This document shows positions 1 to 64,000 of a stretch of DNA of 64,000 nt, one piece after another. A program made the translations under genes and the position numbers. Numbering within the stretch: position 1 is the first letter of the stretch; the number at the start of each line of letters is the position of its first letter. The DNA lies in the NCBI RefSeq assembly GCF_000195295.1, contig NC_015388.1, positions 1,240,001 to 1,304,000 of the forward strand. The letters run 5' to 3'. This DNA comes from Desulfobacca acetoxidans DSM 11109 (lineage in GTDB: Bacteria; Desulfobacterota; Desulfobaccia; Desulfobaccales; Desulfobaccaceae). The notes under the pieces were generated by a model. That model saw nothing but the letters and a program-made list of their open reading frames with translations, was not told where the DNA came from and searched no databases.

Positions 1-84
1 TGACATAGGTTGATTTAAAAAATACTCTGTGGACAGTCAGGTTATAAAAAAGCTCTTGGAAATTGCAACAGGCAAGGTGAAAGT

Positions 85-117
85 ATAAGGAAAACAATGG
101 GGACAGGATATCCCCAT
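85..117 (-). terminator. Rho-independent terminator of the fdh operon
   Basis: Read on the minus strand, a 7-bp stem (ATGGGGA paired with TCCCCAT, forward positions 97-103 and 111-117) is followed by a T-rich tract. It lies 44 bases beyond the stop codon of the NuoEF fusion, so it is the likely end of the formate dehydrogenase transcript. Confidence 0.6.
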
Positions 118-160
118 CCCCATTATGATGGCATCAGATGATGGTTGCTTGGCAACCTTG

Positions 161-2002
161 TTACATCTTACACACCCCGTGGGTGCACTTGCCGGCGATG
201 TGGTCCTCGAACTCCTGGCGGAAGCGTTTCAGCAGGCTGAAGAGCGGCGCCGGGGCCGTCTGGCCCAGGGGGCAGAACGAGGCGTCCATCATGGTCTTGC
301 CCAGCCTCTCCAAAAAATCGAGGTCGCCGGGCTGCCCCTTGCCCTCCCAGATGCGGGTCAGGGTCTGCAGGAGCTGGCGCGTCCCTTCCCGGCAGGGGGT
401 GCACTGGCCGCAGGACTCGTGGGCGAAGAAGACCGCCACGCTGCGGGCGAAGTCCACGGCGCAGACGGATTCATCCATCACCAGCATGGTTCCCGAACCC
501 AAAGCGCCGCCCACCTTGGCCATGCCGAAGTCAACCGGCACGTCCAGGGCCTCGGGGCCGACGATACCGGCCGAGGCGCCCCCGGTCTGGCACATCTTGA
601 ACTTCCCGCCGTCCCGCATGCCGCCGCCATAGGTGTCGATGAGCTCTCTTAGCGTGATGCCCGCCGGGACCTCCACGATCTGCGGCGTCCGGACATGGCC
701 GATGATCTGGTAGATCTTGGTGCCGGTGGTGTCGGCCGTGCCCAGGGATTTGTACCACTCCCCGCCTCGGGTGATAATGGCCGGGATTGCCGCCAGGGTC
801 TCGACGTTGTTGACAATTGTCGGCTTCTGCCACAATCCTGCCACCCCCGGGAAAGGCGGCTTGGAGCGGGGATAGCCCCGTTTGCCTTCGATGGACTCGA
901 TCAGCGCCGTCTCCTCGCCGCAGATGTAGCAGCCGAACCCGGAGCGGACCTCGATGTCGAAGGAGAAGCCGCGGCCGAAGAGGTTTTCTCCGAGATATCC
1001 CTTAGCCCTTGCCTGCGCAATGGCCGTAGCCAGCCGGTGTTTACAGAGGTAGTACTCCCCCCGGCAGTAGATATAGCCCTTGTCGGCCCCCACTGCGAAC
1101 CCGGCGATGGCCATGCCCTCCAAGAGCTTGTGGGGGTCGCCTTCGACGATGTAGCGGTCTTTGATGGTGCCCGGCTCGCCCTCATCCAGGTTGCAGATGA
1201 TGTATTTCTGGGGAACGTCCAGGGGCCGGGTAAAGGACCACTTCAGTCCGGTGGGGAAACCCGCCCCGCCCCGGCCCCGCAGGCCGGAGGCCTTGACCTC
1301 TTCCACGATCTTTTCCGGGGTCATGCCGGTGAGCGCCTGTTTCAGGGCCTGGTAGCCGCCCTTGGCCAGGTAGTCGTCGATCTTCTCGGGATCGATGACC
1401 CCGACGTTCTCCAGGAGGATCAATTCTCCCGGGGCCTGTTTGTAGCTGCGGAAGGCGTTGGTGCTGTAGGGCAGTTTTTTATAGTCCGGGGCCTTCCCGG
1501 CCCGGTAGTCGGCCAGGATCTGCCTGATCTTGTCCTTGGTGAGGTTGCCGTGCACCACCTCGTTGATCTGCATGGCCGGGGCCACTTCGCAGACCCCCAG
1601 GCAGGCGGTGGTCTCCAAGGTGAAGAGGCCGTCCTTGGTGGTGTGCTTGAGCGGCACACCCAACTCGGCCTGGGTGAATTCCAGCAGGTTGTCGGCCCCC
1701 TGGATGTGGCAGGGAGGTGATTCGCAGAAGCGGATGACGTACTTCCCCTTGGGCCGCCAGGTATACATGGAATAGAAGCTCATGACCCCAAAGACATCGC
1801 TGCCGGGGATGTTGAGGCCGGTGGCGATGCGGTCCTGGACCGCCGGCGGCAGACAGCCGATCTCTTCCTGAACCGCCTGGAGGACCGGCATCAGGTTGCC
1901 GGGGACATTCCGATACGACTCAATGATGCTGTCGATGGCGTTCCACTGCTCCGGGGTGATCTCCGGGGCCGGAGTGCTGTGCGAATGGCAGTGTGCAGAC
2001 AT
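161..2002 (-). CDS. NuoE-NuoF fusion, diaphorase subunit of formate dehydrogenase
   Basis: 613 aa. Residues 1-165 are a NuoE-like thioredoxin-fold [2Fe-2S] domain with ligands C93, C98, C134 and C138. Residues 180-600 are NuoF-like: glycine-rich NADH/FMN motif GRGGAGFP near 243-250, second signature near 270-290, and a [4Fe-4S] motif C531-x2-C534-x2-C537 with C577. By family knowledge this part passes electrons between NAD(H) via FMN and the Fe-S chain of FdhA. The start is set by AAGGAGG 8 bases before the ATG; that site overlaps the fdhA stop codon, so the genes are tightly coupled. The fused NuoE-NuoF form is unlike respiratory complex I, where the two are separate. Whether the complex is a plain NAD-linked FDH or bifurcates with ferredoxin cannot be read from sequence. 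Confidence 0.93.
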   Translation of the reverse strand: MSAHCHSHSTPAPEITPEQWNAIDSIIESYRNVPGNLMPVLQAVQEEIGCLPPAVQDRIATGLNIPGSDVFGVMSFYSMYTWRPKGKYVIRFCESPPCHIQGADNLLEFTQAELGVPLKHTTKDGLFTLETTACLGVCEVAPAMQINEVVHGNLTKDKIRQILADYRAGKAPDYKKLPYSTNAFRSYKQAPGELILLENVGVIDPEKIDDYLAKGGYQALKQALTGMTPEKIVEEVKASGLRGRGGAGFPTGLKWSFTRPLDVPQKYIICNLDEGEPGTIKDRYIVEGDPHKLLEGMAIAGFAVGADKGYIYCRGEYYLCKHRLATAIAQARAKGYLGENLFGRGFSFDIEVRSGFGCYICGEETALIESIEGKRGYPRSKPPFPGVAGLWQKPTIVNNVETLAAIPAIITRGGEWYKSLGTADTTGTKIYQIIGHVRTPQIVEVPAGITLRELIDTYGGGMRDGGKFKMCQTGGASAGIVGPEALDVPVDFGMAKVGGALGSGTMLVMDESVCAVDFARSVAVFFAHESCGQCTPCREGTRQLLQTLTRIWEGKGQPGDLDFLERLGKTMMDASFCPLGQTAPAPLFSLLKRFRQEFEDHIAGKCTHGVCKM

Positions 2003-2015
2003 GATCAGGCCCTCC

Positions 2016-4709
2016 TTAAGCTTTCTCGATCTGCACGGCGCAGACCTTGTATTCGGGAATCTTGGCCACCGGGTCCAAAGCGGCGATGGTCAAGCGGTTG
2101 GCAGCCGCCTCGGCGAAGTGGAACGGCACAAACACAGTGCCGGGCCTGGCCTTGGGTGAAACCTGAGCTTTTGCAGTAATCTCCCCCCGCCGGGTTCTGA
2201 CCCGCACCTGGTCGCCGGAAGTTATACCATAGGCGCTGGCGTCCAGATCGGAGAGCTCCACGTAACATTCAGGCGCCTTTTCATTCAATCCTCGGGCTTT
2301 TCTGCTCATGGTGCCGGTGTGATAATGGTACAAGAGGCGGCCGGTGGTAAGGTAGAGCGGGTATTCCGGGTCAGGCAATTCCACCGGATCCTTGTGGTCG
2401 ATGGCGAAGAACTGTCCCAACCCGCGGGCAAATTTATCTTTATGCAAAAACATGGTGCCGGGATGATCTTCCGTGGGACAAGGCCACTGGATGCCCCCGG
2501 AATCCAGACGTTTATAGGTGATACCGGCATAAGATGGGGTCACCTGGCGGATTTCCTCGAAAATGTCTTCGGGATTGGCATAATTCATGGGGAAACCCAT
2601 ACGTTTGGAGATCTCAGCGATGATCTGCCAATCCTGCCGGGCTCCGGCCAACGGTGGTATCGCCTGCCGCACTCGGGCCACCCGGCGTTCGGTGTTGCTG
2701 AAAGTACCGTCTTTCTCGGCAAAGGTAACGGCTGGCAGGACAACGTCGGCCAACTGCGCCGTTTCCGTCAGGAAGATATCCTGGACCACGAAGAAATCCA
2801 GTGCCTGCAATTCTTTGATGGCGTGGTTGAGATCGGGGTCCGAGACTACCGGGTTTTCCCCCACCACATATAAGGCTTTAATCTCCCCTTTTAGAATCGC
2901 CGGCAGCATCTCGGTCATGGTCATGCCGACGTAATCGGGCAATCCCGTTACTCCCCAGGCGTCTTCCATCTTCTTGCGACTGGCGGGATCGGTAACTGCC
3001 TGATAACCGGAAAAGACGTTGGGCAGGCCGCCCATGTCGCAAGCGCCCTGGACGTTGTTCTGGCCCCGCAGGGGATTGACGCCGCCCCCCAGGACGCCGA
3101 CGTTACCGGTGAGCATGGCCAGATTGGCCATGGTCTTGACGTTGTCGGTGCCGACGGTATGTTGGGTAATACCCATACAGTAGACAATGGCAGCGGCTTT
3201 GGCCTGAGCGTAGAGGCGGGCTACTTTAATCAGATCGGCGGCGGGGATACCGCTGATCTGCTCCACATATTCCGGCGTGTATTTGGCTAACGTGGCCTTG
3301 AAGGCTTCGAAATTTTCCGTTCGTGCGGCGATGTAATCCGCCGCATGCAAATTTTCATTAATGATGATATTCATCAGGCCGTTGAACACGGCGATGTCAG
3401 TGCCCGGCTTCTGGCGCAGCCAGATGGTGGCGTGTTTCACCAGGTCGATGCGCCGGGGATCAATGACAATCAACGTCTTATTTTTATATCGCGCCGCCCG
3501 TTTGATCCGAGCGGCGATGACCGGATGGTTTTCAGTGGTGTTGGACCCGACGACCAGAATGCAGTCAGTATCTTCCAATTCAGCTATAGAGTTTGTCATC
3601 GCTCCGGAACCGAAGGCAGCAGCCAGACCGGCTACCGTGGAGCTGTGTCAGAGACGGGCGCAGTGGTCGACATTATTAGTGCCGACGACACCGCGCATAA
3701 ATTTCTGGAAGAGATAATTTTCCTCGTTGGTGATGCGGGCGGAACACCAGCCGCCGATGGTCTTGGGGCCATGCTTTTCCTTGATCTCCTGCAGTTTGGC
3801 AGCTACCAAATCGAGGGCCTCATCCCAGGAGGCCTTTTCGAGTTTGCCGTTCTTTTTGATCATCGGCGCGGTGAGACGTTCGGGGTGGTGGACAAACCCC
3901 AAACCGAAGCGGCCCTTGACGCACAGGCGGCCTTCGTTGGGGATGGCCCGAGCGCCCGTGGCCTTGACAATCTGTCCGTCTTTGACATGCAGGTCAATCT
4001 GACAACCAACGCCGCAGTAGGGGCAGGTAGTGCGTACGACCCGCAGCTCCCAGGGTCGGCCCTTGCCGATGGCGTTTTTGTCGAGCAGGGCACCCACCGG
4101 ACAGGCCTGGACGCAGGTACCGCAGAAGACACAATCTGAGTTGAAATAGGGGAAATCGCATTTGGCTACAATCTTGTTATGGCTCCCGCGGTAACCGATC
4201 TGGATGGCCAGGTTTACCTGCCGTTCATTACAGGCCCGGACGCAGCGGCCACACATGATGCATTTGGAAAAATCCCGGACGATCATGCTATTATCGTCTT
4301 CGTAATAATATGTGGTACCGGGCGGGTTGGCGTACGACGGGGTTGCTACCTGATATCTATAGGCCAAGGCCTGGAGTTCGCATTTGCCATTGGCCTCACA
4401 GATGAGACAGTTGTGATTGCCGGAAGCTAACATCAGCTCGATGATATTCTTTCGGGCGGCAACGACTCGCTCACTCTCCGTCTGTATCACCATACCGGGA
4501 GTGGCCGCAGTGGAACAGGCAGTTACCAAAGTCCGCCAACCCTCCACTTCCACCACACAGATCCGGCAGGAGCCGGTGGGTTGGAGCGGCGGAAAATGAC
4601 AGAGCGTGGGGATATTGTAAATACCCGCCGACCGGGCAACTTCAATGATGGTCTGCCCAGTTTGAAACTCGACGGTCTTCCCGTCTATCGTTATTGTGGG
4701 ATTGCTCAT
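2016..4709 (-). CDS. fdhA: Formate dehydrogenase catalytic subunit, selenocysteine (UGA) at codon 354
   Basis: About 897 aa when the in-frame UGA at 3650-3648 is read as selenocysteine; a naive translation splits the gene there. The context Cys-Ala-Arg-Leu-Sec-His-Ser matches the active-site signature of Mo/W formate dehydrogenases, and the frame continues with the conserved STVAGLAAAFG stretch. N-terminal NuoG-like part: [2Fe-2S] ligands C37, C48, C51, C65; His-Cys [4Fe-4S] motif H99/C101/C104/C110; two ferredoxin clusters near 150-160 and 193-203; molybdopterin-domain cluster from C229. It oxidises formate or reduces CO2 at a bis-pterin Mo/W-Sec site. Start chosen at the ATG giving MSNPTITIDG; an in-frame ATG 18 bases upstream (4727) is possible. 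Partner NuoEF follows directly, and mobB/mobA lie at 8922-10081. Confidence 0.95.
3619..3650 (-). promoter_or_regulatory. UGA codon and bacterial SECIS element
   Basis: The TGA at 3650-3648 is followed, 18 bases later, by loop GGTCT closed by a six-pair stem (GTAGCC/GGCTGC, forward 3619-3635). Both the GGUCU loop and the 18-base distance match my recollection of the E. coli fdhF SECIS recognised by SelB. No selA, selB, selC or selD gene lies in this window. Confidence 0.92.
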
Positions 4710-4782
4710 TTTCTCCTTCGCCTCCATCTTGGTTAGCCCAATTAAGACTTACGGATACAGTAAGTATATCTTTTCACATGCT

Positions 4783-4811
4783 ATGATATAAGACCATTCG
4801 GATGACGTCAA
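4783..4811 (-). promoter_or_regulatory. Sigma-70-type promoter of fdhA
   Basis: On the minus strand TTGACG (4811-4806), a 17-base spacer and TATCAT (4788-4783) give a good sigma-70 match, placing transcription start near 4776, about 67 bases before the chosen ATG. The -35 box overlaps the palindrome TGACGTCA. Confidence 0.6.
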
Positions 4812-4836
4812 CCCAAATTATCAGTAAAGTCTTATA

Positions 4837-4854
4837 TATGTCATTTATGACATA
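4837..4854. promoter_or_regulatory. Perfect palindrome, candidate CRP/FNR-family activator site
   Basis: TATGTCAT-TT-ATGACATA is an 8+8 bp perfect inverted repeat. Its inner core TGTCA-N4-TGACA has the 5-4-5 layout of FNR/CRP-family operators. It is centred about 70 bases upstream of the predicted fdhA start, a position typical of class I activator sites. The regulator is unknown. Confidence 0.5.
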
Positions 4855-5074
4855 CCGAATCTGGATAGATTTATTGAAATTTATAGTGGGTCTAGACGAT
4901 CTAGGCGGAAGTTTTTTCTTAAGAAGAAATACTATGAAACTGTTGCCATGACCTTCACCAAGGACCCGAATACCTCGCTTGATTCAGTAAATTCTGGCAT
5001 TCGAGGAATAGTGGGGATGTTGCACCGCGTTTTTAGCGGCTGCCTATCTTTTTGCAACGGCCTTAATATAGCTA

Positions 5075-5104
5075 TTGACTTTCACATCTCATTGCGTGTA
5101 TAGT
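5075..5104 (+). promoter_or_regulatory. Upstream sigma-70-type promoter
   Basis: TTGACT, 18-base spacer, TATAGT. It closely resembles the promoter at 5238-5266 (shared TATTGACTTTC and TATAGT). The transcript would start near 5111, about 250 bases before the next gene. Confidence 0.5.
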
Positions 5105-5237
5105 TTTCGCGTAAAAGAATAAGACGTTGGAGGGGATGGGGCTTCGTTACCGTATTGCCGCAGGAATGATAAGCTTTCATCTCCTATGAAGTCCGGCCTA
5201 GTAAATCAATTCCTATCGAAGAAATTGTTACTCTTTA

Positions 5238-5266
5238 TTGACTTTCCCTGAGAGGCTGTATATAGT
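5238..5266 (+). promoter_or_regulatory. Sigma-70-type promoter of the small secreted protein gene
   Basis: TTGACT, exactly 17 bases, TATAGT. Predicted start near 5273, leaving an untranslated leader of about 88 bases before the ATG at 5361. Confidence 0.65.
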
Positions 5267-5360
5267 TGCCTTAGGATAGGATTTTTCTAACAATATGGTC
5301 TGAGGTTGTAGTAATCGGCTGAGAAACCTAATTTTTGGGCAGGAAAAAGGAGGAAAGGGT

Positions 5361-5681
5361 ATGCGGTCAAAATTGGTTATGATGTTGGTATTGGCAGTGG
5401 CTATCGGCCTGACGGCCACCCCCGCCTTAGCGCAGGGCAAACTGCTGTGTGTTTCGAACAAAGAACTGAAAGGTGAACAGTCCGTAGCCCAATGTGTGGC
5501 CAAAGGCGATCGGTTTGCGGTAGTGGATCAGTATGGTTTGGTGCGGATTCTGAGTCCGGAAGAAGTCGAACTTACCAAGGCCTTCAACCCCAAAGCTTTG
5601 GAGACTCGTGCCTTCGGTATGAGGTATGAAAAACTGGCGCCCACGTTACCTGGATTAGCAGTTCCGGAGCGGGCGAATTAA
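5361..5681 (+). CDS. Small secreted protein of unknown function
   Basis: 106 aa. A classic signal peptide (basic start, hydrophobic core, cleavage after ALA near residue 24) leaves a mature chain of about 82 residues with two cysteines, C30 and C45, that could form a disulfide. The start follows AGGAGG at good distance. It stands alone between its own promoter and a strong terminator, so it is monocistronic and probably well expressed. I do not recognise the family. Periplasmic location is inferred from the signal peptide only. Confidence 0.75.
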   Translation: MRSKLVMMLVLAVAIGLTATPALAQGKLLCVSNKELKGEQSVAQCVAKGDRFAVVDQYGLVRILSPEEVELTKAFNPKALETRAFGMRYEKLAPTLPGLAVPERAN

Positions 5682-5774
5682 AGGGGTTAATAGGGCCAGC
5701 ATGGTTGTCTAGCCCTGCTGGAGGGGGAGAAGCAGATACTGCTACGACCTAGACCAGCCCTGAAGCGAACTGCA

Positions 5775-5806
5775 GCCCCCAAAGTTTTGACTTTGGGGGC
5801 TCATTT
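5775..5806 (+). terminator. Rho-independent terminator
   Basis: A 10-bp perfect stem (GCCCCCAAAG/CTTTGGGGGC) with a 6-base loop is followed by TCATTTT. It ends the transcript of the small secreted protein gene. Confidence 0.8.
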
Positions 5807-6371
5807 TATCTTTATCGATCCGCTCTCAGGAAACGAGAGTTTGATGCCCCGATTTTTGGTAAGAGATGATGATATGCGTCTCTAATGGGAAGCTTCGAAA
5901 TGTTTCTTCTTACAAATTAATCTCAAAGCTAATAACCGGAATTAGAAACTATAGTTGTGAGACTGTATCATCTGACCATCGGAAACAGGTCTGAGGTCCG
6001 CCTCCAACAACTGATTGCATCATATTCCCCTTGAGAGTTTAGGAATATATCTCCTCTATACCATAAGGCACGAGTCTTACTATGCAGCTGCGCTTTCCAT
6101 CTCGCAATTAATTCTATAATTCCGTTAGTGACTCGCATTACCAAGAAAATACAGTTTCCGGTTTCCGGTGGTTGGTTGAAAAATTAAGTTTTGTCCGGGC
6201 TAGAAGGCCTTTCCGATAGGGTGAGGGCAGAATTAGGGTTATTTTCCTGGCCGCGAGTGATTTATAAATGATGACAATACATATGAGCAGGCGTTTCAGC
6301 GGGCTTGGCTCAAACCGAAGGTTATCGGTCTCAAGGGAGTATCATACCTAAAGGCGCCAGAGGAGTAGAGG
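5807..6371. other. Intergenic stretch, nothing recognised
   Basis: About 565 bases between the terminator and sufC. No reading frame with a plausible start, no tRNA and no clear repeat was seen. The suf promoter should lie here, but I could not pick one with confidence. Confidence 0.4.
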
Positions 6372-7106
6372 ATGTTTCAGATTGAAGACCTATGGGTGAG
6401 CATTGAAGGCAAAGAGGTGTTAAAAGGCATCAACCTGAAGGTTGAACCGGGTGAAACGCATGCCCTCTTTGGGAAGAATGGCTCTGGTAAGACCACGTTG
6501 TTGATGACTATTATGGGTTTTTCTCACTACAAGGTAGGTCAGGGTCGGATTCTCTTTCAAGGGCAGGACATTACGGCACTGCCGACCTATGAACGGGCAA
6601 AGTTGGGTATAGGTATGGCGTTCCAGCGTCCCCCGACCATCCGAGGGGTCAAGACCAAGGATATCTTTCGGGTTTGCGCCGGTGGCCGCATCTCGGTGGA
6701 GGCATTAGCCTTCGAATATGGTTTTGAAAGCTTTATGGATCGGGAGATCAACTATGGTTTTTCCGGGGGCGAGATCAAAAAATCCGAATTGTTGCAATTG
6801 GTGGCGCAAGACCCCAAATTGGTCTTGTTAGACGAACCAGAATCCGGGGTTGATCTGGAAAATTTGCAGCTTATCGGTCAGATCATCCGGCGTCTACTGG
6901 AAAAAGACCTGCGTCGGGTGGATCGCACCAAATCCGGCCTGATTATTACTCATACCGGCCATATCTTGACGTATCTGAATGCCGACGTCGGCCACGTTAT
7001 GGCTGATGGCCAAGTCGCCTGCCAGGGTCACCCTATGGATATCTTGGATCACGTGAAAAAATCGGGCTATGAGGAGTGTGTACGATGTCTTTGTCCCCAG
7101 TTTTAA
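6372..7106 (+). CDS. sufC: SufC-like Fe-S assembly ATPase
   Basis: 244 aa ABC ATPase. Walker A GKNGSGKTT at 34-42, ABC signature FSGGE at 130-134, Walker B VLLDEPESGVD at 151-161; the EPESGVD form is characteristic of SufC. It powers Fe-S cluster assembly on the SufB/SufD scaffold in the cytoplasm. The gene overlaps its partner (start 7085) by 22 bases. Together they form a minimal SufC-SufB/D pair without sufE, sufS or a separate sufD nearby, the reduced layout also seen in archaea and many anaerobes. Confidence 0.93.
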   Translation: MFQIEDLWVSIEGKEVLKGINLKVEPGETHALFGKNGSGKTTLLMTIMGFSHYKVGQGRILFQGQDITALPTYERAKLGIGMAFQRPPTIRGVKTKDIFRVCAGGRISVEALAFEYGFESFMDREINYGFSGGEIKKSELLQLVAQDPKLVLLDEPESGVDLENLQLIGQIIRRLLEKDLRRVDRTKSGLIITHTGHILTYLNADVGHVMADGQVACQGHPMDILDHVKKSGYEECVRCLCPQF

Positions 7107-8305
7107 AAGAGACCGCAGCAAAAAGCCGGGATAAGAAAGCTTCTTTCGGTCAGGACCTGGATCTCAGCCAGTTCAAGCGCCAGACCAAGGAATGGTCCTA
7201 TGATCCCGGTTATCAGAGTTTCGATGATCAGGAGAGAGAACACCTTTTAAGGGCGGGTATTGAACTGACAGACGTCGATCATGCCGGAACGTTTCTGCAA
7301 GCCGATCGTTCTATCATGCACTGTAAAACCAGCCAGCCGGGTTTGGAAATTCTTCCCATCAAAGACGCATTGCAGAAATATGACGGCCTGAAAGAATACT
7401 ACTGGCAGTTGGTGGCCGTTGATGCCGATAAATACACTGCCGCGGCCGAATTGGCTTTGGACAACGGTTATTTTATCCGGGCGCTGCCGGGAGCCCGCAT
7501 CAGCCAACCCGTAGAGGCCTGTTTGTATATCCGGACGGAGGGTGCAGCTCAACACGTTCATAACATTGTGGTAGCTGAGCCCGGATCGCACCTCCATATC
7601 ATCACCGGCTGCACTACTCATCCAGGGGTGACTTCCGGTCTGCACCTGGGCATTTCGGAATTTTTTGTCAAAAAAGGGGCACATTTGACATTTACCATGG
7701 TCCATAATTGGGCCGAAAACATCCATGTGCGGCCGCGCTCTGCCATTATAGTGGAAGAGGGTGGAGTATATATTTCGAACTATATCGTGCTCAAACCGGT
7801 GAAATCGGTTCAGATGTACCCCACTGCCCGACTCATAGGGGAAGGCGCCGTGGCGCGGATGAATTCGGTAGTAGTGGGCCATCCCGGTACGGAATTGGAT
7901 CTGGGCGGGCGGGTCTTTTTAGAGGCCCCCAATACCAAAGCCGAAGTTATTGCCCGGACGGTAACCACCGGGGGTACGGTCATTTCTCGTGGGCATCTCA
8001 TCGGCAAGGTTCCTCAGGTCAAGGCGCATCTGGAATGTCGGGGATTGATCCTGGCCCCCAAAGGCATTATCTATGCCGTCCCGGAATTGACCGGGGAGGT
8101 GGCCGGGGTAGAGATGTCACATGAGGCCGCTGTTGGCCGTATTGCCCAGGAGGAGATCGAATATCTTATGGCCCGCGGTCTGACCGAAGAAGAAGCCGCT
8201 TCAACCATTGTGCGGGGGTTTCTCAACGTGGAGATCGAGGGTTTGCCGCAGGCGTTAAGGGACGATATCGAACGCACCATCCAGGAGACGGAGAAGGGAT
8301 TGTAG
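7085..8305 (+). CDS. SufB/SufD-family Fe-S scaffold protein
   Basis: 406 aa of the SufB/SufD right-handed beta-helix family; the central part carries the typical run of short beta-rich segments and the C-terminus the conserved helical HEAAVGRI...EEIEYLMARG region. It is the membrane-independent partner of SufC on which clusters are built. The start is the ATG at 7085, preceded by GAGGAG at 8 bases; a GTG at 7076 is also in frame. It overlaps sufC. With one scaffold subunit only, it probably works as a homodimer, and SufB-like versus SufD-like cannot be settled here. Confidence 0.88.
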   Translation: MSLSPVLKETAAKSRDKKASFGQDLDLSQFKRQTKEWSYDPGYQSFDDQEREHLLRAGIELTDVDHAGTFLQADRSIMHCKTSQPGLEILPIKDALQKYDGLKEYYWQLVAVDADKYTAAAELALDNGYFIRALPGARISQPVEACLYIRTEGAAQHVHNIVVAEPGSHLHIITGCTTHPGVTSGLHLGISEFFVKKGAHLTFTMVHNWAENIHVRPRSAIIVEEGGVYISNYIVLKPVKSVQMYPTARLIGEGAVARMNSVVVGHPGTELDLGGRVFLEAPNTKAEVIARTVTTGGTVISRGHLIGKVPQVKAHLECRGLILAPKGIIYAVPELTGEVAGVEMSHEAAVGRIAQEEIEYLMARGLTEEEAASTIVRGFLNVEIEGLPQALRDDIERTIQETEKGL

Positions 8306-8336
8306 CTCTTTGTAGCCCCAGATCGGCGACTCCATA

Positions 8337-8372
8337 AAAGGGCGGGGGCGGTTACCTCCCGCCCTTTGCTTT
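8337..8372 (+). terminator. Rho-independent terminator of the suf operon
   Basis: A 10-bp stem (AAAGGGCGGG/CCCGCCCTTT) followed by a T-rich tail, 30 bases after the SufB/D stop codon. Confidence 0.75.
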
Positions 8373-8472
8373 TCCGCCGTCCTATTTAGTTCTTGCGGCA
8401 TTTTCCTGGCTGTGCTATAAATTACCAAAATTCTCCAATAATTATCTCTAATCAGATAGCCCTCAGGTATCC

Positions 8473-8925
8473 ATGCGTCGGGGAACATATCAGCGCAAAC
8501 GCTTAACGGATGACAAGCTCTACCTCATCAACGAGGTTTCACGCATAGTAAATCTTTCTCAAAAGCGCATCCGGGAATACGAAAAAGAGGGATTTATTAA
8601 ACCCATCCGGGAAAGCAGCACCAATAACCGCCTCTACTCCGAATTTGACATCGCCCAGATCCAGCGGCTCAACACTCTCATCCACGAGAGCGGTTTCACC
8701 GTGGCCGGTCTGAAAAGCCTGTTAGTCTTGGCACCCTGCTGGAATATCTTTGATTGTCAGGTAAAAGAACAGTGTGCCGCCTACCAGCTCCCCTGGCGAC
8801 CATGCTACGAAGTGCGGGAATATCGCGAAACAGCCTGTAATGGTCCGTGTGAACGCTGTGCCGTATTCCTTAACCGCAACATTCCCAAGGAAAAAGTCTT
8901 GGTGCAACACCCCTTCGAACCGTGA
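8473..8925 (+). CDS. MerR-family regulator with Cys-rich C-terminal domain
   Basis: 150 aa. Residues 15-85 form a MerR winged helix (Tyr-Leu-Ile-Asn-Glu-Val start, REYEKEG turn, then YSEFDI). The C-terminal 60 residues hold seven cysteines (C89, C95, C101, C111, C122, C126, C129), beginning with Cys-Trp as in the 'CW' cysteine modules common in Desulfobacterota. This suggests a metal or redox (possibly Fe-S) sensing domain. Its stop overlaps the GTG of mobB, so it may control molybdopterin dinucleotide formation. The ligand is inference. Confidence 0.85.
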   Translation: MRRGTYQRKRLTDDKLYLINEVSRIVNLSQKRIREYEKEGFIKPIRESSTNNRLYSEFDIAQIQRLNTLIHESGFTVAGLKSLLVLAPCWNIFDCQVKEQCAAYQLPWRPCYEVREYRETACNGPCERCAVFLNRNIPKEKVLVQHPFEP

Positions 8926-9476
8926 CCGAATCACCTGAATATTATGGTAATATGGATTGTTCGGGCGGCCTATCCCGCCTCAAGGCAGTGGCCGTGGTAG
9001 GCCCTTCCAATTGCGGCAAGACCGAATTAATCTGCCGACTCCTGAAACTTTATAATCAACAGGGGCTTCGAGTGGCGGCGGTGAAGCACAGCCACAAAGC
9101 CATAGAGGTTGACCGCGCGGGCAAAGACACCTGGCGATTCCGTCAGGCTGGAGCTCAAGCCGTAGCGCTGGCTACCAGGGGTATGTTGCAGATAACTCAG
9201 GTATGCAGGGATGATCCCCCGGTAGCGACAGTATTGGCGGCGCTGCCCTCCGACCTGGATTTTGTCCTGATAGAAGGCTATAAGAGCAGCCTTCTGCCCA
9301 AGCTGGTGTTTCTTCCTTCTGAGGAGATACTATCTTACCTGCCGGAATATAGCAGCATCATTGCTTTTATCAGCGGTGTGGTCGTGGACACCCCTCTGCC
9401 GCTATTCTCTCGGGAGCAGGTCCCGGAGATCGGCGCCTTCATTCTTCGATGGCTGAACCTCAAGTGGCCGGTGTGA
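8922..9476 (+). CDS. mobB: MobB-like molybdopterin-guanine dinucleotide biosynthesis GTPase
   Basis: 184 aa P-loop protein: Walker A GPSNCGKT near 27-34, followed by the MobB signature region VAAVKHSHK and the D-x2-GKDTWRFRQAGA stretch, with LIEGYK near 125. MobB is an adapter GTPase that helps MobA attach GMP to molybdopterin. It begins at a GTG that overlaps the MerR stop; an in-frame ATG at 8952 is an alternative. The mobA gene starts 28 bases before this gene ends. Confidence 0.9.
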   Translation: MTESPEYYGNMDCSGGLSRLKAVAVVGPSNCGKTELICRLLKLYNQQGLRVAAVKHSHKAIEVDRAGKDTWRFRQAGAQAVALATRGMLQITQVCRDDPPVATVLAALPSDLDFVLIEGYKSSLLPKLVFLPSEEILSYLPEYSSIIAFISGVVVDTPLPLFSREQVPEIGAFILRWLNLKWPV

Positions 9477-10081
9477 TCCTGGCGGGCGGGCGCAGCCGCC
9501 GTTTGGGTCAGGATAAGGTAAGATTAGAGTTGGCCGGACGGCCTCTGGGGCGTTGGGTCTGGGAGGTCTTGTCGCCATTGGCATCGGAGTGTTGGTTGGT
9601 AAGCAATCGGCCCCTGGAACACCTCAGCCTGGGACTTCCCCTCCTGATCGATCTTCTCCCGGGGCGAGGCGCCTTGGGGGGATTGCTGAGTGGCATGTTG
9701 GTGGCCCAGGGCGATCTTATCATGTTGAGCGCCTGCGATATGCCTTTTTTACAGCCGTCTCTGCTCAGGGCGATGCTGCTCTACGCCCGGCAGGGAAGCC
9801 CGGAGGTGGTGGTCTGTCGTTCCAGCCGGGGGTTGGAGCCGCTGCCAGGCGTATTCAGCCGCCGCCTCCTATTGCGGCTGGAGCACCGGGTTGAAAGGGG
9901 AGAATTACGGCTCCGGACCTTTCTAGACGCCTGTCGTACCAGGGTCTTATCAGCCGCAGAAGTGGCTTCTCACGACCCTGCCGGACTCTCGTTTTTTAAC
10001 CTGAACACTCCCCAGGATCTGTTGCGGGCAAGGGCACTGGCCTCTTGTTTAGATCAACCAGACGCATCTCTGCTGCTTTGA
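9449..10081 (+). CDS. mobA: MobA molybdenum cofactor guanylyltransferase
   Basis: 210 aa. N-terminal nucleotidyltransferase signature LAGGRSRRLGQDK at 11-23, the conserved acidic S-A-C-D-M-P motif for metal-GTP binding near 95-100, and NLNTPQDL near the C-terminus. It transfers GMP from GTP to Mo-molybdopterin to make the dinucleotide cofactor used by DMSO-reductase-family enzymes, including the FdhA at 2016-4709 and probably the FwdB-like protein at 32253. Overlaps mobB. Confidence 0.92.
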   Translation: MAEPQVAGVILAGGRSRRLGQDKVRLELAGRPLGRWVWEVLSPLASECWLVSNRPLEHLSLGLPLLIDLLPGRGALGGLLSGMLVAQGDLIMLSACDMPFLQPSLLRAMLLYARQGSPEVVVCRSSRGLEPLPGVFSRRLLLRLEHRVERGELRLRTFLDACRTRVLSAAEVASHDPAGLSFFNLNTPQDLLRARALASCLDQPDASLLL

Positions 10082-10128
10082 TCCTGCCAGAAGCGCCTTT
10101 TTTCTACCTTCTGTGGCCGGTAAGACGG

Positions 10129-10158
10129 TTGACAGGAGGAAGCGAAAATGGTTAAAAT
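10129..10158 (+). promoter_or_regulatory. Promoter of the tRNA-Ser pair
   Basis: TTGACA, an 18-base spacer and TAAAAT. The predicted start is immediately before the first tRNA base at 10167. Confidence 0.65.
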
Positions 10159-10166
10159 TGCACCAT

Positions 10167-10252
10167 GGAGGGATGGCCGAGTGGTTTAAGGCGGCGGTCT
10201 TGAAAACCGCTGACCGAAAGGTCCGTGGGTTCGAATCCTACTCCCTCCGCCA
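10167..10252 (+). tRNA. tRNA-Ser (anticodon TGA)
   Basis: The acceptor stem GGAGGGA/TCCCTCC closes, the CCA end is encoded, the anticodon loop is CTTGAAA, a long variable arm typical of class II tRNA is present, and the T-arm carries GGTTCGAATCC. Reads UCA/UCG codons. Confidence 0.96.
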
Positions 10253-10273
10253 GCGTTCCCGAGCTAAGAACCC

Positions 10274-10366
10274 GGAGAGATGACCGAGTCGGCCGAAGGT
10301 GCTCGCCTGCTAAGCGAGTGTGGGGGGAAACCTCCACCGAGGGTTCGAATCCCTCTCTCTCCGCCA
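10274..10366 (+). tRNA. tRNA-Ser (anticodon GCT)
   Basis: Acceptor GGAGAGA/TCTCTCC, encoded CCA, anticodon loop CTGCTAA on stem CTCGC/GCGAG, and a long variable arm GGGGGGAAACCTCC. It lies 21 bases after the first tRNA and probably shares its transcript. Reads AGC/AGU codons. Confidence 0.96.
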
Positions 10367-10380
10367 CCTTTTCTTTCGAC

Positions 10381-10707
10381 TTACGCCTTCTTTTGTTCGA
10401 TGCCTTCGTAGGCCCAACTCAAGGCCGCCGACACTGTCGGGAAACCGATAGTGCTGGTCAGTAGCAATATGGCATGGTAGATCTCGTCCGGAGTGGCGCC
10501 GGCCTGCAAGGCTCGCCGGACATGACTGTGCACCGCACCTTCCGAGCGGTTAGCCGCGGCTGCGGCCAATTGGATCAATTGCACCGTTTTTTCCGGGAGC
10601 GGTCCGGCTTGGCGCACCGCCTCTCCCAGATTTTCCAGGGCCTCGATGATACTGCCGTGTTTTTCTTTAATGTGAGTATACCAGGGTGGAAATTTGCCTT
10701 CGGACAT
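10381..10707 (-). CDS. Carboxymuconolactone decarboxylase (AhpD-like) family protein
   Basis: 108 aa, all-helical CMD fold. The conserved core around residues 46-70 (AAAAANRSEGAVHSHVRRALQ) keeps the His of the family, but the redox Cys pair of AhpD-type members is absent: no cysteine occurs in the protein. It is therefore unlikely to be a thiol peroxidase and may be closer to the non-redox gamma-CMD branch. Substrate unknown. The gene is convergent with the tRNA-Ser pair. Confidence 0.8.
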   Translation of the reverse strand: MSEGKFPPWYTHIKEKHGSIIEALENLGEAVRQAGPLPEKTVQLIQLAAAAANRSEGAVHSHVRRALQAGATPDEIYHAILLLTSTIGFPTVSAALSWAYEGIEQKKA

Positions 10708-10936
10708 GACGAACGTCCTCCTGTTTTCAAGAGCTTAAGATTAGAAAGCCGAGACCCCTTGAGGGCTTTGGCCCACTATCTAATATTACCATATCTTTCT
10801 TGCTCCGGTCAAAGATAAGGTTTATCGCCAGTGCCTTCCCCGGCTAGATAAGCTATTTGTGTGGGATATTGACAAGCGGGGGGAAAAATACTAATGTTGG
10901 ATAAACATACCGGCGAGGTCTGTTAGGAGAGGCAAT

Positions 10937-11992
10937 ATGCAGGTTTTACCGCCATTAGCTGCCACCGGCATCGGTTCGACGCCTTTTTGGGATAGCCACG
11001 CGGCGGCAAGGTTGATTTTGGAAAATCTTACGGAAATGCCCTTTTGGCCGCAGCTGCCGCAGAAAGGGTTTCTGGAGGACATGGTTCCCCAGGGGGCGGG
11101 AGGTTTACCGCTGATGCAGTTAGATTCCGAGCAGCGCCTGGTGCGGTTGGATGAAAGGGCTGATCGGGAAGAGGGCCTCACTGATTTTTATGAGGCCGTA
11201 CTGCAGCTAGATTTGGACAGATTCGGCCTGTCGCCGGATGAGGCCTCGGGATTCTACGCCCTGTTAGAGGAATTGCCAGCCAGCGGCGGGGGTGGTCCGG
11301 AGTATGTTAAAGGCCAGATAGTGGGCCCGATAACCTTCGCCACGATCGTCAAAGGAGCAGACGGCAAGGCTATTCTCTTTGATCAGGAACTGACTCAGGC
11401 GGTTACCCAGGGGCTGGCTCTCAAAGCGGCCTGGCAAGCTGCTAAGATCAGAGAGACCGGACGCTGGGCGATTATCTTTTTTGACGAACCCTCTCTGAGC
11501 GGTTTCGGTTCTGCCTTTATGCCGATTTCCCGGGAGGAGGTCATCCGACTGCTCACCGAAACCATCACTAGTGCGAGGCAGGCCGGTCTGATCTACTGCG
11601 GTATCCATTGCTGCGGTAATACGGATTGGTCGATGCTGTTGGAAACCCCCGTTGACATCCTCAGTTTCGATTCTTATGAGTATTTTGGCACCTTGAAGCT
11701 CTACGCCAAGGTTCTTAAGGACTTTTTGGCCCGGGGCGGCTATCTGGCGTGGGGTCTGGTGCCAACCAGTCCCACGGCGCCGATCGAGACCGAAGCGGCC
11801 TTGTGGCAGAGGTTTGAGTCCCAGATTCGGGAGTTGGCCGACCTTGGGATGGATGAAAGACTTGTCCTGTCTCAGAGCCTGCTCACCCCGGCCTGTGGTT
11901 TAGGCTATCTAAGCCCGGAGCAGGCACGTACTGCAATTGTCACGTTAGCGTCGCTCAGCCAGCGGGGCAAGACCTGGCTGGCCTCCCTTTGA
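10937..11992 (+). CDS. Core-MetE type methionine synthase-like protein
   Basis: 351 aa, UROD/MetE-like (beta/alpha)8 barrel. It corresponds to the C-terminal catalytic half of cobalamin-independent methionine synthase and lacks the N-terminal half. Zinc-site residues are visible: H224 and C226 in the HCCGNTD motif and C320 in TPACGLG; the FFDEPSL segment near 181-187 is typical. In bacteria lacking the long MetE such 'core-MetE' proteins are thought to accept methyl groups from a methyl-corrinoid protein instead of methyl-tetrahydrofolate. That donor is inference here. The gene stands alone. Confidence 0.75.
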   Translation: MQVLPPLAATGIGSTPFWDSHAAARLILENLTEMPFWPQLPQKGFLEDMVPQGAGGLPLMQLDSEQRLVRLDERADREEGLTDFYEAVLQLDLDRFGLSPDEASGFYALLEELPASGGGGPEYVKGQIVGPITFATIVKGADGKAILFDQELTQAVTQGLALKAAWQAAKIRETGRWAIIFFDEPSLSGFGSAFMPISREEVIRLLTETITSARQAGLIYCGIHCCGNTDWSMLLETPVDILSFDSYEYFGTLKLYAKVLKDFLARGGYLAWGLVPTSPTAPIETEAALWQRFESQIRELADLGMDERLVLSQSLLTPACGLGYLSPEQARTAIVTLASLSQRGKTWLASL

Positions 11993-12191
11993 CGTTTGTG
12001 AAAAACTAGCATATAGGGGACAGGTAGTCGGGCTGGAGTATTATATATACCAAGCAAATAAATTTCGAGTTCCTAGTTAAGCAGTATCCATCCGTAAAGT
12101 CCTTTGTCCCCTCGCCCTGCTTGCGGAGGGTGAGGGGTGATCGATTGCGCTTAACCGATGGTAAGGCCCCCATCAAATGAGGGGAATGAGG

Positions 12192-12596
12192 ATGAAAGTC
12201 AAAGAAATCATGGTACGGGATGTGGCAACTTTGGATGCCGGCGATGAACTTAGTCTCGCTAATGATATCATGAAATTGGGGCGTATAAGACATCTGCCGG
12301 TGCTGGACGGTCAAAAACTGGCTGGCATCGTTTCGGAAAGAGACCTCTTTCGGAGCTCACTGGCGCAAGCGCTCGGCCATGAACCGGACAAAGCCCGGAA
12401 CGTCATGAAGTCCATCCGGATTGAGCAGATCATGGTTACAGATGTAATATCGATTTCTCCCGAGGCCGATATCAAAGAAGCAGTACGGCTGATGTTGAAA
12501 CACAAAATCGGGTGTCTCCCGGTGGTGCAAGAAGACAGGCTGATCGGCCTGCTCACCGAAACCGACATCATGCGGCTATTTCTGAAAGAAGAGTAG
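12192..12596 (+). CDS. Tandem CBS-domain protein
   Basis: 134 aa made of two CBS motifs (about residues 5-60 and 75-132); each has the typical hydrophobic-acidic ending (GIVSERDLFR and GLLTETDIMR). CBS pairs bind adenosine nucleotides and regulate partner proteins; no catalytic domain is attached. The start is set by AGGGGA 6 bases before the ATG at 12192; two further ATG codons at 12177 and 12186 are in frame. Target unknown. Confidence 0.85.
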   Translation: MKVKEIMVRDVATLDAGDELSLANDIMKLGRIRHLPVLDGQKLAGIVSERDLFRSSLAQALGHEPDKARNVMKSIRIEQIMVTDVISISPEADIKEAVRLMLKHKIGCLPVVQEDRLIGLLTETDIMRLFLKEE

Positions 12597-13202
12597 CCGT
12601 CTCCCCGGAGAATCTGGCTTAATTAGTTACCTGCCTATTACTTGCCGCTTCAGTAAATCCTTTACCCCGAAGGAAATTATAGGAACCGGCGGACTCTGGT
12701 TCCCTAGATGGTTTGGCGGGGGAAAAAATGCCCCTCCGAAAAATAGTGTCTTGTCATCAGTTCATTCAGGGTGTTTGAGAGCTTAGGCAGACTTAGTTAA
12801 ATATTTTGAACAATAAATAATGAATGATAACAGAGTCATGCCTAATTATGAACGAGAGATCGTTTCAGAGTCTAAACATTGCCTTTTATCGGATCATGGG
12901 TTGTTTAACAATAATATCATTAATATTAAGAAGTTATTCAAATCAGAGCCAGAGCCGCCTTGTGGTCTGATTGTTGCATAAGTTAATCGGCAGAGGTTTT
13001 TCGTTCATTGATACTAATTTGATGTCAAATAAAGAGTAATTGAAAAACTATCGGTGGCACAGGCGTCCCGCCTGTGCAATAGTGAACAAGCCGAAAGCCT
13101 GTTCCACCTTATCTGATCGACCTTTAAGTCATCTGTTCTAAACTCTAACTTTGAGGTTAAATTAGTCTGAGAGATAATAGTGTGCTCTATAAGGAGTTCT
13201 TA
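12597..13202. other. Intergenic stretch holding one structured repeat
   Basis: AT-rich, no supported gene. The only structure seen is the three-way-junction repeat at 13053-13108, listed separately. Confidence 0.5.
13053..13108 (+). repeat. Three-way-junction repeat, copy 1
   Basis: 56 bases enclosed by GGTGG and CCACC. Inside are two hairpins: CACAGGC-GTCCC-GCCTGTG and GAACA...TGTTC. The same plan with different but still paired bases recurs at 20816-20873 and, less regularly, at 54116-54189. Confidence 0.6.
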
Positions 13203-14375
13203 GTGCCGCTGGCCCAACGCGTTCCCCTCACCGGTATTATCTGGTCAATCTGGTTGATTTTTTGCATCGCCTGTTTTGTCGTGCTTCTCCTGCCACTGGA
13301 CAATGCGGCGGAAAGACGTAATTCGGCAGAGGAAGTTGCGGTTCTGGAACAACCGCCGTCCGAGAAACCGGACGGTGATCTCGAAAAAAACGATGGCTAC
13401 TGTCGGGTTGGCAAGTCTGGCAAAGGCTCGCTCCAACGGCCTTTGAGGTTATTGGCCAGTCAGCGGCCGGGTCTGCTCTATGCTCCGGATATCAACGCCG
13501 CGGCCATTACTGTAAACGACCGCGGTCAAGTGGTGGTAGCAGAAAAGCAGCCGGAGGAAGCGGCAATGGTGGCGGCACAATCCGACCCGCCAACGCTGGC
13601 GCCGGATCCAGCCCCGGTGGAGCAGGAAATCGAAGCCAAAAAGCGGGAGCTCTGGGATGAAGAGGCTTTTCAGGCCATGCTTGGCCGCTACGAAGTCGAG
13701 ATGAAACGCCAGGACTTTTCCCGCCGGGCCGAGCAGTTGCCTAAAAACTGGCTGAGCGAGCTGATAAAAAAATACTCCCGGCTTCACATGGTGGATTCGA
13801 AGCTGGTCTGGGCGGTGATGCGCCACGAATCAGGTTTCAACCCCCGAGCCGTGTCTCCTAAAGGAGCCATGGGTCTGATGCAGCTCATTCCCAGCACCGC
13901 CGCCCTTATGGGGGTGAGCGATCCTTTCGATGTGGAGCAGAATATCAACGGTGGGGTTAGATATTTGAAGATCTGTTTGACCAAATTCAACAACAACGTC
14001 ATCTGGGCCTTGGCGGCCTACAACGCCGGGCCGGATAATGTTGTTAAATACCAGGGGTGCCCGCCGTTTGCTGAAACCCGGACCTATGTCCTGAGGGTAA
14101 TGCGGGATTATACCGGCCATTCGACCTACCTGCCGTTGCCGCTCCTAGCCGCAGCCAGGTTGGGAGAGCAGCCGGAGACAACCGAGGCGGCTCCCGAACA
14201 ATCCGGTCTTGATTGGAATGTCCCCAAGGCAAAGTTCAAGATCGGCGGTCCCAAATGGCTCACTCCCCCTCGTCCAACCATCATTCTGGCTCGAATCCCC
14301 GCCGCCGTGCGCCAGAATCCGGAAGTGGTCCGCCTCTTGGCCAAACACAATGGTCAACCGAAGTATTTGCCCTAA
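13203..14375 (+). CDS. Membrane-anchored lytic transglycosylase (SLT domain)
   Basis: 390 aa. One N-terminal membrane segment (about residues 12-35) is followed by a low-complexity linker and, from about 190 to 320, a Slt70-type goose-lysozyme domain: the catalytic Glu sits in MRHESGFNP, followed by SPKGAMGLMQLIP and the AYNAGP motif. It cleaves peptidoglycan in the periplasm. The start is taken as the GTG at 13203 because AAGGAG lies 6 bases upstream; an earlier GTG at 13182 has no such site. A strong terminator follows. Confidence 0.88.
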   Translation: MPLAQRVPLTGIIWSIWLIFCIACFVVLLLPLDNAAERRNSAEEVAVLEQPPSEKPDGDLEKNDGYCRVGKSGKGSLQRPLRLLASQRPGLLYAPDINAAAITVNDRGQVVVAEKQPEEAAMVAAQSDPPTLAPDPAPVEQEIEAKKRELWDEEAFQAMLGRYEVEMKRQDFSRRAEQLPKNWLSELIKKYSRLHMVDSKLVWAVMRHESGFNPRAVSPKGAMGLMQLIPSTAALMGVSDPFDVEQNINGGVRYLKICLTKFNNNVIWALAAYNAGPDNVVKYQGCPPFAETRTYVLRVMRDYTGHSTYLPLPLLAAARLGEQPETTEAAPEQSGLDWNVPKAKFKIGGPKWLTPPRPTIILARIPAAVRQNPEVVRLLAKHNGQPKYLP

Positions 14376-14427
14376 TCAGGTGAACCTCCAATATCAGTGC
14401 TGAGTGCTGAGTAAATACAAAGACCGT

Positions 14428-14467
14428 AAGGCGGGGAAGCGAAGCGCATCCCGCCTTTTGTTTTTTG
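14428..14467 (+). terminator. Rho-independent terminator
   Basis: GGCGGG/CCCGCC stem with an inner AGCG-rich loop and a TTTTGTTTTTT tail, 53 bases after the lytic transglycosylase stop. It also faces the end of the convergent mscS-type gene. Confidence 0.75.
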
Positions 14468-14471
14468 TCGC

Positions 14472-17066
14472 TTATTGATTACGGTTTACTGTCTCCAAAG
14501 GAGTTCGGAAACGGAGATCCCGTTGCGGGAAAGGGATCTCGATGCCGTGGGCGTTAAAGGCGTCGAAGATGGCGGCATTGAGTTCATGGGTAGCAGGAAT
14601 CCGATCCTCCGGAGCACGGACGAAGACCCAGATATTAAAGTCTAAGGAACTGTCCCCATACGCATTGAAATAAACCTGAGGCGGCGGGTCCAGGAGGACG
14701 CGTTCATTTGCCCGGCAGACCTGGTCAATTATCCTGGTAACTTCGTGGACGTTTGAGTTGTAGCCGACGCCGACTTTGAGGGCGAGCCGGTTTGGTCCCC
14801 GGCCGTAAAACGTCCAATTGAGTATCTTACCCGAGATGAGGTCTGAGTTAGGGATGATCAGCACATAGCGTTCGAAGGTCTCAAAGATGGTGCTGCGCAC
14901 CCGGATGGCCTTGACGGTGCCCCACTGGCCGTCTATTACTAACATATCTCCCACCTTGATAGGGCGCTCGAAGAGAAGAATCAGGCCGCTGATGAAATTA
15001 TTGGCGATATTTTGCAGACCGAAGCCGATCCCAACCCCCAGACCGCCAACGATGATGGCCAGGTTGGAAAAATTGATGCCTAAAAATCCGAGGGCGAAGA
15101 TGATTCCCAGGGCCATGACGGTATAATTGACAGAGCTGGAAATGGCGCTCTGGACGCCGATGTCCCAACCCTGCCGATGATACAGGCGCCTCTCCAAAAT
15201 ATGGCGGCTCATCCTGGATAGCTTTCTGGCGAAAAAGATGCTGAGTCCGGCCAACAGCAGGGCCAGAGGTGAGAGGGTTACCGGTCCCAGGGTTGGACCA
15301 TGGGAGAGCAGCCCCAGCATATTACGCAAGTAGGCAGCATCCGCCCCCCAGGTAAAAAGGATGGCGGCGGTAGTCAGGAGAGAGATGGTTAACTGAAAAG
15401 TGTATTGCAGCAACGTGTGGATGGTATCTAAATTCTCGGCTCGGAAGCCGAATTTCACCGCCAATAGTCCGTCTCGCGGATGAGTCAGATAGGTGTTCAG
15501 ATCGACCCCCATCCGGATAACAAACCAACCGGCGAGGCAGAGCAGGGTAGTGGCGACCGCCGCCCCGGAGAGAAATAAGGCCAGGTTTTGGAAGCCCAAC
15601 AAGTCGATGATGACAATGGCGCTCAGCAACAGCAGCATCCCCAAACGTACTGCCTTCAATATACCGACCTGCCAGGGTCCGGCAGGCAGACCGGCGCCGG
15701 CCAGCAGATTCTCCAGATGAGGCCTCTTGAGCAGCCTGGCAAACCAAAAAAGCAGGAAAAGCAGACCTAAGAAAAGGGCAAAATTAGAGCCTGGTGTCTT
15801 ATAGGCCAGCAGATTTAAACTCAAGAGCGCGTAATAACCGACGATCAAAAGGCTTAAGGTCAGCGTTAGAGTGCGGTAGTAATAACGGGCAGTAGGCTCA
15901 TCAAGCATGATGACGCCCTTATCCGGAAGACCGGGTTGAAACACCTCCTGGAGGAAATGGGCCTGAAGGAGCAGGGTGGTAATGACCACTAGGCCGAGCA
16001 GCATGACCTTGGCAAGCGGGTGGGCCAAGAGATCGAGGGTCCAGAAAAAAAGCGTCAGCCAGATGGTGAGAGCCAATAGCTGAGAGGTGCGGGCCAGAGC
16101 GTTGATCAGCGCCATGATCAGTTTAAGACTGAAGGTAGCTGCTCCGGCGGCCAGCTTTTGGCGGAGGTCGCGACTGGCCCGTCGCAGAACGATGGCGCCG
16201 TAGATTAGCAGGCCTAGAAGTAATAGCAGGCCTAACGATTGACTCTGATAGGTCTTTAGCATCTTGGTGAAAGCACCCGATTGGAGCTTTGCCCATAGCC
16301 AGGCGTATAACCGCTGCGGCAGAGAAAGGGATTCGGTTAATAGGCCTTTGATCTGCGTGAAGATGTCGGAGAGCTCCCGGCGCTCCAGGAGTTGGGTCTT
16401 AAACTTTTGATCTATGAATGTCTGCAGCTTCGAAGTGATTTCTGTCAGGGAGTTCGACTGTTGCTGAAGCAGTTCTAACTGGGCGGTTAAGGTTTTTTTC
16501 AGGTCCTCCAACAGATTTACAGCAGATTCAGCCAGTTTTAAATTTTTCTGATTCCGGAGTTCCACGGTCCGGTGTTCTTTGGTTTTCGGTTTGGTTTTGG
16601 CTAACTGAATCAAATGCTCTTGAAACTTGTTTTTGGCCTGAGTCAATTCCTCCTGAATTTTGGTAAGCTCCTCGAGGTTGTGCGTCAATGCCTGTACGTT
16701 CTCAATTTTCTTTTGGAGCAGGTCATTATAATGTTGCTGTAAGTTCCTGGCATGCTCTAAAGTAATGGTATCGACTGTCAGAGCGGCAGTGTGGGTGGAG
16801 ATAGCGTTAGCCAACTCGGCGGTTTCCCCCTGGGTCTGGCGTAGCTCGTTCTGGATCTGAGCCAATTGCTCTTTAAACTTGGCAGCCTTTTCTTGTAATT
16901 CATATGCGATATCGGGAAGGATTTTTTCTTGCGCCGGAATGCGCGCCGGCGGCGGGGAGGAAGTTTGAGCCCACCCGCTTGAGGTCAGACAGAGCGATAG
17001 ACAGAGCATGAGGATGCCTGATCTAAGCTGAAACCGAGCATTGTTAAGTTCCTGGGTATAGTTCAT
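14472..17066 (-). CDS. Large MscS/MscK-type mechanosensitive channel
   Basis: 864 aa. A signal peptide (cleavage near GWAQ), a periplasmic coiled-coil region to about residue 250 rich in Gln/Glu/Leu, then some eleven hydrophobic segments and a C-terminal MscS module: the glycine-rich pore helix (GGLGVGIGFGLQNI) and the beta domain with RPIKVGDMLVIDG. It opens on membrane tension to release osmolytes, as known for MscK/YbiO-like channels. The start is fixed by AAGGAG 5 bases before the ATG at 17066; the longer in-frame version to 17102 lacks a ribosome site and would spoil the signal peptide. Confidence 0.9.
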   Translation of the reverse strand: MNYTQELNNARFQLRSGILMLCLSLCLTSSGWAQTSSPPPARIPAQEKILPDIAYELQEKAAKFKEQLAQIQNELRQTQGETAELANAISTHTAALTVDTITLEHARNLQQHYNDLLQKKIENVQALTHNLEELTKIQEELTQAKNKFQEHLIQLAKTKPKTKEHRTVELRNQKNLKLAESAVNLLEDLKKTLTAQLELLQQQSNSLTEITSKLQTFIDQKFKTQLLERRELSDIFTQIKGLLTESLSLPQRLYAWLWAKLQSGAFTKMLKTYQSQSLGLLLLLGLLIYGAIVLRRASRDLRQKLAAGAATFSLKLIMALINALARTSQLLALTIWLTLFFWTLDLLAHPLAKVMLLGLVVITTLLLQAHFLQEVFQPGLPDKGVIMLDEPTARYYYRTLTLTLSLLIVGYYALLSLNLLAYKTPGSNFALFLGLLFLLFWFARLLKRPHLENLLAGAGLPAGPWQVGILKAVRLGMLLLLSAIVIIDLLGFQNLALFLSGAAVATTLLCLAGWFVIRMGVDLNTYLTHPRDGLLAVKFGFRAENLDTIHTLLQYTFQLTISLLTTAAILFTWGADAAYLRNMLGLLSHGPTLGPVTLSPLALLLAGLSIFFARKLSRMSRHILERRLYHRQGWDIGVQSAISSSVNYTVMALGIIFALGFLGINFSNLAIIVGGLGVGIGFGLQNIANNFISGLILLFERPIKVGDMLVIDGQWGTVKAIRVRSTIFETFERYVLIIPNSDLISGKILNWTFYGRGPNRLALKVGVGYNSNVHEVTRIIDQVCRANERVLLDPPPQVYFNAYGDSSLDFNIWVFVRAPEDRIPATHELNAAIFDAFNAHGIEIPFPQRDLRFRTPLETVNRNQ

Positions 17067-17394
17067 AAGGACTCCTTGTCTTACCCCGCCTTTTCCCTCC
17101 AAGTCTTTCGTCAGAGGGATGAAAGCAACAATTTACCGATCTTGCACGTATCGGCAAAGCTCGGGAAACATTCCCAGAGGCGAATGTCTCCAAGACCTTT
17201 CCGGGAGCCGGCAAAGCGAACGCGATCGCACCCACCTTTCACAAGAGGCTAGAACCGGCAAAAATCAGGAAATCGTTTTTTCTGAATTATTATGTTATAA
17301 AAAGCGAGCCGAAAATAATAGATAAACGACTTTTAGATTCGATCAAAACAATTATATCATAAGAAGATAAAATTAACCTGGATTAGGTGACTGT
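17067..17394. other. Divergent intergenic region with possible structured leader
   Basis: 328 bases between the mscS-type gene and mgtE. It holds the nonamer CGGCAAAGC twice (17152-17160 and 17209-17217) with GC-rich complementary segments between them, then an AT-rich zone. No riboswitch family was identified with confidence. Confidence 0.35.
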
Positions 17395-18735
17395 ATGGAA
17401 ACCCTGGCGGATACCCTGCAGGAATTATTAGCGGCGCAGCATTGGGATGAATTGAAGACCTTCTTAAGTCAGAAAAATCCCATAGATTTGGCCGGTGTCC
17501 TGCCTTCCCTACCGGCCACCGAGTGTGCCTTGTGCTTCCGTTTGCTGGAAAAACCCAAGGCCGTGGAGGTATTTGAAAGCCTCGAAATAGATGACCAGCA
17601 AACATTGTTGGCCGGTTTTCGGGATGAACAGGTGCGGGACTTGGTGGAACATATGTCGCCAGATGATCGGGCTTATCTCTTGGATGAACTGCCAGCCAGG
17701 GTAGCCAAGCGTCTGTTGCGGATGCTTAGTCCATCCGAACGGCAGGCCACCTCACTGCTTCTGGGCTATAAGGAAAACACCGCAGGAAGGATCATGACCC
17801 CGGAATACATCTCCTTGAAAACGTATCTCCGGGTGAGTGAATCGCTGCATAAGATCAGAAAAATAGGATTAGATAAAGAGACCGTCTACTACTGTTATGT
17901 CATTGATGAGCAAAGGAAACTGTTGGGCATGATCTCTTTGAAAGACCTGGTGTTGGCCGACCCGGAGGGGAGAATCGGTGATCTGATGCACCGGGAGGTG
18001 GTTGCCGTCCATACCGATGATGACCAGGAAGTTGTGGCCCATGCGATGAAAAAATATGACCTGCTGGCTATCCCGGTGGTGGACCGGGAAGACCGGCTGG
18101 TGGGGATCGTTACTCATGATGACGTCATGGATATCTTAGAAGAAGAGGCTACCGAGGACATCTACCGCCTGGGGGCCGTGGCGGCGCCGGAGCAGAGTTA
18201 TTTTAAGGCAAAAATCTTTACCGTGGCGACGCATCGCGTCGGCTGGCTGTTGGTGCTGCTTTTGACCAACACTCTTACCGGTTCCATTATTATGGATCAG
18301 AATACTCTGCTTCAATCAGTGGTTGCCCTGGCAGCCTTCGTGCCGTTGTTAATCGGCAGCGGCGGCAATATCGGTTCGCAGACCTCTACCGTCATGGTGC
18401 GTGGTTTGGCGTTGCAGGAGGTAACGTTTAGTAATGCCTTTCTGATGCTGCTGCGGGAGGTGGGCATCGGTTTGATCCTGGGTTCTCTTCTCGGTGCTAT
18501 GGTGGTCATCTGGGCCTATTGGCTGCAAGGAGACTGGCTGGTAGCATTAGTGGTGGGATGTAGTCTGGTGGTCATCTCCACCATAGCCACCTTTTTTGGT
18601 GGTCTGTTACCGCTCATCTTTGTTCGCATAGGCATCGACCCGGCGGTGGTGTCGGCCCCTTTCATCTCTACCATGGTGGATGTCTTAGGGGTGTTCACCT
18701 ATTTTCAGATCGCCAGGTTGATTATTTTCAGATAA
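17395..18735 (+). CDS. mgtE: Magnesium transporter MgtE
   Basis: 446 aa, normal for the family. Order: N-terminal helical superhelix domain (1-125), two CBS domains (about 130-255, with MTPEYISL and IVTHDDVMDILEEE), a connecting helix, then five membrane segments (about 285-446) including the SGGNIGSQTST and ISTMVDVLG pore motifs. It is a Mg2+-gated inner-membrane channel. The final 8 bases overlap the convergent gene at 18728. Confidence 0.95.
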   Translation: METLADTLQELLAAQHWDELKTFLSQKNPIDLAGVLPSLPATECALCFRLLEKPKAVEVFESLEIDDQQTLLAGFRDEQVRDLVEHMSPDDRAYLLDELPARVAKRLLRMLSPSERQATSLLLGYKENTAGRIMTPEYISLKTYLRVSESLHKIRKIGLDKETVYYCYVIDEQRKLLGMISLKDLVLADPEGRIGDLMHREVVAVHTDDDQEVVAHAMKKYDLLAIPVVDREDRLVGIVTHDDVMDILEEEATEDIYRLGAVAAPEQSYFKAKIFTVATHRVGWLLVLLLTNTLTGSIIMDQNTLLQSVVALAAFVPLLIGSGGNIGSQTSTVMVRGLALQEVTFSNAFLMLLREVGIGLILGSLLGAMVVIWAYWLQGDWLVALVVGCSLVVISTIATFFGGLLPLIFVRIGIDPAVVSAPFISTMVDVLGVFTYFQIARLIIFR

Positions 18736-19717
18736 GCAGAAAGTGCTCTAATTCCTTTAAGGCGACCGGAGGCGTGGCCCGCTTCAGTCGGGGGTAGAGG
18801 CGTTCGCAGTCTTCGTAGGCCAGGCGGCGCACGAGCTGATTGAGATGCAGTTCTTCGTCTAAATGTGGGGTAGGGGAGTCGCTAGCGGGAATCTCTTCTT
18901 TAGACAATACCTTGATATAAATCAAGCTCTGAGCGGCCAGGAGTTTTTCTCTTTCCGGGGTCAGCGGCCGCCGAAAAAGGTGGTGGATGGTAAGGATGTC
19001 GCCAGGTCCGAAGACCAAAGGATGTGGGGAGCGGCAGCGGGCTGCCTCCTTCAATAAAAAGACCGACCTGACTTTTCCGGTGCCATTGAGCCGACGATAC
19101 AATTCGCCGGGCAGGGCTAGATGCAGGTAGCCGGCTTCAACATAAATTGTCTCGAAATGTCCCGCCAGGCCAGTTAAAGCTTGGGCACGCAGGGCGTCCC
19201 GGAGCCGGAAACGGGCTGCATCCTGCCGGGCAAACCGTTGTACCGATTCCACCACCTGGGAAAAAGGCGCCAACAGCGATACCTGATAAAATTTCAGCAG
19301 GGCGGCGGAGGCCTCCCGCTCCATCTGATACACCTCTTTCAATTCCGATCTGGCCATGACCTCTGCCGGAGTGGCGTCCTGGGCAAATAGGTCATGAATC
19401 TGCACCAGCCTCTCCAGGTACGGTTCAATCTGCCGGATCGCCCTTTTTTGATGCCAGATTTCCTGGAGGATGGCTAATTGCTGACGTCCGAACTCCGGAA
19501 ACTCGGCCTCCATTTCCCAAAGATATTCTTCGACGTCCACTTCCCCGCTCAGCACCGCCGTCAGGATGGGAGAGGGGGGCTCCTCCAAGACAATGGCCTG
19601 GTGCTGCGTCATTTCCCGATGTGCGAAAGGCAGGGATTCCAACCGATGGGTAGAGAAGCCGATGGTGAACAAAGATGGCCCCGACCCGGGGTCTGTCCTT
19701 TGATGACGATCAGGCAT
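18728..19717 (-). CDS. Conserved hypothetical protein coupled to a universal stress protein
   Basis: 329 aa, mostly helical, soluble, no signal peptide or membrane span and few cysteines. The N-terminal 45 residues carry LFTIGFSTHRLESLPF; the middle is a Glu/Leu-rich helical stretch. I do not recognise a domain. Its ATG overlaps the UspA stop (TGATG), so it is translated by re-initiation with that protein, which suggests a shared role. The 3' end overlaps mgtE convergently by 8 bases. Confidence 0.8.
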   Translation of the reverse strand: MPDRHQRTDPGSGPSLFTIGFSTHRLESLPFAHREMTQHQAIVLEEPPSPILTAVLSGEVDVEEYLWEMEAEFPEFGRQQLAILQEIWHQKRAIRQIEPYLERLVQIHDLFAQDATPAEVMARSELKEVYQMEREASAALLKFYQVSLLAPFSQVVESVQRFARQDAARFRLRDALRAQALTGLAGHFETIYVEAGYLHLALPGELYRRLNGTGKVRSVFLLKEAARCRSPHPLVFGPGDILTIHHLFRRPLTPEREKLLAAQSLIYIKVLSKEEIPASDSPTPHLDEELHLNQLVRRLAYEDCERLYPRLKRATPPVALKELEHFLLI

Positions 19718-20160
19718 CAGTCCATCGGAGAGATGGAAAAGACCGGACAGATGGCGCTCCTGATAACCCTGTCGCAGACGCTGCCGAAGATGCTTTTTTG
19801 CAGCCCGCTACGGCCGCGGGTCCCCATGATGATGAGATCAATTTCTTCCTGGCGGGCAAGATCGATGATCTGATCGGCGGGATCGCCGACCAAGACGCAG
19901 ACCTCCACCCGTTCCACTCCTTCGAGACGGTCGGCCAAGGCCTTAATGTGGTGGGCTGCACCCTGCTGAACTTCGTACTGCAGGCTCCGTATATCAGTAT
20001 GGGGGACAAAAAAAGAAGTTATGGAGGAGACATCGGGAGTAACCGTGGCGATATACAGGGTGGCGTTAAATTTTCTAGTCATGGTTACGACGTAGGGAAT
20101 AAATGAGTTAACCGATTCGCTCAGGTCCACCGGGAAAAGAATTTTTTCGATAACGATCAC
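19717..20160 (-). CDS. Universal stress protein, UspA family
   Basis: 147 aa. The Rossmann-like Usp fold begins with EKILFPVDLSES and ends with the nucleotide-binding signature G-x2-G-x9-G-S (MGTRGRSG...IFGSV), so it is probably an ATP-binding member. The start is the GTG at 20160, 9 bases after GGAGG; a TTG at 20169 directly abuts that site and is unlikely. The next gene begins inside its stop codon. Confidence 0.9.
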   Translation of the reverse strand: MIVIEKILFPVDLSESVNSFIPYVVTMTRKFNATLYIATVTPDVSSITSFFVPHTDIRSLQYEVQQGAAHHIKALADRLEGVERVEVCVLVGDPADQIIDLARQEEIDLIIMGTRGRSGLQKSIFGSVCDRVIRSAICPVFSISPMD

Positions 20161-20350
20161 GAGCTCCAACCTCCGAAGAATGAAAAAGATTGCCTCAAAG
20201 CACTACAGCAGCCGCTGATATGGTAATAGATGCCGAGCTTATTAGAGTATAACGGATACCTGGCCGCTTTGCTGCGAATAAACGGCGCCTGCCCCCCCTT
20301 AGACCGATGCGTCTTAAAAATCAGCTTTTTATTGTATGGACAAATCTTGT

Positions 20351-20806
20351 ATAAAAACAGTGAGCAGTGAGCCGTGAGCCGTGAGCAGCAAAAACATTAT
20401 TGTGAGCAGCCGCCACGATTCTGTTTTTATGCTTCGTTGTGTTCGGCAGAACATGTGGACTTATATAAAAACAGTGAGCCGTAAGCCGTGAGCCGTGAGC
20501 AGCAAAAACATTATTGTGAGCAGCCGCCACGATTCTGTTTTTATGCTTCGTTGTGTTCGGCAGAACATGTGGACTTATATAAAAACAGTGAGCCGTGAGC
20601 CGTGAGCCGTGAGCAGCAAAAACATTATTGTGAGCAGCCGCCACGATTCTGTTTTTATGCTTCGTTGTGTTCGGGAGAACATGTGCACTTGTATAAAAAC
20701 AGTGAGCAGTGAGCCGTGAGCCGTGAGCAGCAAAAACATTATTGTGAGCAGCCGCCACGATTCTGTTTTCATGCTTCGTTGTGTTCGGCAGAACATGTGC
20801 ACTTAT
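20351..20806. repeat. Four tandem 114-bp repeats
   Basis: Units begin at 20351, 20465, 20579 and 20693, each exactly 114 bases and nearly identical. Each carries a short inner reiteration of GTGAGCC, then CATTATTGTGAGCAGC and CTTCGTTGTGTTCGGCAGAA. Because 114 is a multiple of 3, frames stay open and mimic a 38-residue protein repeat, but there is no ribosome site or plausible start. A decayed fifth piece is at 20887-20922. The 3' part of the units at 47221-47684 is homologous. Confidence 0.92.
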
Positions 20807-20815
20807 ATGAAAGAA

Positions 20816-20873
20816 GGTGGTGCAGGCTTTGCAGCCGGCATACCGATGCACAGGCCAGGAGGCCTATGCCACC
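20816..20873 (+). repeat. Three-way-junction repeat, copy 2
   Basis: 58 bases bounded by GGTGG and CCACC; inner hairpins TGCAGGC...GCCGGCA and GCACAGGCC-AGGA-GGCCTATGC. The pairing scheme matches the copy at 13053-13108 although many bases differ. It abuts the 114-bp tandem array. Confidence 0.6.
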
Positions 20874-21900
20874 AATTATTCTTTCCTGCTTCGTTGGGTT
20901 CCTCAGAACATGAGGATTTGTATGTGGTTCTAACCTATCAGAGACGTCAAGGTTTATGCCTCTGTTTTAGTAAATTTTCAGTGCGAATGAACGCTAAAAT
21001 AAATATTAATCACCGTTTTACCTAAAGTCACGATCCCGGCCGGAGATTTGCGGGGAATTTTTTCAATATTTGAAAGACAGTTACTCAATATCAAGGAACA
21101 ACTTAGCAAGGTTAGGGCGCGCCCAAGACTGATCGGGGAGATTCATTAGGTTGCTCACCGGAGGATTCTACCAAAGGAGGGGGGGCCGGTTGCCCGGCCC
21201 CTATTCGTGGGATGATATGGAGGTTAAAACCTGCCAAAAAATATTTGGTGGTTTGATGATAAGCAATCTCAATGTTACCGGTATCTTACTAAACTTCCTG
21301 CCTCAATGGCAGACTTTCGCACTCCTGCTGCCCACCACAAATTGTTTTAGAAACAGGACATAGTCTGTTTTTTTGGGGCTGATCATCTCTTCTACATATT
21401 ATTAAAGCAAATAATATACCAAGAGAATCAAAGAAAATATATTATGATAAATCAATGTATTACAATTTCAGCAGCTAGGGATAAGCGCAGAAGATGTTTT
21501 AATTGTAAAACATTGAGTTCAAATATTTTTACTACCCGTTTGATTTATATAAAGAAGTTTTGAACTATTTGTTATTAAAGGAATATTATTTTTTGGGGGA
21601 ATGTCGATCATGATTATGCAGTTCATACTTTGAAACCGGATGATTTTCTTCGCCTAAATATTTAGGAGTCTATTGTTTCATAGTTTAACCACGGACTTAA
21701 TCTGTGAGCTTTCTTCTCCGATTTATCGGTTCAGGGGGCCGCGGCAATTTGCAAATATCCTTTAAATATGATAATTTCCAATCTTAAAATGAGGTCTGGT
21801 AGGCTAGAGCACCTCCTTCGATCCGTTGTTGCTTCTCACAGGCAATCTGATCGGTTTGGTGTTATGGTGCTCTGAATATTTTCACCGGAAAGGAACACAT
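20874..21900. other. Gene-free, AT-rich region
   Basis: About 1 kb without a supported gene. It includes a decayed 114-bp repeat fragment (20887-20922) and a GC-rich hairpin near 21177-21203 (GGGGCCGG/CCGGCCCC). From 21360 to 21650 it is strongly AT-rich and shows nothing further that I can support. Confidence 0.45.
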
Positions 21901-22170
21901 ATGCCCGAAAATGATGTGTCTCCGGCTGTCCTGGAGCTCTCAGAGCGGCTTCGTGCCATCGTCAATGATATCCTAAACATGTTCAATCAACACAATATCT
22001 CTCCGTCGGAAGCGGGCACAGTGGTTTTGGCCCTAATACATCGGCTCATGGGGGTATTGCAAGTAAACCAGGAGGAGCAGCGCGCCTTCGTGGCTGCAAT
22101 AATCGAGGTGGTCAACCAGCACCTTTTAGGCATGCTGGAAAGCAACTCTACTCCCGCCTGTCAGTCCTGA
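21901..22170 (+). CDS. Small hypothetical protein
   Basis: 89 aa, soluble and helical, with no cysteine until the last residues. The ATG at 21901 follows AAAGGA at 7 bases; the frame is open further upstream but without a better start. It lies 62 bases before the CysK/CysRS-like fusion on the same strand and may be co-transcribed. I do not recognise the family. Confidence 0.6.
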   Translation: MPENDVSPAVLELSERLRAIVNDILNMFNQHNISPSEAGTVVLALIHRLMGVLQVNQEEQRAFVAAIIEVVNQHLLGMLESNSTPACQS

Positions 22171-22232
22171 GGTATGGTATTGATGTTGAACGGGGTCAGA
22201 ACAACCTTTCTTCGGTGGTTTAGGGGAATGCG

Positions 22233-24545
22233 GTGGTGAGGGGCTGCTACCAGAATATCTTGGAACTCATCGGGGATACCCCCCTGGTGCGATTGAACCG
22301 CCTGAACACCAATCCGCGGGTGCAGGTTTACGTCAAGTTAGAATACTTTAATCCGGGTGGGTCCATTAAGGATCGTGTAGCGTGGGAGATGCTGCGCGAC
22401 GCCGAAGCCAGAGGTGATCTCACACCCGGTAAAACGGTTATCGAGGCCACCAGCGGCAATACCGGTATCGGTCTGGCCATGGTCTGCGCCGTCAGGGGTT
22501 TCCCCTGTCTTTTGGCTATGTCCGAATCGGCGAGCGAGGAGCGGAAGCTCATCCTCAAAGCCCTCGGAGCCCAGATCCTGCTGACTCCGGCGTCCCTCGG
22601 AACTGATGGCGCTATCGAGGAGGTCTATCGGCTGGCCCGGGAGTTCCCCGATAAATATTATCTGCCGGATCAATTTAACAATCCCAGTAATCCCATGGCC
22701 CACTACCATGGAACGGCGCAGGAAATTTATGATCAGACCGAAGGCCGGGTCACGATGGTGGTGGCTACTTTAGGGACCTCCGGTACGCTCATGGGGCTTT
22801 ATCGGCGGCTCAAGGAACTTAATCAGGCCATCCAGATCATCGGCGTCGAGCCCTACCCCAAACATAAGCTGCAAGGCTTGAAGAATATGAAGGAATCGTA
22901 CAAGCCTGGAATCTTTGATAAGACCAAGGCCGATCTGATCATTAATGTGGATGATGAGGAGGCCTTTGAGACCGCCCGTCGGCTGGCCCGGGAAGAAGGA
23001 CTGTTCTTAGGCATGAGTTCCGGCGCCGCCGTCGCCATTGCCTTAAAAATGGCCCAGAAGCTCGACCAGGGTCTGATTGTGGCCATTGCCCCGGATAGTG
23101 GCGAACGATATCTGTCCACCCCGTTGTTTGCGGAAAAAGCCAGGCCGACCTTATGTTTTTTTAACACCGAGGGGCGGAGCAAGCAGGCCTTTCTGCCTCA
23201 ACACTTGGGCCAGGCGAGTATTTACACTGATGGCCCCACCATGGACGGCTATCTGACCCTGACGGACGCCCGGCGGCTGATGGTAGCGGATTTACTCAGA
23301 CGGTATTTGGAGTATCGGGGCTATCAGGTGAAACAGGTCGTCAACCTCACTGATCTGGATGACCGCACCATCCGGGGTGCGGTAGCTGCCGGTCTGCCCT
23401 TGAACGCCTTCACCCAACAGTATATAGATGAGTTTTTTGCCGATATCGATGCCTTGCGGCTGAAGCGGGCTGAGGTCTACCCTAAAGCCACGGATCACAT
23501 CGATGATATGGTGGCCCTGGTCAAGCGCCTGCTGGAAAAGGGCTATGCTTATGAAAAACTGCGCTCGGTATATTTCGATATCTCCCGTTTCAGAGGCTAC
23601 GGGAAACTCTCGCATGTCAACCTGGAAAAGATCCGCTTGGGGAAGACGGTGGATCTGGATGACTACGAGAAGGACAATCCTTGCGATTTCACGCTGCTGA
23701 AACGGGCGAAGCTGGGGGAGCTGAAACTGGGTTTGTACTATCCCACGGAATGGGGGAACGTGCGCCCCGGGTGGCATCTCGAATGCGCCGCCATGGCCCT
23801 GAAACACCTGGGTGAGTCCTTTGATATTGTTACCGGCGGCTCAAATCTGATTTTCCCACATCATGAAAACGTCATCGCTATCTGTGAAGCCGTTTCCGGT
23901 AAACCTTTAGCACGATATTGGCTGCATAATGAATCAGTGTTGGGGGTCATGGCCGCTGCGGAGGAAAGCGAGGGGCCGACGACAGTGCGCCGCCTTTTTC
24001 AGACCGGGGTCTGGGGGGTGGACCTCAGATTCTTGCTGCTGGCTACCCACTACCGCAAAACCTTGCACCTGTCAAACGAGGCTTTGGATGCCGCCCGCCG
24101 GTCCCGTCGGCGGCTGGACCTTTTTCTGGAGCGCCTCAACCGGGTGAACGGCGGGAAGCCGGAAGGAGATTTGCCGGAGCGGCTGGCCAGGCTGGAAAGT
24201 GAATTCACCGCGGCTTTGGATGACGACTTGAATATCGCCGGAGCCCTGGCAGCACTCTTCAATTTTCAACGGGAAATCAATATCTGGATGGATCGGGGGC
24301 GGCTGGCCGAGGCCGAGGCGGAGGCTATTATTGATCAGTTCCGGCAGTTTGACCGGGTGTTGGGGGTGATGAATTTTCCCACCCCGGCCCCGACGGATGC
24401 GGCCATCGAAGAGAAACTGCGGGAGCGGGAAGAGGCTCGTGGGCGGCAGGATTTCGCTCGGGCCGATGAAATTCGCCAGGAATTGGCGGTCCTGGGCATC
24501 GAAGTGCTGGACACCCCCACCGGACCGGCCTGGCGGCGGCGCTGA
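22233..24545 (+). CDS. Cysteine synthase fused to a degenerate cysteinyl-tRNA-synthetase-like domain
   Basis: 770 aa. Residues 1-305 are a fold-type-II PLP enzyme of the CysK/CysM family: NPGGSIKDR with PLP lysine K46, SGNTG at 74-78, GTSGT at 181-185 and SSGA at 262-265, all intact. Residues 308-770 align along their whole length with CysRS, ending in the family's typical GPAWRRR, but the class I motifs are gone. The zinc Cys before HIGH is D333, HIGH is TLTD (342-345), and the KMSKS segment is replaced near 574-581. C518 and H543/H544/E545 remain. By inference the C-terminal half cannot activate cysteine and is regulatory, a substrate sensor or a new ligase; the N-terminal half should still make or use O-acetylserine-type substrates. 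Starts at GTG. Confidence 0.93.
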   Translation: MVRGCYQNILELIGDTPLVRLNRLNTNPRVQVYVKLEYFNPGGSIKDRVAWEMLRDAEARGDLTPGKTVIEATSGNTGIGLAMVCAVRGFPCLLAMSESASEERKLILKALGAQILLTPASLGTDGAIEEVYRLAREFPDKYYLPDQFNNPSNPMAHYHGTAQEIYDQTEGRVTMVVATLGTSGTLMGLYRRLKELNQAIQIIGVEPYPKHKLQGLKNMKESYKPGIFDKTKADLIINVDDEEAFETARRLAREEGLFLGMSSGAAVAIALKMAQKLDQGLIVAIAPDSGERYLSTPLFAEKARPTLCFFNTEGRSKQAFLPQHLGQASIYTDGPTMDGYLTLTDARRLMVADLLRRYLEYRGYQVKQVVNLTDLDDRTIRGAVAAGLPLNAFTQQYIDEFFADIDALRLKRAEVYPKATDHIDDMVALVKRLLEKGYAYEKLRSVYFDISRFRGYGKLSHVNLEKIRLGKTVDLDDYEKDNPCDFTLLKRAKLGELKLGLYYPTEWGNVRPGWHLECAAMALKHLGESFDIVTGGSNLIFPHHENVIAICEAVSGKPLARYWLHNESVLGVMAAAEESEGPTTVRRLFQTGVWGVDLRFLLLATHYRKTLHLSNEALDAARRSRRRLDLFLERLNRVNGGKPEGDLPERLARLESEFTAALDDDLNIAGALAALFNFQREINIWMDRGRLAEAEAEAIIDQFRQFDRVLGVMNFPTPAPTDAAIEEKLREREEARGRQDFARADEIRQELAVLGIEVLDTPTGPAWRRR

Positions 24546-24890
24546 AGATTCCCGCCGGTGGTTTCAGCTCCGCGTCCCCTTTAGCTTTTTTAGGGAGTGA
24601 TATTCTTTCTTTTAGATTTTTCACTCCGCTTCGCCCCGTACAGAATGACAATCTTGACTCAACAGTATTGGGGATAGGGGTGGTAGATATGTTGGCCCGC
24701 TTAAGGTTTCGGCATGACAGGCCCGGCTGACATTTAGAATCTTTCCTTTATGAGCGCGAAACGTGCGAAAACCTAACCGGATACTGTTCAGCCGATTTAA
24801 GCGAGGAGATAAAATAATCCCTGAAGCAGCAGATTTTACTTTCCCGATAAGGCGGAATATATTAGAATAACATATCAACTTCCCATGAGT
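24546..24890. other. Intergenic stretch before tRNA-Leu
   Basis: 345 bases, no supported gene. Around 24610-24650 there is a stretch resembling the common dispersed motif ending in CAGAATGACA, possibly a repeat remnant. Confidence 0.3.
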
Positions 24891-24978
24891 GCCGGAGTGG
24901 TGGAATCGGTAGACGCAGGGGACTCAAAATCCCCCGGGCTTTATGCCTGTGCGAGTTCGAGTCTCGCCTCCGGCACCA
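24891..24978 (+). tRNA. tRNA-Leu (anticodon CAA)
   Basis: Acceptor GCCGGAG/CTCCGGC, encoded CCA, anticodon stem GGGGA/TCCCC with loop CTCAAAA, a long variable arm, and a T-arm with GTTCGAGTC. Reads UUG codons. Confidence 0.95.
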
Positions 24979-24999
24979 ATAATATCAAATAGCTTGATG

Positions 25000-25031
25000 G
25001 GGTTCAGGTGTATCAGCCTGAGCCCTTTTTT
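25000..25031 (+). terminator. Rho-independent terminator of tRNA-Leu
   Basis: Stem GGGTTCAGG/CCTGAGCCC followed by TTTTTTC, 21 bases after the tRNA. Confidence 0.8.
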
Positions 25032-25161
25032 CTTGCTGTGTGAGAGTCTGGGGGAGACTTTAAAAGTACAAAATACCTGTGAAATATGACATATTTTTTC
25101 ATTTCCTCAGAGGCTCGAAGAGTTACGTTTGGTGCAATGGCAGAAAAAATCTATAGCAATC

Positions 25162-25190
25162 TTGACATTTTTACCTTTCGGTGATAATAA
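25162..25190 (+). promoter_or_regulatory. Promoter of the nickel transport operon
   Basis: TTGACA (25162-25167), 17-base spacer, TAATAA (or GATAAT at 15 bases). Start near 25197. The odd palindrome ATATGACATAT at 25084-25094 lies upstream and may be an operator. Confidence 0.6.
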
Positions 25191-25236
25191 AAAGATTAAT
25201 TCGGGAGTGAACCCAGACTTTTTTTAATAAGAGAAG

Positions 25237-25284
25237 CCACGAAGGCTTGCGTCCATCAAGGGACCGGTTTTCGTGGTTTTTTTT
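25237..25284 (+). promoter_or_regulatory. Attenuator-like terminator hairpin in the nikM leader
   Basis: CCACGAA (25237-25243) pairs with TTCGTGG (25270-25276), followed directly by eight T residues. A competing small hairpin AAGCC/GGCTT uses the left arm, so the two are mutually exclusive. It lies between the promoter and the nikM start and would stop transcription unless the alternative forms. No known riboswitch class was recognised. Confidence 0.55.
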
Positions 25285-25326
25285 ATGTTCATTCCCAAAA
25301 TTCATATACCAGATCGGAAGGGAACA

Positions 25327-25932
25327 GTGCATATTTCCGAAGGAGTGTTGAGTCCAGCGGTCTTGGCCGGGGGTGCCGCCTTGGCGGTTATAGGAACCGC
25401 CATCGGCCTGAAAAAAATGGACTATGAGGCCATCCCCCGAGTGGCCATCCTTTCTGCCGGTTTTTTTGTGGCTACCCTCATTCACGTTCCGGTAGGGCCG
25501 GTAGGGGAGCACCTGGTTCTCAATGGTCTTATGGGACTGTTGCTGGGCTGGATGGCCGTTCCCGCCATCCTTATTGCCCTGTTTTTACAGGCCCTGCTTT
25601 TTCAGTTCGGGGGACTGACGGCGTTGGGGGTAAATACCGTGACCATGGCGGCGCCGGCGGTTATCTGTTTTTATCTATTCCGGCCTTGGTTGCGCCGAGA
25701 GAGTTACGCTGCGGCCATAGGGGCTTTTGCCTGTGGCGCCACTGCTATTCTGTTGAGCGGGTTGCTGGTGGCCGCCGCTTTGATCTCCACCGGCAAGGCA
25801 TTTCTCGAAGTGGCCGAATTGGTCCTCATCGCCCATATCCCTATCATGATTATTGAGGGAGTCATCACGCTGTTCATATTCCAGTTTATTAAAAAAGTTC
25901 GGCCTGAAATGTTGGAGGGAGTATATGCCTAA
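25327..25932 (+). CDS. nikM: Nickel/cobalt ECF transporter substrate-binding membrane protein NikM/CbiM
   Basis: 201 aa, six to seven membrane segments. The start is set at GTG 25327, because the family begins Met-His-Ile-Ser-Glu-Gly and the N-terminal Met-His inserts into the metal site; the upstream in-frame extension would bury it, and AAGGG lies just upstream of the GTG. It binds Ni2+ or Co2+ and delivers it through the ECF module. The neighbours NikL and NikK, instead of CbiN, point to nickel. First gene of nikM-nikL-nikQ-nikO, with only short overlaps or gaps. Confidence 0.9.
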   Translation: MHISEGVLSPAVLAGGAALAVIGTAIGLKKMDYEAIPRVAILSAGFFVATLIHVPVGPVGEHLVLNGLMGLLLGWMAVPAILIALFLQALLFQFGGLTALGVNTVTMAAPAVICFYLFRPWLRRESYAAAIGAFACGATAILLSGLLVAAALISTGKAFLEVAELVLIAHIPIMIIEGVITLFIFQFIKKVRPEMLEGVYA

Positions 25933-26563
25933 ATTATCATGGAGTAGATATCTGCCGGCTTATTGGATACAGGGAGTCGTTTTGATTCTGACTATCGGGG
26001 TCTTTCCCTCCAACGCCCTGGCCCACCGGGTGTTGATTTACGCCTATGCCGAGGGTGATACCATATACACGGAAAGCAAGTTTGTTCCCGACTCGCCGGT
26101 CCGCCAGGGCAAGATTCTGGTCATGGATAAAAAGACGGGCAGTACTCTGTTGACGGGTCAAACAGATGACGAGGGAAAATTCGCCTTTAAGATTCCTGTC
26201 GAAGCCGTAGCGGAAAAGTTGGATTTGGGGATCGTGGTGGATGCGGGCATGGGGCATCGGGGAGAATGGCTGCTCAAGGCCGACAGTTATCTTGCCGGAG
26301 CTCAACCAGCCGCCGCACCCAAGCCAACACCTGCGGATGTTTCGACAGCGCCAGGGACTAAAGCCGGTCCGGTGGATCCCCAGGTATTGGAAGCCTTGCT
26401 GAACAGAGCCCTGGAGCGCCAACTTGGCCCCATCAACGAAAAGCTTACCGAATTGACTATCCATCGGACTACGCCGACGGATATCATCGGCGGCATCGGC
26501 TATATCCTGGGCATCTTTGGTCTGGCGGCCTATTTTTTAAGTAAAAAGAAGCCTAAACCATGA
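25925..26563 (+). CDS. nikL: NikL-like accessory component of the nickel ECF transporter
   Basis: 212 aa. Signal peptide ending in NALA, so the mature chain would start with His (HRVLIYAYAEG). A carboxypeptidase-regulatory-like beta domain (to about 115), a Pro/Ala-rich linker, a short helix, then one C-terminal membrane span ending in KKKPKP. This periplasmic-domain-plus-anchor plan matches the NikL described in nickel ECF operons that lack NikN. The ATG at 25925 has GGAGGGA upstream and overlaps nikM by 8 bases. Confidence 0.8.
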   Translation: MPKLSWSRYLPAYWIQGVVLILTIGVFPSNALAHRVLIYAYAEGDTIYTESKFVPDSPVRQGKILVMDKKTGSTLLTGQTDDEGKFAFKIPVEAVAEKLDLGIVVDAGMGHRGEWLLKADSYLAGAQPAAAPKPTPADVSTAPGTKAGPVDPQVLEALLNRALERQLGPINEKLTELTIHRTTPTDIIGGIGYILGIFGLAAYFLSKKKPKP

Positions 26564-27339
26564 GTCCTATTCAGGAGTCGTTTTCAGAAGGCGCTTCTCT
26601 GGCGCACCGCCTGGACCCACGCGGCAAGATTGTCGTGGCCGCCCTCTTTGCGGTATTACTAGCGGTTTCGCAAAGTTATGTTGCGACCCTGGGGGGCTTG
26701 GGACTGGCTCTGATCTGGCTGGCCCTGGCGCGGCTGCCGCTGAAACAAGTGGCAGGCCGGTTATTGCTCGTGAATACCTTTATTATTTTTCTGTGGATTA
26801 TCTTGCCTGTTACCTATCCGGGAGAGCCGCTGGGGCAGATCGGACCGCTGACCGTCAGCCGCCAGGGTTTGATTTTTACCGGTTTGATCACTTTGAAATC
26901 CAATGCCATTATCATCGGCCTGATTGCCCTGATCGCTACGGTGCCGATCGTCACTCTGGGACAGGCCATGCATAACCTGCGGCTCCCCGAAAAGCTGTGC
27001 CATCTATTGTTGTTTACCTACCGCTATCTCTATGTTTTTGAGCAGGAATTTCACCGGCTGGTCCAGGCCATGAAAGTCCGGGGTTTTCAGCCGCGCACCA
27101 ATCTTCATACCTATCGCAGCTACGCCTATCTGGCCGCCATGCTGCTGGTGCGCAGTTATGACCGGGCCGACCGCGTGTTTCAAGCCATGCTGTGCCGGGG
27201 CTTCCACGGGGTCTTTTATAGTCTGCGAAGCTTTTCCTGGCACCGCCGTGATGTGGTTTTCGTGACCGTTTCCCTCCTGGCCCTGGTAGCAGTCCTTTTT
27301 CTGGAGTGGCGAACCCCCCATGATGCGGTGAGGATCTGA
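26560..27339 (+). CDS. nikQ: ECF transporter transmembrane protein NikQ/CbiQ
   Basis: 259 aa with about five membrane segments and the coupling-helix region AMKVRGFQPR / AMLCRGFHG, the two Ala-Arg-Gly motifs that contact the ATPase. It is the T-component linking NikM to the ATPase. The ATG overlaps the nikL stop (ATGA), and its own stop overlaps the nikO start. Confidence 0.92.
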   Translation: MSPIQESFSEGASLAHRLDPRGKIVVAALFAVLLAVSQSYVATLGGLGLALIWLALARLPLKQVAGRLLLVNTFIIFLWIILPVTYPGEPLGQIGPLTVSRQGLIFTGLITLKSNAIIIGLIALIATVPIVTLGQAMHNLRLPEKLCHLLLFTYRYLYVFEQEFHRLVQAMKVRGFQPRTNLHTYRSYAYLAAMLLVRSYDRADRVFQAMLCRGFHGVFYSLRSFSWHRRDVVFVTVSLLALVAVLFLEWRTPHDAVRI

Positions 27340-28007
27340 TGACCGAACCATTGATTCAAGCGCACAATCTATCGTTCACCTATCCCGGCGCTCCCAAGCC
27401 GGTTCTCCATAATTTCGACTTTCAGCTCCTGCCCGGCAAGAAGTTAGGGCTCGTCGGTCCTAATGGCAGTGGCAAGACCACTCTGTTATCTCTGATTATG
27501 GGACTGTTGCGCCCCCAGGCGGGTAGTATCTTTATCTTCGGTCAGGAAATGAAAAAAGAAAAAGATTTCATCGAGGTCCGACAAAAAGTAGGATTGCTCT
27601 TTCAAAATGCCGATGACCAGCTCTTCTGCCCCACTGTCCTGGAGGATGTGGCCTTCGGTCCTCTGAATCAGGGAAAAACCCCGGCTGAAGCCATTGAGAT
27701 TGCCCGAAATACCATGGCGAACCTGGGACTGGCTGGCTTCGAAGACCGGGTAACCTATAAACTATCGGGCGGCGAAAAGAAGCTGGTCTCTTTGGCCACC
27801 GTGCTGGCCATGCAACCTCAGGTCCTCCTTTTGGATGAACCCACTGCCGGATTGGATGAGGATACGAAGCACCGCCTTATCCACATTCTGCAAGATCTGA
27901 CCATTCCCTTCGTCATCGTCTCTCACGAGAACGATTTCTTGCATCATACGGTGAAGGAATGCTGCCATGTGCACGCCACTTTCTGTGAAATCATACCAAT
28001 AAATTAA
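27339..28007 (+). CDS. nikO: ECF transporter ATPase NikO/CbiO
   Basis: 222 aa ABC ATPase: Walker A GPNGSGKTT near 39-47, Q-loop LFQNADDQ typical of ECF ATPases, signature LSGGEKK near 144-150, Walker B VLLLDEPTAGLD near 161-172, H-loop SHE near 190. It energises nickel uptake. It is a little shorter than usual at the C-terminus. TGATG overlap with nikQ shows translational coupling. Confidence 0.93.
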   Translation: MTEPLIQAHNLSFTYPGAPKPVLHNFDFQLLPGKKLGLVGPNGSGKTTLLSLIMGLLRPQAGSIFIFGQEMKKEKDFIEVRQKVGLLFQNADDQLFCPTVLEDVAFGPLNQGKTPAEAIEIARNTMANLGLAGFEDRVTYKLSGGEKKLVSLATVLAMQPQVLLLDEPTAGLDEDTKHRLIHILQDLTIPFVIVSHENDFLHHTVKECCHVHATFCEIIPIN

Positions 28008-28017
28008 GGGGGGGAGT

Positions 28018-29055
28018 ATGAAGTGTGTGCGCTATTTTTTTATCGTAATGTTCATGTTGCTGCTGATGACGCCCAAGCCGGGGTGGGTAGCCCAAGAGGC
28101 TGCCGGATCTGCCAAAGAAACAGCGGCCTCTGCTGAAAAGGAAGCAGGGAAGGGAGAGGAAACATCAGGCCGCGGCGAAGGCTTCGAGACCAAGGCCGAG
28201 GAAACCAAAGAAGGCGAGGAATGCCCGGCCACCTTCGGTCCCATCATTACTGATACGGCGGTGCCTATAGATAAGGGCGGTTTTGCCATCCAACCTACTT
28301 TTGGCATGGGCTTCGTCGTCGATTCCTTAACCCCAAACTGGCGGAGGGAAACGGCAGGAGGAAATTTCAAATCGTTTGGCATGGAATGGAAATTTACCTA
28401 TGGCCTTTGGGATAACCTGGAGAGCTTTGTAGTCATTCCCTATACCCATAATTGGGCCGGCGATGTTAATGAGCCCGGCCCCAACGGGGAGCGATCGGCA
28501 GATTATGGAGGTCTGGGGGATATTAACCTCACGCTGAAATACCGGCTGGTGGAGGAAACGGAAAAGCGACCGACTGTAACCGCTTTGTTTGCCACGGATT
28601 TTCCCACCGGCAAGTTTAGACATCTCAATCCCGGCAATTTAGGCACGGACGAAATTGGCGGTGGCGCCTATGTCTTTACCACCGGATTGAACCTGTCAAA
28701 ATATATGCGGCCCTTTATTGTGTACGGTAATCTCTGGTACTCGGTCCAGACTGATTACAGCAGCGACGATGGCCGCCAACATCCACGGGACTGTGTAACC
28801 CTCAATCTGGCCGCCGAGTATCCCATGACCAAGAAATGGGTAGCACTGCTGGAATTCGTCAGCTGTTGGGACGGTGGTCGACTCTTCGGTCATAAATCTA
28901 ACACGCCGCCGGGCGCCCTGGTTTCCGTCGTTCCGGGCATCGAATACATGGCTACAGATAAATTTTCTCTGGCATTAGGGTTAAATATTGACATGGTGGG
29001 CAAGAACACCGACGCCACTATTACGCCCTTGTTATCCATGGTTTATGCTTTTTGA
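28018..29055 (+). CDS. Outer-membrane beta-barrel protein, putative metal-permeation channel
   Basis: 345 aa. Signal peptide, then an Ala/Glu/Lys-rich low-complexity stretch (about residues 25-65), then alternating amphipathic beta strands and a C-terminal phenylalanine (SMVYAF) as needed for Bam recognition. It resembles the 'MetA-pathway' outer-membrane family. The position 10 bases after nikO suggests passage of nickel or a nickel chelate through the outer membrane; that role is inferred from context. Confidence 0.75.
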   Translation: MKCVRYFFIVMFMLLLMTPKPGWVAQEAAGSAKETAASAEKEAGKGEETSGRGEGFETKAEETKEGEECPATFGPIITDTAVPIDKGGFAIQPTFGMGFVVDSLTPNWRRETAGGNFKSFGMEWKFTYGLWDNLESFVVIPYTHNWAGDVNEPGPNGERSADYGGLGDINLTLKYRLVEETEKRPTVTALFATDFPTGKFRHLNPGNLGTDEIGGGAYVFTTGLNLSKYMRPFIVYGNLWYSVQTDYSSDDGRQHPRDCVTLNLAAEYPMTKKWVALLEFVSCWDGGRLFGHKSNTPPGALVSVVPGIEYMATDKFSLALGLNIDMVGKNTDATITPLLSMVYAF

Positions 29056-29243
29056 TGCCCTCTGAAAATGAAGATTCCCGTGGAGTTAACTGCTTGTCCA
29101 AAAAGGCGTTATGAAAGCGCTTGCCGGGAGTTTATAGAATCACGTAAGATAGTATTTTATTAGGGTCTGGATTTCTCGTTTTTCCCAAGACAGGATTTCC
29201 GATAATCCCTATAACATAAAATCTCCAATGAAGGGAGAACAAT

Positions 29244-29708
29244 ATGAAACGTTGGCATTTGATCAGCTTAGGTGTGGGAATGGCAGTCTTTGTAGGATGT
29301 ACTTGCATCTCTTCGGCATACGCCCAGGGTCGGGGACAGGGATTCCGCCCCTGCCCTTATGCCCCGTATCAATGCCCCGTCACGGGCGTCTGCAAGCCTA
29401 TGACCGTCACCGGGACGGTGAGCCGGGTTTTTACCGAAACCCTGGATGATAAAGCATATCCCGGCATGGCTATCAAGGTTGATTCCAAGGATAAGGGCCA
29501 GATACATGTCCATCTGGGTCCGGTGTGGTACCTGGAACGGCAGGAATTTGACCTGAGCCCGGGTCAGGAGGTTACAGTACAGGGCATCTGTGTCGATGAG
29601 GCGGGGAAAACCAGACTAGTTGCTGCCAGGGTGGCGACGGGCGATAATGTCCTGTTGCTGCGCGACCTGGAAGGTCGCCCTATGTGGGAAGCCTGGCGGA
29701 AACGGTAA
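29244..29708 (+). CDS. Secreted OB-like protein of unknown function
   Basis: 154 aa. Signal peptide cleaved near YAQG, then a short Cys-containing segment (CPYAPYQCPVTGVCKP) and a beta-rich domain with VTGTVSRV and HVHLGPVWYLE, like small periplasmic OB-fold proteins. AAGGGAG precedes the ATG. It sits between the outer-membrane protein and nikK in the nickel locus, so a metal-related role is plausible but unproven. Confidence 0.65.
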   Translation: MKRWHLISLGVGMAVFVGCTCISSAYAQGRGQGFRPCPYAPYQCPVTGVCKPMTVTGTVSRVFTETLDDKAYPGMAIKVDSKDKGQIHVHLGPVWYLERQEFDLSPGQEVTVQGICVDEAGKTRLVAARVATGDNVLLLRDLEGRPMWEAWRKR

Positions 29709-29819
29709 CCGAATGACATCTTCTGTGTATGGCAACGGCAGCTCAAGTCTTTTCTTTGTGTCTTTATTGTCAGGCGGGTATGAGCTCATAGTGTCCATTT
29801 GAACCTTATTTGATGTCCG

Positions 29820-29857
29820 CTCTTTAACCGCGGCGGCCTGCCGCCGCGGTTAAAGAG
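29820..29857. repeat. Perfect 17-bp inverted repeat before nikK
   Basis: CTCTTTAACCGCGGCGG and its exact reverse complement are separated by CCTG. The hairpin ends 20 bases before the nikK ATG and just ahead of its AGGAGG site. No T-run follows, so it is more likely an mRNA-stability, processing or operator element than a terminator. Confidence 0.7.
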
Positions 29858-29877
29858 TTTCCTGAAAGGAGGAAATA

Positions 29878-30654
29878 ATGCACATTCTGTTAAAAACCCT
29901 GCTGAGCACATGTCTTATCCTGGGTTTCAGTTCGGCCGCCCAGGCCCATTTCGGTATGATCATGCCTGATAAAGCCATGGTGATGCAGGGGGACAACCCC
30001 AATCTGGAACTGACCCTGGCCTTCTGCCATCCCTTTGAGCAGAATGGTATGGATCTGGCCAAACCCAAAGCCTTTGGCGTCAAGTCCGGGAAAGAGAAAA
30101 CCGATCTCCTCGGCACACTTCAAGAGATCAAGGTGATGGGCAAAGAGGCCTGGAAGGCTTCCTACACTTTGAAGAAACCCGGCGTCTACACCTTTTATTT
30201 TGATCCTCAACCGTATTGGGAACCGGCTGAAGATAAGTTCATCATCCACCAGACCAAGACATATGTCGCCGCTTTCGGAGAAGAAGAGAACTGGGACCAG
30301 GAAATAGGCCTCAAGGCCGAAATAATCCCTCTGACCCGGCCCTTTGGCCTCTATGCTGGCAATGTCTTTCAGGGTATGGTCAAATTTAAAGGTAAACCCG
30401 CGGCCAACGCCGATGTGGAAGTGGAATTTTGGAATGCCGATAAGAAAGTGACTGCGCCCAATGACTATTTCTTTACCCAGGTGGTGAAAACCGACAAGAA
30501 CGGCGTTTTTACCTTTGCCGTGCCCAAGGCGGGTTGGTGGGCCTTTTCCGCCTTAAATGAAGAAAAAAATGCCATAGTCCACGAGGGGAAGAAGAAAGAC
30601 GCGGAATACGGCGCCGTCCTCTGGGCCCAGTTTACCGACTGGCCAACGAAATAG
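29878..30654 (+). CDS. nikK: NikK-like periplasmic protein (DUF4198)
   Basis: 258 aa. The signal peptide ends AAQA, giving a mature N-terminus His-Phe-Gly, typical of DUF4198 proteins that begin with histidine and are linked to nickel ECF transporters. Two beta-rich halves follow; the second (about 150-235) is carboxypeptidase-regulatory-like. It probably captures Ni2+ for NikMLQO. An AGGAGG site precedes the ATG. Confidence 0.85.
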   Translation: MHILLKTLLSTCLILGFSSAAQAHFGMIMPDKAMVMQGDNPNLELTLAFCHPFEQNGMDLAKPKAFGVKSGKEKTDLLGTLQEIKVMGKEAWKASYTLKKPGVYTFYFDPQPYWEPAEDKFIIHQTKTYVAAFGEEENWDQEIGLKAEIIPLTRPFGLYAGNVFQGMVKFKGKPAANADVEVEFWNADKKVTAPNDYFFTQVVKTDKNGVFTFAVPKAGWWAFSALNEEKNAIVHEGKKKDAEYGAVLWAQFTDWPTK

Positions 30655-30886
30655 AGGAGGCATGCAATCTCACCCTGACCCTTTGGCTGACCAGTGGGAT
30701 AGCGGCAAACAGGAAAAACTTCCGATAAGTTGGAGTATAATGGGGCGTTTTCCTGGAGATGCAGTCTACTAAATACCCAGAAATTGGAAGAGTAAGGGTC
30801 ATCGATGAGATCAGGGGAAAAAGAGAAGCATGTCCATGAAAGTGAAGAATAGCGATCGCTCCTCCCCTTTATACCACCATGCCGCA

Positions 30887-31918
30887 CTATGAGGTGATGC
30901 ATTTGATGGCGGCCAACACCTCATCGGGAGTAATATCCGTTAAGCAGATATTGGCCGAGCAGCGAATTTCCGGTCCTGAGGTGCACGGGGAGCAGGATTT
31001 CTTTGAGGTAAGACAGCTGCATTGATCTCCTAAAGGGGTCCAAATCTCAGGATCGGAGGGACCAAAAAGGGCAATAACCTTGGGCCGATTGAGAGCCGCG
31101 GCCAGGTGGGTGACGCCGCTGTCGTTGCCGATATAGAGCTGACAGAGGGACAGGCGTGCGGCCAGGGTGGAGAGAGGCAGATTGTCCCAGACATGGAGAT
31201 CATGGTCCGAAAAGATGGTTCGTAGCTTCTCCGCCAGGCCGGTTTCCGCCGGGCCGACCACCCAGCATATCCGGGCTTGGTACTGTTCCGTCAGCAAGTG
31301 GGCCAACCTGGCGAAATGTTCCCAGGGCCAGTTCTTCAGCGGGTGACCGCTGCCGGGCGCCAGTACTGTGAGAGGTCCTTGCAGGTGCTGATAGGCGCGC
31401 CGCCAGAGGTGAGCCTTTTGCAGTTCTGAGGCGTCCATGGCAAGCTGAAAAGGTGCGGGGTACCTTTGAATGCCATAGCGCTGCAAGGTCTCGGTCTGGA
31501 CTGAGGAAACTGGCATTCTGCAGGCTACCGGGAAGCTGGGCAGCCAGAGCAGGGGAGCCGGACCTGCCTGGCGGCAACGGTTGAGGAATTCTGGCGAGCG
31601 TTGTGGGGTAAACACCAGGGCCAGATCAAATTCCGCCAGCCCGGCCCGCAGCTTCGGGTCGATGGGGCCGCCAGCCTGAAAAAGATCAAGCCAGATTGCT
31701 CGCTGGGCGTCCCAAATCTGTTCTACCGGCAGGGTTGGGACCAGGAGGCTCATCCGGTTCGGTTTTCCCACCAGGGTAAATCGGGCTGCTGGATAGTGCG
31801 CCGCCACGGTCTGCAACGCCGGACCGGCTAATATGATGTCACCGACCGCTCCGCGGTGCCAGACGAAAATCCGATTGGCTTGAGCCGGTATCCGGATATC
31901 GGCTGCAGGGCCCACCAT
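30887..31918 (-). CDS. Glycosyltransferase family 9 (heptosyltransferase-like)
   Basis: 343 aa, two Rossmann domains. Signatures: HRGAVGDIILAGPAL near the start, LAPGSGHPLKNWPWEHFARL in the middle, and IGNDSGVTHLAAALNRPKVIALFGPSDP for nucleotide-sugar binding. It transfers heptose (or a related sugar) in lipopolysaccharide core assembly at the inner membrane. The chosen start is the ATG at 31918; a TTG 27 bases upstream is in frame. It has no partner LPS genes beside it. Confidence 0.88.
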   Translation of the reverse strand: MVGPAADIRIPAQANRIFVWHRGAVGDIILAGPALQTVAAHYPAARFTLVGKPNRMSLLVPTLPVEQIWDAQRAIWLDLFQAGGPIDPKLRAGLAEFDLALVFTPQRSPEFLNRCRQAGPAPLLWLPSFPVACRMPVSSVQTETLQRYGIQRYPAPFQLAMDASELQKAHLWRRAYQHLQGPLTVLAPGSGHPLKNWPWEHFARLAHLLTEQYQARICWVVGPAETGLAEKLRTIFSDHDLHVWDNLPLSTLAARLSLCQLYIGNDSGVTHLAAALNRPKVIALFGPSDPEIWTPLGDQCSCLTSKKSCSPCTSGPEIRCSANICLTDITPDEVLAAIKCITS

Positions 31919-32022
31919 AGGATCGCGTCCCTTCCTCTGATCCAAATACTATTCCAGTCCTCTTTTTTTGTCTATAGGTCACTGTTTTTATTCAATAATA
32001 AATATTGTCCATCATATTTCGG

Positions 32023-32079
32023 TTGTTGATTGCCCCCGATGGTAGTATAAACTAAATATCTCGGTCAGACGAGATTTAG
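32023..32079 (+). promoter_or_regulatory. Promoter and leader hairpin of the Fwd/Hdr-like operon
   Basis: TTGTTG, 17 bases, TATAAA (32023-32051), then a hairpin CTAAA-TCTCG/CGAGA-TTTAG at 32052-32079 overlapping the predicted start site. The hairpin could be an operator or a 5'-stabilising stem. About 170 bases of unexplained leader follow. Confidence 0.45.
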
Positions 32080-32252
32080 GCAAAAGGCCATTCATGGTTA
32101 ACCCGATGATTCAGAAGAATCTCAGTTTGAAAATTGGCCTAACGCCTGTGCCTGTCTCAGCCTGGCCAACAGGAGAAAAGCAGATTTTTGCCAGAGCGTT
32201 AGATTTTAACTGCGTCTAGCGAAGGTTCCATCCGGGAAATCAACGGCAAGGG

Positions 32253-33596
32253 GTGGGGCAGAGCGCACAACTCTGCATGGCCGTGAAAAGTTTGTTTCCG
32301 GATGGGAACAGGTGTAAAAATTCTTTGGAAGCGAGAATCGAATCCGCCATCTGTCCCGGTTGCGCCTGCCTCTGCGATGACATCGATGTTACCGTGGTGG
32401 ACAACCGTATCTCTCTGGCCGATAATATCTGTCTCTGGGGGGCCAGTAAGATGTTCTCCCACCAGAGATTCCATCCCAAAAAAGAACGCCGCCGACTGCA
32501 ACAGCCCCAAATAAAACACCGAGGTCGCTGGGAAACGGTCGTTTACGAAGACGCCGTCAACCGGGCGGCCGAAATTTTATCTCAAGCCCGCAAACCCGTT
32601 ATCTACGGATTGACCAATTCAGGCTGCTGGGCTCAGGAAGCAGCCCTAACTTTGGCCCGCCGCGCTCGAGCCCGGTTGGAACCGGCCGACCTGGATTTCA
32701 AAGCTCCATATTATCAGAGTCTCATGAAATATGGTCTGCGTTGGGCCCCCCTGGAGATGATCCGGGATGAAGCTGATACTTTTCTTTTCTGGGGGGCAAA
32801 TCCTCTCCATTCCTGCCCTCGTCATGTAGTGCGGTATTCCGTTTTTTCCCGAGGGAGATTCACCGAACGCGGCATCGAAGAGCGTCGCACTGCCGCAGTG
32901 GATCTGCACCGCACGGAGCTGGCAGAGTTTGTAAATATATTCGTTCAGATCGAACCCGGCCAAGAACTTGCCCTCCTGGAAGGTGTGCGGCGTACGGTAT
33001 CAGGGCAGAAGCCAACCCGACCGGTGCGCGGTGTTCGCCGATTGGCCAATCTTCTCCAAGAGGCCTCTTATGGGGTCATCTTTTTTGGCCGGGGGGTGAG
33101 CTATGGTCCGACTGAGGAGCTTTTGGACGGGCTGGCGGCCCTGACAGTTGAGCTGAACCAGAAGGCGCCGGCTATTCTCTTCCCATTATCGGCCGATTTT
33201 AATTCCGTGGGTTTATATCACCTGCTGCTGAGAGAATTGGGCTCTCCCCTGGCTCCGGATTTTAGTGGAGATACGGGTTGTTCCTTTTGTGCGGAACCGG
33301 TACGTCTGCAGGATCGAGACGCCTTGGTGGTCTGTGGCGCTGATCTCTTTTGGTTTTTAACACTCGAACAGATAAGTGATTTAAAGCGGCGGCGGACCCC
33401 GGTCGTGGTCCTGAGCCCTTTTGCCAACCGTTCCGCGGGGCATGCCGACGTGGTCCTGCCAGTAGCCCTGGCCGGAGTGGAGGTGCCTGAAATTGCTTAT
33501 CGCATGGATGGATTGCCCCTGTGTCTGCCCCAATTAGTCTCCTCTTCCCTGCCCGCCGACTCTCAGGTGTTGCAGGATCTGGCCAAGGCCCTCTGA
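32253..33596 (+). CDS. FwdB/FmdB-like formylmethanofuran dehydrogenase subunit B
   Basis: 447 aa from the GTG at 32253 (the ATG at 32277 is possible; neither has a convincing ribosome site). The [4Fe-4S] motif C34-x2-C37-x3-C41 with C60 (CPGCACLCDD) and the metal-ligand cysteine context YGLTNSGCWAQ are the hallmarks of FwdB, the Mo/W-pterin subunit that reduces CO2 to formate. Full length for the family. The pterin-binding subunit FwdD is not encoded nearby. First gene of a six-gene run with Fe-S and Hdr-like partners; works in the cytoplasm. Confidence 0.88.
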   Translation: MGQSAQLCMAVKSLFPDGNRCKNSLEARIESAICPGCACLCDDIDVTVVDNRISLADNICLWGASKMFSHQRFHPKKERRRLQQPQIKHRGRWETVVYEDAVNRAAEILSQARKPVIYGLTNSGCWAQEAALTLARRARARLEPADLDFKAPYYQSLMKYGLRWAPLEMIRDEADTFLFWGANPLHSCPRHVVRYSVFSRGRFTERGIEERRTAAVDLHRTELAEFVNIFVQIEPGQELALLEGVRRTVSGQKPTRPVRGVRRLANLLQEASYGVIFFGRGVSYGPTEELLDGLAALTVELNQKAPAILFPLSADFNSVGLYHLLLRELGSPLAPDFSGDTGCSFCAEPVRLQDRDALVVCGADLFWFLTLEQISDLKRRRTPVVVLSPFANRSAGHADVVLPVALAGVEVPEIAYRMDGLPLCLPQLVSSSLPADSQVLQDLAKAL

Positions 33597-33614
33597 AACA
33601 ATAGGAGACGGGTT

Positions 33615-34988
33615 ATGCGTTTAGTCATTCGGGGGGGGAAGGTTTTTGATCCAGGCTCCGGTTGGGACGGGGAGGAGCAAGACCTCTTCATTCAAGATGA
33701 CCGCATTGTGGCTCAATTAGACGATTGGGACCAGGTCATTGCGGCCCAGGGCCTGGCGGTGACACCGGCAGCCATAGATCTGCGTTCTCCGGCTGCCGGC
33801 TATGGGCAAAATTACCTCCGTTTGTGGGGTTGCCTGCCGACCCCGCAAGAGTTGGGGGAGACCTACGCCCTCCAAGGTTATACTCATATACATGAACCTT
33901 TTTTAACCCTGGCAACTGCCAATTATGTTCATCGGGAGCTGGCCGCTATTCCCATTGTAGACACTTCGGCTTCGTTCCTGCTCAATCTGCGTGAGATGGA
34001 TATTTGGTTCAAGGCGGCGGACAAACTGCCGGAGGTCATCGCCGCCGGCGCCTATCTGGTGGAACATACCCGGACGCTGAATCTGCGTGTAGTGGAGCCA
34101 TTTATTCGCTATCGCCAGGACTTTTATATTCATCGCACCCTGTCCACCGAGGCAGTTTTAGCGGTGTTGGTTGAACTGGCGGATTCACTGGACAGTCGCA
34201 TTATTCTGGAGACGACTCCGGAACTGCTTCTTCTGAGCCCCGCTCCGCAAAAGTTTCATCTGGCGGCATTGGGACCGGCCTTGGTGAACGACGAGGTGAT
34301 GGATCGAGCCTCTCAATTGTTGGAGGCTGGTATGAGTGCCGATATGGGTCTTCTTCCTCCGGTGCGGCAGCCAGATTCCTCGAAATTGCCGGTGAAGATT
34401 GATCTGGGCTGGTTTCAACCTTTCCATCTTACTGCTTGCCCGGAGCCGGATGCTGGCCGTCGCATCCTTCAGGTCGCCTTAGCCGGCCGAAGGGATAATC
34501 TGGCATTTTCGGCGGCGAGCTTGCTGCACACCCCGGTGGCGAGTCTTCCCCTTTTAGTCTCCTGGCTGACAGAACCGACCGTTCGGCAACGGGATTGGGG
34601 TGAGGTTTTGCCGGAGCAGGCGTATTCCTTTCAGGATTGGCTCTGGTCCACCCGAACCCTGCCGGCTAAGCATCTGGGACTTGCCGATCGGGGCCACCTC
34701 CGTCCGGGTGCCAGAGCGGATGTGGCCATGTATGACCTTCCCCCCGATGGGAACCCGGCGCCCTGGCAGGAAAACTCGGTCCGCTGCCGTGTGCTCTTGA
34801 AGGCCGGGGAAATTGTAGTCAACAATTACCAGCTCGTTGCCCCCCAGGTTGGCAAAGCTACTTTCTATCGCGGCACCGGTGGGAAGACAAATCAATTGGT
34901 TGCTGACATCTGTCAGTACCGGAGCTTCCGCCCGGAAAACCTTTGGGTGCAACCACATCTGGGTGTTCATTGGCAACAGGTGGCCTGA
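33615..34988 (+). CDS. FwdA-like amidohydrolase-fold protein lacking metal ligands
   Basis: 457 aa. Start (RGGKVFDPGSG), the LQGYTHIHEP stretch and the end (LGLADRGHLRPGARADVAMYDL, VLKAGEIVVNN) align with FwdA/FhcA, which condenses formate with methanofuran at a dinuclear zinc site. The zinc motif HxH is replaced (DLRSPAAG), and the family's later His and Asp ligands are also not found. It is about 100 residues shorter than archaeal FwdA. By inference it is a structural or tunnel-forming subunit rather than an enzyme. It follows fwdB by 18 bases, and its stop overlaps the next start. Confidence 0.82.
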   Translation: MRLVIRGGKVFDPGSGWDGEEQDLFIQDDRIVAQLDDWDQVIAAQGLAVTPAAIDLRSPAAGYGQNYLRLWGCLPTPQELGETYALQGYTHIHEPFLTLATANYVHRELAAIPIVDTSASFLLNLREMDIWFKAADKLPEVIAAGAYLVEHTRTLNLRVVEPFIRYRQDFYIHRTLSTEAVLAVLVELADSLDSRIILETTPELLLLSPAPQKFHLAALGPALVNDEVMDRASQLLEAGMSADMGLLPPVRQPDSSKLPVKIDLGWFQPFHLTACPEPDAGRRILQVALAGRRDNLAFSAASLLHTPVASLPLLVSWLTEPTVRQRDWGEVLPEQAYSFQDWLWSTRTLPAKHLGLADRGHLRPGARADVAMYDLPPDGNPAPWQENSVRCRVLLKAGEIVVNNYQLVAPQVGKATFYRGTGGKTNQLVADICQYRSFRPENLWVQPHLGVHWQQVA

Positions 34989-35443
34989 TGCCCACTCTGG
35001 AGGAAGTCAAAGAATTTTTGCCAAACCTCGATTGCGGCCAGTGTGGTCTCACCTGTGCTGAATTTGCCGGTTTTTTGCTAACTTTCGAACTGGCGCCGGA
35101 AGACTGCCCGGTACTCCATGAACCCGATTACGCCGGTTTTATTGAGGCCCTGCACGAACTGTTAGGCCAGCCGGCGGCCGAGCCGGCTCGAGGCATGCAA
35201 ATCGATTCCGAGAAATGCATCGGCTGCGGCATTTGTGTGGCTACCTGCGAGTATCACATGGGTAATTGTACAGAAGCCAGGTTGGGGAAAGGTCCACGGT
35301 CTTCAGAGATGATCATCTTTCATATTGTCAATGGCAGTGCCGTTGTGGTTCATCAGGAACGGTGCGTCCGTTTGGTGCAGGCTGCGGAGCAATGCAGCAA
35401 GTGCGCCGAACATTGTCCCACGAAAGCCATTATGCTCTTCTAA
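34988..35443 (+). CDS. Three-cluster Fe-S protein
   Basis: 151 aa. Residues 11-41 form a CxxC-x3-C-x16-C module (C16, C19, C23, C40) like the Fe-S domain of CODH/ACS and RnfB proteins. Then come ferredoxin-like clusters: C77, C80, C83, C87 and the set C126, C136, C139, C143. It is an electron carrier between the Fwd-like and Hdr-like subunits by position. The ATG overlaps the FwdA-like stop (TGATG). Confidence 0.85.
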   Translation: MPTLEEVKEFLPNLDCGQCGLTCAEFAGFLLTFELAPEDCPVLHEPDYAGFIEALHELLGQPAAEPARGMQIDSEKCIGCGICVATCEYHMGNCTEARLGKGPRSSEMIIFHIVNGSAVVVHQERCVRLVQAAEQCSKCAEHCPTKAIMLF

Positions 35444-35445
35444 CC

Positions 35446-35928
35446 ATGGAAAAATTGCACATTCAAGACTTAGACCCGCGTTTTCCCGATGAATTGGCCC
35501 AAGAACCAGGGTGTCAACATCTGCGACGCTGTTTTTCCTGCGGCATTTGTACTGCCACCTGTCCGGTGAGTGTCATTGAGCCGAGCTTCAGCCCGAGTCG
35601 TATCCTGAGGCAGATTTTGTGTGGGATGCGGACGGAATTGTTGGCTTCGCCAGCTTTGTGGTATTGTCTGAGCTGTGCCCGTTGTTCTTTCCAGTGTCCC
35701 CAGGACGTCAGATTTCTGGATATTATCCAGGGCCTGCGCCACCTGGCGGTGCGGGAAGGCGCGGTTAATTCCGAACTGCCGGAGCGTCTGCGCCAGGGAG
35801 AGGTCCTGTTGCAGGAAATGCGGCGGCGGCTCATTGCCCGGCTCATGGCGCATCCGGTCCAGGAAGAAGACCTGGCCTCCCTGCTGGCTGATGTCGTTAA
35901 AGACCTGAAAACGGTGGAACAGGCTTGA
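35446..35928 (+). CDS. HdrC-like Fe-S protein
   Basis: 160 aa with two [4Fe-4S] motifs, C29-x2-C32-x2-C35-x3-C39 and C74-x2-C77-x2-C80-x3-C84, in the spacing of heterodisulfide reductase subunit C, then a helical tail. It relays electrons from HdrA to a partner. No hdrB gene follows, so the acceptor is not the usual heterodisulfide site. It starts 2 bases after the preceding stop codon. Confidence 0.88.
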   Translation: MEKLHIQDLDPRFPDELAQEPGCQHLRRCFSCGICTATCPVSVIEPSFSPSRILRQILCGMRTELLASPALWYCLSCARCSFQCPQDVRFLDIIQGLRHLAVREGAVNSELPERLRQGEVLLQEMRRRLIARLMAHPVQEEDLASLLADVVKDLKTVEQA

Positions 35929-35952
35929 TATTTGGTGGAATGCGGTTGCGGT

Positions 35953-38900
35953 ATGTCTCTTAACCGGCCTTTAGAGAGTGTGGCAGAGCGTCGGGTGCTG
36001 GTGATCGGGGGCGGCATCGGTGGCATCCAGGCGGCGTTGGATTGTGCCGCTCTGGGTCTGCCGGTGACGCTCATTGAAGAAGGCCCTTCAGTGGGTGGGG
36101 TGATGGCACAGTTGGATAAGACCTTTCCCACCAACGATTGTGCCATGTGCATCCTCTCCCCTCGATTGCTGGAGATCAGCCGCAATCCGGCCATTGAACT
36201 GGTTACCTGCAGTCGGGTTCTACAGATAGAGGGAGAGGCGGGAGATTTCCGGGTTGTCATCCACCGCCGTCCCCGATACGTGAATATCAGCGCCTGTACG
36301 GGCTGTGGAGAATGCACCCGGGTCTGTCCGGTCAAGATGCCCGACCCTTATAATCAAGGACTTAATCAAACCAAGGCCATTCATCTACCCTTTCCCCAGG
36401 CGGTGCCGTTGGCAGCCATCATCAACCCCCAGGTCTGCCGATTCTTTCAGGGGAAAAAATGCGGGGCCTGCATCAAGGTCTGTCCGGCTGGGGCCATTAA
36501 TCTGCAGGAACAGCCGGAAGAATGGACCCTGAGGGCCGGTGCCGTTATCTTTGCTGCCGGTATTCAGGCGGCTTCCGCGGCCCATATCCCTCACCGCGAT
36601 CACCCGGATGTCGTAACCAGTCTGGAGTTTGAGCGGATGCTGAGCGCTACCGGCCCGTATGCCGGGAAGCTCTGCCGACCCTCGGACAGCCGGCCGCCGG
36701 AGAAGATCGCCTTTATCCAATGCGTCGGTTCTCGCGATCCACGTCTCGGGGCGAACTACTGCTCCTCTGTCTGCTGCACTGCCAGTCTTAAAGAGGCCGT
36801 CATGGCCACCGAAATTAGCGGCGGCGGGTTGCAGACGGCAATTTTTTATATGGACCTGCGCATTCCTGGCAAGGGGTTTGAACGCTACCTGCAGCAGGCG
36901 GAGCAACACGGGGTGCGGCTGGTTCGCTCTCGAGTTGCCGAGGTGGTTCCCCGTCTCCAAGGGGGCATCGATGTCCACTTCACCGATGCCCAGGGCGCCT
37001 CCTGTATTGAAACCTTTGACCTGGTCGTATTGGCCGTGGGACTGAAGACGCCGTCGCTATGGTCTACGCTGGCAAATAAATGGGGATTGGCGTTAAACGC
37101 TTTTGGTTTTATCGCGGCGTCGCCGGTACAACCTGTACAGACCAGCCGTCCGGGAGTATTTGTCTGCGGAGCCGCCCGCGAACCTATGGATATCTCCGAA
37201 ACTGTAACTTCGGCCAGTGCTGCCGCAGCCGCAGCTTCACAGCTCCTGGGGATTATCCCCCGCCGTCGGAAGTCGGATGTGCAACCTCGCCAGCCGGCGG
37301 CCATACCAGATTTCCCGGTCCGGATTGGCGTATTTCTCTGCCATTGCGGGACCAATATTGCCGGGGTGCTGGACCTGACGACCCTGGCGGCGAGCTTGCG
37401 GCATCTGGACGGCGTCGTGCATGTAGAGGAAAAACTCTTTGCCTGCTCCCTGGAGTCGACTAAACAGATTGCCGAAGTAATTCAAACCAAAGGATTGAAT
37501 CGGATTGTGGTCGCCGCTTGCACCCCCAGGACGCACGAACCGGTTTTTCGGGAGGTTGTGAGTTCGGTCGGCCTCAATCCCGGATATGTTGTGATGGCCA
37601 ATGTCCGGGAGCAGTGCGCCTGGGTGCATCAGCGCGAGAGAGCCCAGGCCATGGAAAAGGCGGGACAGTTGGTTGCTATGACAGTGGAACAGGCCAAAAA
37701 TCTGCCCCCAATTCTATCCCAGAGTTTCCCGATCATCCCGCAGGCCCTCATTATTGGCGGCGGCGTAGCTGGTATGAGCGCCGCCCTGAACCTGGCCGAT
37801 CAAGGCTACCAATGCTATCTCATTGAGAAATCACCGTGCCTGGGAGGGATAGCCAACTCTTTGCATTCTCTGCTAGAAGGTACCCGTCCACAGGAATTTG
37901 TGCAGCAGCTTAGCTCGCTTGTTCTGGGTCATCCGAATATTAAGGTATACGCCAATGCCGAGGTAGTGGGCTTGAAGGGCCATTGTGGCCAATTCCGATC
38001 CCAGGTGCGCTGGCGGACGCCGGTGGGTTGCGAGGAATTGCAACTGGAACACGGCGTCATCATTGCCGCCACAGGGGGAAGGGAATTCAAACCTGACAAC
38101 CGCTATTTCTATGGTGAGGACCCTAGGGTTGTCACGCAACTGGAATTGGAGGCCCAGATACGATCTGACTCCTTGACCTTGGGAAAAACTCCGGCAATTG
38201 TGATGATCCAATGCGTTGGCTCTCGGGAGCCGGAACATCCGTATTGTAGTCGAGTATGTTGTGCAACCGCCATAAAAAATGCTATGCTCTTATTACAGCA
38301 GCGTCCCTTGGCGGATATTGCCGTTCTTTATCGGGATATCCGGGCCTATGGCTTTAAAGAAGAACACTATGTCAAGGCCAAGGAACAGGGCGTCAGGTTT
38401 CTGCCTTATGCCGCGCAGCGTCCTCCCCGGGTGATTGCCAGGCGCCATCGAGCTTTGCTGGTGGAGGTGTGGGACGAGCTGTTGGAGCGCGAAGTGCAAC
38501 TTCAGGCAGACTTGGTGGTTTTAAGCGCCGGTATTGAACCTGGTGCTGACACCGCCCAGGTGGCCCAGCTTTTAGGTGTGCAGCGTACTCCCGAAGGTTT
38601 TTTCCTGGAGGCTCACCAGAAGCTCAAGCCGGTGGAGGCTGCCTCCGAAGGGATTTTCATCTGCGGTCTGGCCCACTCGCCGCGCAGCCTGCCGGAAACC
38701 GTCCTGCAGGCGCAGGCTGCGGCCGCCGGAGCTGCACGAATCCTGTCGCAACCAGCCTTCGCCAGCGGCGAGTACTTCGCCACCATCAGATCGCCGAACT
38801 GTCGACGCTGCCTCAGTTGTTTGGCGATATGCCCGTTCGGTGCAGTTTCTTTGGGCGAAAAAGGTCGGCCGACTATCCATGTCGAACTCTGTCGTGGCTG

Positions 38901-39021
38901 CGGTCTATGCGCCGCCCAATGCCCGGCCCAGGCCATCTCCATGAGCCGTTTGACCGAACCGGAACTGGAGGCGCAGATTCATGGATCTTTTTTTGCTTTA
39001 GACAGGGAGAAGCACGCGTGA
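35953..39021 (+). CDS. Double-length HdrA-like flavoprotein with several Fe-S clusters
   Basis: 1022 aa from the ATG at 35953 (GTG 35935 is an alternative; ribosome sites are weak). Two HdrA units are fused. Unit 1: FAD motif GGGIGG near 19, then Cys-rich ferredoxin motifs (CTGCGECTRVCP, CGACIKVCP). Unit 2 starts near 457 with FLCHCGTNIAG, has a second FAD motif GGGVAG near 598, and ends with two [4Fe-4S] clusters (CRRCLSCLAICP, CRGCGLCAAQCP). HdrA is the flavin-based electron-bifurcating subunit in methanogens. No mvhD or flox gene is adjacent, so the electron input is unknown. Confidence 0.9.
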   Translation: MSLNRPLESVAERRVLVIGGGIGGIQAALDCAALGLPVTLIEEGPSVGGVMAQLDKTFPTNDCAMCILSPRLLEISRNPAIELVTCSRVLQIEGEAGDFRVVIHRRPRYVNISACTGCGECTRVCPVKMPDPYNQGLNQTKAIHLPFPQAVPLAAIINPQVCRFFQGKKCGACIKVCPAGAINLQEQPEEWTLRAGAVIFAAGIQAASAAHIPHRDHPDVVTSLEFERMLSATGPYAGKLCRPSDSRPPEKIAFIQCVGSRDPRLGANYCSSVCCTASLKEAVMATEISGGGLQTAIFYMDLRIPGKGFERYLQQAEQHGVRLVRSRVAEVVPRLQGGIDVHFTDAQGASCIETFDLVVLAVGLKTPSLWSTLANKWGLALNAFGFIAASPVQPVQTSRPGVFVCGAAREPMDISETVTSASAAAAAASQLLGIIPRRRKSDVQPRQPAAIPDFPVRIGVFLCHCGTNIAGVLDLTTLAASLRHLDGVVHVEEKLFACSLESTKQIAEVIQTKGLNRIVVAACTPRTHEPVFREVVSSVGLNPGYVVMANVREQCAWVHQRERAQAMEKAGQLVAMTVEQAKNLPPILSQSFPIIPQALIIGGGVAGMSAALNLADQGYQCYLIEKSPCLGGIANSLHSLLEGTRPQEFVQQLSSLVLGHPNIKVYANAEVVGLKGHCGQFRSQVRWRTPVGCEELQLEHGVIIAATGGREFKPDNRYFYGEDPRVVTQLELEAQIRSDSLTLGKTPAIVMIQCVGSREPEHPYCSRVCCATAIKNAMLLLQQRPLADIAVLYRDIRAYGFKEEHYVKAKEQGVRFLPYAAQRPPRVIARRHRALLVEVWDELLEREVQLQADLVVLSAGIEPGADTAQVAQLLGVQRTPEGFFLEAHQKLKPVEAASEGIFICGLAHSPRSLPETVLQAQAAAAGAARILSQPAFASGEYFATIRSPNCRRCLSCLAICPFGAVSLGEKGRPTIHVELCRGCGLCAAQCPAQAISMSRLTEPELEAQIHGSFFALDREKHA

Positions 39022-39440
39022 GAGAAAGTTATTGCGGCCTCTGTAATGAGTGTCAGTTAGGTGATGCAGAATTTTTAGAAACCGTGGCCCTCATGAAAGA
39101 ATACATTATCCGCTTTCGGGCCAACTACTGGACCCACTGCTTTCCGGAGGGTGAAGGATTTAATTTTGCTGAATTTCGCAAAGGTCTGGACTGGCTGTTA
39201 ACTCATACTGAATGTCCTGGATGCAAGCAGGGCCGGGGGTTGGCGGATTGCCCGATTCGCCTCTGTGCCGTCGGCCGGGGGATAGAAAATTGCTATGAGT
39301 GTCCGGATTTGAAGGAGTGCGAGAAATTTGATTTTTTGATCGCAGAGTTCCCCGACGTCAAAATCAAACTCCTGCGCCTGCAGATGCAATTTAAGGCCCG
39401 GGAACACCATCGGCGCCTGGAAGCCGAACAGAGGGCTTGA
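39018..39440 (+). CDS. DUF3795-like cysteine-rich protein
   Basis: 140 aa, beginning at a GTG that overlaps the HdrA-like stop (GTGA). Starts RESYCGLCNEC and contains HTECPGCKQGRG, CPIRLCAVGRG and NCYECPDLKECEKF, the cysteine pattern of DUF3795. It probably binds a metal or Fe-S cluster. Translational coupling makes it part of the Fwd/Hdr-like operon. Confidence 0.85.
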   Translation: MRESYCGLCNECQLGDAEFLETVALMKEYIIRFRANYWTHCFPEGEGFNFAEFRKGLDWLLTHTECPGCKQGRGLADCPIRLCAVGRGIENCYECPDLKECEKFDFLIAEFPDVKIKLLRLQMQFKAREHHRRLEAEQRA

Positions 39441-39586
39441 CCTTCTGGAAAAAGCAGCAGACAGGCGTCAACAGGCCTGTTGCCGCAACGCTTTTGTCCA
39501 TACTCTTATGCCCCAATCAACGAGGCGCCATTCTCTCAACGACGTCCTGCCATTTCTGTTGGCCCTTCACGGCCGGTGCGCAATCT

Positions 39587-39793
39587 TCAATTGCTGGCGA
39601 TTTCTGCTGTTTTGGTCTGTGGAGTCTTATTGAAGTTTTTCTGGTCGGGAACAGTTTTTTCCTGAAGGAAGCGGATCAGGCGTTCACGGATGCATCTTCC
39701 TTCCTCGCCCATGGTAGCAAGAATATGTTCCGTCAGGTTAGAAAGTTCCAGTTTGGAGACGACCCTGGTTCTTTTATTTCTTTTCCGCGCCAT
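39587..39793 (-). CDS. Possible small basic protein
   Basis: 68 aa, very basic N-terminus (ARKRNKRTR) and a helical middle with REERLIRFLQ-like pattern. The ATG at 39793 has GGGGA at 7 bases. No homology recognised; it could be a chance frame. Confidence 0.4.
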   Translation of the reverse strand: MARKRNKRTRVVSKLELSNLTEHILATMGEEGRCIRERLIRFLQEKTVPDQKNFNKTPQTKTAEIASN

Positions 39794-40226
39794 TCTTTTT
39801 CCCCAAAATAGATTTGGAAATATCTTTACCAAAAAGTGTGCCAAGCTCTAACCTACTGAATTATATTAAATATAATTTGATTCGAATTCAATAAGGTCTA
39901 GACTTGTCTCACAAGGTATAGACTGATACCAATCTGCACTCTCAAAAGTTTTGCCATGTAGCTGCGAACCTTATTTTCGCTTATAGCCTGAGGCGAGTAC
40001 AAGATTCGTCTCCCAAGGCAAGATTTACGTCTGACGGCGAACTGGTATGAATCATCAAGTGGGGAAGAGAAATGGGACTTTTAGGGGGTTGAACCACACC
40101 TGGTGCGTCTTTTGAGGTGATATGCCCGTGGTCTCTGTATATTTTCAGGGCATACGGAATGTAACTAAAGGAGGTTTTTGGGGTTTTCTCCACTGCCCCC
40201 CGGTTCGGATGTCCGTAGCACATTGT
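39794..40226. other. Intergenic region with phased direct repeats
   Basis: Contains AGGTCTAGACT (39894-39904) and AGGTATAGACT (39914-39924), exactly 20 bases apart, and the palindrome TTATATT-A-AATATAA near 39861. No gene supported. Confidence 0.4.
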
Positions 40227-40427
40227 TTAAGAGCGCTTTATTTTGAGGAACCTGGTGATGGACCGATCATAGGTCTTTTCCACGTCGGGCGGGAAATAAC
40301 AGGCGGGAAGTTCACCCATGCGGCGGTGATAACGGATGCATTCACAGCAGATGCCTTTGCGGCTGCAAGGTTCATAGGTACAGTTGCATTGCTGCAGGTT
40401 TTTTTCTCTGTTGGGGCATTCTTGCAT
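40227..40427 (-). CDS. DUF6485-like small cysteine-rich protein
   Basis: 66 aa, seven cysteines: starts [11 protein letters not shown], then [23 protein letters not shown] and [15 protein letters not shown]. The pattern matches DUF6485, a small metal- or cluster-binding family of anaerobes. The start is fixed by AAGGAGG 5 bases upstream of the ATG. It lies 10 bases after glgA on the same strand, so the two are co-transcribed. Function unknown. Confidence 0.85.
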
Positions 40428-40437
40428 ACATACCTCC

Positions 40438-41907
40438 TTAGAATTGTATCGGGGCCAGGGTCTGGCGGTAGAGGGATTCATACATTGTGGCGGAAGCTTC
40501 CCAGGAAAAATCCTGGTTCATGGCGTTGCTCATAAGTTGTTTCCAGAGTGTTTTATTTTGATACGCCTGCATGGCTTCTTGCATACAGGCCCAAAAGGCT
40601 TCCGGAGTTTTTCCCGTAAAGCGAAAACCGGTGCCGGTTTTCTTTTGGGCATCCACCGGTTCGATGGTATCGACCAGTCCGCCGGTGGCTCGAACGACGG
40701 GAATAGTGCCATATTTTAAGGAATAAATCTGATTGAGGCCACATGGTTCGTAGTGGGAAGGCATCAGGAACATATCGGCTCCCGCTTCGATCAGATGTGC
40801 CAGTTGGTTGTCGAAGGCGATTTTAATCCCGAGCTGTCCCCGGTATTTTTGAGCCGCTTCAGTCAGGAGCTGGTGGTACTTTTCCTCTCCGGTGCCCAAG
40901 ATGACCAGGGTTGCTTTTGCAGCCATCAGCTCTGGCAGTATTGCCGACAGCAGGTCAAGCCCTTTCTGGTCCGCCAGGCGGGAGACCATCCCAAAGAGTG
41001 GCGCCTCTAAAAGTTTGGCATCAAGGAGAAAGGCTTCCATGAGTGCCTTCTTGTTCTTGGTCTTGCCGGCCAGATTACCGGGGCTGAAAGGTGCGGCGAT
41101 AAGCTTGTCGCTGGCGGGGTTCCAGGTACGGTAATCAACGCCGTTGACGATGCCGGTGAGGGATGCGGCCCGGCTCTGCAAGACACCTTCCAGGCCACAG
41201 CCGAACTCCGGGGTCTGGATTTCGCGGCTGTACTGCCGACTGACCGTCGTGATAGCGTCAGCCCACAAAATCCCGGCCTTCAAGAAATTAATCTGATCAT
41301 AGAATTCGAGGCCATCGATGCTAAACAAGGACGGATCCAGATCCAGCAGGTGATATTTTTCTTTGCGAAAAAGACCCTGGTAGGCCAGGTTGTGAATAGT
41401 AAAGACCGAGGCGGTTTGGGCAAAGCACTCCGCCTCTCGCCATTTTTCCCGCAAATACACCGGCACCAGGGCTGATTGCCAATCATGGCAGTGGATAATA
41501 TCAGGATTAAGGTTGAGGGCCTGGCAGACTGGCAACAGAGTTTTGGCCAGGAAGGTATAGCGCTCCAGGTTGTCAAAATAGTCCCCTTTAGGAGTGCCGT
41601 ATAATTGGCGACGCTCAAAAAATTCATCCCGTTCGATAAAGTAAAAGCTGACCCCCTCGACGTCGGCGCGATAAACATCAAAGGTCAACTTGAAGAAATC
41701 AAAAGCGACCTCGAGATCGGTTAGCTCTTTTGTGAGAGTAAAATTTCCCTGCTTGATCACTCCATAGAGCGGCATGACGACTGACAGATGCATACCCGCT
41801 CGGCTTAAGGCCAGGGGCAAGGAGCCGGCGACGTCGGCCAGCCCGCCCGTTTTGGCAAAGGGCACGGCTTCTGAGACCACAAACATGATATGTAACGCGC
41901 GGTTCAT
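40438..41907 (-). CDS. glgA: Glycogen synthase
   Basis: 489 aa GT5 enzyme: ADP-glucose motif KTGGLADV near residue 19, HCHDWQSAL and TIHNLAYQG in the N-domain, and [29 protein letters not shown] in the C-domain. It elongates alpha-1,4-glucan from ADP-glucose in the cytoplasm. AGGAG precedes the ATG. No other glg gene lies nearby. Confidence 0.95.
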
Positions 41908-41964
41908 AAAAAAATTCTCCTCACTTAATTACAGATGAACAATCCGCCCCGGACTATGAGGTTC

Positions 41965-42777
41965 TCAAGAATGATATTGATAGACGATGGCGATATCGGT
42001 GGCCAGAAAACCTTTATCCCCTTCGATCAGAGTAAACTCAAAAATATGTTCCCGGCTGGGCAGATCATCCGGATCAACCGTCTGTGGCAGATCTTTTTCC
42101 ATAAAAAAAACAGATTTATATGGTGAATCCTCCTGACGGGTGTCGGTGATCCACAATTTGCCCAGGCTATGAATATAGCGCATAAAACCGTAGGATTTGT
42201 CGTGCAGATATTTCGTACAGACCCCCCGTACCCGGCTGCCCGTCTCACCCCAAGGGGGGGCACCTAATTGCGCCTGAACCGGCAACAGGCCAGGAATAAG
42301 AAAACCTGAAACAAAGAGGTCCACTTCCCGCCGCAGCCATGAGGAGACATTGGCGAAGGCCACCAATTCCACCCGGCAGCCTTTATTCTGCACCATCGTC
42401 ACAACGTTACAAAAGTCGCCGTCACCGGTGAGCAGCAGTACCATATCCAGCCGATCTGACTGGGAAATAATATCCAGTGCCATATCCATGTCAGCGTTGG
42501 CTTTGCCGTAGGTGCGGCCCGATTCATCTGTAAACCAGCGAATGGGTTTTTCAATGACCTTGAAACCTAGGTCGCGCAGGGTTGAAATAAAGTTCAAAGT
42601 AGCATTATAATTGGGGTCGGCACCGACGCGCTCTTCGTCCAGAGCGACATAGGCATTCAAACGAACAATCTGGCCACCATTGCGCGTGGCGAAACGGCGG
42701 AGCACTTCGTAGCGCATGCCGTAGCCGCCATTGCGGACAATATTCATGGAATCTACATAAACGCCGATTTTGGACAT
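41965..42777 (-). CDS. NYN-domain (LabA-like) protein with C-terminal OB-like domain
   Basis: 270 aa from the ATG at 42777. Residues 1-160 are a NYN/LabA-type PIN-fold nuclease domain: acidic residues in YVDSMNI, MDMALDI and LLTGDGDF are the expected metal-binding positions. After a linker, about 190-270 reads like a small OB/cold-shock-type module (KSYGFMRYI, FFMEKDLP, FEFTLIEGDKGFLA). It is probably an RNA-processing or regulatory nuclease; substrate unknown. An in-frame ATG 81 bases upstream is possible but unlike the family. Confidence 0.85.
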   Translation of the reverse strand: MSKIGVYVDSMNIVRNGGYGMRYEVLRRFATRNGGQIVRLNAYVALDEERVGADPNYNATLNFISTLRDLGFKVIEKPIRWFTDESGRTYGKANADMDMALDIISQSDRLDMVLLLTGDGDFCNVVTMVQNKGCRVELVAFANVSSWLRREVDLFVSGFLIPGLLPVQAQLGAPPWGETGSRVRGVCTKYLHDKSYGFMRYIHSLGKLWITDTRQEDSPYKSVFFMEKDLPQTVDPDDLPSREHIFEFTLIEGDKGFLATDIAIVYQYHS

Positions 42778-43284
42778 TTCCGAGCTTATCAGGTTGGCTT
42801 TGAAATAACGGTGAAGAGGGGTATCCTCAAGGCACCCCTCATAAATAAAAGATATCATTTTGCCTGTCAGAGTGTCAAAGTTTTTTGAACCCGGTCAGTT
42901 TTACCAACGACCCGAAAATGTGATAATAGCTACTACCTATCAGTCACCGCAAGCTATGAAAATATTTTACCGGCAACGCAGGCTTCCAACCGATACAAAC
43001 GAAAACCGGGTACGGAGCGCCCCGCAATGGGTTATTGATGATTTTCAGTTAGGCGTATGGGACCGGGATACCGGTCTGATGCATTTCTGCTATTATCAGA
43101 TAAAGAACCTGTACTCGAGAGGCGTTTGCAAAGATGAATCCAGCTTTTGTGCTCTTGGGGTATGGTTTCATAAAAATCTGCCCCCGTTCAGGGCAGTATC
43201 AGTAAATTCAAGATGTTATATATGACAATCTATAAGTCGGAGACTTGACAAGATTCACCGGCGTACTTAATTTATTGAGGAAAC
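42778..43284. other. Divergent intergenic region, no gene supported
   Basis: 507 bases between the NYN gene and hrcA. A forward frame from 42860 lacks a ribosome site and looks random. TTGACA at 43245-43250 may be a -35 box for hrcA, but its -10 would fall too close to the start. No CIRCE inverted repeat (TTAGCACTC/GAGTGCTAA) was found. Confidence 0.4.
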
Positions 43285-44355
43285 ATGAAAAAGGAAGCGT
43301 TGCAAGAATTTAGAGGCATTTTGGGGGAACGCGAAACCCAGGTTCTTCACACCATAATTTTACAATATATCAATACCGGAGAACCAGTCGGGTCACGGAC
43401 AGTGGCCAAATCATCGGGGTTGTCCCTGAGCCCGGCGACAATCCGCAACATCATGTTCGATTTGGAAGAACAGGGGTTGTTGCGTCAACCGCACCAGTCT
43501 GCCGGGAGGGTGCCGACGTCGCAGGGGTTTCGCTATTATGTGGATCATATGCTTGCCAGCCGTGATCTGCAGGCGAGTACCCGTCGCAGGATCGAAGGAG
43601 GGTTCAAACCTCCGGCAGGTGAGCTGAATGATCTCATCCGCCAGGCTTCCCGAGTGTTATCCAAGGTTTCCGGACATCCGGCCATTGTGCGGGCCCCGAA
43701 GCCGGCCATCAGTCGAATCCGTCATATTCAGTTTATCAATGCCGGAGCCGGCAGCATCCTGACGGTCCTGGTATCCGTAGATGGCTTGGTGCAAAACCGC
43801 TTTATCGATAATCTGGAGCAATTTAGCCAGGAGCAGTTAGACCGATTCAGCCGCTATCTGAATGGTCTGCTGCAAAATCTGAGTCTGGTTGAGGCCCGCC
43901 AAACGGTGCTCATGCAGATGGAGCAGGAGAAGGTTCTTTTTGATCGGATGCTCTTGCAGGCCTTGATGTTGAGTCAAAAGGCCCTCCAGGCAGAGGAGGA
44001 TCGGGAGTTATATGTAGAGGGCGCCAGCCAGATTCTAGATTATCCGGAATTTGCCGATATCGAAAAAATTCGCGCCCTGTTTCGAGCTTTCGAAGAAAAA
44101 CACCAACTTATCAGATTATTGGACGAAAGTTTAGGCTCAGAGGGAGTTAAAATTTTCCTCAGTCCCGAAATCACTATCCCGACAGTGGAATGGAGTCTGG
44201 TAAGCACTAATTTTCAAAGGGATCTGGAGCCCATCGGGACTCTGGGCATCATCGGACCGTTGCGGATGAATTACGATCGAATCATTCCGCTGGTGCAATT
44301 TACCGCCGAAGTGATGAGCGGTATCTTGAATAATTGGCCTCCTCCGCTGAAATGA
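43285..44355 (+). CDS. hrcA: Heat-inducible transcription repressor HrcA
   Basis: 356 aa. N-terminal winged helix with GEPVGSRTVAKSSGLSLSPATIRNIM and SAGRVPTSQGFRYYVD, then a GAF-like domain and a C-terminal region with PIGTLGIIGPLRMNYDRIIPLV, all diagnostic. It normally represses chaperone genes through CIRCE, yet no CIRCE site precedes hrcA, grpE or dnaK here. Confidence 0.96.
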   Translation: MKKEALQEFRGILGERETQVLHTIILQYINTGEPVGSRTVAKSSGLSLSPATIRNIMFDLEEQGLLRQPHQSAGRVPTSQGFRYYVDHMLASRDLQASTRRRIEGGFKPPAGELNDLIRQASRVLSKVSGHPAIVRAPKPAISRIRHIQFINAGAGSILTVLVSVDGLVQNRFIDNLEQFSQEQLDRFSRYLNGLLQNLSLVEARQTVLMQMEQEKVLFDRMLLQALMLSQKALQAEEDRELYVEGASQILDYPEFADIEKIRALFRAFEEKHQLIRLLDESLGSEGVKIFLSPEITIPTVEWSLVSTNFQRDLEPIGTLGIIGPLRMNYDRIIPLVQFTAEVMSGILNNWPPPLK

Positions 44356-44490
44356 TGTAATGCCGGATATCGGCGGATATGCTTGTGACCCGGTGGGGGC
44401 GGATTATTCTAAAAGGGACAACGTCAGAACCGGTTGAAACCATATGTCAGTTCGATAAACCGATTATCAATCAAAAGGAGTTTGTTTTCT

Positions 44491-45063
44491 ATGGGTTTTT
44501 CCTCCCAAGAGTGTAATGAAACAGTTAACCCGGAAGTAGTCGAATCTTCCGAGATGGAGGCGGCCGAAAGCGTCATTGAAGAAACAGAGACCGAGGCCTT
44601 GATCCGCCAACTGGCGCAGAAGACTCAGGAGGCCCAAGAAATCCATGATCGCTGGCTGCGACTGGCTGCCGAAATGGAAAATTTTAAGAGACGCCAGGAA
44701 AAAGAGAGGGCTGATCTGAGACAATTCGCCAATGAATCGCTGATCAAAGAACTTCTGCCGATAGTGGACAACCTGGAGTTGGCCATCAATCATGGGCGTC
44801 AGCAAGAACCAGGCTCGGCTCTTCAGGAAGGGGTCGAAAATGTGCTCAAAGGCTTTCTGGCTGCCCTGACCAAATTCGGGGTGACGCCCATCCAGGCATT
44901 GGGAGATAAATTTGACCCGACTTTTCACAATGCCGTCATGCAACAGGAAGATGATTCGGTGGAAGACCAGACCATCATTCAGGAGCTTCAGAAAGGGTAT
45001 CTTCTCCATAACCGTCTCCTGCGGCCGGCAATGGTAGTGGTGGCCCGTCATTCCCAGTCTTAG
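44491..45063 (+). CDS. grpE: Nucleotide exchange factor GrpE
   Basis: 190 aa. Acidic N-terminus, long coiled coil (about 45-105, with WLRLAAEMENFKRRQEKE), then the beta-wing (GVTPIQALGDKFDPTFHNAVMQ, GYLLHNRLLRPAMVVV). It releases ADP from DnaK. The ATG at 44491 has AAGGAG upstream; a longer TTG frame to 44434 is less likely. Middle gene of hrcA-grpE-dnaK. Confidence 0.95.
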   Translation: MGFSSQECNETVNPEVVESSEMEAAESVIEETETEALIRQLAQKTQEAQEIHDRWLRLAAEMENFKRRQEKERADLRQFANESLIKELLPIVDNLELAINHGRQQEPGSALQEGVENVLKGFLAALTKFGVTPIQALGDKFDPTFHNAVMQQEDDSVEDQTIIQELQKGYLLHNRLLRPAMVVVARHSQS

Positions 45064-45261
45064 GAATCTCTATGTTCTCAATATCCGGCATATCTTCAGC
45101 GGCCTGCTTACAGTGAAAGAGTATCTCGCAATGAATAATCATAGAGGTTCGGGGTTTAACCTGTCTGGGAGAGCTTAGCGCCTCTGGTGCTGCGAGCAGC
45201 TAATTGAAAGCCGATAAAAAAAAGAAATCAACCAAGATGATCTATCAGGAGGAATATATTC

Positions 45262-47172
45262 ATGGGTAAAGTTATCGGAATTGATTTAGGCACCACCAAT
45301 TCCGTGGTTGCGGTTATGGAGGGTGGTGACCCCAAAGTCATCGCCAATGTCGAAGGCGGCAGGACGACCCCCTCAGTGGTAGCTTTCACCGACAGCGGTG
45401 AACGATTGGTCGGCCAGATTGCGAAACGCCAGGCCGTGACCAACCCGCAGAACACGATCTTTTCGGTAAAACGGCTGATCGGGCGGAAATACGCCGATCC
45501 GGCGGTGCAAAGAGACCTGACCATCCTGCCGTATAAAATCGTCCAGGCCGAAAATGGCGATGCCCACGTGGAGATTCGGGGAAGGGTATACAGCCCGGCG
45601 GAAATCTCCTCTATGATCCTGGCCAAAATGAAGCAGACGGCGGAGGAATATTTGGGTGAAAAAATCACCGACGCCGTCGTCACGGTTCCGGCATACTTTA
45701 ACGATTCCCAACGGCAGGCTACCAAGGACGCCGGTCGGATTGCAGGTTTGAACGTTTTGCGCATCATAAATGAGCCTACCGCGGCGTCGCTGGCCTACGG
45801 TCTGGACAAGAAAAAAGATGAAAAAATTGCGGTGTTTGACCTTGGCGGCGGCACCTTCGATATTTCCATCCTGGAGATCGGCGATGGTGTTTTTGAAGTT
45901 AAATCAACCAACGGCGACACCCACTTAGGGGGCGATGACTTCGATCAGAAGCTTATTGACTTTCTGGCCGATGAATTTAAGAGGGATCAGGGCATCGACC
46001 TGCGCGGCGACCGCATGGCCTTGCAGCGTTTAAAAGAAGCGGCGGAAAAGGCAAAAATGGAATTATCCTCGTCGCTGGAGACCGAAGTCAACCTGCCGTT
46101 TATTACCGCCGACGCCTCCGGTCCGAAACACCTGTTGATCAAACTTACCCGGGCCAAACTGGAGGCCCTGGTGGAGGATCTCATCCAGAAGTTGGAAGGC
46201 CCCTGCCGCATTGCCTTGAAGGATGCCAACGCCTCTCCGAAAGATATTGATGAAGTCATCCTGGTGGGCGGTATGACCCGGATGCCCAAGGTGCAGGAAA
46301 AAGTCAAGCAGATTTTCGGCAAGGAGCCGCACAAGGGAGTTAACCCGGATGAAGTGGTAGCCGTGGGCGCTGCTATCCAGGCCGGGGTATTGAAGGGCGA
46401 AGTCAAGGATGTGCTGCTTCTGGATGTTACGCCACTCTCCCTAGGTATCGAAACGTTGGGTGGGGTCTTTACGAAACTGATCGAAAAGAATACTACCATC
46501 CCAACCCGCCGCAGCCAGGTCTTTTCCACTGCGGCAGACAATCAACCGGCAGTGAGCATTCACGTGCTTCAAGGTGAACGGGAAATGGCCGCCAATAATA
46601 AGACGTTGGGTCGTTTCGAGCTTGTCGGCATTCCTCCCGCCCCGAGAGGCATCCCGCAGATTGAAGTAACGTTTGATATTGACGCTAATGGCATTGTTTC
46701 GGTCTCTGCCAAGGACTTGGGCACCGGTCGGGAACAATCCATAAAAATTACCGCCTCCAGCGGACTGTCGGAAGAAGAGATCAAACAGCTCATTAAAGAT
46801 GCTGAGCTTCATGCCGAAGAAGATAAGAAAAAGCGTCAGTTGGTGGAAGCCCGCAACCACGCCGACTCGCTTGTCTACCAGACGGAGAAGACCCTCACCG
46901 AACTGGGTGATAAAGTGGACGGCGCCACCAGGGCCACGATTACCGAAAAAGTGGAACAGTTGAAAAAGGCCATGGAAGGTGAAGATGAAGGGGCAATCAA
47001 GCAGGCCAGCGAGGAGCTCATGAAGGCCTCTCATAAGCTGGCTGAGACTGTCTATGCCCATACCGCTGGCGCCGAAGGTGCCGCCGGGGCCGGCGCCCAG
47101 GCGCAACAGAAGAAACCCGAAGACGACGTGGTGGAAGCGGAGTTTGAGGAAGTAAAGGAAGAATCAAAATAA
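45262..47172 (+). CDS. dnaK: Chaperone DnaK (Hsp70)
   Basis: 636 aa. ATPase domain begins [17 protein letters not shown], with [12 protein letters not shown] and [11 protein letters not shown]; the linker [19 protein letters not shown] leads into the substrate domain and a disordered acidic tail ending in [14 protein letters not shown] is upstream of the ATG. No dnaJ follows within the window. Confidence 0.98.
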
Positions 47173-47186
47173 TATTAGACGGATAG

Positions 47187-47217
47187 ATAAGGTGGGGCTA
47201 GTCTGTCCCCACCTTAT
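47187..47217 (+). terminator. Hairpin after dnaK
   Basis: ATAAGGTGGGG pairs with CCCCACCTTAT over 11 bp, 15 bases after dnaK. It lacks a T-run, so it may be a weak terminator or a 3' stability hairpin. Confidence 0.5.
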
Positions 47218-47220
47218 AGG

Positions 47221-47684
47221 AAAACAGTGCTCTTAAAGACGGCGGGCGCGGCCCGCCCTATGGTAAGTTGCCGATAAGATATCGATAATGGGATAGGGCG
47301 GCCCATGGCCGCCGCTTCTGTTTAACATGGTCGATGCGAAGAAATTTGAATGAAAACAGTAAGCGGTGAGCAGAAAAGGCATTATTGTGAGCAGCCGCGG
47401 CAATTCTGTTTGCATGCTTTGTTGTGATCACCGGAACATGATGATTTATCTGAAAACAGTGCTCTTAAAGACGGCGGGCGCGGCCCGCCCTATGGTAAGT
47501 TGCCGATAAGATATCGATAATGGGATAGGGCGGCCCATGGCCGCCGCTTCTGTTTAACATGGTCGATGCGAAGAAATTTGAATGAAAACAGTAAGCGGTG
47601 AGCAGAAAAGGCATTATTGTGAGCAGCCGCCGCAGTTCTGTTTGCATGCTTTGTTGTGATCACCGGAACATGTCAATTTGTATG
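47221..47684. repeat. Two tandem 232-bp repeats related to the 114-bp family
   Basis: Units 47221-47452 and 47453-47684 differ at only a few positions. The first half of each carries a long inverted repeat (CCGCCCTAT/ATAGGGCGG) around a GATATCGATAA core. The second half (from AACAGTAAGCGGTGAGCAG to CCGGAACATG) is homologous to the 114-bp units at 20351-20806. Unit 2 ends within the start codon region of the next gene. Confidence 0.92.
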
Positions 47685-49526
47685 AAAAACCTCATTTCTC
47701 TTAAGCTGTTTGTCCTATTGCCGTTGATTTTCTTGGCTTTTGGCTGTGCTGCCATGCTGCCTCCATCCACCGGAGATCTGATCCGGAACGATGCCGCCCT
47801 CCTGCAACAGGCGGATAATTTCTACCGGGCACATCGGTATAACGAAGCCCTGGCTACGTATGAACAGTATCTTCAAACTTCTCCTCAGGGCGTGCAGTGG
47901 CAGCACGCCTGGCTGCGCACGGCCGAATTGTACGGTATTAAAGGCGATTGGCTCCAAGCCCGGGCGCGTTACGAGAGGATCCTGGCAGTTCCGGTAGACA
48001 GTGGTTTGGCTCTCAAAGCTCGCTACGGGGTTGGGCAGGCCCAATATAAGTTGGGCAATTTTTTAGAAGCCGAGCGAATTCTAGAAAACCTGACCGCCTC
48101 CAACCTCTCCGGTGATTTGCGTTTTAAAACCAATGCCCTCCTGACGGAGTTGTCCCTGCAGTCTAGAAACTTCCCCCAGGCCTGCAGCCGCCTGCTGTTG
48201 GTAGAAAAGGATCTGCCTTATGGGGAGGAAGAGTGGTATCAGGATCTGAAAAGTCGTCTGCTGGAACGGGCCGCGGCACCTGAGTTGGAGAAACTGGCCG
48301 ATCTCTATCGCGACACCCCTCTTACCCCGGCGTTGCTGCTCCAGTTGATCAGGCTGGAGACCCAGGCCGGGCGTCCGGAGAAGGCGGAGGAATGGCTGGC
48401 CACCCTGCAGCGGCGTTTTCCTCAGAGTCCTGAGGCCGTTTTAGCAGCGAAGTTGAGCGCCCCTCCGGCTCGAACTGAGGCAGTCGGATCTACCGCCGCT
48501 ATCGGTTGTCTATTGCCGCTGTCCGGGGAATATGCCGAGGTCGGCCATCAGGTAAAAAATGGCCTGGAGCTGGCCGCCTTACAGGCTCATATGAGCCTCG
48601 CGGTAGAGGATTGCGGCGGTGGGGCGGACACAACGGTTGCCGCTTTGGAGAAACTTGCCAATGACCCCAAGATCGTGGCGTTGATCGGCTTTTTCCCTTC
48701 AGCCGTTGCAGAAGCTGCGGCCGCGGCCGCTCAACGGTTGGGCGTTCCCCTGCTGGCCCTGACTCAGAAGAAAGATATTACCCAAACGGGGTCGTTTATT
48801 TTTCAAGATTTTCTCAGACCTCCGCTGATGCTGCAGGCCCTCGTCAGTTATACCGGCAGTCGTATGGGCTGGCAGCGTTATGCCATCATCTGTCCTGATT
48901 CAAAGTATGGGCGGACCATGGCCCGCCAATTTGCCGAAGAACTCAACAAACATGGGATGCTGTTGGTCTCTCAGGTCTCTTATGCCGAGGACGGGCATAA
49001 CCTGGCCCTGGCGGTGCAGACCCTACTAACCACGGTCAATCCTGGTCCCGACGGGAGACCTTCTCTTGATGCCGTCTTTATTCCTGACGAAGATCGAGCA
49101 GTGGCCGCCGCTGCCTCTGTCCTGGCCTCTACTTCCCAGTTCCGTATGCCGCTCTTGGGGACCAATATCTTGCATACACCGTCAGCCTTGCAACATGATG
49201 CCAGGCTCGATGGCATTTTTTTCCCGGACGGCTTTTTCGCGGGTGACCCGGATCCGGCAGTGAGGGCCTTTGTTTCGGATTATCAGCAACAGTTTCAGCA
49301 GACCCCCAGCTACCTTGCGGCTCAGGGCTACAGCAGCCTGCGGTTGGCGGCAGAGGCATTGCAGGGTTCTCCTGGAATCGGACGGGGAGAGTTTGCCCAA
49401 AAGTTGTCACAGCAATTGCCACCGCCGGGATTTACCCTGTTTAAAAGTTTCAACACGGTCCGAGAGGCCCAGTTGGCGATAAAAATATTAACCATCCGGG
49501 GGCAGGAATTTCAGTTGGCCCCATAA
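47682..49526 (+). CDS. LpoA/LivJ-like lipoprotein with TPR and periplasmic-binding domains
   Basis: 614 aa. Lipoprotein signal with lipobox FGC (LAFGCAAM). TPR-like helices (about 30-250, QADNFYRAHRYNEALATYEQYL), then a type I periplasmic-binding fold (about 275-605, GCLLPLSGEYAEVGHQVKNGLELA). This plan matches LpoA, activator of penicillin-binding proteins, and related proteins. The ATG at 47682 is chosen because it gives the lipoprotein signal; the frame runs back into the repeat. The ribosome site is weak, unlike other genes here. Confidence 0.85.
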   Translation: MKNLISLKLFVLLPLIFLAFGCAAMLPPSTGDLIRNDAALLQQADNFYRAHRYNEALATYEQYLQTSPQGVQWQHAWLRTAELYGIKGDWLQARARYERILAVPVDSGLALKARYGVGQAQYKLGNFLEAERILENLTASNLSGDLRFKTNALLTELSLQSRNFPQACSRLLLVEKDLPYGEEEWYQDLKSRLLERAAAPELEKLADLYRDTPLTPALLLQLIRLETQAGRPEKAEEWLATLQRRFPQSPEAVLAAKLSAPPARTEAVGSTAAIGCLLPLSGEYAEVGHQVKNGLELAALQAHMSLAVEDCGGGADTTVAALEKLANDPKIVALIGFFPSAVAEAAAAAAQRLGVPLLALTQKKDITQTGSFIFQDFLRPPLMLQALVSYTGSRMGWQRYAIICPDSKYGRTMARQFAEELNKHGMLLVSQVSYAEDGHNLALAVQTLLTTVNPGPDGRPSLDAVFIPDEDRAVAAAASVLASTSQFRMPLLGTNILHTPSALQHDARLDGIFFPDGFFAGDPDPAVRAFVSDYQQQFQQTPSYLAAQGYSSLRLAAEALQGSPGIGRGEFAQKLSQQLPPPGFTLFKSFNTVREAQLAIKILTIRGQEFQLAP

Positions 49527-49543
49527 TCGCAAGGTTGATTACC

Positions 49544-50533
49544 ATGTCTCAAGAAATCCCCGGCGGTCTTACCCAGGTTACCGATTTTTTGGTTGGTCAT
49601 GCCAGTGATTTTAAGAATCTCACCGGCTGTACAGTCATCATCTGTCCACCCGGAACGATCGGCGGGGTCGACATTCGTGGTTCTGCTTCGGGCACCCGCC
49701 AACTGGATGCCCTTTTGGGTTACCATATTGTCAATGAAACTCAGGCGGTGCTGCTTTCCGGCGGTAGCGCCTTCGGATTGGATGCCGGTGGCGGCGTCAT
49801 GGAGTTTCTGGAGGAACGGGGACTTGGCTTTGACGTCGCCATCACCCGCGTCCCGACGGTTGCCACCGCAGTCATCTTTGACCTAGGTTTGGGCAACTGC
49901 CGGGCCCGGCCGGATAAGGCCATGGGTTATACTGCCTGTACCCAGGCTCATGCCGGGCCAGTGGCGGAGGGCAGTATCGGGGTCGGGACCGGGGCCTCGG
50001 TAGGCAAGTTGTTCGGTATCTCCCAAGGCATGAAAAGCGGTTTGGGCAGCGTCTGTCTGGCCGGGCCCAATGGTCTGTTGGTGGGGGCCCTTGTGGTGGT
50101 CAACGCCTTTGGAGATGTGCGCGACTATGCTACCGGAAAGATTATCGCTGGTGCGCGACTGTCGCCGGATAGCCCTGAATTTGCGGACAGCGCCGCCTAC
50201 ATCCGCCGGGGGTATGTCCGGCAACAGTTTGCGGATCCCAACACTACCTTGGGAGTTATTGCTACCAACGCCCGATTGACGCGGGAACAGGCCCAGAAAG
50301 TGGCCCAGATGGGTCACAATGGCCTGGCTCGAACCATCACCCCTATCCACACCCTCTTTGACGGTGATATTGTCTTTGTCCTTTCCCATCCCAAAGTTGA
50401 TGCTGACCTACACATCATCGGTCTCCTGGGCGAAGAAGCCCTGCGCCTGGCCATCGACCGGGCCGTAAAAACGGCGCACGGCTTGGGAGTTCTGCCGGCC
50501 TATGAGGATGAGCTGAGCCTGAACAAACAATAA
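49544..50533 (+). CDS. P1-family (S58) aminopeptidase
   Basis: 329 aa, DmpA/L-aminopeptidase-D-esterase family, self-processing Ntn-hydrolase-like. Conserved GCTVIICPPGTIGGVDIRG, LSGGSAFGLDAGGGVM, GSIGVGTGASVGK, GVIATNARLTREQ and GLARTITPIHTLFDGD are all present. It cleaves N-terminal residues from peptides or amides. The ATG at 49544 (AAGG 9 bases before) is preferred over the TTG at 49535. Confidence 0.92.
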   Translation: MSQEIPGGLTQVTDFLVGHASDFKNLTGCTVIICPPGTIGGVDIRGSASGTRQLDALLGYHIVNETQAVLLSGGSAFGLDAGGGVMEFLEERGLGFDVAITRVPTVATAVIFDLGLGNCRARPDKAMGYTACTQAHAGPVAEGSIGVGTGASVGKLFGISQGMKSGLGSVCLAGPNGLLVGALVVVNAFGDVRDYATGKIIAGARLSPDSPEFADSAAYIRRGYVRQQFADPNTTLGVIATNARLTREQAQKVAQMGHNGLARTITPIHTLFDGDIVFVLSHPKVDADLHIIGLLGEEALRLAIDRAVKTAHGLGVLPAYEDELSLNKQ

Positions 50534-50796
50534 TGATTTTTCAGAATCGGTTCTGGCTCTCCTCGGTCCCCCGCTTATCAGATTGAGACAGATATCCTGC
50601 CCTTCCGGGGTCCTTTTATCAAAATCCAGTCTCTGTAGGCCCGGAGGAATCACCGGGCGCCTTCCTTCGGTATCCAGGTAATTCATTGAATATCCTTAAT
50701 AATCTGATGAGATGGATATCTTTGGCAAGGTCCTTGCACTAAGTCGAATCCAGCGTGACCCCCCATTTTTTAAATCTGAGACAGGAGGATACAATA

Positions 50797-51315
50797 ATGC
50801 AAGTATGGCAAGTAATCAGGATAGCAGGATTTCTGGTAATCGGGATCTACGCCTGGAGTGGTTCCGCTCAGGCTCAGTATTATGGCGGACACATCGATCA
50901 ACGGCAGGAAAATCAGCAGTGCCGCATCCAAAATGGGATCGCGTCTGGGACCTTAACACCCCAAGAAGTTAGGAAATTGGAGCACGAACAGCAGCGCATT
51001 CAAACTGCCGAGAACCGGATGCGGTCTCGCAGTGGATTGGACCCCAAAGAGCGAGTCCGTTTGGACCGGATGCTGGATAAAGCCGATCGGAATATCTATC
51101 GGGAAAAGAATGATCGCCAGGCAGCCTATCCTGGATACAGGAACCATCACCAACCGCATCACCGGCAATGGCAGGACAATCACCGGCGAGACCAGCGATA
51201 TTGGAATAAAGAACCACAACGTATGCAAAGAGTTGCCCATCGACCGAACCATAGGGAGCACGGCAGGTTTTTTAGGGTGTCCAATCGGGACCGGAGACAG
51301 GCCTGGAATCACTAA
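50797..51315 (+). CDS. Secreted His/Arg-rich protein
   Basis: 172 aa. Signal peptide (cleavage near AQAQ), then a helical region with two similar segments (QNGIASGTLTPQEVRKLEHEQ and RSGLDPKERVRLDRML) spaced like an EF-hand-type or helical-hairpin repeat. The C-terminal 60 residues are rich in His, Arg, Asn and Gln. AGGAGG lies 8 bases before the ATG. Probably periplasmic and possibly metal-binding; function unknown. Confidence 0.75.
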   Translation: MQVWQVIRIAGFLVIGIYAWSGSAQAQYYGGHIDQRQENQQCRIQNGIASGTLTPQEVRKLEHEQQRIQTAENRMRSRSGLDPKERVRLDRMLDKADRNIYREKNDRQAAYPGYRNHHQPHHRQWQDNHRRDQRYWNKEPQRMQRVAHRPNHREHGRFFRVSNRDRRQAWNH

Positions 51316-51329
51316 TTCCCTGTATCTCC

Positions 51330-51361
51330 TTAGCCTCTCCCCGAAAGCGGGGAGAGGCTAA
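51330..51361. terminator. Strong hairpin between convergent genes
   Basis: 14-bp perfect stem (TTAGCCTCTCCCCG and its complement) closing an AAAG loop. It lies between the secreted protein gene and the convergent feoB end, so it may serve both strands; no clear T-run on either side. Confidence 0.55.
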
Positions 51362-51470
51362 GAAACATCTAAAGAACGACCCCGCCGGTCGGGCCTCCAG
51401 GTCTGCAAAGATATTATCTCGCCAGAACTGGAGGTCTGGCGCTACTGGTGAGTTATTCGGGTTAACTTCT

Positions 51471-53666
51471 TCACCCCAGTCCGAGGACCCGCCCCAGACG
51501 TACCACCGCCCAGGCCGCCGTCCAGGCCAGGAGTAGTTGGTAGCCGAGGCTGAACCACATCCACCCGAGCGAGCCGCTTTCACGCCAGAGGGTGACTACC
51601 GTGGCCAGGCAGGGGGTGTAGAGCAGCACGAAGACCATAAAGGCCAGGGCGGCGGCGGCGCTCACACCCGAGGCCTTGATGGCCTGTTGCAGGCTTTCCG
51701 AGGCCTCGTCGGCGGTTTCGCCGACCCCGTAGAGCACTCCCATGGTGCTGACGACAATCTCTTTGGCCACAAACCCGGTGACCAGGCTGACACTCATGCG
51801 CCAATCAAAGCCCAGAGGCTGCATGAGCGGTTCGAAAGCAGCTCCCAGGCGGCCGATAAAGGTCTGGCGCATTTCTTCAGCTTTCTGCCTTTGGGTGAGT
51901 TCGGTAAGGGCGGCCTCTTTTTCCTGGATCAGCTTGTCATTCAGGGTGGTGAAGTTCGGATTATCCCGCAAAGCTTTGGCTTGGGCCTCGAAGCGCGCCT
52001 CTACCTGGTTTTTTTCCTGTTCAAAGCTGGCAATTAGCTGCTGATTTTTGGGATAGGCCCCCAGGAACCAGATGACAATAGAGGCGATTAGGATGACGGT
52101 ACCCATGCGTTTGAGATAGACGGTAACCCTGTCCCACATATGCACTATTAAACCCCGCATAGCCGGCAGGCGATACGGGGGCAGCTCCATCACAAAGGGT
52201 TCTTCCTGTCCCTTGAGTAGAAATCGACTGAATAGCATACCCAGCAACACGCTCATGACAATACCCAGGAGGTAGAGCCCGAAGATAACCTGACCGGCGC
52301 GTTTGGGGAAGAACACCCCGGCAAAGAGCACATACACGGGCAACCGGGCGCTGCAGCTCATGAGCGGTACCAACAGCATGGTGAGGACCCGATCCCGATG
52401 GCTGCTCAGTCCGCGGGTAGCCATGATGGCCGGCACGTTGCAGCCAAAACCCATCAGCATGGGTATAAAAGACTTGCCGTGCAGTCCCAGGGCGTGCATG
52501 ATGCGGTCCATGATAAAGGCCACCCGGGCCATGTAGCCGGTGTCATCCAAGAACGATATGCCCAAAAAGAGCAGCGTGATCTGGGGGAGAAAGACCAGTA
52601 CGCTTCCCACCCCGGCGATGATGCCGTCGGCGACGAGATTTCGGAGCCACACGTCTGCTATCTGGGCTTGGGCCACACCTTTCAGCCATCCCACCCCTGC
52701 TTGGATCCACTCCGTGGGCTGCTCACCGAGGGTAAAGGTCATCTGAAACAGCAGCCAGATGAAGAAGAGAAAGAAGGGGAAGCCGAAAAGCTGGTGGGTC
52801 AAGACCTTATCAACCTGCTCCGACAACACTACCCGTCGGGCCAGCTCCTGACGCTGGACCTCCCGGACCGTGCCACCCAAAAAACCATAGCGCCGTTCCG
52901 CTACCAGCACCGAGGCGTCTTCTCCCCAGGTCTTTTCCAGTTGCCGGCGGGATTCCTCCACCTGGGCTATAACCTGGGATCGTTGTGGACTCTGTTCCAG
53001 ACGGCGGATGACGTCCGGGTCGAGTTCCAGCAGCTTGGTGGCCAGCCAACGGGGGTAGTGCCCACCGGCCAGATTAGGATCGCGGGCTAATACGGCTTCA
53101 ATCTTTATCAGGGCGGCTTCCACATCCGATCCGTAATCAATATGAATATGCCGGGATACCGGGTCGCGTGCCTCCGCAGTGCGGATAACCGCCTCTATGA
53201 GTTCTTTGGTGCCCTGATTGCGATTGGCCACGGTAGGCGCCACCGGCACGCCCCACAATTCCGCCAGCCGCGCCTGATCGATCTGAATGCCTCGGGTGGC
53301 GGCGGTATCCACCATATTCAGGGCAAAAACCATCTTGGCCCCTAAATCAATGATCTGGGCAGAAAGAAAAAGATTGCGTTCGAGATTGGAGGCATCGATG
53401 ACATTGATTACCACATCAGGCTTTTCATCAACGATAAAATTGCGGGCAATGATTTCTTCTAAAGAAAACGGACTGAGGCTGTAGGTTCCGGGCAGGTCGA
53501 TGATGGTGATTTCGTAGTCGCCGAAATAGACCTTCCCCTCTTTCTTTTCGACCGTCACGCCGGGCCAGTTGGCGACGTGCTGCCGGGCGCCGGTAAGGTT
53601 GTTGAATAGTGCGGTTTTGCCTACATTGGGATTGCCCGCCAGGGCGACAGTCAAAGTTTTGGCCAT
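51471..53666 (-). CDS. feoB: Ferrous iron transport GTPase FeoB
   Basis: 731 aa. G-domain motifs: G1 GNPNVGKT at 11-18, G3 DLPGTYSL, G4 NMVD, then the helical GDI-like part. The membrane domain has two Gate-like motifs (GFGCNVPA, and CSARLPVY after LMS). A charged insertion of about 70 residues near 540-610 resembles the one found in many bacterial FeoBs. It imports Fe2+. Coupled to feoA by TAATG overlap. Confidence 0.96.
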   Translation of the reverse strand: MAKTLTVALAGNPNVGKTALFNNLTGARQHVANWPGVTVEKKEGKVYFGDYEITIIDLPGTYSLSPFSLEEIIARNFIVDEKPDVVINVIDASNLERNLFLSAQIIDLGAKMVFALNMVDTAATRGIQIDQARLAELWGVPVAPTVANRNQGTKELIEAVIRTAEARDPVSRHIHIDYGSDVEAALIKIEAVLARDPNLAGGHYPRWLATKLLELDPDVIRRLEQSPQRSQVIAQVEESRRQLEKTWGEDASVLVAERRYGFLGGTVREVQRQELARRVVLSEQVDKVLTHQLFGFPFFLFFIWLLFQMTFTLGEQPTEWIQAGVGWLKGVAQAQIADVWLRNLVADGIIAGVGSVLVFLPQITLLFLGISFLDDTGYMARVAFIMDRIMHALGLHGKSFIPMLMGFGCNVPAIMATRGLSSHRDRVLTMLLVPLMSCSARLPVYVLFAGVFFPKRAGQVIFGLYLLGIVMSVLLGMLFSRFLLKGQEEPFVMELPPYRLPAMRGLIVHMWDRVTVYLKRMGTVILIASIVIWFLGAYPKNQQLIASFEQEKNQVEARFEAQAKALRDNPNFTTLNDKLIQEKEAALTELTQRQKAEEMRQTFIGRLGAAFEPLMQPLGFDWRMSVSLVTGFVAKEIVVSTMGVLYGVGETADEASESLQQAIKASGVSAAAALAFMVFVLLYTPCLATVVTLWRESGSLGWMWFSLGYQLLLAWTAAWAVVRLGRVLGLG

Positions 53667-53914
53667 TAATCAGTTCCCTCAGAATCAATATTTAAGACAA
53701 TCATATCGGCCTCACTTCTCCGGAGACTGATGTGACACCCTTTGACCACATACTCCGTTGGGTCGCCTAATGGCGCCGTTTTTTCCATGTCCACGCGAAC
53801 CCCTCGGGTCAGACCCATTTCCAGCAGGCGCTGGCGGAAAGGCCCTACTCCGGTCACCCTCTCCACCACACCATGTTCCCCGGGGAGCAGCTCACTTAGT
53901 TTTTTTACAGGCAT
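53666..53914 (-). CDS. feoA: Ferrous iron transport protein FeoA
   Basis: 82 aa SH3-like barrel: KLSELLPGEHGVVERV, RQRLLEMGLTRGV and ISLRRSEADMIVL are typical FeoA segments. It assists FeoB. The stop codon overlaps the feoB ATG. Confidence 0.94.
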   Translation of the reverse strand: MPVKKLSELLPGEHGVVERVTGVGPFRQRLLEMGLTRGVRVDMEKTAPLGDPTEYVVKGCHISLRRSEADMIVLNIDSEGTD

Positions 53915-54115
53915 ACCGCATCCTTTGGCAATTGATATTCAGTGGCAGTAAAATATAGCTTCTCATTCAACCTGTCAAGGTAACAGAAACGGAAAAACCC
54001 TGCGATTCATAAGATAATCCCGCAAAGCTAATAGGTTATCAACCCAGCAGGAAGAATGGGCCGGACAGTGGTGGCCATTACTAAGAGAATACAGTGGCAG
54101 TGGCCAGTGGCTTAG

Positions 54116-54189
54116 GGTGGGAAAGCGCCGCGCCCATCCCGCCGCAGTTGGAGAACAATTTCTGCACGGGCTGGAAAGCCTGTGCCACC
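54116..54189 (+). repeat. Three-way-junction repeat, divergent copy
   Basis: Bounded by GGTGG and CCACC. The 3' hairpin GCACGGGC-TGGAAA-GCCTGTGC is clear, but the 5' arm is longer and less regular than in the copies at 13053 and 20816. Confidence 0.45.
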
Positions 54190-54244
54190 GGTAAATGATT
54201 TTCACGGTGCGCGGGTGATCTATCAATAATGGCAATTATGTTAT

Positions 54245-55306
54245 CTATGCGGATAAAGCTGCCAGGCGCTCTGCGTCGAGTGTTTCGATGATGGCCACGG
54301 TCAGTTCTACCATGGCGGCGAAATCCTGGCGGTGGATTATTCCTACCGGAGAGTGGGCATAACGCACCGGCGCGCCCAGAACGAGAGTGGGGACGCCGCC
54401 GTGGGCCAGGTGAATCGCTCGAGCATCCGTCGCGCCGCCGCGCCTGACGGCCAACTGATAAGGAATGTGACGTTGTTGGGCCAGTTCCACCGTCCAACGC
54501 CAGAGTTTTTGGGGGACAATGACGGTCGGATCAAAGAGGCGGATCTGCACCCCTTTGCCTAAAGCCCCTTGGGGCGGATCCTGGCTCAAGCCGGGCAGAT
54601 CGTCGGCTGGCGGCCCTTCCAGGACAATGGCTATGTCCGGTTTGGCCGCCTCCACTGCCGTGGTTGCCCCCCGGCAGCCCACTTCTTCCTGCACTGTGCC
54701 CACTGCCAAAACAGTATTAGGATGTGGCTGTTCCCGTAATCGCTGCAGGGCCAAGATCATGGCCGCTACTCCCACCCGGTCGTCCCAGGCTTTATTGACC
54801 AGGTAATCATTATTTAGGGTGGCAAAACCACTCCGGGGGACGGCTAGATCACCTAAGCAAACACCGAGAGCCTGAACTTCCGATATCGAAGCAGCCCCGA
54901 TGTCTACCAGGAGGTCTTCTATTTTGATGTCTTTCTTAGCTTCCGGGCGGAAATGAAACGGAACCGCGGCTACAATGCCTTCGAGGCTGCCGGTGGCGGT
55001 CTGGATCTGAAGGCGCCGCCCTGGCAACAGACTCGGTTCCCAACCCCCTAAAGCTTGGAGACGCAGGTATCCCTGGGCTGTCACCCCTTGCACCATGAAA
55101 CCGACCTCATCGAGATGTGCCGCTAACATCAGACGCGGCGATTGATCCTGGCCGGTCTTCTCTGCCACGAGCGATCCTAAGCCGTCGCGGTCCATCCGGC
55201 AAAAAGGCGACAGATATTCTTCCACTATCCGGGCTACCGGCGCTTCTCCGCCAGGAGGACCGAAACTGTCAGACAGTCGGCGCAGGAGATCCAAGGCGTT
55301 TGACAT
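54245..55306 (-). CDS. M42-family aminopeptidase
   Basis: 353 aa. Metal-site motifs of M42 (FrvX/glutamyl aminopeptidase): AAHLDEVGFMV, NKAWDDRVG, TVQEEVGCRGA, and a late His in AHSPVGIIHR. Two domains, as in the tetrahedral TET aminopeptidases. It trims small peptides in the cytoplasm. Confidence 0.94.
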   Translation of the reverse strand: MSNALDLLRRLSDSFGPPGGEAPVARIVEEYLSPFCRMDRDGLGSLVAEKTGQDQSPRLMLAAHLDEVGFMVQGVTAQGYLRLQALGGWEPSLLPGRRLQIQTATGSLEGIVAAVPFHFRPEAKKDIKIEDLLVDIGAASISEVQALGVCLGDLAVPRSGFATLNNDYLVNKAWDDRVGVAAMILALQRLREQPHPNTVLAVGTVQEEVGCRGATTAVEAAKPDIAIVLEGPPADDLPGLSQDPPQGALGKGVQIRLFDPTVIVPQKLWRWTVELAQQRHIPYQLAVRRGGATDARAIHLAHGGVPTLVLGAPVRYAHSPVGIIHRQDFAAMVELTVAIIETLDAERLAALSA

Positions 55307-55461
55307 CCATCCATTCCTTTCTCTGAAAATAATTATTGATTAAACAAAGGCTTTGGAAGATACTTTATATTCACCTAAAAAATCCGACCTGGCTCAAAGG
55401 TATACACTCAGGTATGCCCTTCCAGACCGCATTAATATCAGCAAACGAGGTTTTACCGGAA

Positions 55462-55836
55462 ATGGTTCGCTATACTGTTCTGGCTCTGGTGACGGTTAAT
55501 ATTGCCTTTAATGTTATCGGTCAGCTATGCTTAAAATATGGCATGAATAAAATCGGCAATTTTCAGATTTCGCTCAGCGGTTTATTCCCGATTTTCGTTA
55601 AGGCTTTTTTAAGTCCCTACATACTCTTGGGTCTGTCCTGTTATGTCACCGGCTTCCTTATCTGGCTTGTGGTTTTGGCCAAGGCAGAAGTGAGCTACGC
55701 CTATCCCCTCATCAGTCTGGGATATGTCCTGACTGCGGCCCTGGGTTGGTGGCTGCTGGGAGAAAGCGTTACCTGGGTGCGCTTGACCGGCATCATCATC
55801 ACCTGCGTCGGGGTCTTTATTATTTCTCAGAGTTAA
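55462..55836 (+). CDS. Small EamA/SMR-like membrane protein
   Basis: 124 aa, four membrane segments with LGLSCYVTGFLIWLVVLAKAEVSYAYPLISLGYV and a C-terminal GIIITCVGVFII. It resembles half-size EamA/ArnE-F or SMR transporters. The ATG at 55462 is preferred for the membrane topology; longer in-frame starts exist (55336, 55414). Substrate unknown. Confidence 0.75.
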   Translation: MVRYTVLALVTVNIAFNVIGQLCLKYGMNKIGNFQISLSGLFPIFVKAFLSPYILLGLSCYVTGFLIWLVVLAKAEVSYAYPLISLGYVLTAALGWWLLGESVTWVRLTGIIITCVGVFIISQS

Positions 55837-55920
55837 GCCTAAGCCCCTGGTTGACCTAGCCGCACCGCTGTTCCAGGTTGCCGGGAGTAGTCTGCTATCC
55901 ACCCATTGCACTACCGGGAA

Positions 55921-56127
55921 TCAGCCGGTGCGCCAAGGCGGCGGTTCCTTTTTGGCTTCAAGCAAGGCTCGGTAATGATCGCGCTCCTTTTCGGCCTGGA
56001 ACAATTCCATCTCCAACCCGGAGCGCTCGGGAGAGGGTCCTTGACCTAACTCCGCCAGTCTTTTTCTTAAGGCCGCCACTTTTTTTTCACAACGGTACAG
56101 CTCAACGGCAAGATATCGGATAGACAT
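55921..56127 (-). CDS. Possible small coiled-coil protein
   Basis: 68 aa, heptad-like charged helices (YRCEKKVAALRKRLAEL, LEMELFQAEKERDHYRALLEAKKE). The ribosome site is weak (AAAAGAG). It may be real because its composition is protein-like, but no homology was recognised. Confidence 0.45.
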   Translation of the reverse strand: MSIRYLAVELYRCEKKVAALRKRLAELGQGPSPERSGLEMELFQAEKERDHYRALLEAKKEPPPWRTG

Positions 56128-56301
56128 ACTCTTTTATTGAGGGCCGGCCTCGCCCGGGATATATTTCCGATTTAATTGTCATTATTTCAATAGCATCCGC
56201 CAACCGTAAAAGTGGTTGATCGGTGGCATTGCTCTCCTAGCCTGTGCAAGAGTTATATTTAACCATTACACTTGAATACTAGCAAGTTTTGGATCAAGGC
56301 C

Positions 56302-56901
56302 TCACGAGAGAAAGCGCATTATCTGGCCCCAGAGTTCTCTGCGTCCTTCTTGAGTCAAAGTCGAAAACCAGATGAAGTCCTGGGCCTTTACCCCGGATGG
56401 GGCCAACTGCGCCGCGATCTCGCTCTGCCGCCGATCCCGCTGCCCCCGCTTGATCTTATCGGCTTTAGTCAGTACCACCACTACTTCTTGCCGCCAGCTC
56501 CGCAAGCGGTCCAGCCAGTCCAGCTCCTCCGGTCCCGGTTGGCGGCGGGCATCCAGGAGCCAGACTACAGCTCGAAGTCTTTTTTGAGTTTCAAGATACG
56601 TGGAGATCAGCCGCAGCCACTTTTCTTTTACCGGCAACGGCGCCTGGGCGTAGCCGTATCCGGGCAGGTCCACAAAGTGCCAGACCCGATTGACCAGGAA
56701 ATAATTAATAGCCTGGGTGCAGCCGGGCCGCGAGCTGGTCCGGACGAGATTCTGACGATGCAGCAGGGCGTTGATCAGAGAGGATTTGCCGACATTGGAG
56801 CGCCCCCAAAAAGCCACCTCCGGCAATACGCCTCCGGGGAGCTGCTCAATCTGATGAGCGCTTACGACAAATTCGGCCGAAAGAATTTTTGGTATTGTCA
56901 T
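56302..56901 (-). CDS. engB: Ribosome-biogenesis GTPase EngB (YihA/YsxC)
   Basis: 199 aa. G1 GRSNVGKSS at 33-41, G3 DLPGYGYA, G4 TKADK; VAFWGRSNVGKSSLIN is diagnostic of EngB. It aids large-subunit assembly and divides the normal length of the family. The ATG at 56901 is used; a longer in-frame ATG to 56967 adds an atypical basic tail. Confidence 0.95.
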   Translation of the reverse strand: MTIPKILSAEFVVSAHQIEQLPGGVLPEVAFWGRSNVGKSSLINALLHRQNLVRTSSRPGCTQAINYFLVNRVWHFVDLPGYGYAQAPLPVKEKWLRLISTYLETQKRLRAVVWLLDARRQPGPEELDWLDRLRSWRQEVVVVLTKADKIKRGQRDRRQSEIAAQLAPSGVKAQDFIWFSTLTQEGRRELWGQIMRFLS

Positions 56902-57130
56902 GTATCCGTCCGCTGCCAGCCGCCGTCTGGGTGGATATCTGACGCGCATAAATCTTCTTGACAGCAATAATTAAAAATTATAGCTAGTTAAGGTTGTCTC
57001 AGCAACCATTTTCCACTTGCCGGGTAAGATAAAAAGTGAAAGTATTGAGGACGGGGAGAAGCTGCGCCTCTCCCAAAGAAATTATCATTGTTGGCGAGTA
57101 ATTTGCAAGTAATGACAATCAATAAGAATC

Positions 57131-57149
57131 TTGCCTGCCAAGCAGGCAA
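57131..57149. repeat. Short perfect hairpin
   Basis: TTGCCTGC-CAA-GCAGGCAA, 44 bases before the start of the secreted protein gene. An 8-bp stem without a T-run; possible leader structure or operator. Confidence 0.4.
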
Positions 57150-57192
57150 ATAATTGGAGATTGCCAGAGCTGTTCTTGAAAGGAAGAAATAC

Positions 57193-57714
57193 ATGAGTTA
57201 CCGGTTGTCTTGTTGTTTAGTGGGGCTGCTGGGATGGTTGGCGTTTCTGGCCGGGACACTGCCAGCAGTAGCCCAAGCCCCGGCCAATTCCCAGGCAGTT
57301 TTGGAAAAGGCCGTCCGTCTGCTCGACAGGGCCGAGCAAGAAGTCGCCGAGGCGCCGGAAGGGGCGTTGGCGACGGTCAAGGAAGCCCGCCAGCTCTTTA
57401 AATTGCTGCAAACCGATCTGGCTATCCGTCTATCCCAGGCTGAGCTGACGCCCGCCCAATCAGAGCAGGAGGCTGCCAATCATCGGATTGCCGAAGACCT
57501 GTTTAACACCGGGGAGCGCCTGGATAAATCGGCACAGGAAAAGCTGGCCCGCAGCCAGGAATTAGCGGCCCAGGGCGACCGGCAGGCGTCCCGCAATCTG
57601 GAACAGGAGGCCCGGAATGAGAGGCTGTTGGCGCTGCAGCACTTCGTTCGTTCTGAAATCTATAGTCTGCGGAACCAGCAGTCGATCTTTCAAAATCTGC
57701 TGGCGGCTAAATAA
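57193..57714 (+). CDS. Secreted helical protein of unknown function
   Basis: 173 aa. Signal peptide (cleavage near VAQA), then an almost entirely alpha-helical Ala/Glu/Gln-rich chain, probably a coiled-coil periplasmic protein. AAGGAAG is upstream of the ATG. It lies 38 bases before the radical SAM gene. Family not recognised. Confidence 0.75.
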   Translation: MSYRLSCCLVGLLGWLAFLAGTLPAVAQAPANSQAVLEKAVRLLDRAEQEVAEAPEGALATVKEARQLFKLLQTDLAIRLSQAELTPAQSEQEAANHRIAEDLFNTGERLDKSAQEKLARSQELAAQGDRQASRNLEQEARNERLLALQHFVRSEIYSLRNQQSIFQNLLAAK

Positions 57715-57752
57715 TCTATTGCTAAGTCATAAAGTCAATTTAAGTCAAGATA

Positions 57753-59066
57753 ATGACCGGTCCGCTAGTCTTATGTCTCAACCCTTGGGTCTATGATTTT
57801 GCGGCGCATGACTTTTACGCCCGCCCCTTGGGCTTGTTATACCTGGCCGGCCTCCTGCGCGCCTCAGGTTTTCGGGTAGTCTGCATCGATTGCGCCAGCC
57901 GGCCATTAAATGGGGGCAAACCGACGGGCAAGCTGCCCAAAGAACTACTGCCGACGCCCGCCGCGTTCCGGGGTTTACCGCGGCGCTACGGCCGTTATGG
58001 GATCACTCCGGCCGACCTGAAGCAACGTCTCCGCCGCCTGCCGCAGCCGCCGGTGGCAATCCTGGTCACTTCCCTGATGACTTACTGGTATCCTGGGGTT
58101 CAGGCCACCATTGCGCTGGCCCGTGAACAGTTTCCAAACATCCCCATCATCTTGGGGGGCATTTATGCTACCCTCTGTCCGGAACATGCCCGCCGCCACA
58201 GCGGGGCCGATTCTGTCATCACCGGCAGTGGGGAAGCGAATATCCTGGAGATATTGAAGGATATTACCGGTATCGACGTTGCCCCTGCCGTTCATGTTCC
58301 TGATCCGGACAATATGGCCTATCCCGCCTGGGACCTGCTCTCCGACCATCGGGTGCTGCCGCTGCTGACCTCTCGGGGGTGTCCGTTAAGTTGTCCCTAC
58401 TGCGCCTCGCGGCTGCTGGAGCCGCAGTATCGGCGGCGGCGGCCGGAAAGCGTAATCAGCGAACTGGTCTATTGGCAGCAGAAGTTTGGCATTGCCGAAG
58501 TGGCGTTTTATGATGATGCCCTGCTATTTGAAGCAGAAAACCATCTTTTCCCTATCTTGGAGGGGGTTTTGAGCCGCGGGCTGCTGCTCCGGTTCCACAC
58601 GCCGAACGGTATGCACGTCGGTCTTATTGATTCGAGGATGGCCCGCTGGTTGAAACGGGCCAATTTCGCCACCCTGCGGCTTGGTCTGGAGACTACGGTC
58701 ACCGGCGCTACCCGTCCGGATCGCAAGGTTCAATCGGGAGATCTAGAGCGGGCCATTGCCGCCCTTAGAGAGGCGGGTTATGCTTCCCAGGAGATCGGCG
58801 TCTATCTGTTGATCGGTCTGCCGCACCAGGAGGATGCCGAAATCGTGGAATCTAGCCGTCAGGTACGCCGCTTGGGCGCCACGCCGGTCCTGACCCAGTA
58901 TTCTCCCATCCCGCACACAGTCCTGTGGTCCGAGGCCGTCAAGGTCTCTCGTTATGATCTGGAGGCGGAGCCGCTCTATCACAACAATTCCATCTTTCCC
59001 TGTTGGCCGGAGTTTTCCTGGAGGCGCTACACTTGCCTGAAAAATCTGGCCATGGGCAAAGTCTAA
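57753..59066 (+). CDS. Radical SAM protein with B12-binding-like N-terminus
   Basis: 437 aa. Residues 1-170 look like a B12-binding Rossmann domain, but I do not see the full DxHxxG cobalamin motif. The radical SAM core has C210-x3-C214-x2-C217 (SRGCPLSCPYC). This layout is that of B12-dependent-type radical SAM methylases and related enzymes. Substrate unknown; the neighbours are a secreted protein and a QatB-like gene. Confidence 0.85.
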   Translation: MTGPLVLCLNPWVYDFAAHDFYARPLGLLYLAGLLRASGFRVVCIDCASRPLNGGKPTGKLPKELLPTPAAFRGLPRRYGRYGITPADLKQRLRRLPQPPVAILVTSLMTYWYPGVQATIALAREQFPNIPIILGGIYATLCPEHARRHSGADSVITGSGEANILEILKDITGIDVAPAVHVPDPDNMAYPAWDLLSDHRVLPLLTSRGCPLSCPYCASRLLEPQYRRRRPESVISELVYWQQKFGIAEVAFYDDALLFEAENHLFPILEGVLSRGLLLRFHTPNGMHVGLIDSRMARWLKRANFATLRLGLETTVTGATRPDRKVQSGDLERAIAALREAGYASQEIGVYLLIGLPHQEDAEIVESSRQVRRLGATPVLTQYSPIPHTVLWSEAVKVSRYDLEAEPLYHNNSIFPCWPEFSWRRYTCLKNLAMGKV

Positions 59067-59083
59067 CATACCAAGGAGATGAC

Positions 59084-59821
59084 GTGGGCACCTCTTCGGC
59101 CCGCAAGGCCCCGGTAGGAAAATTCTGGCGGAGGGCAAAAACCCTTGCCTCCCGTTATGCTTCCGGTCAAGACGCCTCAACTCCCAGGGTAAAGGAGGTT
59201 GTCGCCGGCTATCTGACGGCCTTGGAGCAACCGTCCGGAGAGCGGGAGATGACCGGCGGAGGAGCCATCATGCCAGCATTGGTCCAGACCGCGACATCTC
59301 TGGCGCACTTTTATGCCCTCCTGGTAGAGCAGGGATGGACCGCAGCTCTTAATCATCTGGGAGTAGATCAGGCTACAGCACAAACTCCGGGGACGCTGAT
59401 TCCGGCCCTCTTGGATAGGTTAGCCGGGCCGGGCGCCAGATTGAAAGAGGCCACACTCCGCAGTGCCCTCATTGATCATCTAACCGCTTGCCTCGCCACA
59501 ACTGCTGATCCCTATACAAAAACGGCAGACCCGGAACCAGGAGACCTCCCCATGGTCAATCGAGTATTAAACTTTTTAGGATTGGCCCTGTTTCAACGGT
59601 TTCTCTCTGATCTGGGAGAGTCTTTGGAATTCAAAGCTCCGAGCGTAATCTTCGGTATTAAACGGCAGGAGGAGGTTAAGTCATACATTTTGGCCCAAAG
59701 CTGCGTTCTGGCCGAAATATCTTACCGGTCATCTTGCACGCTGTCAAGCCAACCCGCTGAGGCTGTAGAACAGCTCCTCACACGCCTGGTGGACCATCTC
59801 AGAGGCCGACATGGGGATTAG
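59084..59821 (+). CDS. QatB-like protein
   Basis: 245 aa from the GTG at 59084, with AAGGAG 5 bases before it; this gives an N-terminus Met-Gly-Thr-Ser as in QatB. The middle and end (NRVLNFLGLALFQRFLSDLGESLEFKAPS... and KRQEEVKSYI) match my recollection of QatB in the QatABCD anti-phage system. QueC-like enzymes of this kind have been reported to attach a deazaguanine to the N-terminal glycine of their partner, which would fit Gly2 here. It overlaps the QatC-like gene by 11 bases. QatA and QatD are not nearby. Confidence 0.7.
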   Translation: MGTSSARKAPVGKFWRRAKTLASRYASGQDASTPRVKEVVAGYLTALEQPSGEREMTGGGAIMPALVQTATSLAHFYALLVEQGWTAALNHLGVDQATAQTPGTLIPALLDRLAGPGARLKEATLRSALIDHLTACLATTADPYTKTADPEPGDLPMVNRVLNFLGLALFQRFLSDLGESLEFKAPSVIFGIKRQEEVKSYILAQSCVLAEISYRSSCTLSSQPAEAVEQLLTRLVDHLRGRHGD

Positions 59822-61097
59822 CGTCTATTTTGGTGTTGGCCGCCAGCCCGAAAAGACAGGGTATGCCGATATCGCTATCGGATTGGAGCCGACAGCATTA
59901 AAACTGAAAGTGCACCATAACCTGGACCTCCTGGGGACCGGCTCCCTACCCCTGCCGGCAGAGGTTTTAAAGTTCCTTTTGATCTCACTCGGAATTTGGT
60001 CGGCGGATAAAGTGGCTCTTCGGGGACTGGCGGCCGATGCCTGGACCCGCAGCCTGAAGGTCTCTTTACCGGCAGCGGCCTGGGAGACGTTTTTGCCGGA
60101 GTTGGCCGTCCCGCTGACCTTTCTCACCGGCGATGCCTGGGACCTGGAGGCAAGGGCGGTAAAGCCGTCTCTAGAGATTTCCGGCAAACCTGATCTCACT
60201 TGGCGACCAGACTGCATCTGCCTTTTTTCCGGGGGAGTGGACTCACTGGCCGGCGCCGTCGATCTACTGGAGGACGGTCGGAACGTCCTGTTGGTGAGCC
60301 ACTATGACTTTGGCCAACTGGCAGCCAGTCAAAAAATTCTGGCCCAGGCGCTCATAGAACACTATGGTGCACACCGGGTGCGCCGCTGGGGCTTCCGGGT
60401 GCAATTCGAAGCGCCGGAGTTAAGTCTGCGCAGCCGCTCCCTGTTGTTCATCGCCCTCGGGTTGGCCGCGGCTGCCGTCTGGGGTGAGAACCTCCCGCTG
60501 GTAATCCCCGAAAATGGCTGGATCAGCCTCAACCCGCCGCTTACCGGCAACCGCCTGGGGAGCTACAGCACCCGCACCACCCACCCTTACTTTATTTCCG
60601 GATTGAAGCAGTTCTGGGTTAACCGGGGGATCGCCCATGACTTGGGAAATCCCTATCAGGAGGTTACCAAAGGTGAGATGCTGGCCCGCAGCCGCAATCC
60701 GGCCCTCATACGGGACCTGCTGCCACATACCATTTCCTGCGCCCACCCCGTGGCCTCCCGTTGGCTGAAAGGCCGCCAGGGCAACTGCGGCTACTGCTTT
60801 CCCTGCCTGATGCGCCGGGCGGCCCTGCATACCCTCGGTTGGGATGACGGGCGACAGTATGCCATCGATGTTTTGCGGCAGCCGGAGGTCTGGCGCAATC
60901 GGGCTCGAGGAGCCGACCTGCGCAGTCTGCTTTATGCCGTGAAACAGTGGCAGCTCAATCCCCAACCCCGGCAGCTTCTCTGGCGAAGCGGTCCGTTGCC
61001 GGTTGATCAGGCAGAGGGAGAAAAGCTGATTGACCTGGTGGGGCGTGGGCTTACAGAAGTCAGTCGCTGGTTGAGTGTGAGACAGGGAAATTATTAG
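59811..61097 (+). CDS. QatC-like (QueC-family) protein
   Basis: 428 aa. PP-loop SGGVDS at 140-145 and a four-cysteine zinc site C310, C326, C329, C332 ([12 protein letters not shown]), the key features of QueC 7-cyano-7-deazaguanine synthase; the N-terminal 130 residues are extra relative to QueC, as in QatC. In Qat systems the protein acts in anti-phage defence with QatB, QatA (ATPase) and QatD (TatD nuclease). Those two partners are missing within about 5 kb. It is overlapped by qatB-like and ends 4 bases inside the convergent rnhA. Confidence 0.8.
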
Positions 61098-61600
61098 CGG
61101 ATTCTTTTTTCTGCCTCATAAACCGTATCCGGGGGTAAAGCTGTTGCAGAGGCGGCCCGCACCGCCAACTGATCGCAGCGTTCGTTTTCGACATGGCCGT
61201 CGTGTCCTTTAATCCAAAAAAAGGAGACCTGATGACGGGAGCATAACCGCAGTAGCCTGTCCCACAGATCCGGGTTCTTGGCCTTATCTTCCTTATTCCG
61301 CCGCCAGCCAAAGGCTCTCCACTTCTTGGCCCAACCTTTGGTCATGGCGTTCACGACGTATTGCGAATCGCTGAAGATCTCAACCTGGCAGGGGATTTTC
61401 AAGGCCTCCAGGGCAGCAATAACCGCCATAAGCTCCATACGGTTGTTGGTGGTCAGGCGATAACCGCCGGAGAGTTCCTTGCGATGTTTGCCATAGATCA
61501 AGATGGCGCCGTAGCCTCCCGGTCCGGGATTGCCGATGCAGGCGCCGTCAGTGTAAATAGTGACTTTCTTGAGCGTGATACTTTTATCAAGTACGGCCAT
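61094..61600 (-). CDS. rnhA: Ribonuclease HI
   Basis: 168 aa. Active-site residues are all visible: D18 in [11 protein letters not shown] in RMELM, D in SDSQYVVNA and D in [12 protein letters not shown]-terminal extension of about 15 residues. It degrades RNA in RNA-DNA hybrids. The 3' end overlaps the QatC-like gene by 4 bases. Confidence 0.95.
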
Positions 61601-61798
61601 GATACTTCTATAGCAGAAATATGGCCATTGTCAAAAGCAAATACTGCAAGCGATTCTAGAGCCTTACGTGATAGGGTTGTGAAGGTCAGATTGACGGCGC
61701 AGACCATCAGGTCTGCGCTCGCCGTTTGGAGGTTTGGTTAGTTAGTTGGGGAATGATCTTAACGCGTTGGGGAAATATTCAATAGTAGCCTTTCCCGG

Positions 61799-62629
61799 TC
61801 AGGGAATAGTTTCGTATTTAAACAGGGGACATCCTTTGCAGACATCCAACCCCGGCCAGGGTTGGCCGCCCTTGCCCAGAACCGAAGGACCACCCGTCTC
61901 GGTGATGCGTTTCAGAAATTGGGCGGCGCTGGCCTTGATCTGCGATCCGGGGATGAAAAGATTCACCATGGCCATATCGGTCTTGCCGGAAGTCTTGCTG
62001 CCGGCGCACATGGTAGTCATATTCGCCGTATTGTTGTTGAAGGCCCAGACCGACCCGGAGCATACGGCTCCATTAGGGGTATGGTTAAAGGTGAGATTAC
62101 TGCGCCCCATGGCCGACATATAGTCGTTGAGGATGTGATAAGCCTGATAGGGCAGGATCATAAAGAAAACGATGTCCGGGTCGACTTGGGATTCGTCAAA
62201 CGTGGCCAGGGGAGCGATGAAAATGCCGCGATATTTGCCAACCGGGAGCTTGGCCTTGCCAAAGGGGGCTTGCCAGGCCAGTTCTTCGTTCCGGAGATAT
62301 TTCATATGCCTTTGGGTGTCTTTTTCCTTGTCCAGCTCCCGAAAGCCAAAGACCGGTTCGGCATTTTCACACAACAGCATGTTGGACGGCATGTACATGG
62401 CCTTATGTCCGCCGCGGGCCATGGCCAGGTACTGGCAGTAGGTCAATTTCATCTTGGCCTTGGCATTGAGCTTGTACTTGGGGATTTCGGCTTCGTCAGC
62501 GCAGAATTTGATCCCTACCGGATCAAAGTCTACTCTGACATAATAAATATAGGTGTCGGCTATGTCCGTATAGGTTAATTCATCTTTACTTTTTGCTGCA
62601 ATCGCGGCCATAGTTTCTTTTAATCCCAT
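61799..62629 (-). CDS. DUF169-family protein
   Basis: 276 aa. Features of DUF169 include the conserved YVRVDFDPVGIKF near the start, LTYCQYLAMARGG, and a late cysteine pair in CKGCPLFKY. The family is frequent in strict anaerobes and of unknown function. Five to six cysteines overall could bind a metal or cluster. The start is fixed by GGAG 6 bases before the ATG. Confidence 0.85.
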   Translation of the reverse strand: MGLKETMAAIAAKSKDELTYTDIADTYIYYVRVDFDPVGIKFCADEAEIPKYKLNAKAKMKLTYCQYLAMARGGHKAMYMPSNMLLCENAEPVFGFRELDKEKDTQRHMKYLRNEELAWQAPFGKAKLPVGKYRGIFIAPLATFDESQVDPDIVFFMILPYQAYHILNDYMSAMGRSNLTFNHTPNGAVCSGSVWAFNNNTANMTTMCAGSKTSGKTDMAMVNLFIPGSQIKASAAQFLKRITETGGPSVLGKGGQPWPGLDVCKGCPLFKYETIP

Positions 62630-62749
62630 AATGATCTCCATTGGATTATTTATTAAATGGTTGACGTAAAGCAGGGGTAGTCAAAATTCAATGCTATCCC
62701 AGATTTTTAACAATCTTATCGTCCTGCTAGACAGATCGGTCTTTGAGAA

Positions 62750-63280
62750 TCATTGCTTCTCGCTGCACAGAGCCCTAGGCTCTGGTGTGCGGGAAAGAAA
62801 TAGGATTCTTTTCAGCACCTTAAGAAAAACAAAGGCTGCCGCATAAATAATAATAAAAGCCCCGATGAACCCCAGGGACCAACCGGTTCCGGGTATGGGT
62901 ATCTCGACCTCCAGGAACCGTTGCTGCATCCAGGCCAGGGCAAAAAAGACCGGCCACAGAAAAGCTCCGGATAGAGTCAGCTGCTGGAAAAAGGTGTGGC
63001 CAAAGGCCTCCTTGGCCAGTTTATTGGCGGCCTGGTAAGCTTCCTTGTTCCCGGCCCTTAAGGCGTCCATGGACAGGTTCTGGTACTTATCGGCCTCGGA
63101 TATTTTCTCATCAAGATGTTTTCGGGAAAACCGAAACACCAGCCTAACGGTGGCTTCCCCGACGAATAAGGCGATAATGGCCAGGGTAAAGGTGCCGATG
63201 GCGAAATCGGCCCAGGCGACGCCGGTGAGGCGGTAAAACATGATAAGGAAGCTATCGGCAAGTTGAATAAACGGCTGCAT
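62750..63280 (-). CDS. Integral membrane protein of unknown function
   Basis: 176 aa with about four membrane segments (near 20-45, 95-118, 128-155). Between the first two lies a charged cytoplasmic stretch with LDEKISEADKYQNLSMDALRAGNKEAYQAANKLAKEAF. It resembles small membrane proteins found beside TauE-type permeases in Desulfobacterota; the next gene upstream is such a permease. Function unknown. Confidence 0.75.
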   Translation of the reverse strand: MQPFIQLADSFLIMFYRLTGVAWADFAIGTFTLAIIALFVGEATVRLVFRFSRKHLDEKISEADKYQNLSMDALRAGNKEAYQAANKLAKEAFGHTFFQQLTLSGAFLWPVFFALAWMQQRFLEVEIPIPGTGWSLGFIGAFIIIYAAAFVFLKVLKRILFLSRTPEPRALCSEKQ

Positions 63281-63369
63281 CAAAACTTAGTGTCTTTTCC
63301 CTGAGCTTACTCTTAACGGTGAGGCCCGGTGTTTACCAAGCCTCGCCCTTTTAAATGCGTCTTTCTTTT

Positions 63370-64000
63370 TTAAATGCCCGGTAAACGGATGTCAATAAAA
63401 CCCCTTAAAGTATAACCCAATCCTACGTATATAGCCAGGATGACAAAAAGCCGTTTCAGCCAGATATCAGGAATATATTTTGAAGTATAAGGCCCGACAA
63501 TGGAACCGGTGGCGATGCCGATCAGTTCAGCTCCGATAAAAAGGAAATCAATGGGGGTTCCCTTGACAAACATGAAGGTGAATATGGAGGTTATCATGCT
63601 GATGAAGACTGCCAGGGCCGAGGTGCCGGCTACTACATACATAGGCAGCGCAGTCACGGAAGTAAGAAAGGGGACATAGAGAAAGCCGCCGCCTACTCCT
63701 ATGAAGGCTGACAGGGCGGCGATGAAGAAGCCACCCAATACCGGCCAGACGGGGTTGAAGTGGAATTCCACCCCATAAAAACTAAACTCTATCCGGGTGA
63801 ACCCCCAGGATTTTACCTGTACTCCTTGGGCCGCTACTTCCCCGGCGGAAGTTCCTTTTTTAACGGCCTCCTGAAAAGCCTGTGCGGCAGCCTTGGCCTT
63901 TTTCTTCTTTTCCTGTCCCTTGGGGGTGGTATCATAAAAGAGGAAGCAACCTATCACTAAAACGATCAGTCCGAAATAACCTACATAAGCTTTCAGAGAA
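63370..64000 (-). CDS. TauE/SafE-family permease, cut by the window edge
   Basis: At least 210 residues, open to the right border, so the N-terminus is missing. It shows the glycine-rich TauE/SafE pattern (FIGVGGGFLYVPFLTS) and several membrane segments after a charged cytoplasmic loop rich in Lys and Ala. The family exports sulfite, sulfonates or similar anions; a substrate cannot be named. Likely operon mate of the membrane protein at 62750. Confidence 0.85.
   Translation of the reverse strand, partial: SLKAYVGYFGLIVLVIGCFLFYDTTPKGQEKKKKAKAAAQAFQEAVKKGTSAGEVAAQGVQVKSWGFTRIEFSFYGVEFHFNPVWPVLGGFFIAALSAFIGVGGGFLYVPFLTSVTALPMYVVAGTSALAVFISMITSIFTFMFVKGTPIDFLFIGAELIGIATGSIVGPYTSKYIPDIWLKRLFVILAIYVGLGYTLRGFIDIRLPGI

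Follow-up and report, generated by a model that had tools for sequence, protein, structure and literature searches.

The genome of Desulfobacca acetoxidans DSM 11109 (G000), a sulfate reducer that uses the CO-dehydrogenase pathway to oxidize acetate to CO2 (PMC3156406), carries a six-gene operon that probably (at odds of roughly 60%) descends from a Fwd-Hdr supercomplex, its former C1 enzymes now serving as a scaffold and iron-sulfur wire for the bifurcation or confurcation of electrons among soluble carriers. The operon lies at positions 32253-39440 of the window, which is the whole stretch of 64,000 nucleotides analyzed here (C1:1240001-1304000 of a genome of one contig, 3,282,536 bp). Gene content, the loss of both C1 sites, the continued presence of the cluster cysteines and of the bifurcation residues, linkage in relatives and purifying selection could all be read from the sequences. 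Electron wiring rather than CO2 reduction is the most likely function because the CO2-reducing and formyl-handling sites are erased.

Gene content and conservation of the operon

All six genes are on the + strand, and the junctions between them measure 18, -1, 2, 3 and -4 nt from 5' to 3', which agrees with the single operon put forward in a preliminary description of this DNA. The identities proposed there for an HdrC-like protein, a double HdrA and a DUF3795 protein were likewise supported by family-model matches, while its "three-cluster Fe-S protein" is indeed present and can now be named more closely as a FwdG relative. Other Desulfobaccales share the gene order of the operon, and further families of Desulfobacterota have the genes in a rearranged form, so the set is not a chance grouping. 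In comparison with two near relatives, dN/dS was 0.08-0.2 where computable, with high dS; the genes are thus subject to purifying selection, at a dN/dS of about 0.1, and are not pseudogenes. A promoter and terminator scan gave the same counts as in shuffled sequences, and no earlier report of the operon was found in the open-licence literature.

The C1 sites of FwdB' and FwdA'

The first gene encodes FwdB' (32325..33596, + strand), which has the FwdB fold with the [4Fe-4S] cysteines kept and the W/Mo active site lost, as judged by TIGR03129, Foldseek and a motif table. The reading frame is open from GTG 32253, and comparison with relatives suggests that translation probably starts at TTG 32325 instead. 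The match to TIGR03129 (285 bits, E 5e-85) is below the equivalog cut-off of 327.8, and the best Foldseek matches of the predicted structure are FwdB of 5t5i and 8rja (TM 0.83-0.85). Residues were mapped by HMMER alignment to 5t5i_B, 8rja_B and 9sfi_Q with the numbering of M. wolfei FwdB as reference; 9sfi_Q has an X at the metal-ligand position, which was read as selenocysteine. The place of Cys118-His119, the W/Mo ligand and the gating His, is taken by Phe149-Lys150 (codons 32697..32702, + strand), and 'DFN' stands in place of the canonical 'R-G-H-Y/F-N' (Asp315-Phe316, codons 33195..33200, + strand), with Ser313 and Asp315 at the positions of Arg288 and His290. Cys125 of the window protein was considered as a metal ligand and rejected, as the PDB alignment sets Cys118 at Phe149.

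In the FwdB phylogeny, the 29 FwdB' sequences are monophyletic, the branch that sets them apart having 100/100 support, and Cys118, His119, Arg288 and His290 are replaced in every one of them (29/29). At the ligand position the members have Leu, Phe, Trp, Val or similar residues, and in place of His290 there is Asp throughout the clade, compared with His in 15/15 canonical sequences. The cluster cysteines C34, C37, C41 and C60 are invariant (29/29), the clade has invariant residues of its own (S31, D45, W62, R171, L294 and D315), and backbone motifs, WGANP among them, are retained. The Cys-His pair is kept in canonical archaeal FwdB and in archaeal stand-alone FwdB, and the Cys ligand is kept in some members of CODH-linked FwdB.

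The preliminary description had favored a tungsten or molybdenum CO2 reductase or formate dehydrogenase joined to a bifurcating Hdr, with a pterin cofactor in FwdB. Such an enzyme would fit the family membership and fold of FwdB', its intact [4Fe-4S] cysteines and the Hdr genes within the same operon. However, because Cys118-His119 and Arg288/His290 are replaced clade-wide and FwdD is missing, the absence of the pterin cofactor from FwdB' is strongly indicated by sequence; the FwdA' metal ligands are lost as well, a genome search found no second or intact FwdB in G000, and several ordinary enzymes of the formate dehydrogenase type, one of them with Sec, are encoded in the same genome. The original assignment did not survive these comparisons and is highly improbable.

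There are molybdoenzymes that do without a cysteine ligand, and the loss of this ligand alone is no proof of pterin loss where backbone motifs persist. FwdB' might bind a pterin without the cysteine and catalyze a different redox reaction, as could be argued from the invariant new residues D315, F316, W62 and W367, from WGANP and the other retained backbone motifs, and from strong purifying selection. Yet a bulky Phe, Leu, Trp or Val fills the ligand position, no D subunit closes the cofactor site, and conservation of the nucleotide site can last for folding reasons. Under like circumstances, the M. extorquens homologue lost its metallopterin through the absence of the D subunit and remodelled FwdB loops (PMC11656701), and a redox enzyme of this kind is distinctly unlikely.

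The second gene encodes FwdA' (33615..34988, + strand), a shortened FwdA relative with the amidohydrolase fold and without the binuclear metal ligands. It scores only 115 bits against TIGR03121 (cut-off 393), and the best Foldseek matches of its predicted structure are 8rja_A and 5t5i_A (TMq 0.83-0.84). The metal-binding HxH has become RxP (H57R, H59P), the carboxylated Lys is an Arg, and other invariant His and Asp residues are also lost. Only the FwdA' proteins of family f40 (L048-L053) keep most of the metal ligands, though their FwdB' is dead, as if FwdA had decayed later than FwdB. These f40 proteins may be a possible intermediate or an amidohydrolase for another substrate.

The expectation that this bacterium would not use methanofuran was borne out, as no methanofuran pathway was found in the genome: Ftr/FhcD and Mch were not found in G000, and the search for FwdC yielded no more than a fragment match below the cut-off, in an ORF of 880 aa, a kind of match that Fwd-less controls gave as well. 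There is no stand-alone FwdD in G000 either, where PF01568 matches lie only in ORFs of at least 543 aa; the same search detected stand-alone FwdD-like genes beside FwdB in G208 and G182, and G208 was also positive for Ftr. True Fhc-like operons (FwdD, B, A, C, Ftr) exist in the phylum (G208/L031), and the operon of the window could be pictured as a remnant of a similar methanofuran/H4MPT C1 pathway. That origin has next to no probability, since G000 lacks Ftr, FwdC, FwdD and Mch, encodes a formate-tetrahydrofolate ligase instead, and the hydrolase ligands of FwdA' are gone.

Putative electron-transfer subunits and the second locus

The remaining genes of the operon encode a FwdG relative, two Hdr proteins and a cysteine-rich DUF3795 protein. 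FwdG' (34988..35443, + strand) is a FwdG-like 2x[4Fe-4S] ferredoxin that has an additional PF04060 cluster domain at its N-terminus; it matches 9sfi_U (1e-7), 5t5i_G and 7bkb_L in the PDB and FeS and Fer4_7 in Pfam. The HdrC-like protein (35446..35928, + strand; TIGR03290, E 9e-21) has two intact CxxCxxCxxxC(P) motifs, and it is followed by a type II (double) HdrA (35932..39021, + strand; NF040770, 916 bits; PDB 8rvu_a and 5odc_A) with three CxxCxxCxxxC ferredoxin motifs. The DUF3795 protein (39018..39440, + strand; PF12675, E 6e-10) has 11 Cys; its gene overlaps the hdrA stop and is conserved beside hdrA across Desulfobaccales. No HdrB with CCG domains was encountered among the operon genes or, by inspection, beside the operons of relatives, and none of the six operon proteins matched an FdhB/FrhB F420 subunit.

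The absence of fwdC, fwdD, hdrB and mvhD, as first described, holds for the operon. In the case of MvhD it does not hold for the system, as MvhD is found fused to HdrA at a second locus (C1:1064999-1070084, - strand), which supplies parts missing from the operon: a FwdF-like polyferredoxin (FwdF'), the HdrA-MvhD fusion (C1:1066714-1069110, - strand; PDB 5odc_A and 5odc_D) and a further HdrA. The best solved relatives of FwdF' are FwdF proteins (9sfi_T, 7bkb_K and 5t5i_F). The pair Glu356/Lys409 marks bifurcating HdrA (residue definition from PMC12054007), and its equivalents are present in each of the four HdrA flavin sites, namely the two halves of the window protein and the two HdrA of the second locus. 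Flavin-based electron bifurcation, as suggested in the preliminary description, is plausible on this ground, and because all four sites keep the pair, the Fwd part looks like a wire and scaffold for bifurcation or confurcation. In one relative (L054), neither residue of the pair is kept in the C-terminal half of its type II HdrA.

The two loci are joined in relatives. The FwdF-like and HdrA-MvhD genes come directly after the DUF3795 gene in several other Desulfobaccales and stand ahead of the Fwd genes in Desulfacinum hydrothermale, a Desulfosoma MAG and family f40, so that both halves share an operon in relatives of at least three families. Among 297 genomes of the phylum, 19 have both FwdF' and FwdB', 4 have FwdB' only and 2 have FwdF' only, counts that are inflated by shared ancestry, although the co-occurrence extends over five families. 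FwdF' had no match in the near relative G080, though FwdB' is present there. The earlier proposal that Fwd-derived and Hdr-derived genes make up one system is supported by this conservation. The Fwd-like proteins could instead be assembly or chaperone-like partners or relics, with only Hdr of importance and the two loci working apart, as the separation of the halves in G000, G110 and G166 and the f13 loci with FwdB'-FwdG'-FwdA' and no neighboring Hdr might suggest. This is rather unlikely, given the dN/dS of about 0.1, the conserved gene order, the shared operon in other families and the intact Fe-S cysteines of all FwdB' members. In some Desulfobaccales (L042, L046, L047), fwdB' and fwdA' are separated by a gene that looks cyclophilin-like by eye.

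Other FwdB relatives were considered alongside. CODH was rejected as a general partner because archaeal-type CdhA was not found in G000; CdhA stands beside FwdA' in some f40 loci. In Chloroflexi, Archaeoglobi and Desulfobacterota (L033, L121, L133, L112 and L115; also L037 and L110), a different FwdB clade has a FwdD-like gene, a FwdG-like gene or both as neighbors, and in many cases an archaeal-type CODH (CdhA/CdhB) too; some of its members have Cys with His changed to Gln or Met, and others have Ser or Arg at the ligand position. The stand-alone archaeal FwdB was also rejected as part of the same system, being a separate clade that keeps Cys-His. These relatives, 36-40% identical, occur in 22 of 58 genomes of the Ca. 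Alkanophaga class (L139, L155-L175), and those examined keep Cys-His, have Lys at the Arg288 position and adjoin no FwdA.

Known systems, proposed role and other redox genes

The system encoded by the operon is not a formylmethanofuran dehydrogenase because defining features are missing from it: Cys/Sec118-His119, Arg288/His290, FwdD, FwdC and the binuclear metal ligands of FwdA. Of the Fwd/Fmd type, it has the FwdB [4Fe-4S] cysteines, the FwdG-like protein of the operon and the FwdF-like protein of the second locus. By HdrA, HdrC and MvhD it belongs to the Hdr family, with the HdrA FAD site Glu356/Lys409 and an MvhD-type electron entry (in the same operon in relatives), and without HdrB in the operon. 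It is comparable to the methanogen Fdh/Mvh-Hdr-Fwd(Fmd) supercomplex (PDB 7bkb, 9sw6 and 9sfi), with which it shares relatives of FwdA, FwdB, FwdF, FwdG, HdrA, HdrC and MvhD, and would work like a Hdr-Fwd supercomplex minus the C1 chemistry. In contrast to the methanogen complex, the Desulfobacca set is bacterial, lacks FwdC, FwdD and HdrB, has both C1 sites erased, and combines a type II HdrA with two further HdrA.

HdrA-based electron transfer is also carried out by Flx-Hdr, Met-Hdr and Qmo in sulfate reducers and acetogens, and none of these bacterial systems is known to have Fwd-derived subunits. The nearest idea in print is that of archaeal type II HdrA - Molybdop - FdhB clusters, which include a non-catalytic molybdopterin-fold protein without Cys118 that was proposed to act as a scaffold (PMC12054007). 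The Desulfobacca set is alike in having a type II HdrA beside a Cys118-less molybdopterin-fold protein, whereas it adds FwdA', FwdG' and FwdF' and has neither FdhB nor HdrB. FhcB of the Fhc formyltransferase/hydrolase (PDB 6s6y) is a second precedent for a dead FwdB, as there too a FwdB relative without functional metallopterin is paired with a FwdA relative. However, Fhc has an active hydrolase, FhcC and FhcD, while the Desulfobacca set lacks the hydrolase ligands and those subunits, and its FwdB' keeps the Fe-S cysteines. The combination of dead FwdB and dead FwdA in one system, with FwdF and FwdG retained, in bacteria and in a conserved two-part gene set, has no earlier report that we found in the open literature.

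In the wire and scaffold reading that we prefer, the operon of the window would be the larger half of a bacterial descendant of the Fwd-Hdr supercomplex, and FwdB' and FwdA' would no longer be C1 enzymes. FwdB', with its fold and [4Fe-4S] cluster kept, would form an iron-sulfur wire and scaffold together with FwdG' and the FwdF' of the second locus, in the order HdrA - FwdF' - FwdG' - FwdB' cluster. This wire would join the flavin sites of the window type II HdrA, with HdrC, to those of the HdrA-MvhD fusion and the further HdrA, and the complex would bifurcate or confurcate electrons among soluble carriers. We infer the physical complex, its electron path, the direction and the carriers from these features. 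In an acetate oxidizer, its likely job would be to bring ferredoxin-level and higher-potential electrons together in a mid-potential carrier, or the reverse, and the complex probably serves acetate oxidation. Counting against the wire and scaffold reading, no HdrB is encoded with HdrC, and the two loci are unlinked in G000. More speculatively, the methanogen-type machine may have been kept without CO2 chemistry as a dedicated hub, its dead Fwd part wiring up to four HdrA flavins in tandem, perhaps giving unusually low-potential electrons or confurcating in acetate oxidation, a tentative extension that we consider possible at best.

The operon suggests that bacteria lacking methanofuran chemistry can retain Fwd parts as wire and scaffold even when neither C1 activity is left. 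Automatic annotation would name these genes formylmethanofuran dehydrogenase, and genomes would consequently be credited with a CO2-fixing enzyme that they probably lack. Desulfobacca and Desulfacinum offer a cultivable system for testing the Fwd-Hdr electron wire and type II HdrA function.

The FdhA at window position 2016 is a separate enzyme, and the independence of the operon from it, as stated in the preliminary description, was supported. FdhA and the upstream NuoG-like ORF (window 2016-4727, - strand) belong to the same reading frame of 903 aa, in which the only in-frame TGA falls at residue 360 ('ARL-U-HSS'), and which encodes a selenocysteine formate dehydrogenase. Four molybdopterin-binding enzymes are encoded within about 26 kb (C1:1216713-1242357), partly just outside the window. 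In addition, a large cluster of double HdrA, MvhD-like and HdrC-like genes, apparently with HdrB-like and MetF-like genes by eye, lies at C1:952945-983000 (L061-L062) and is a possible partner system in acetate oxidation. Several MvhD-type genes in G000 and relatives have an in-frame TGA, which suggests a selenoprotein MvhD.
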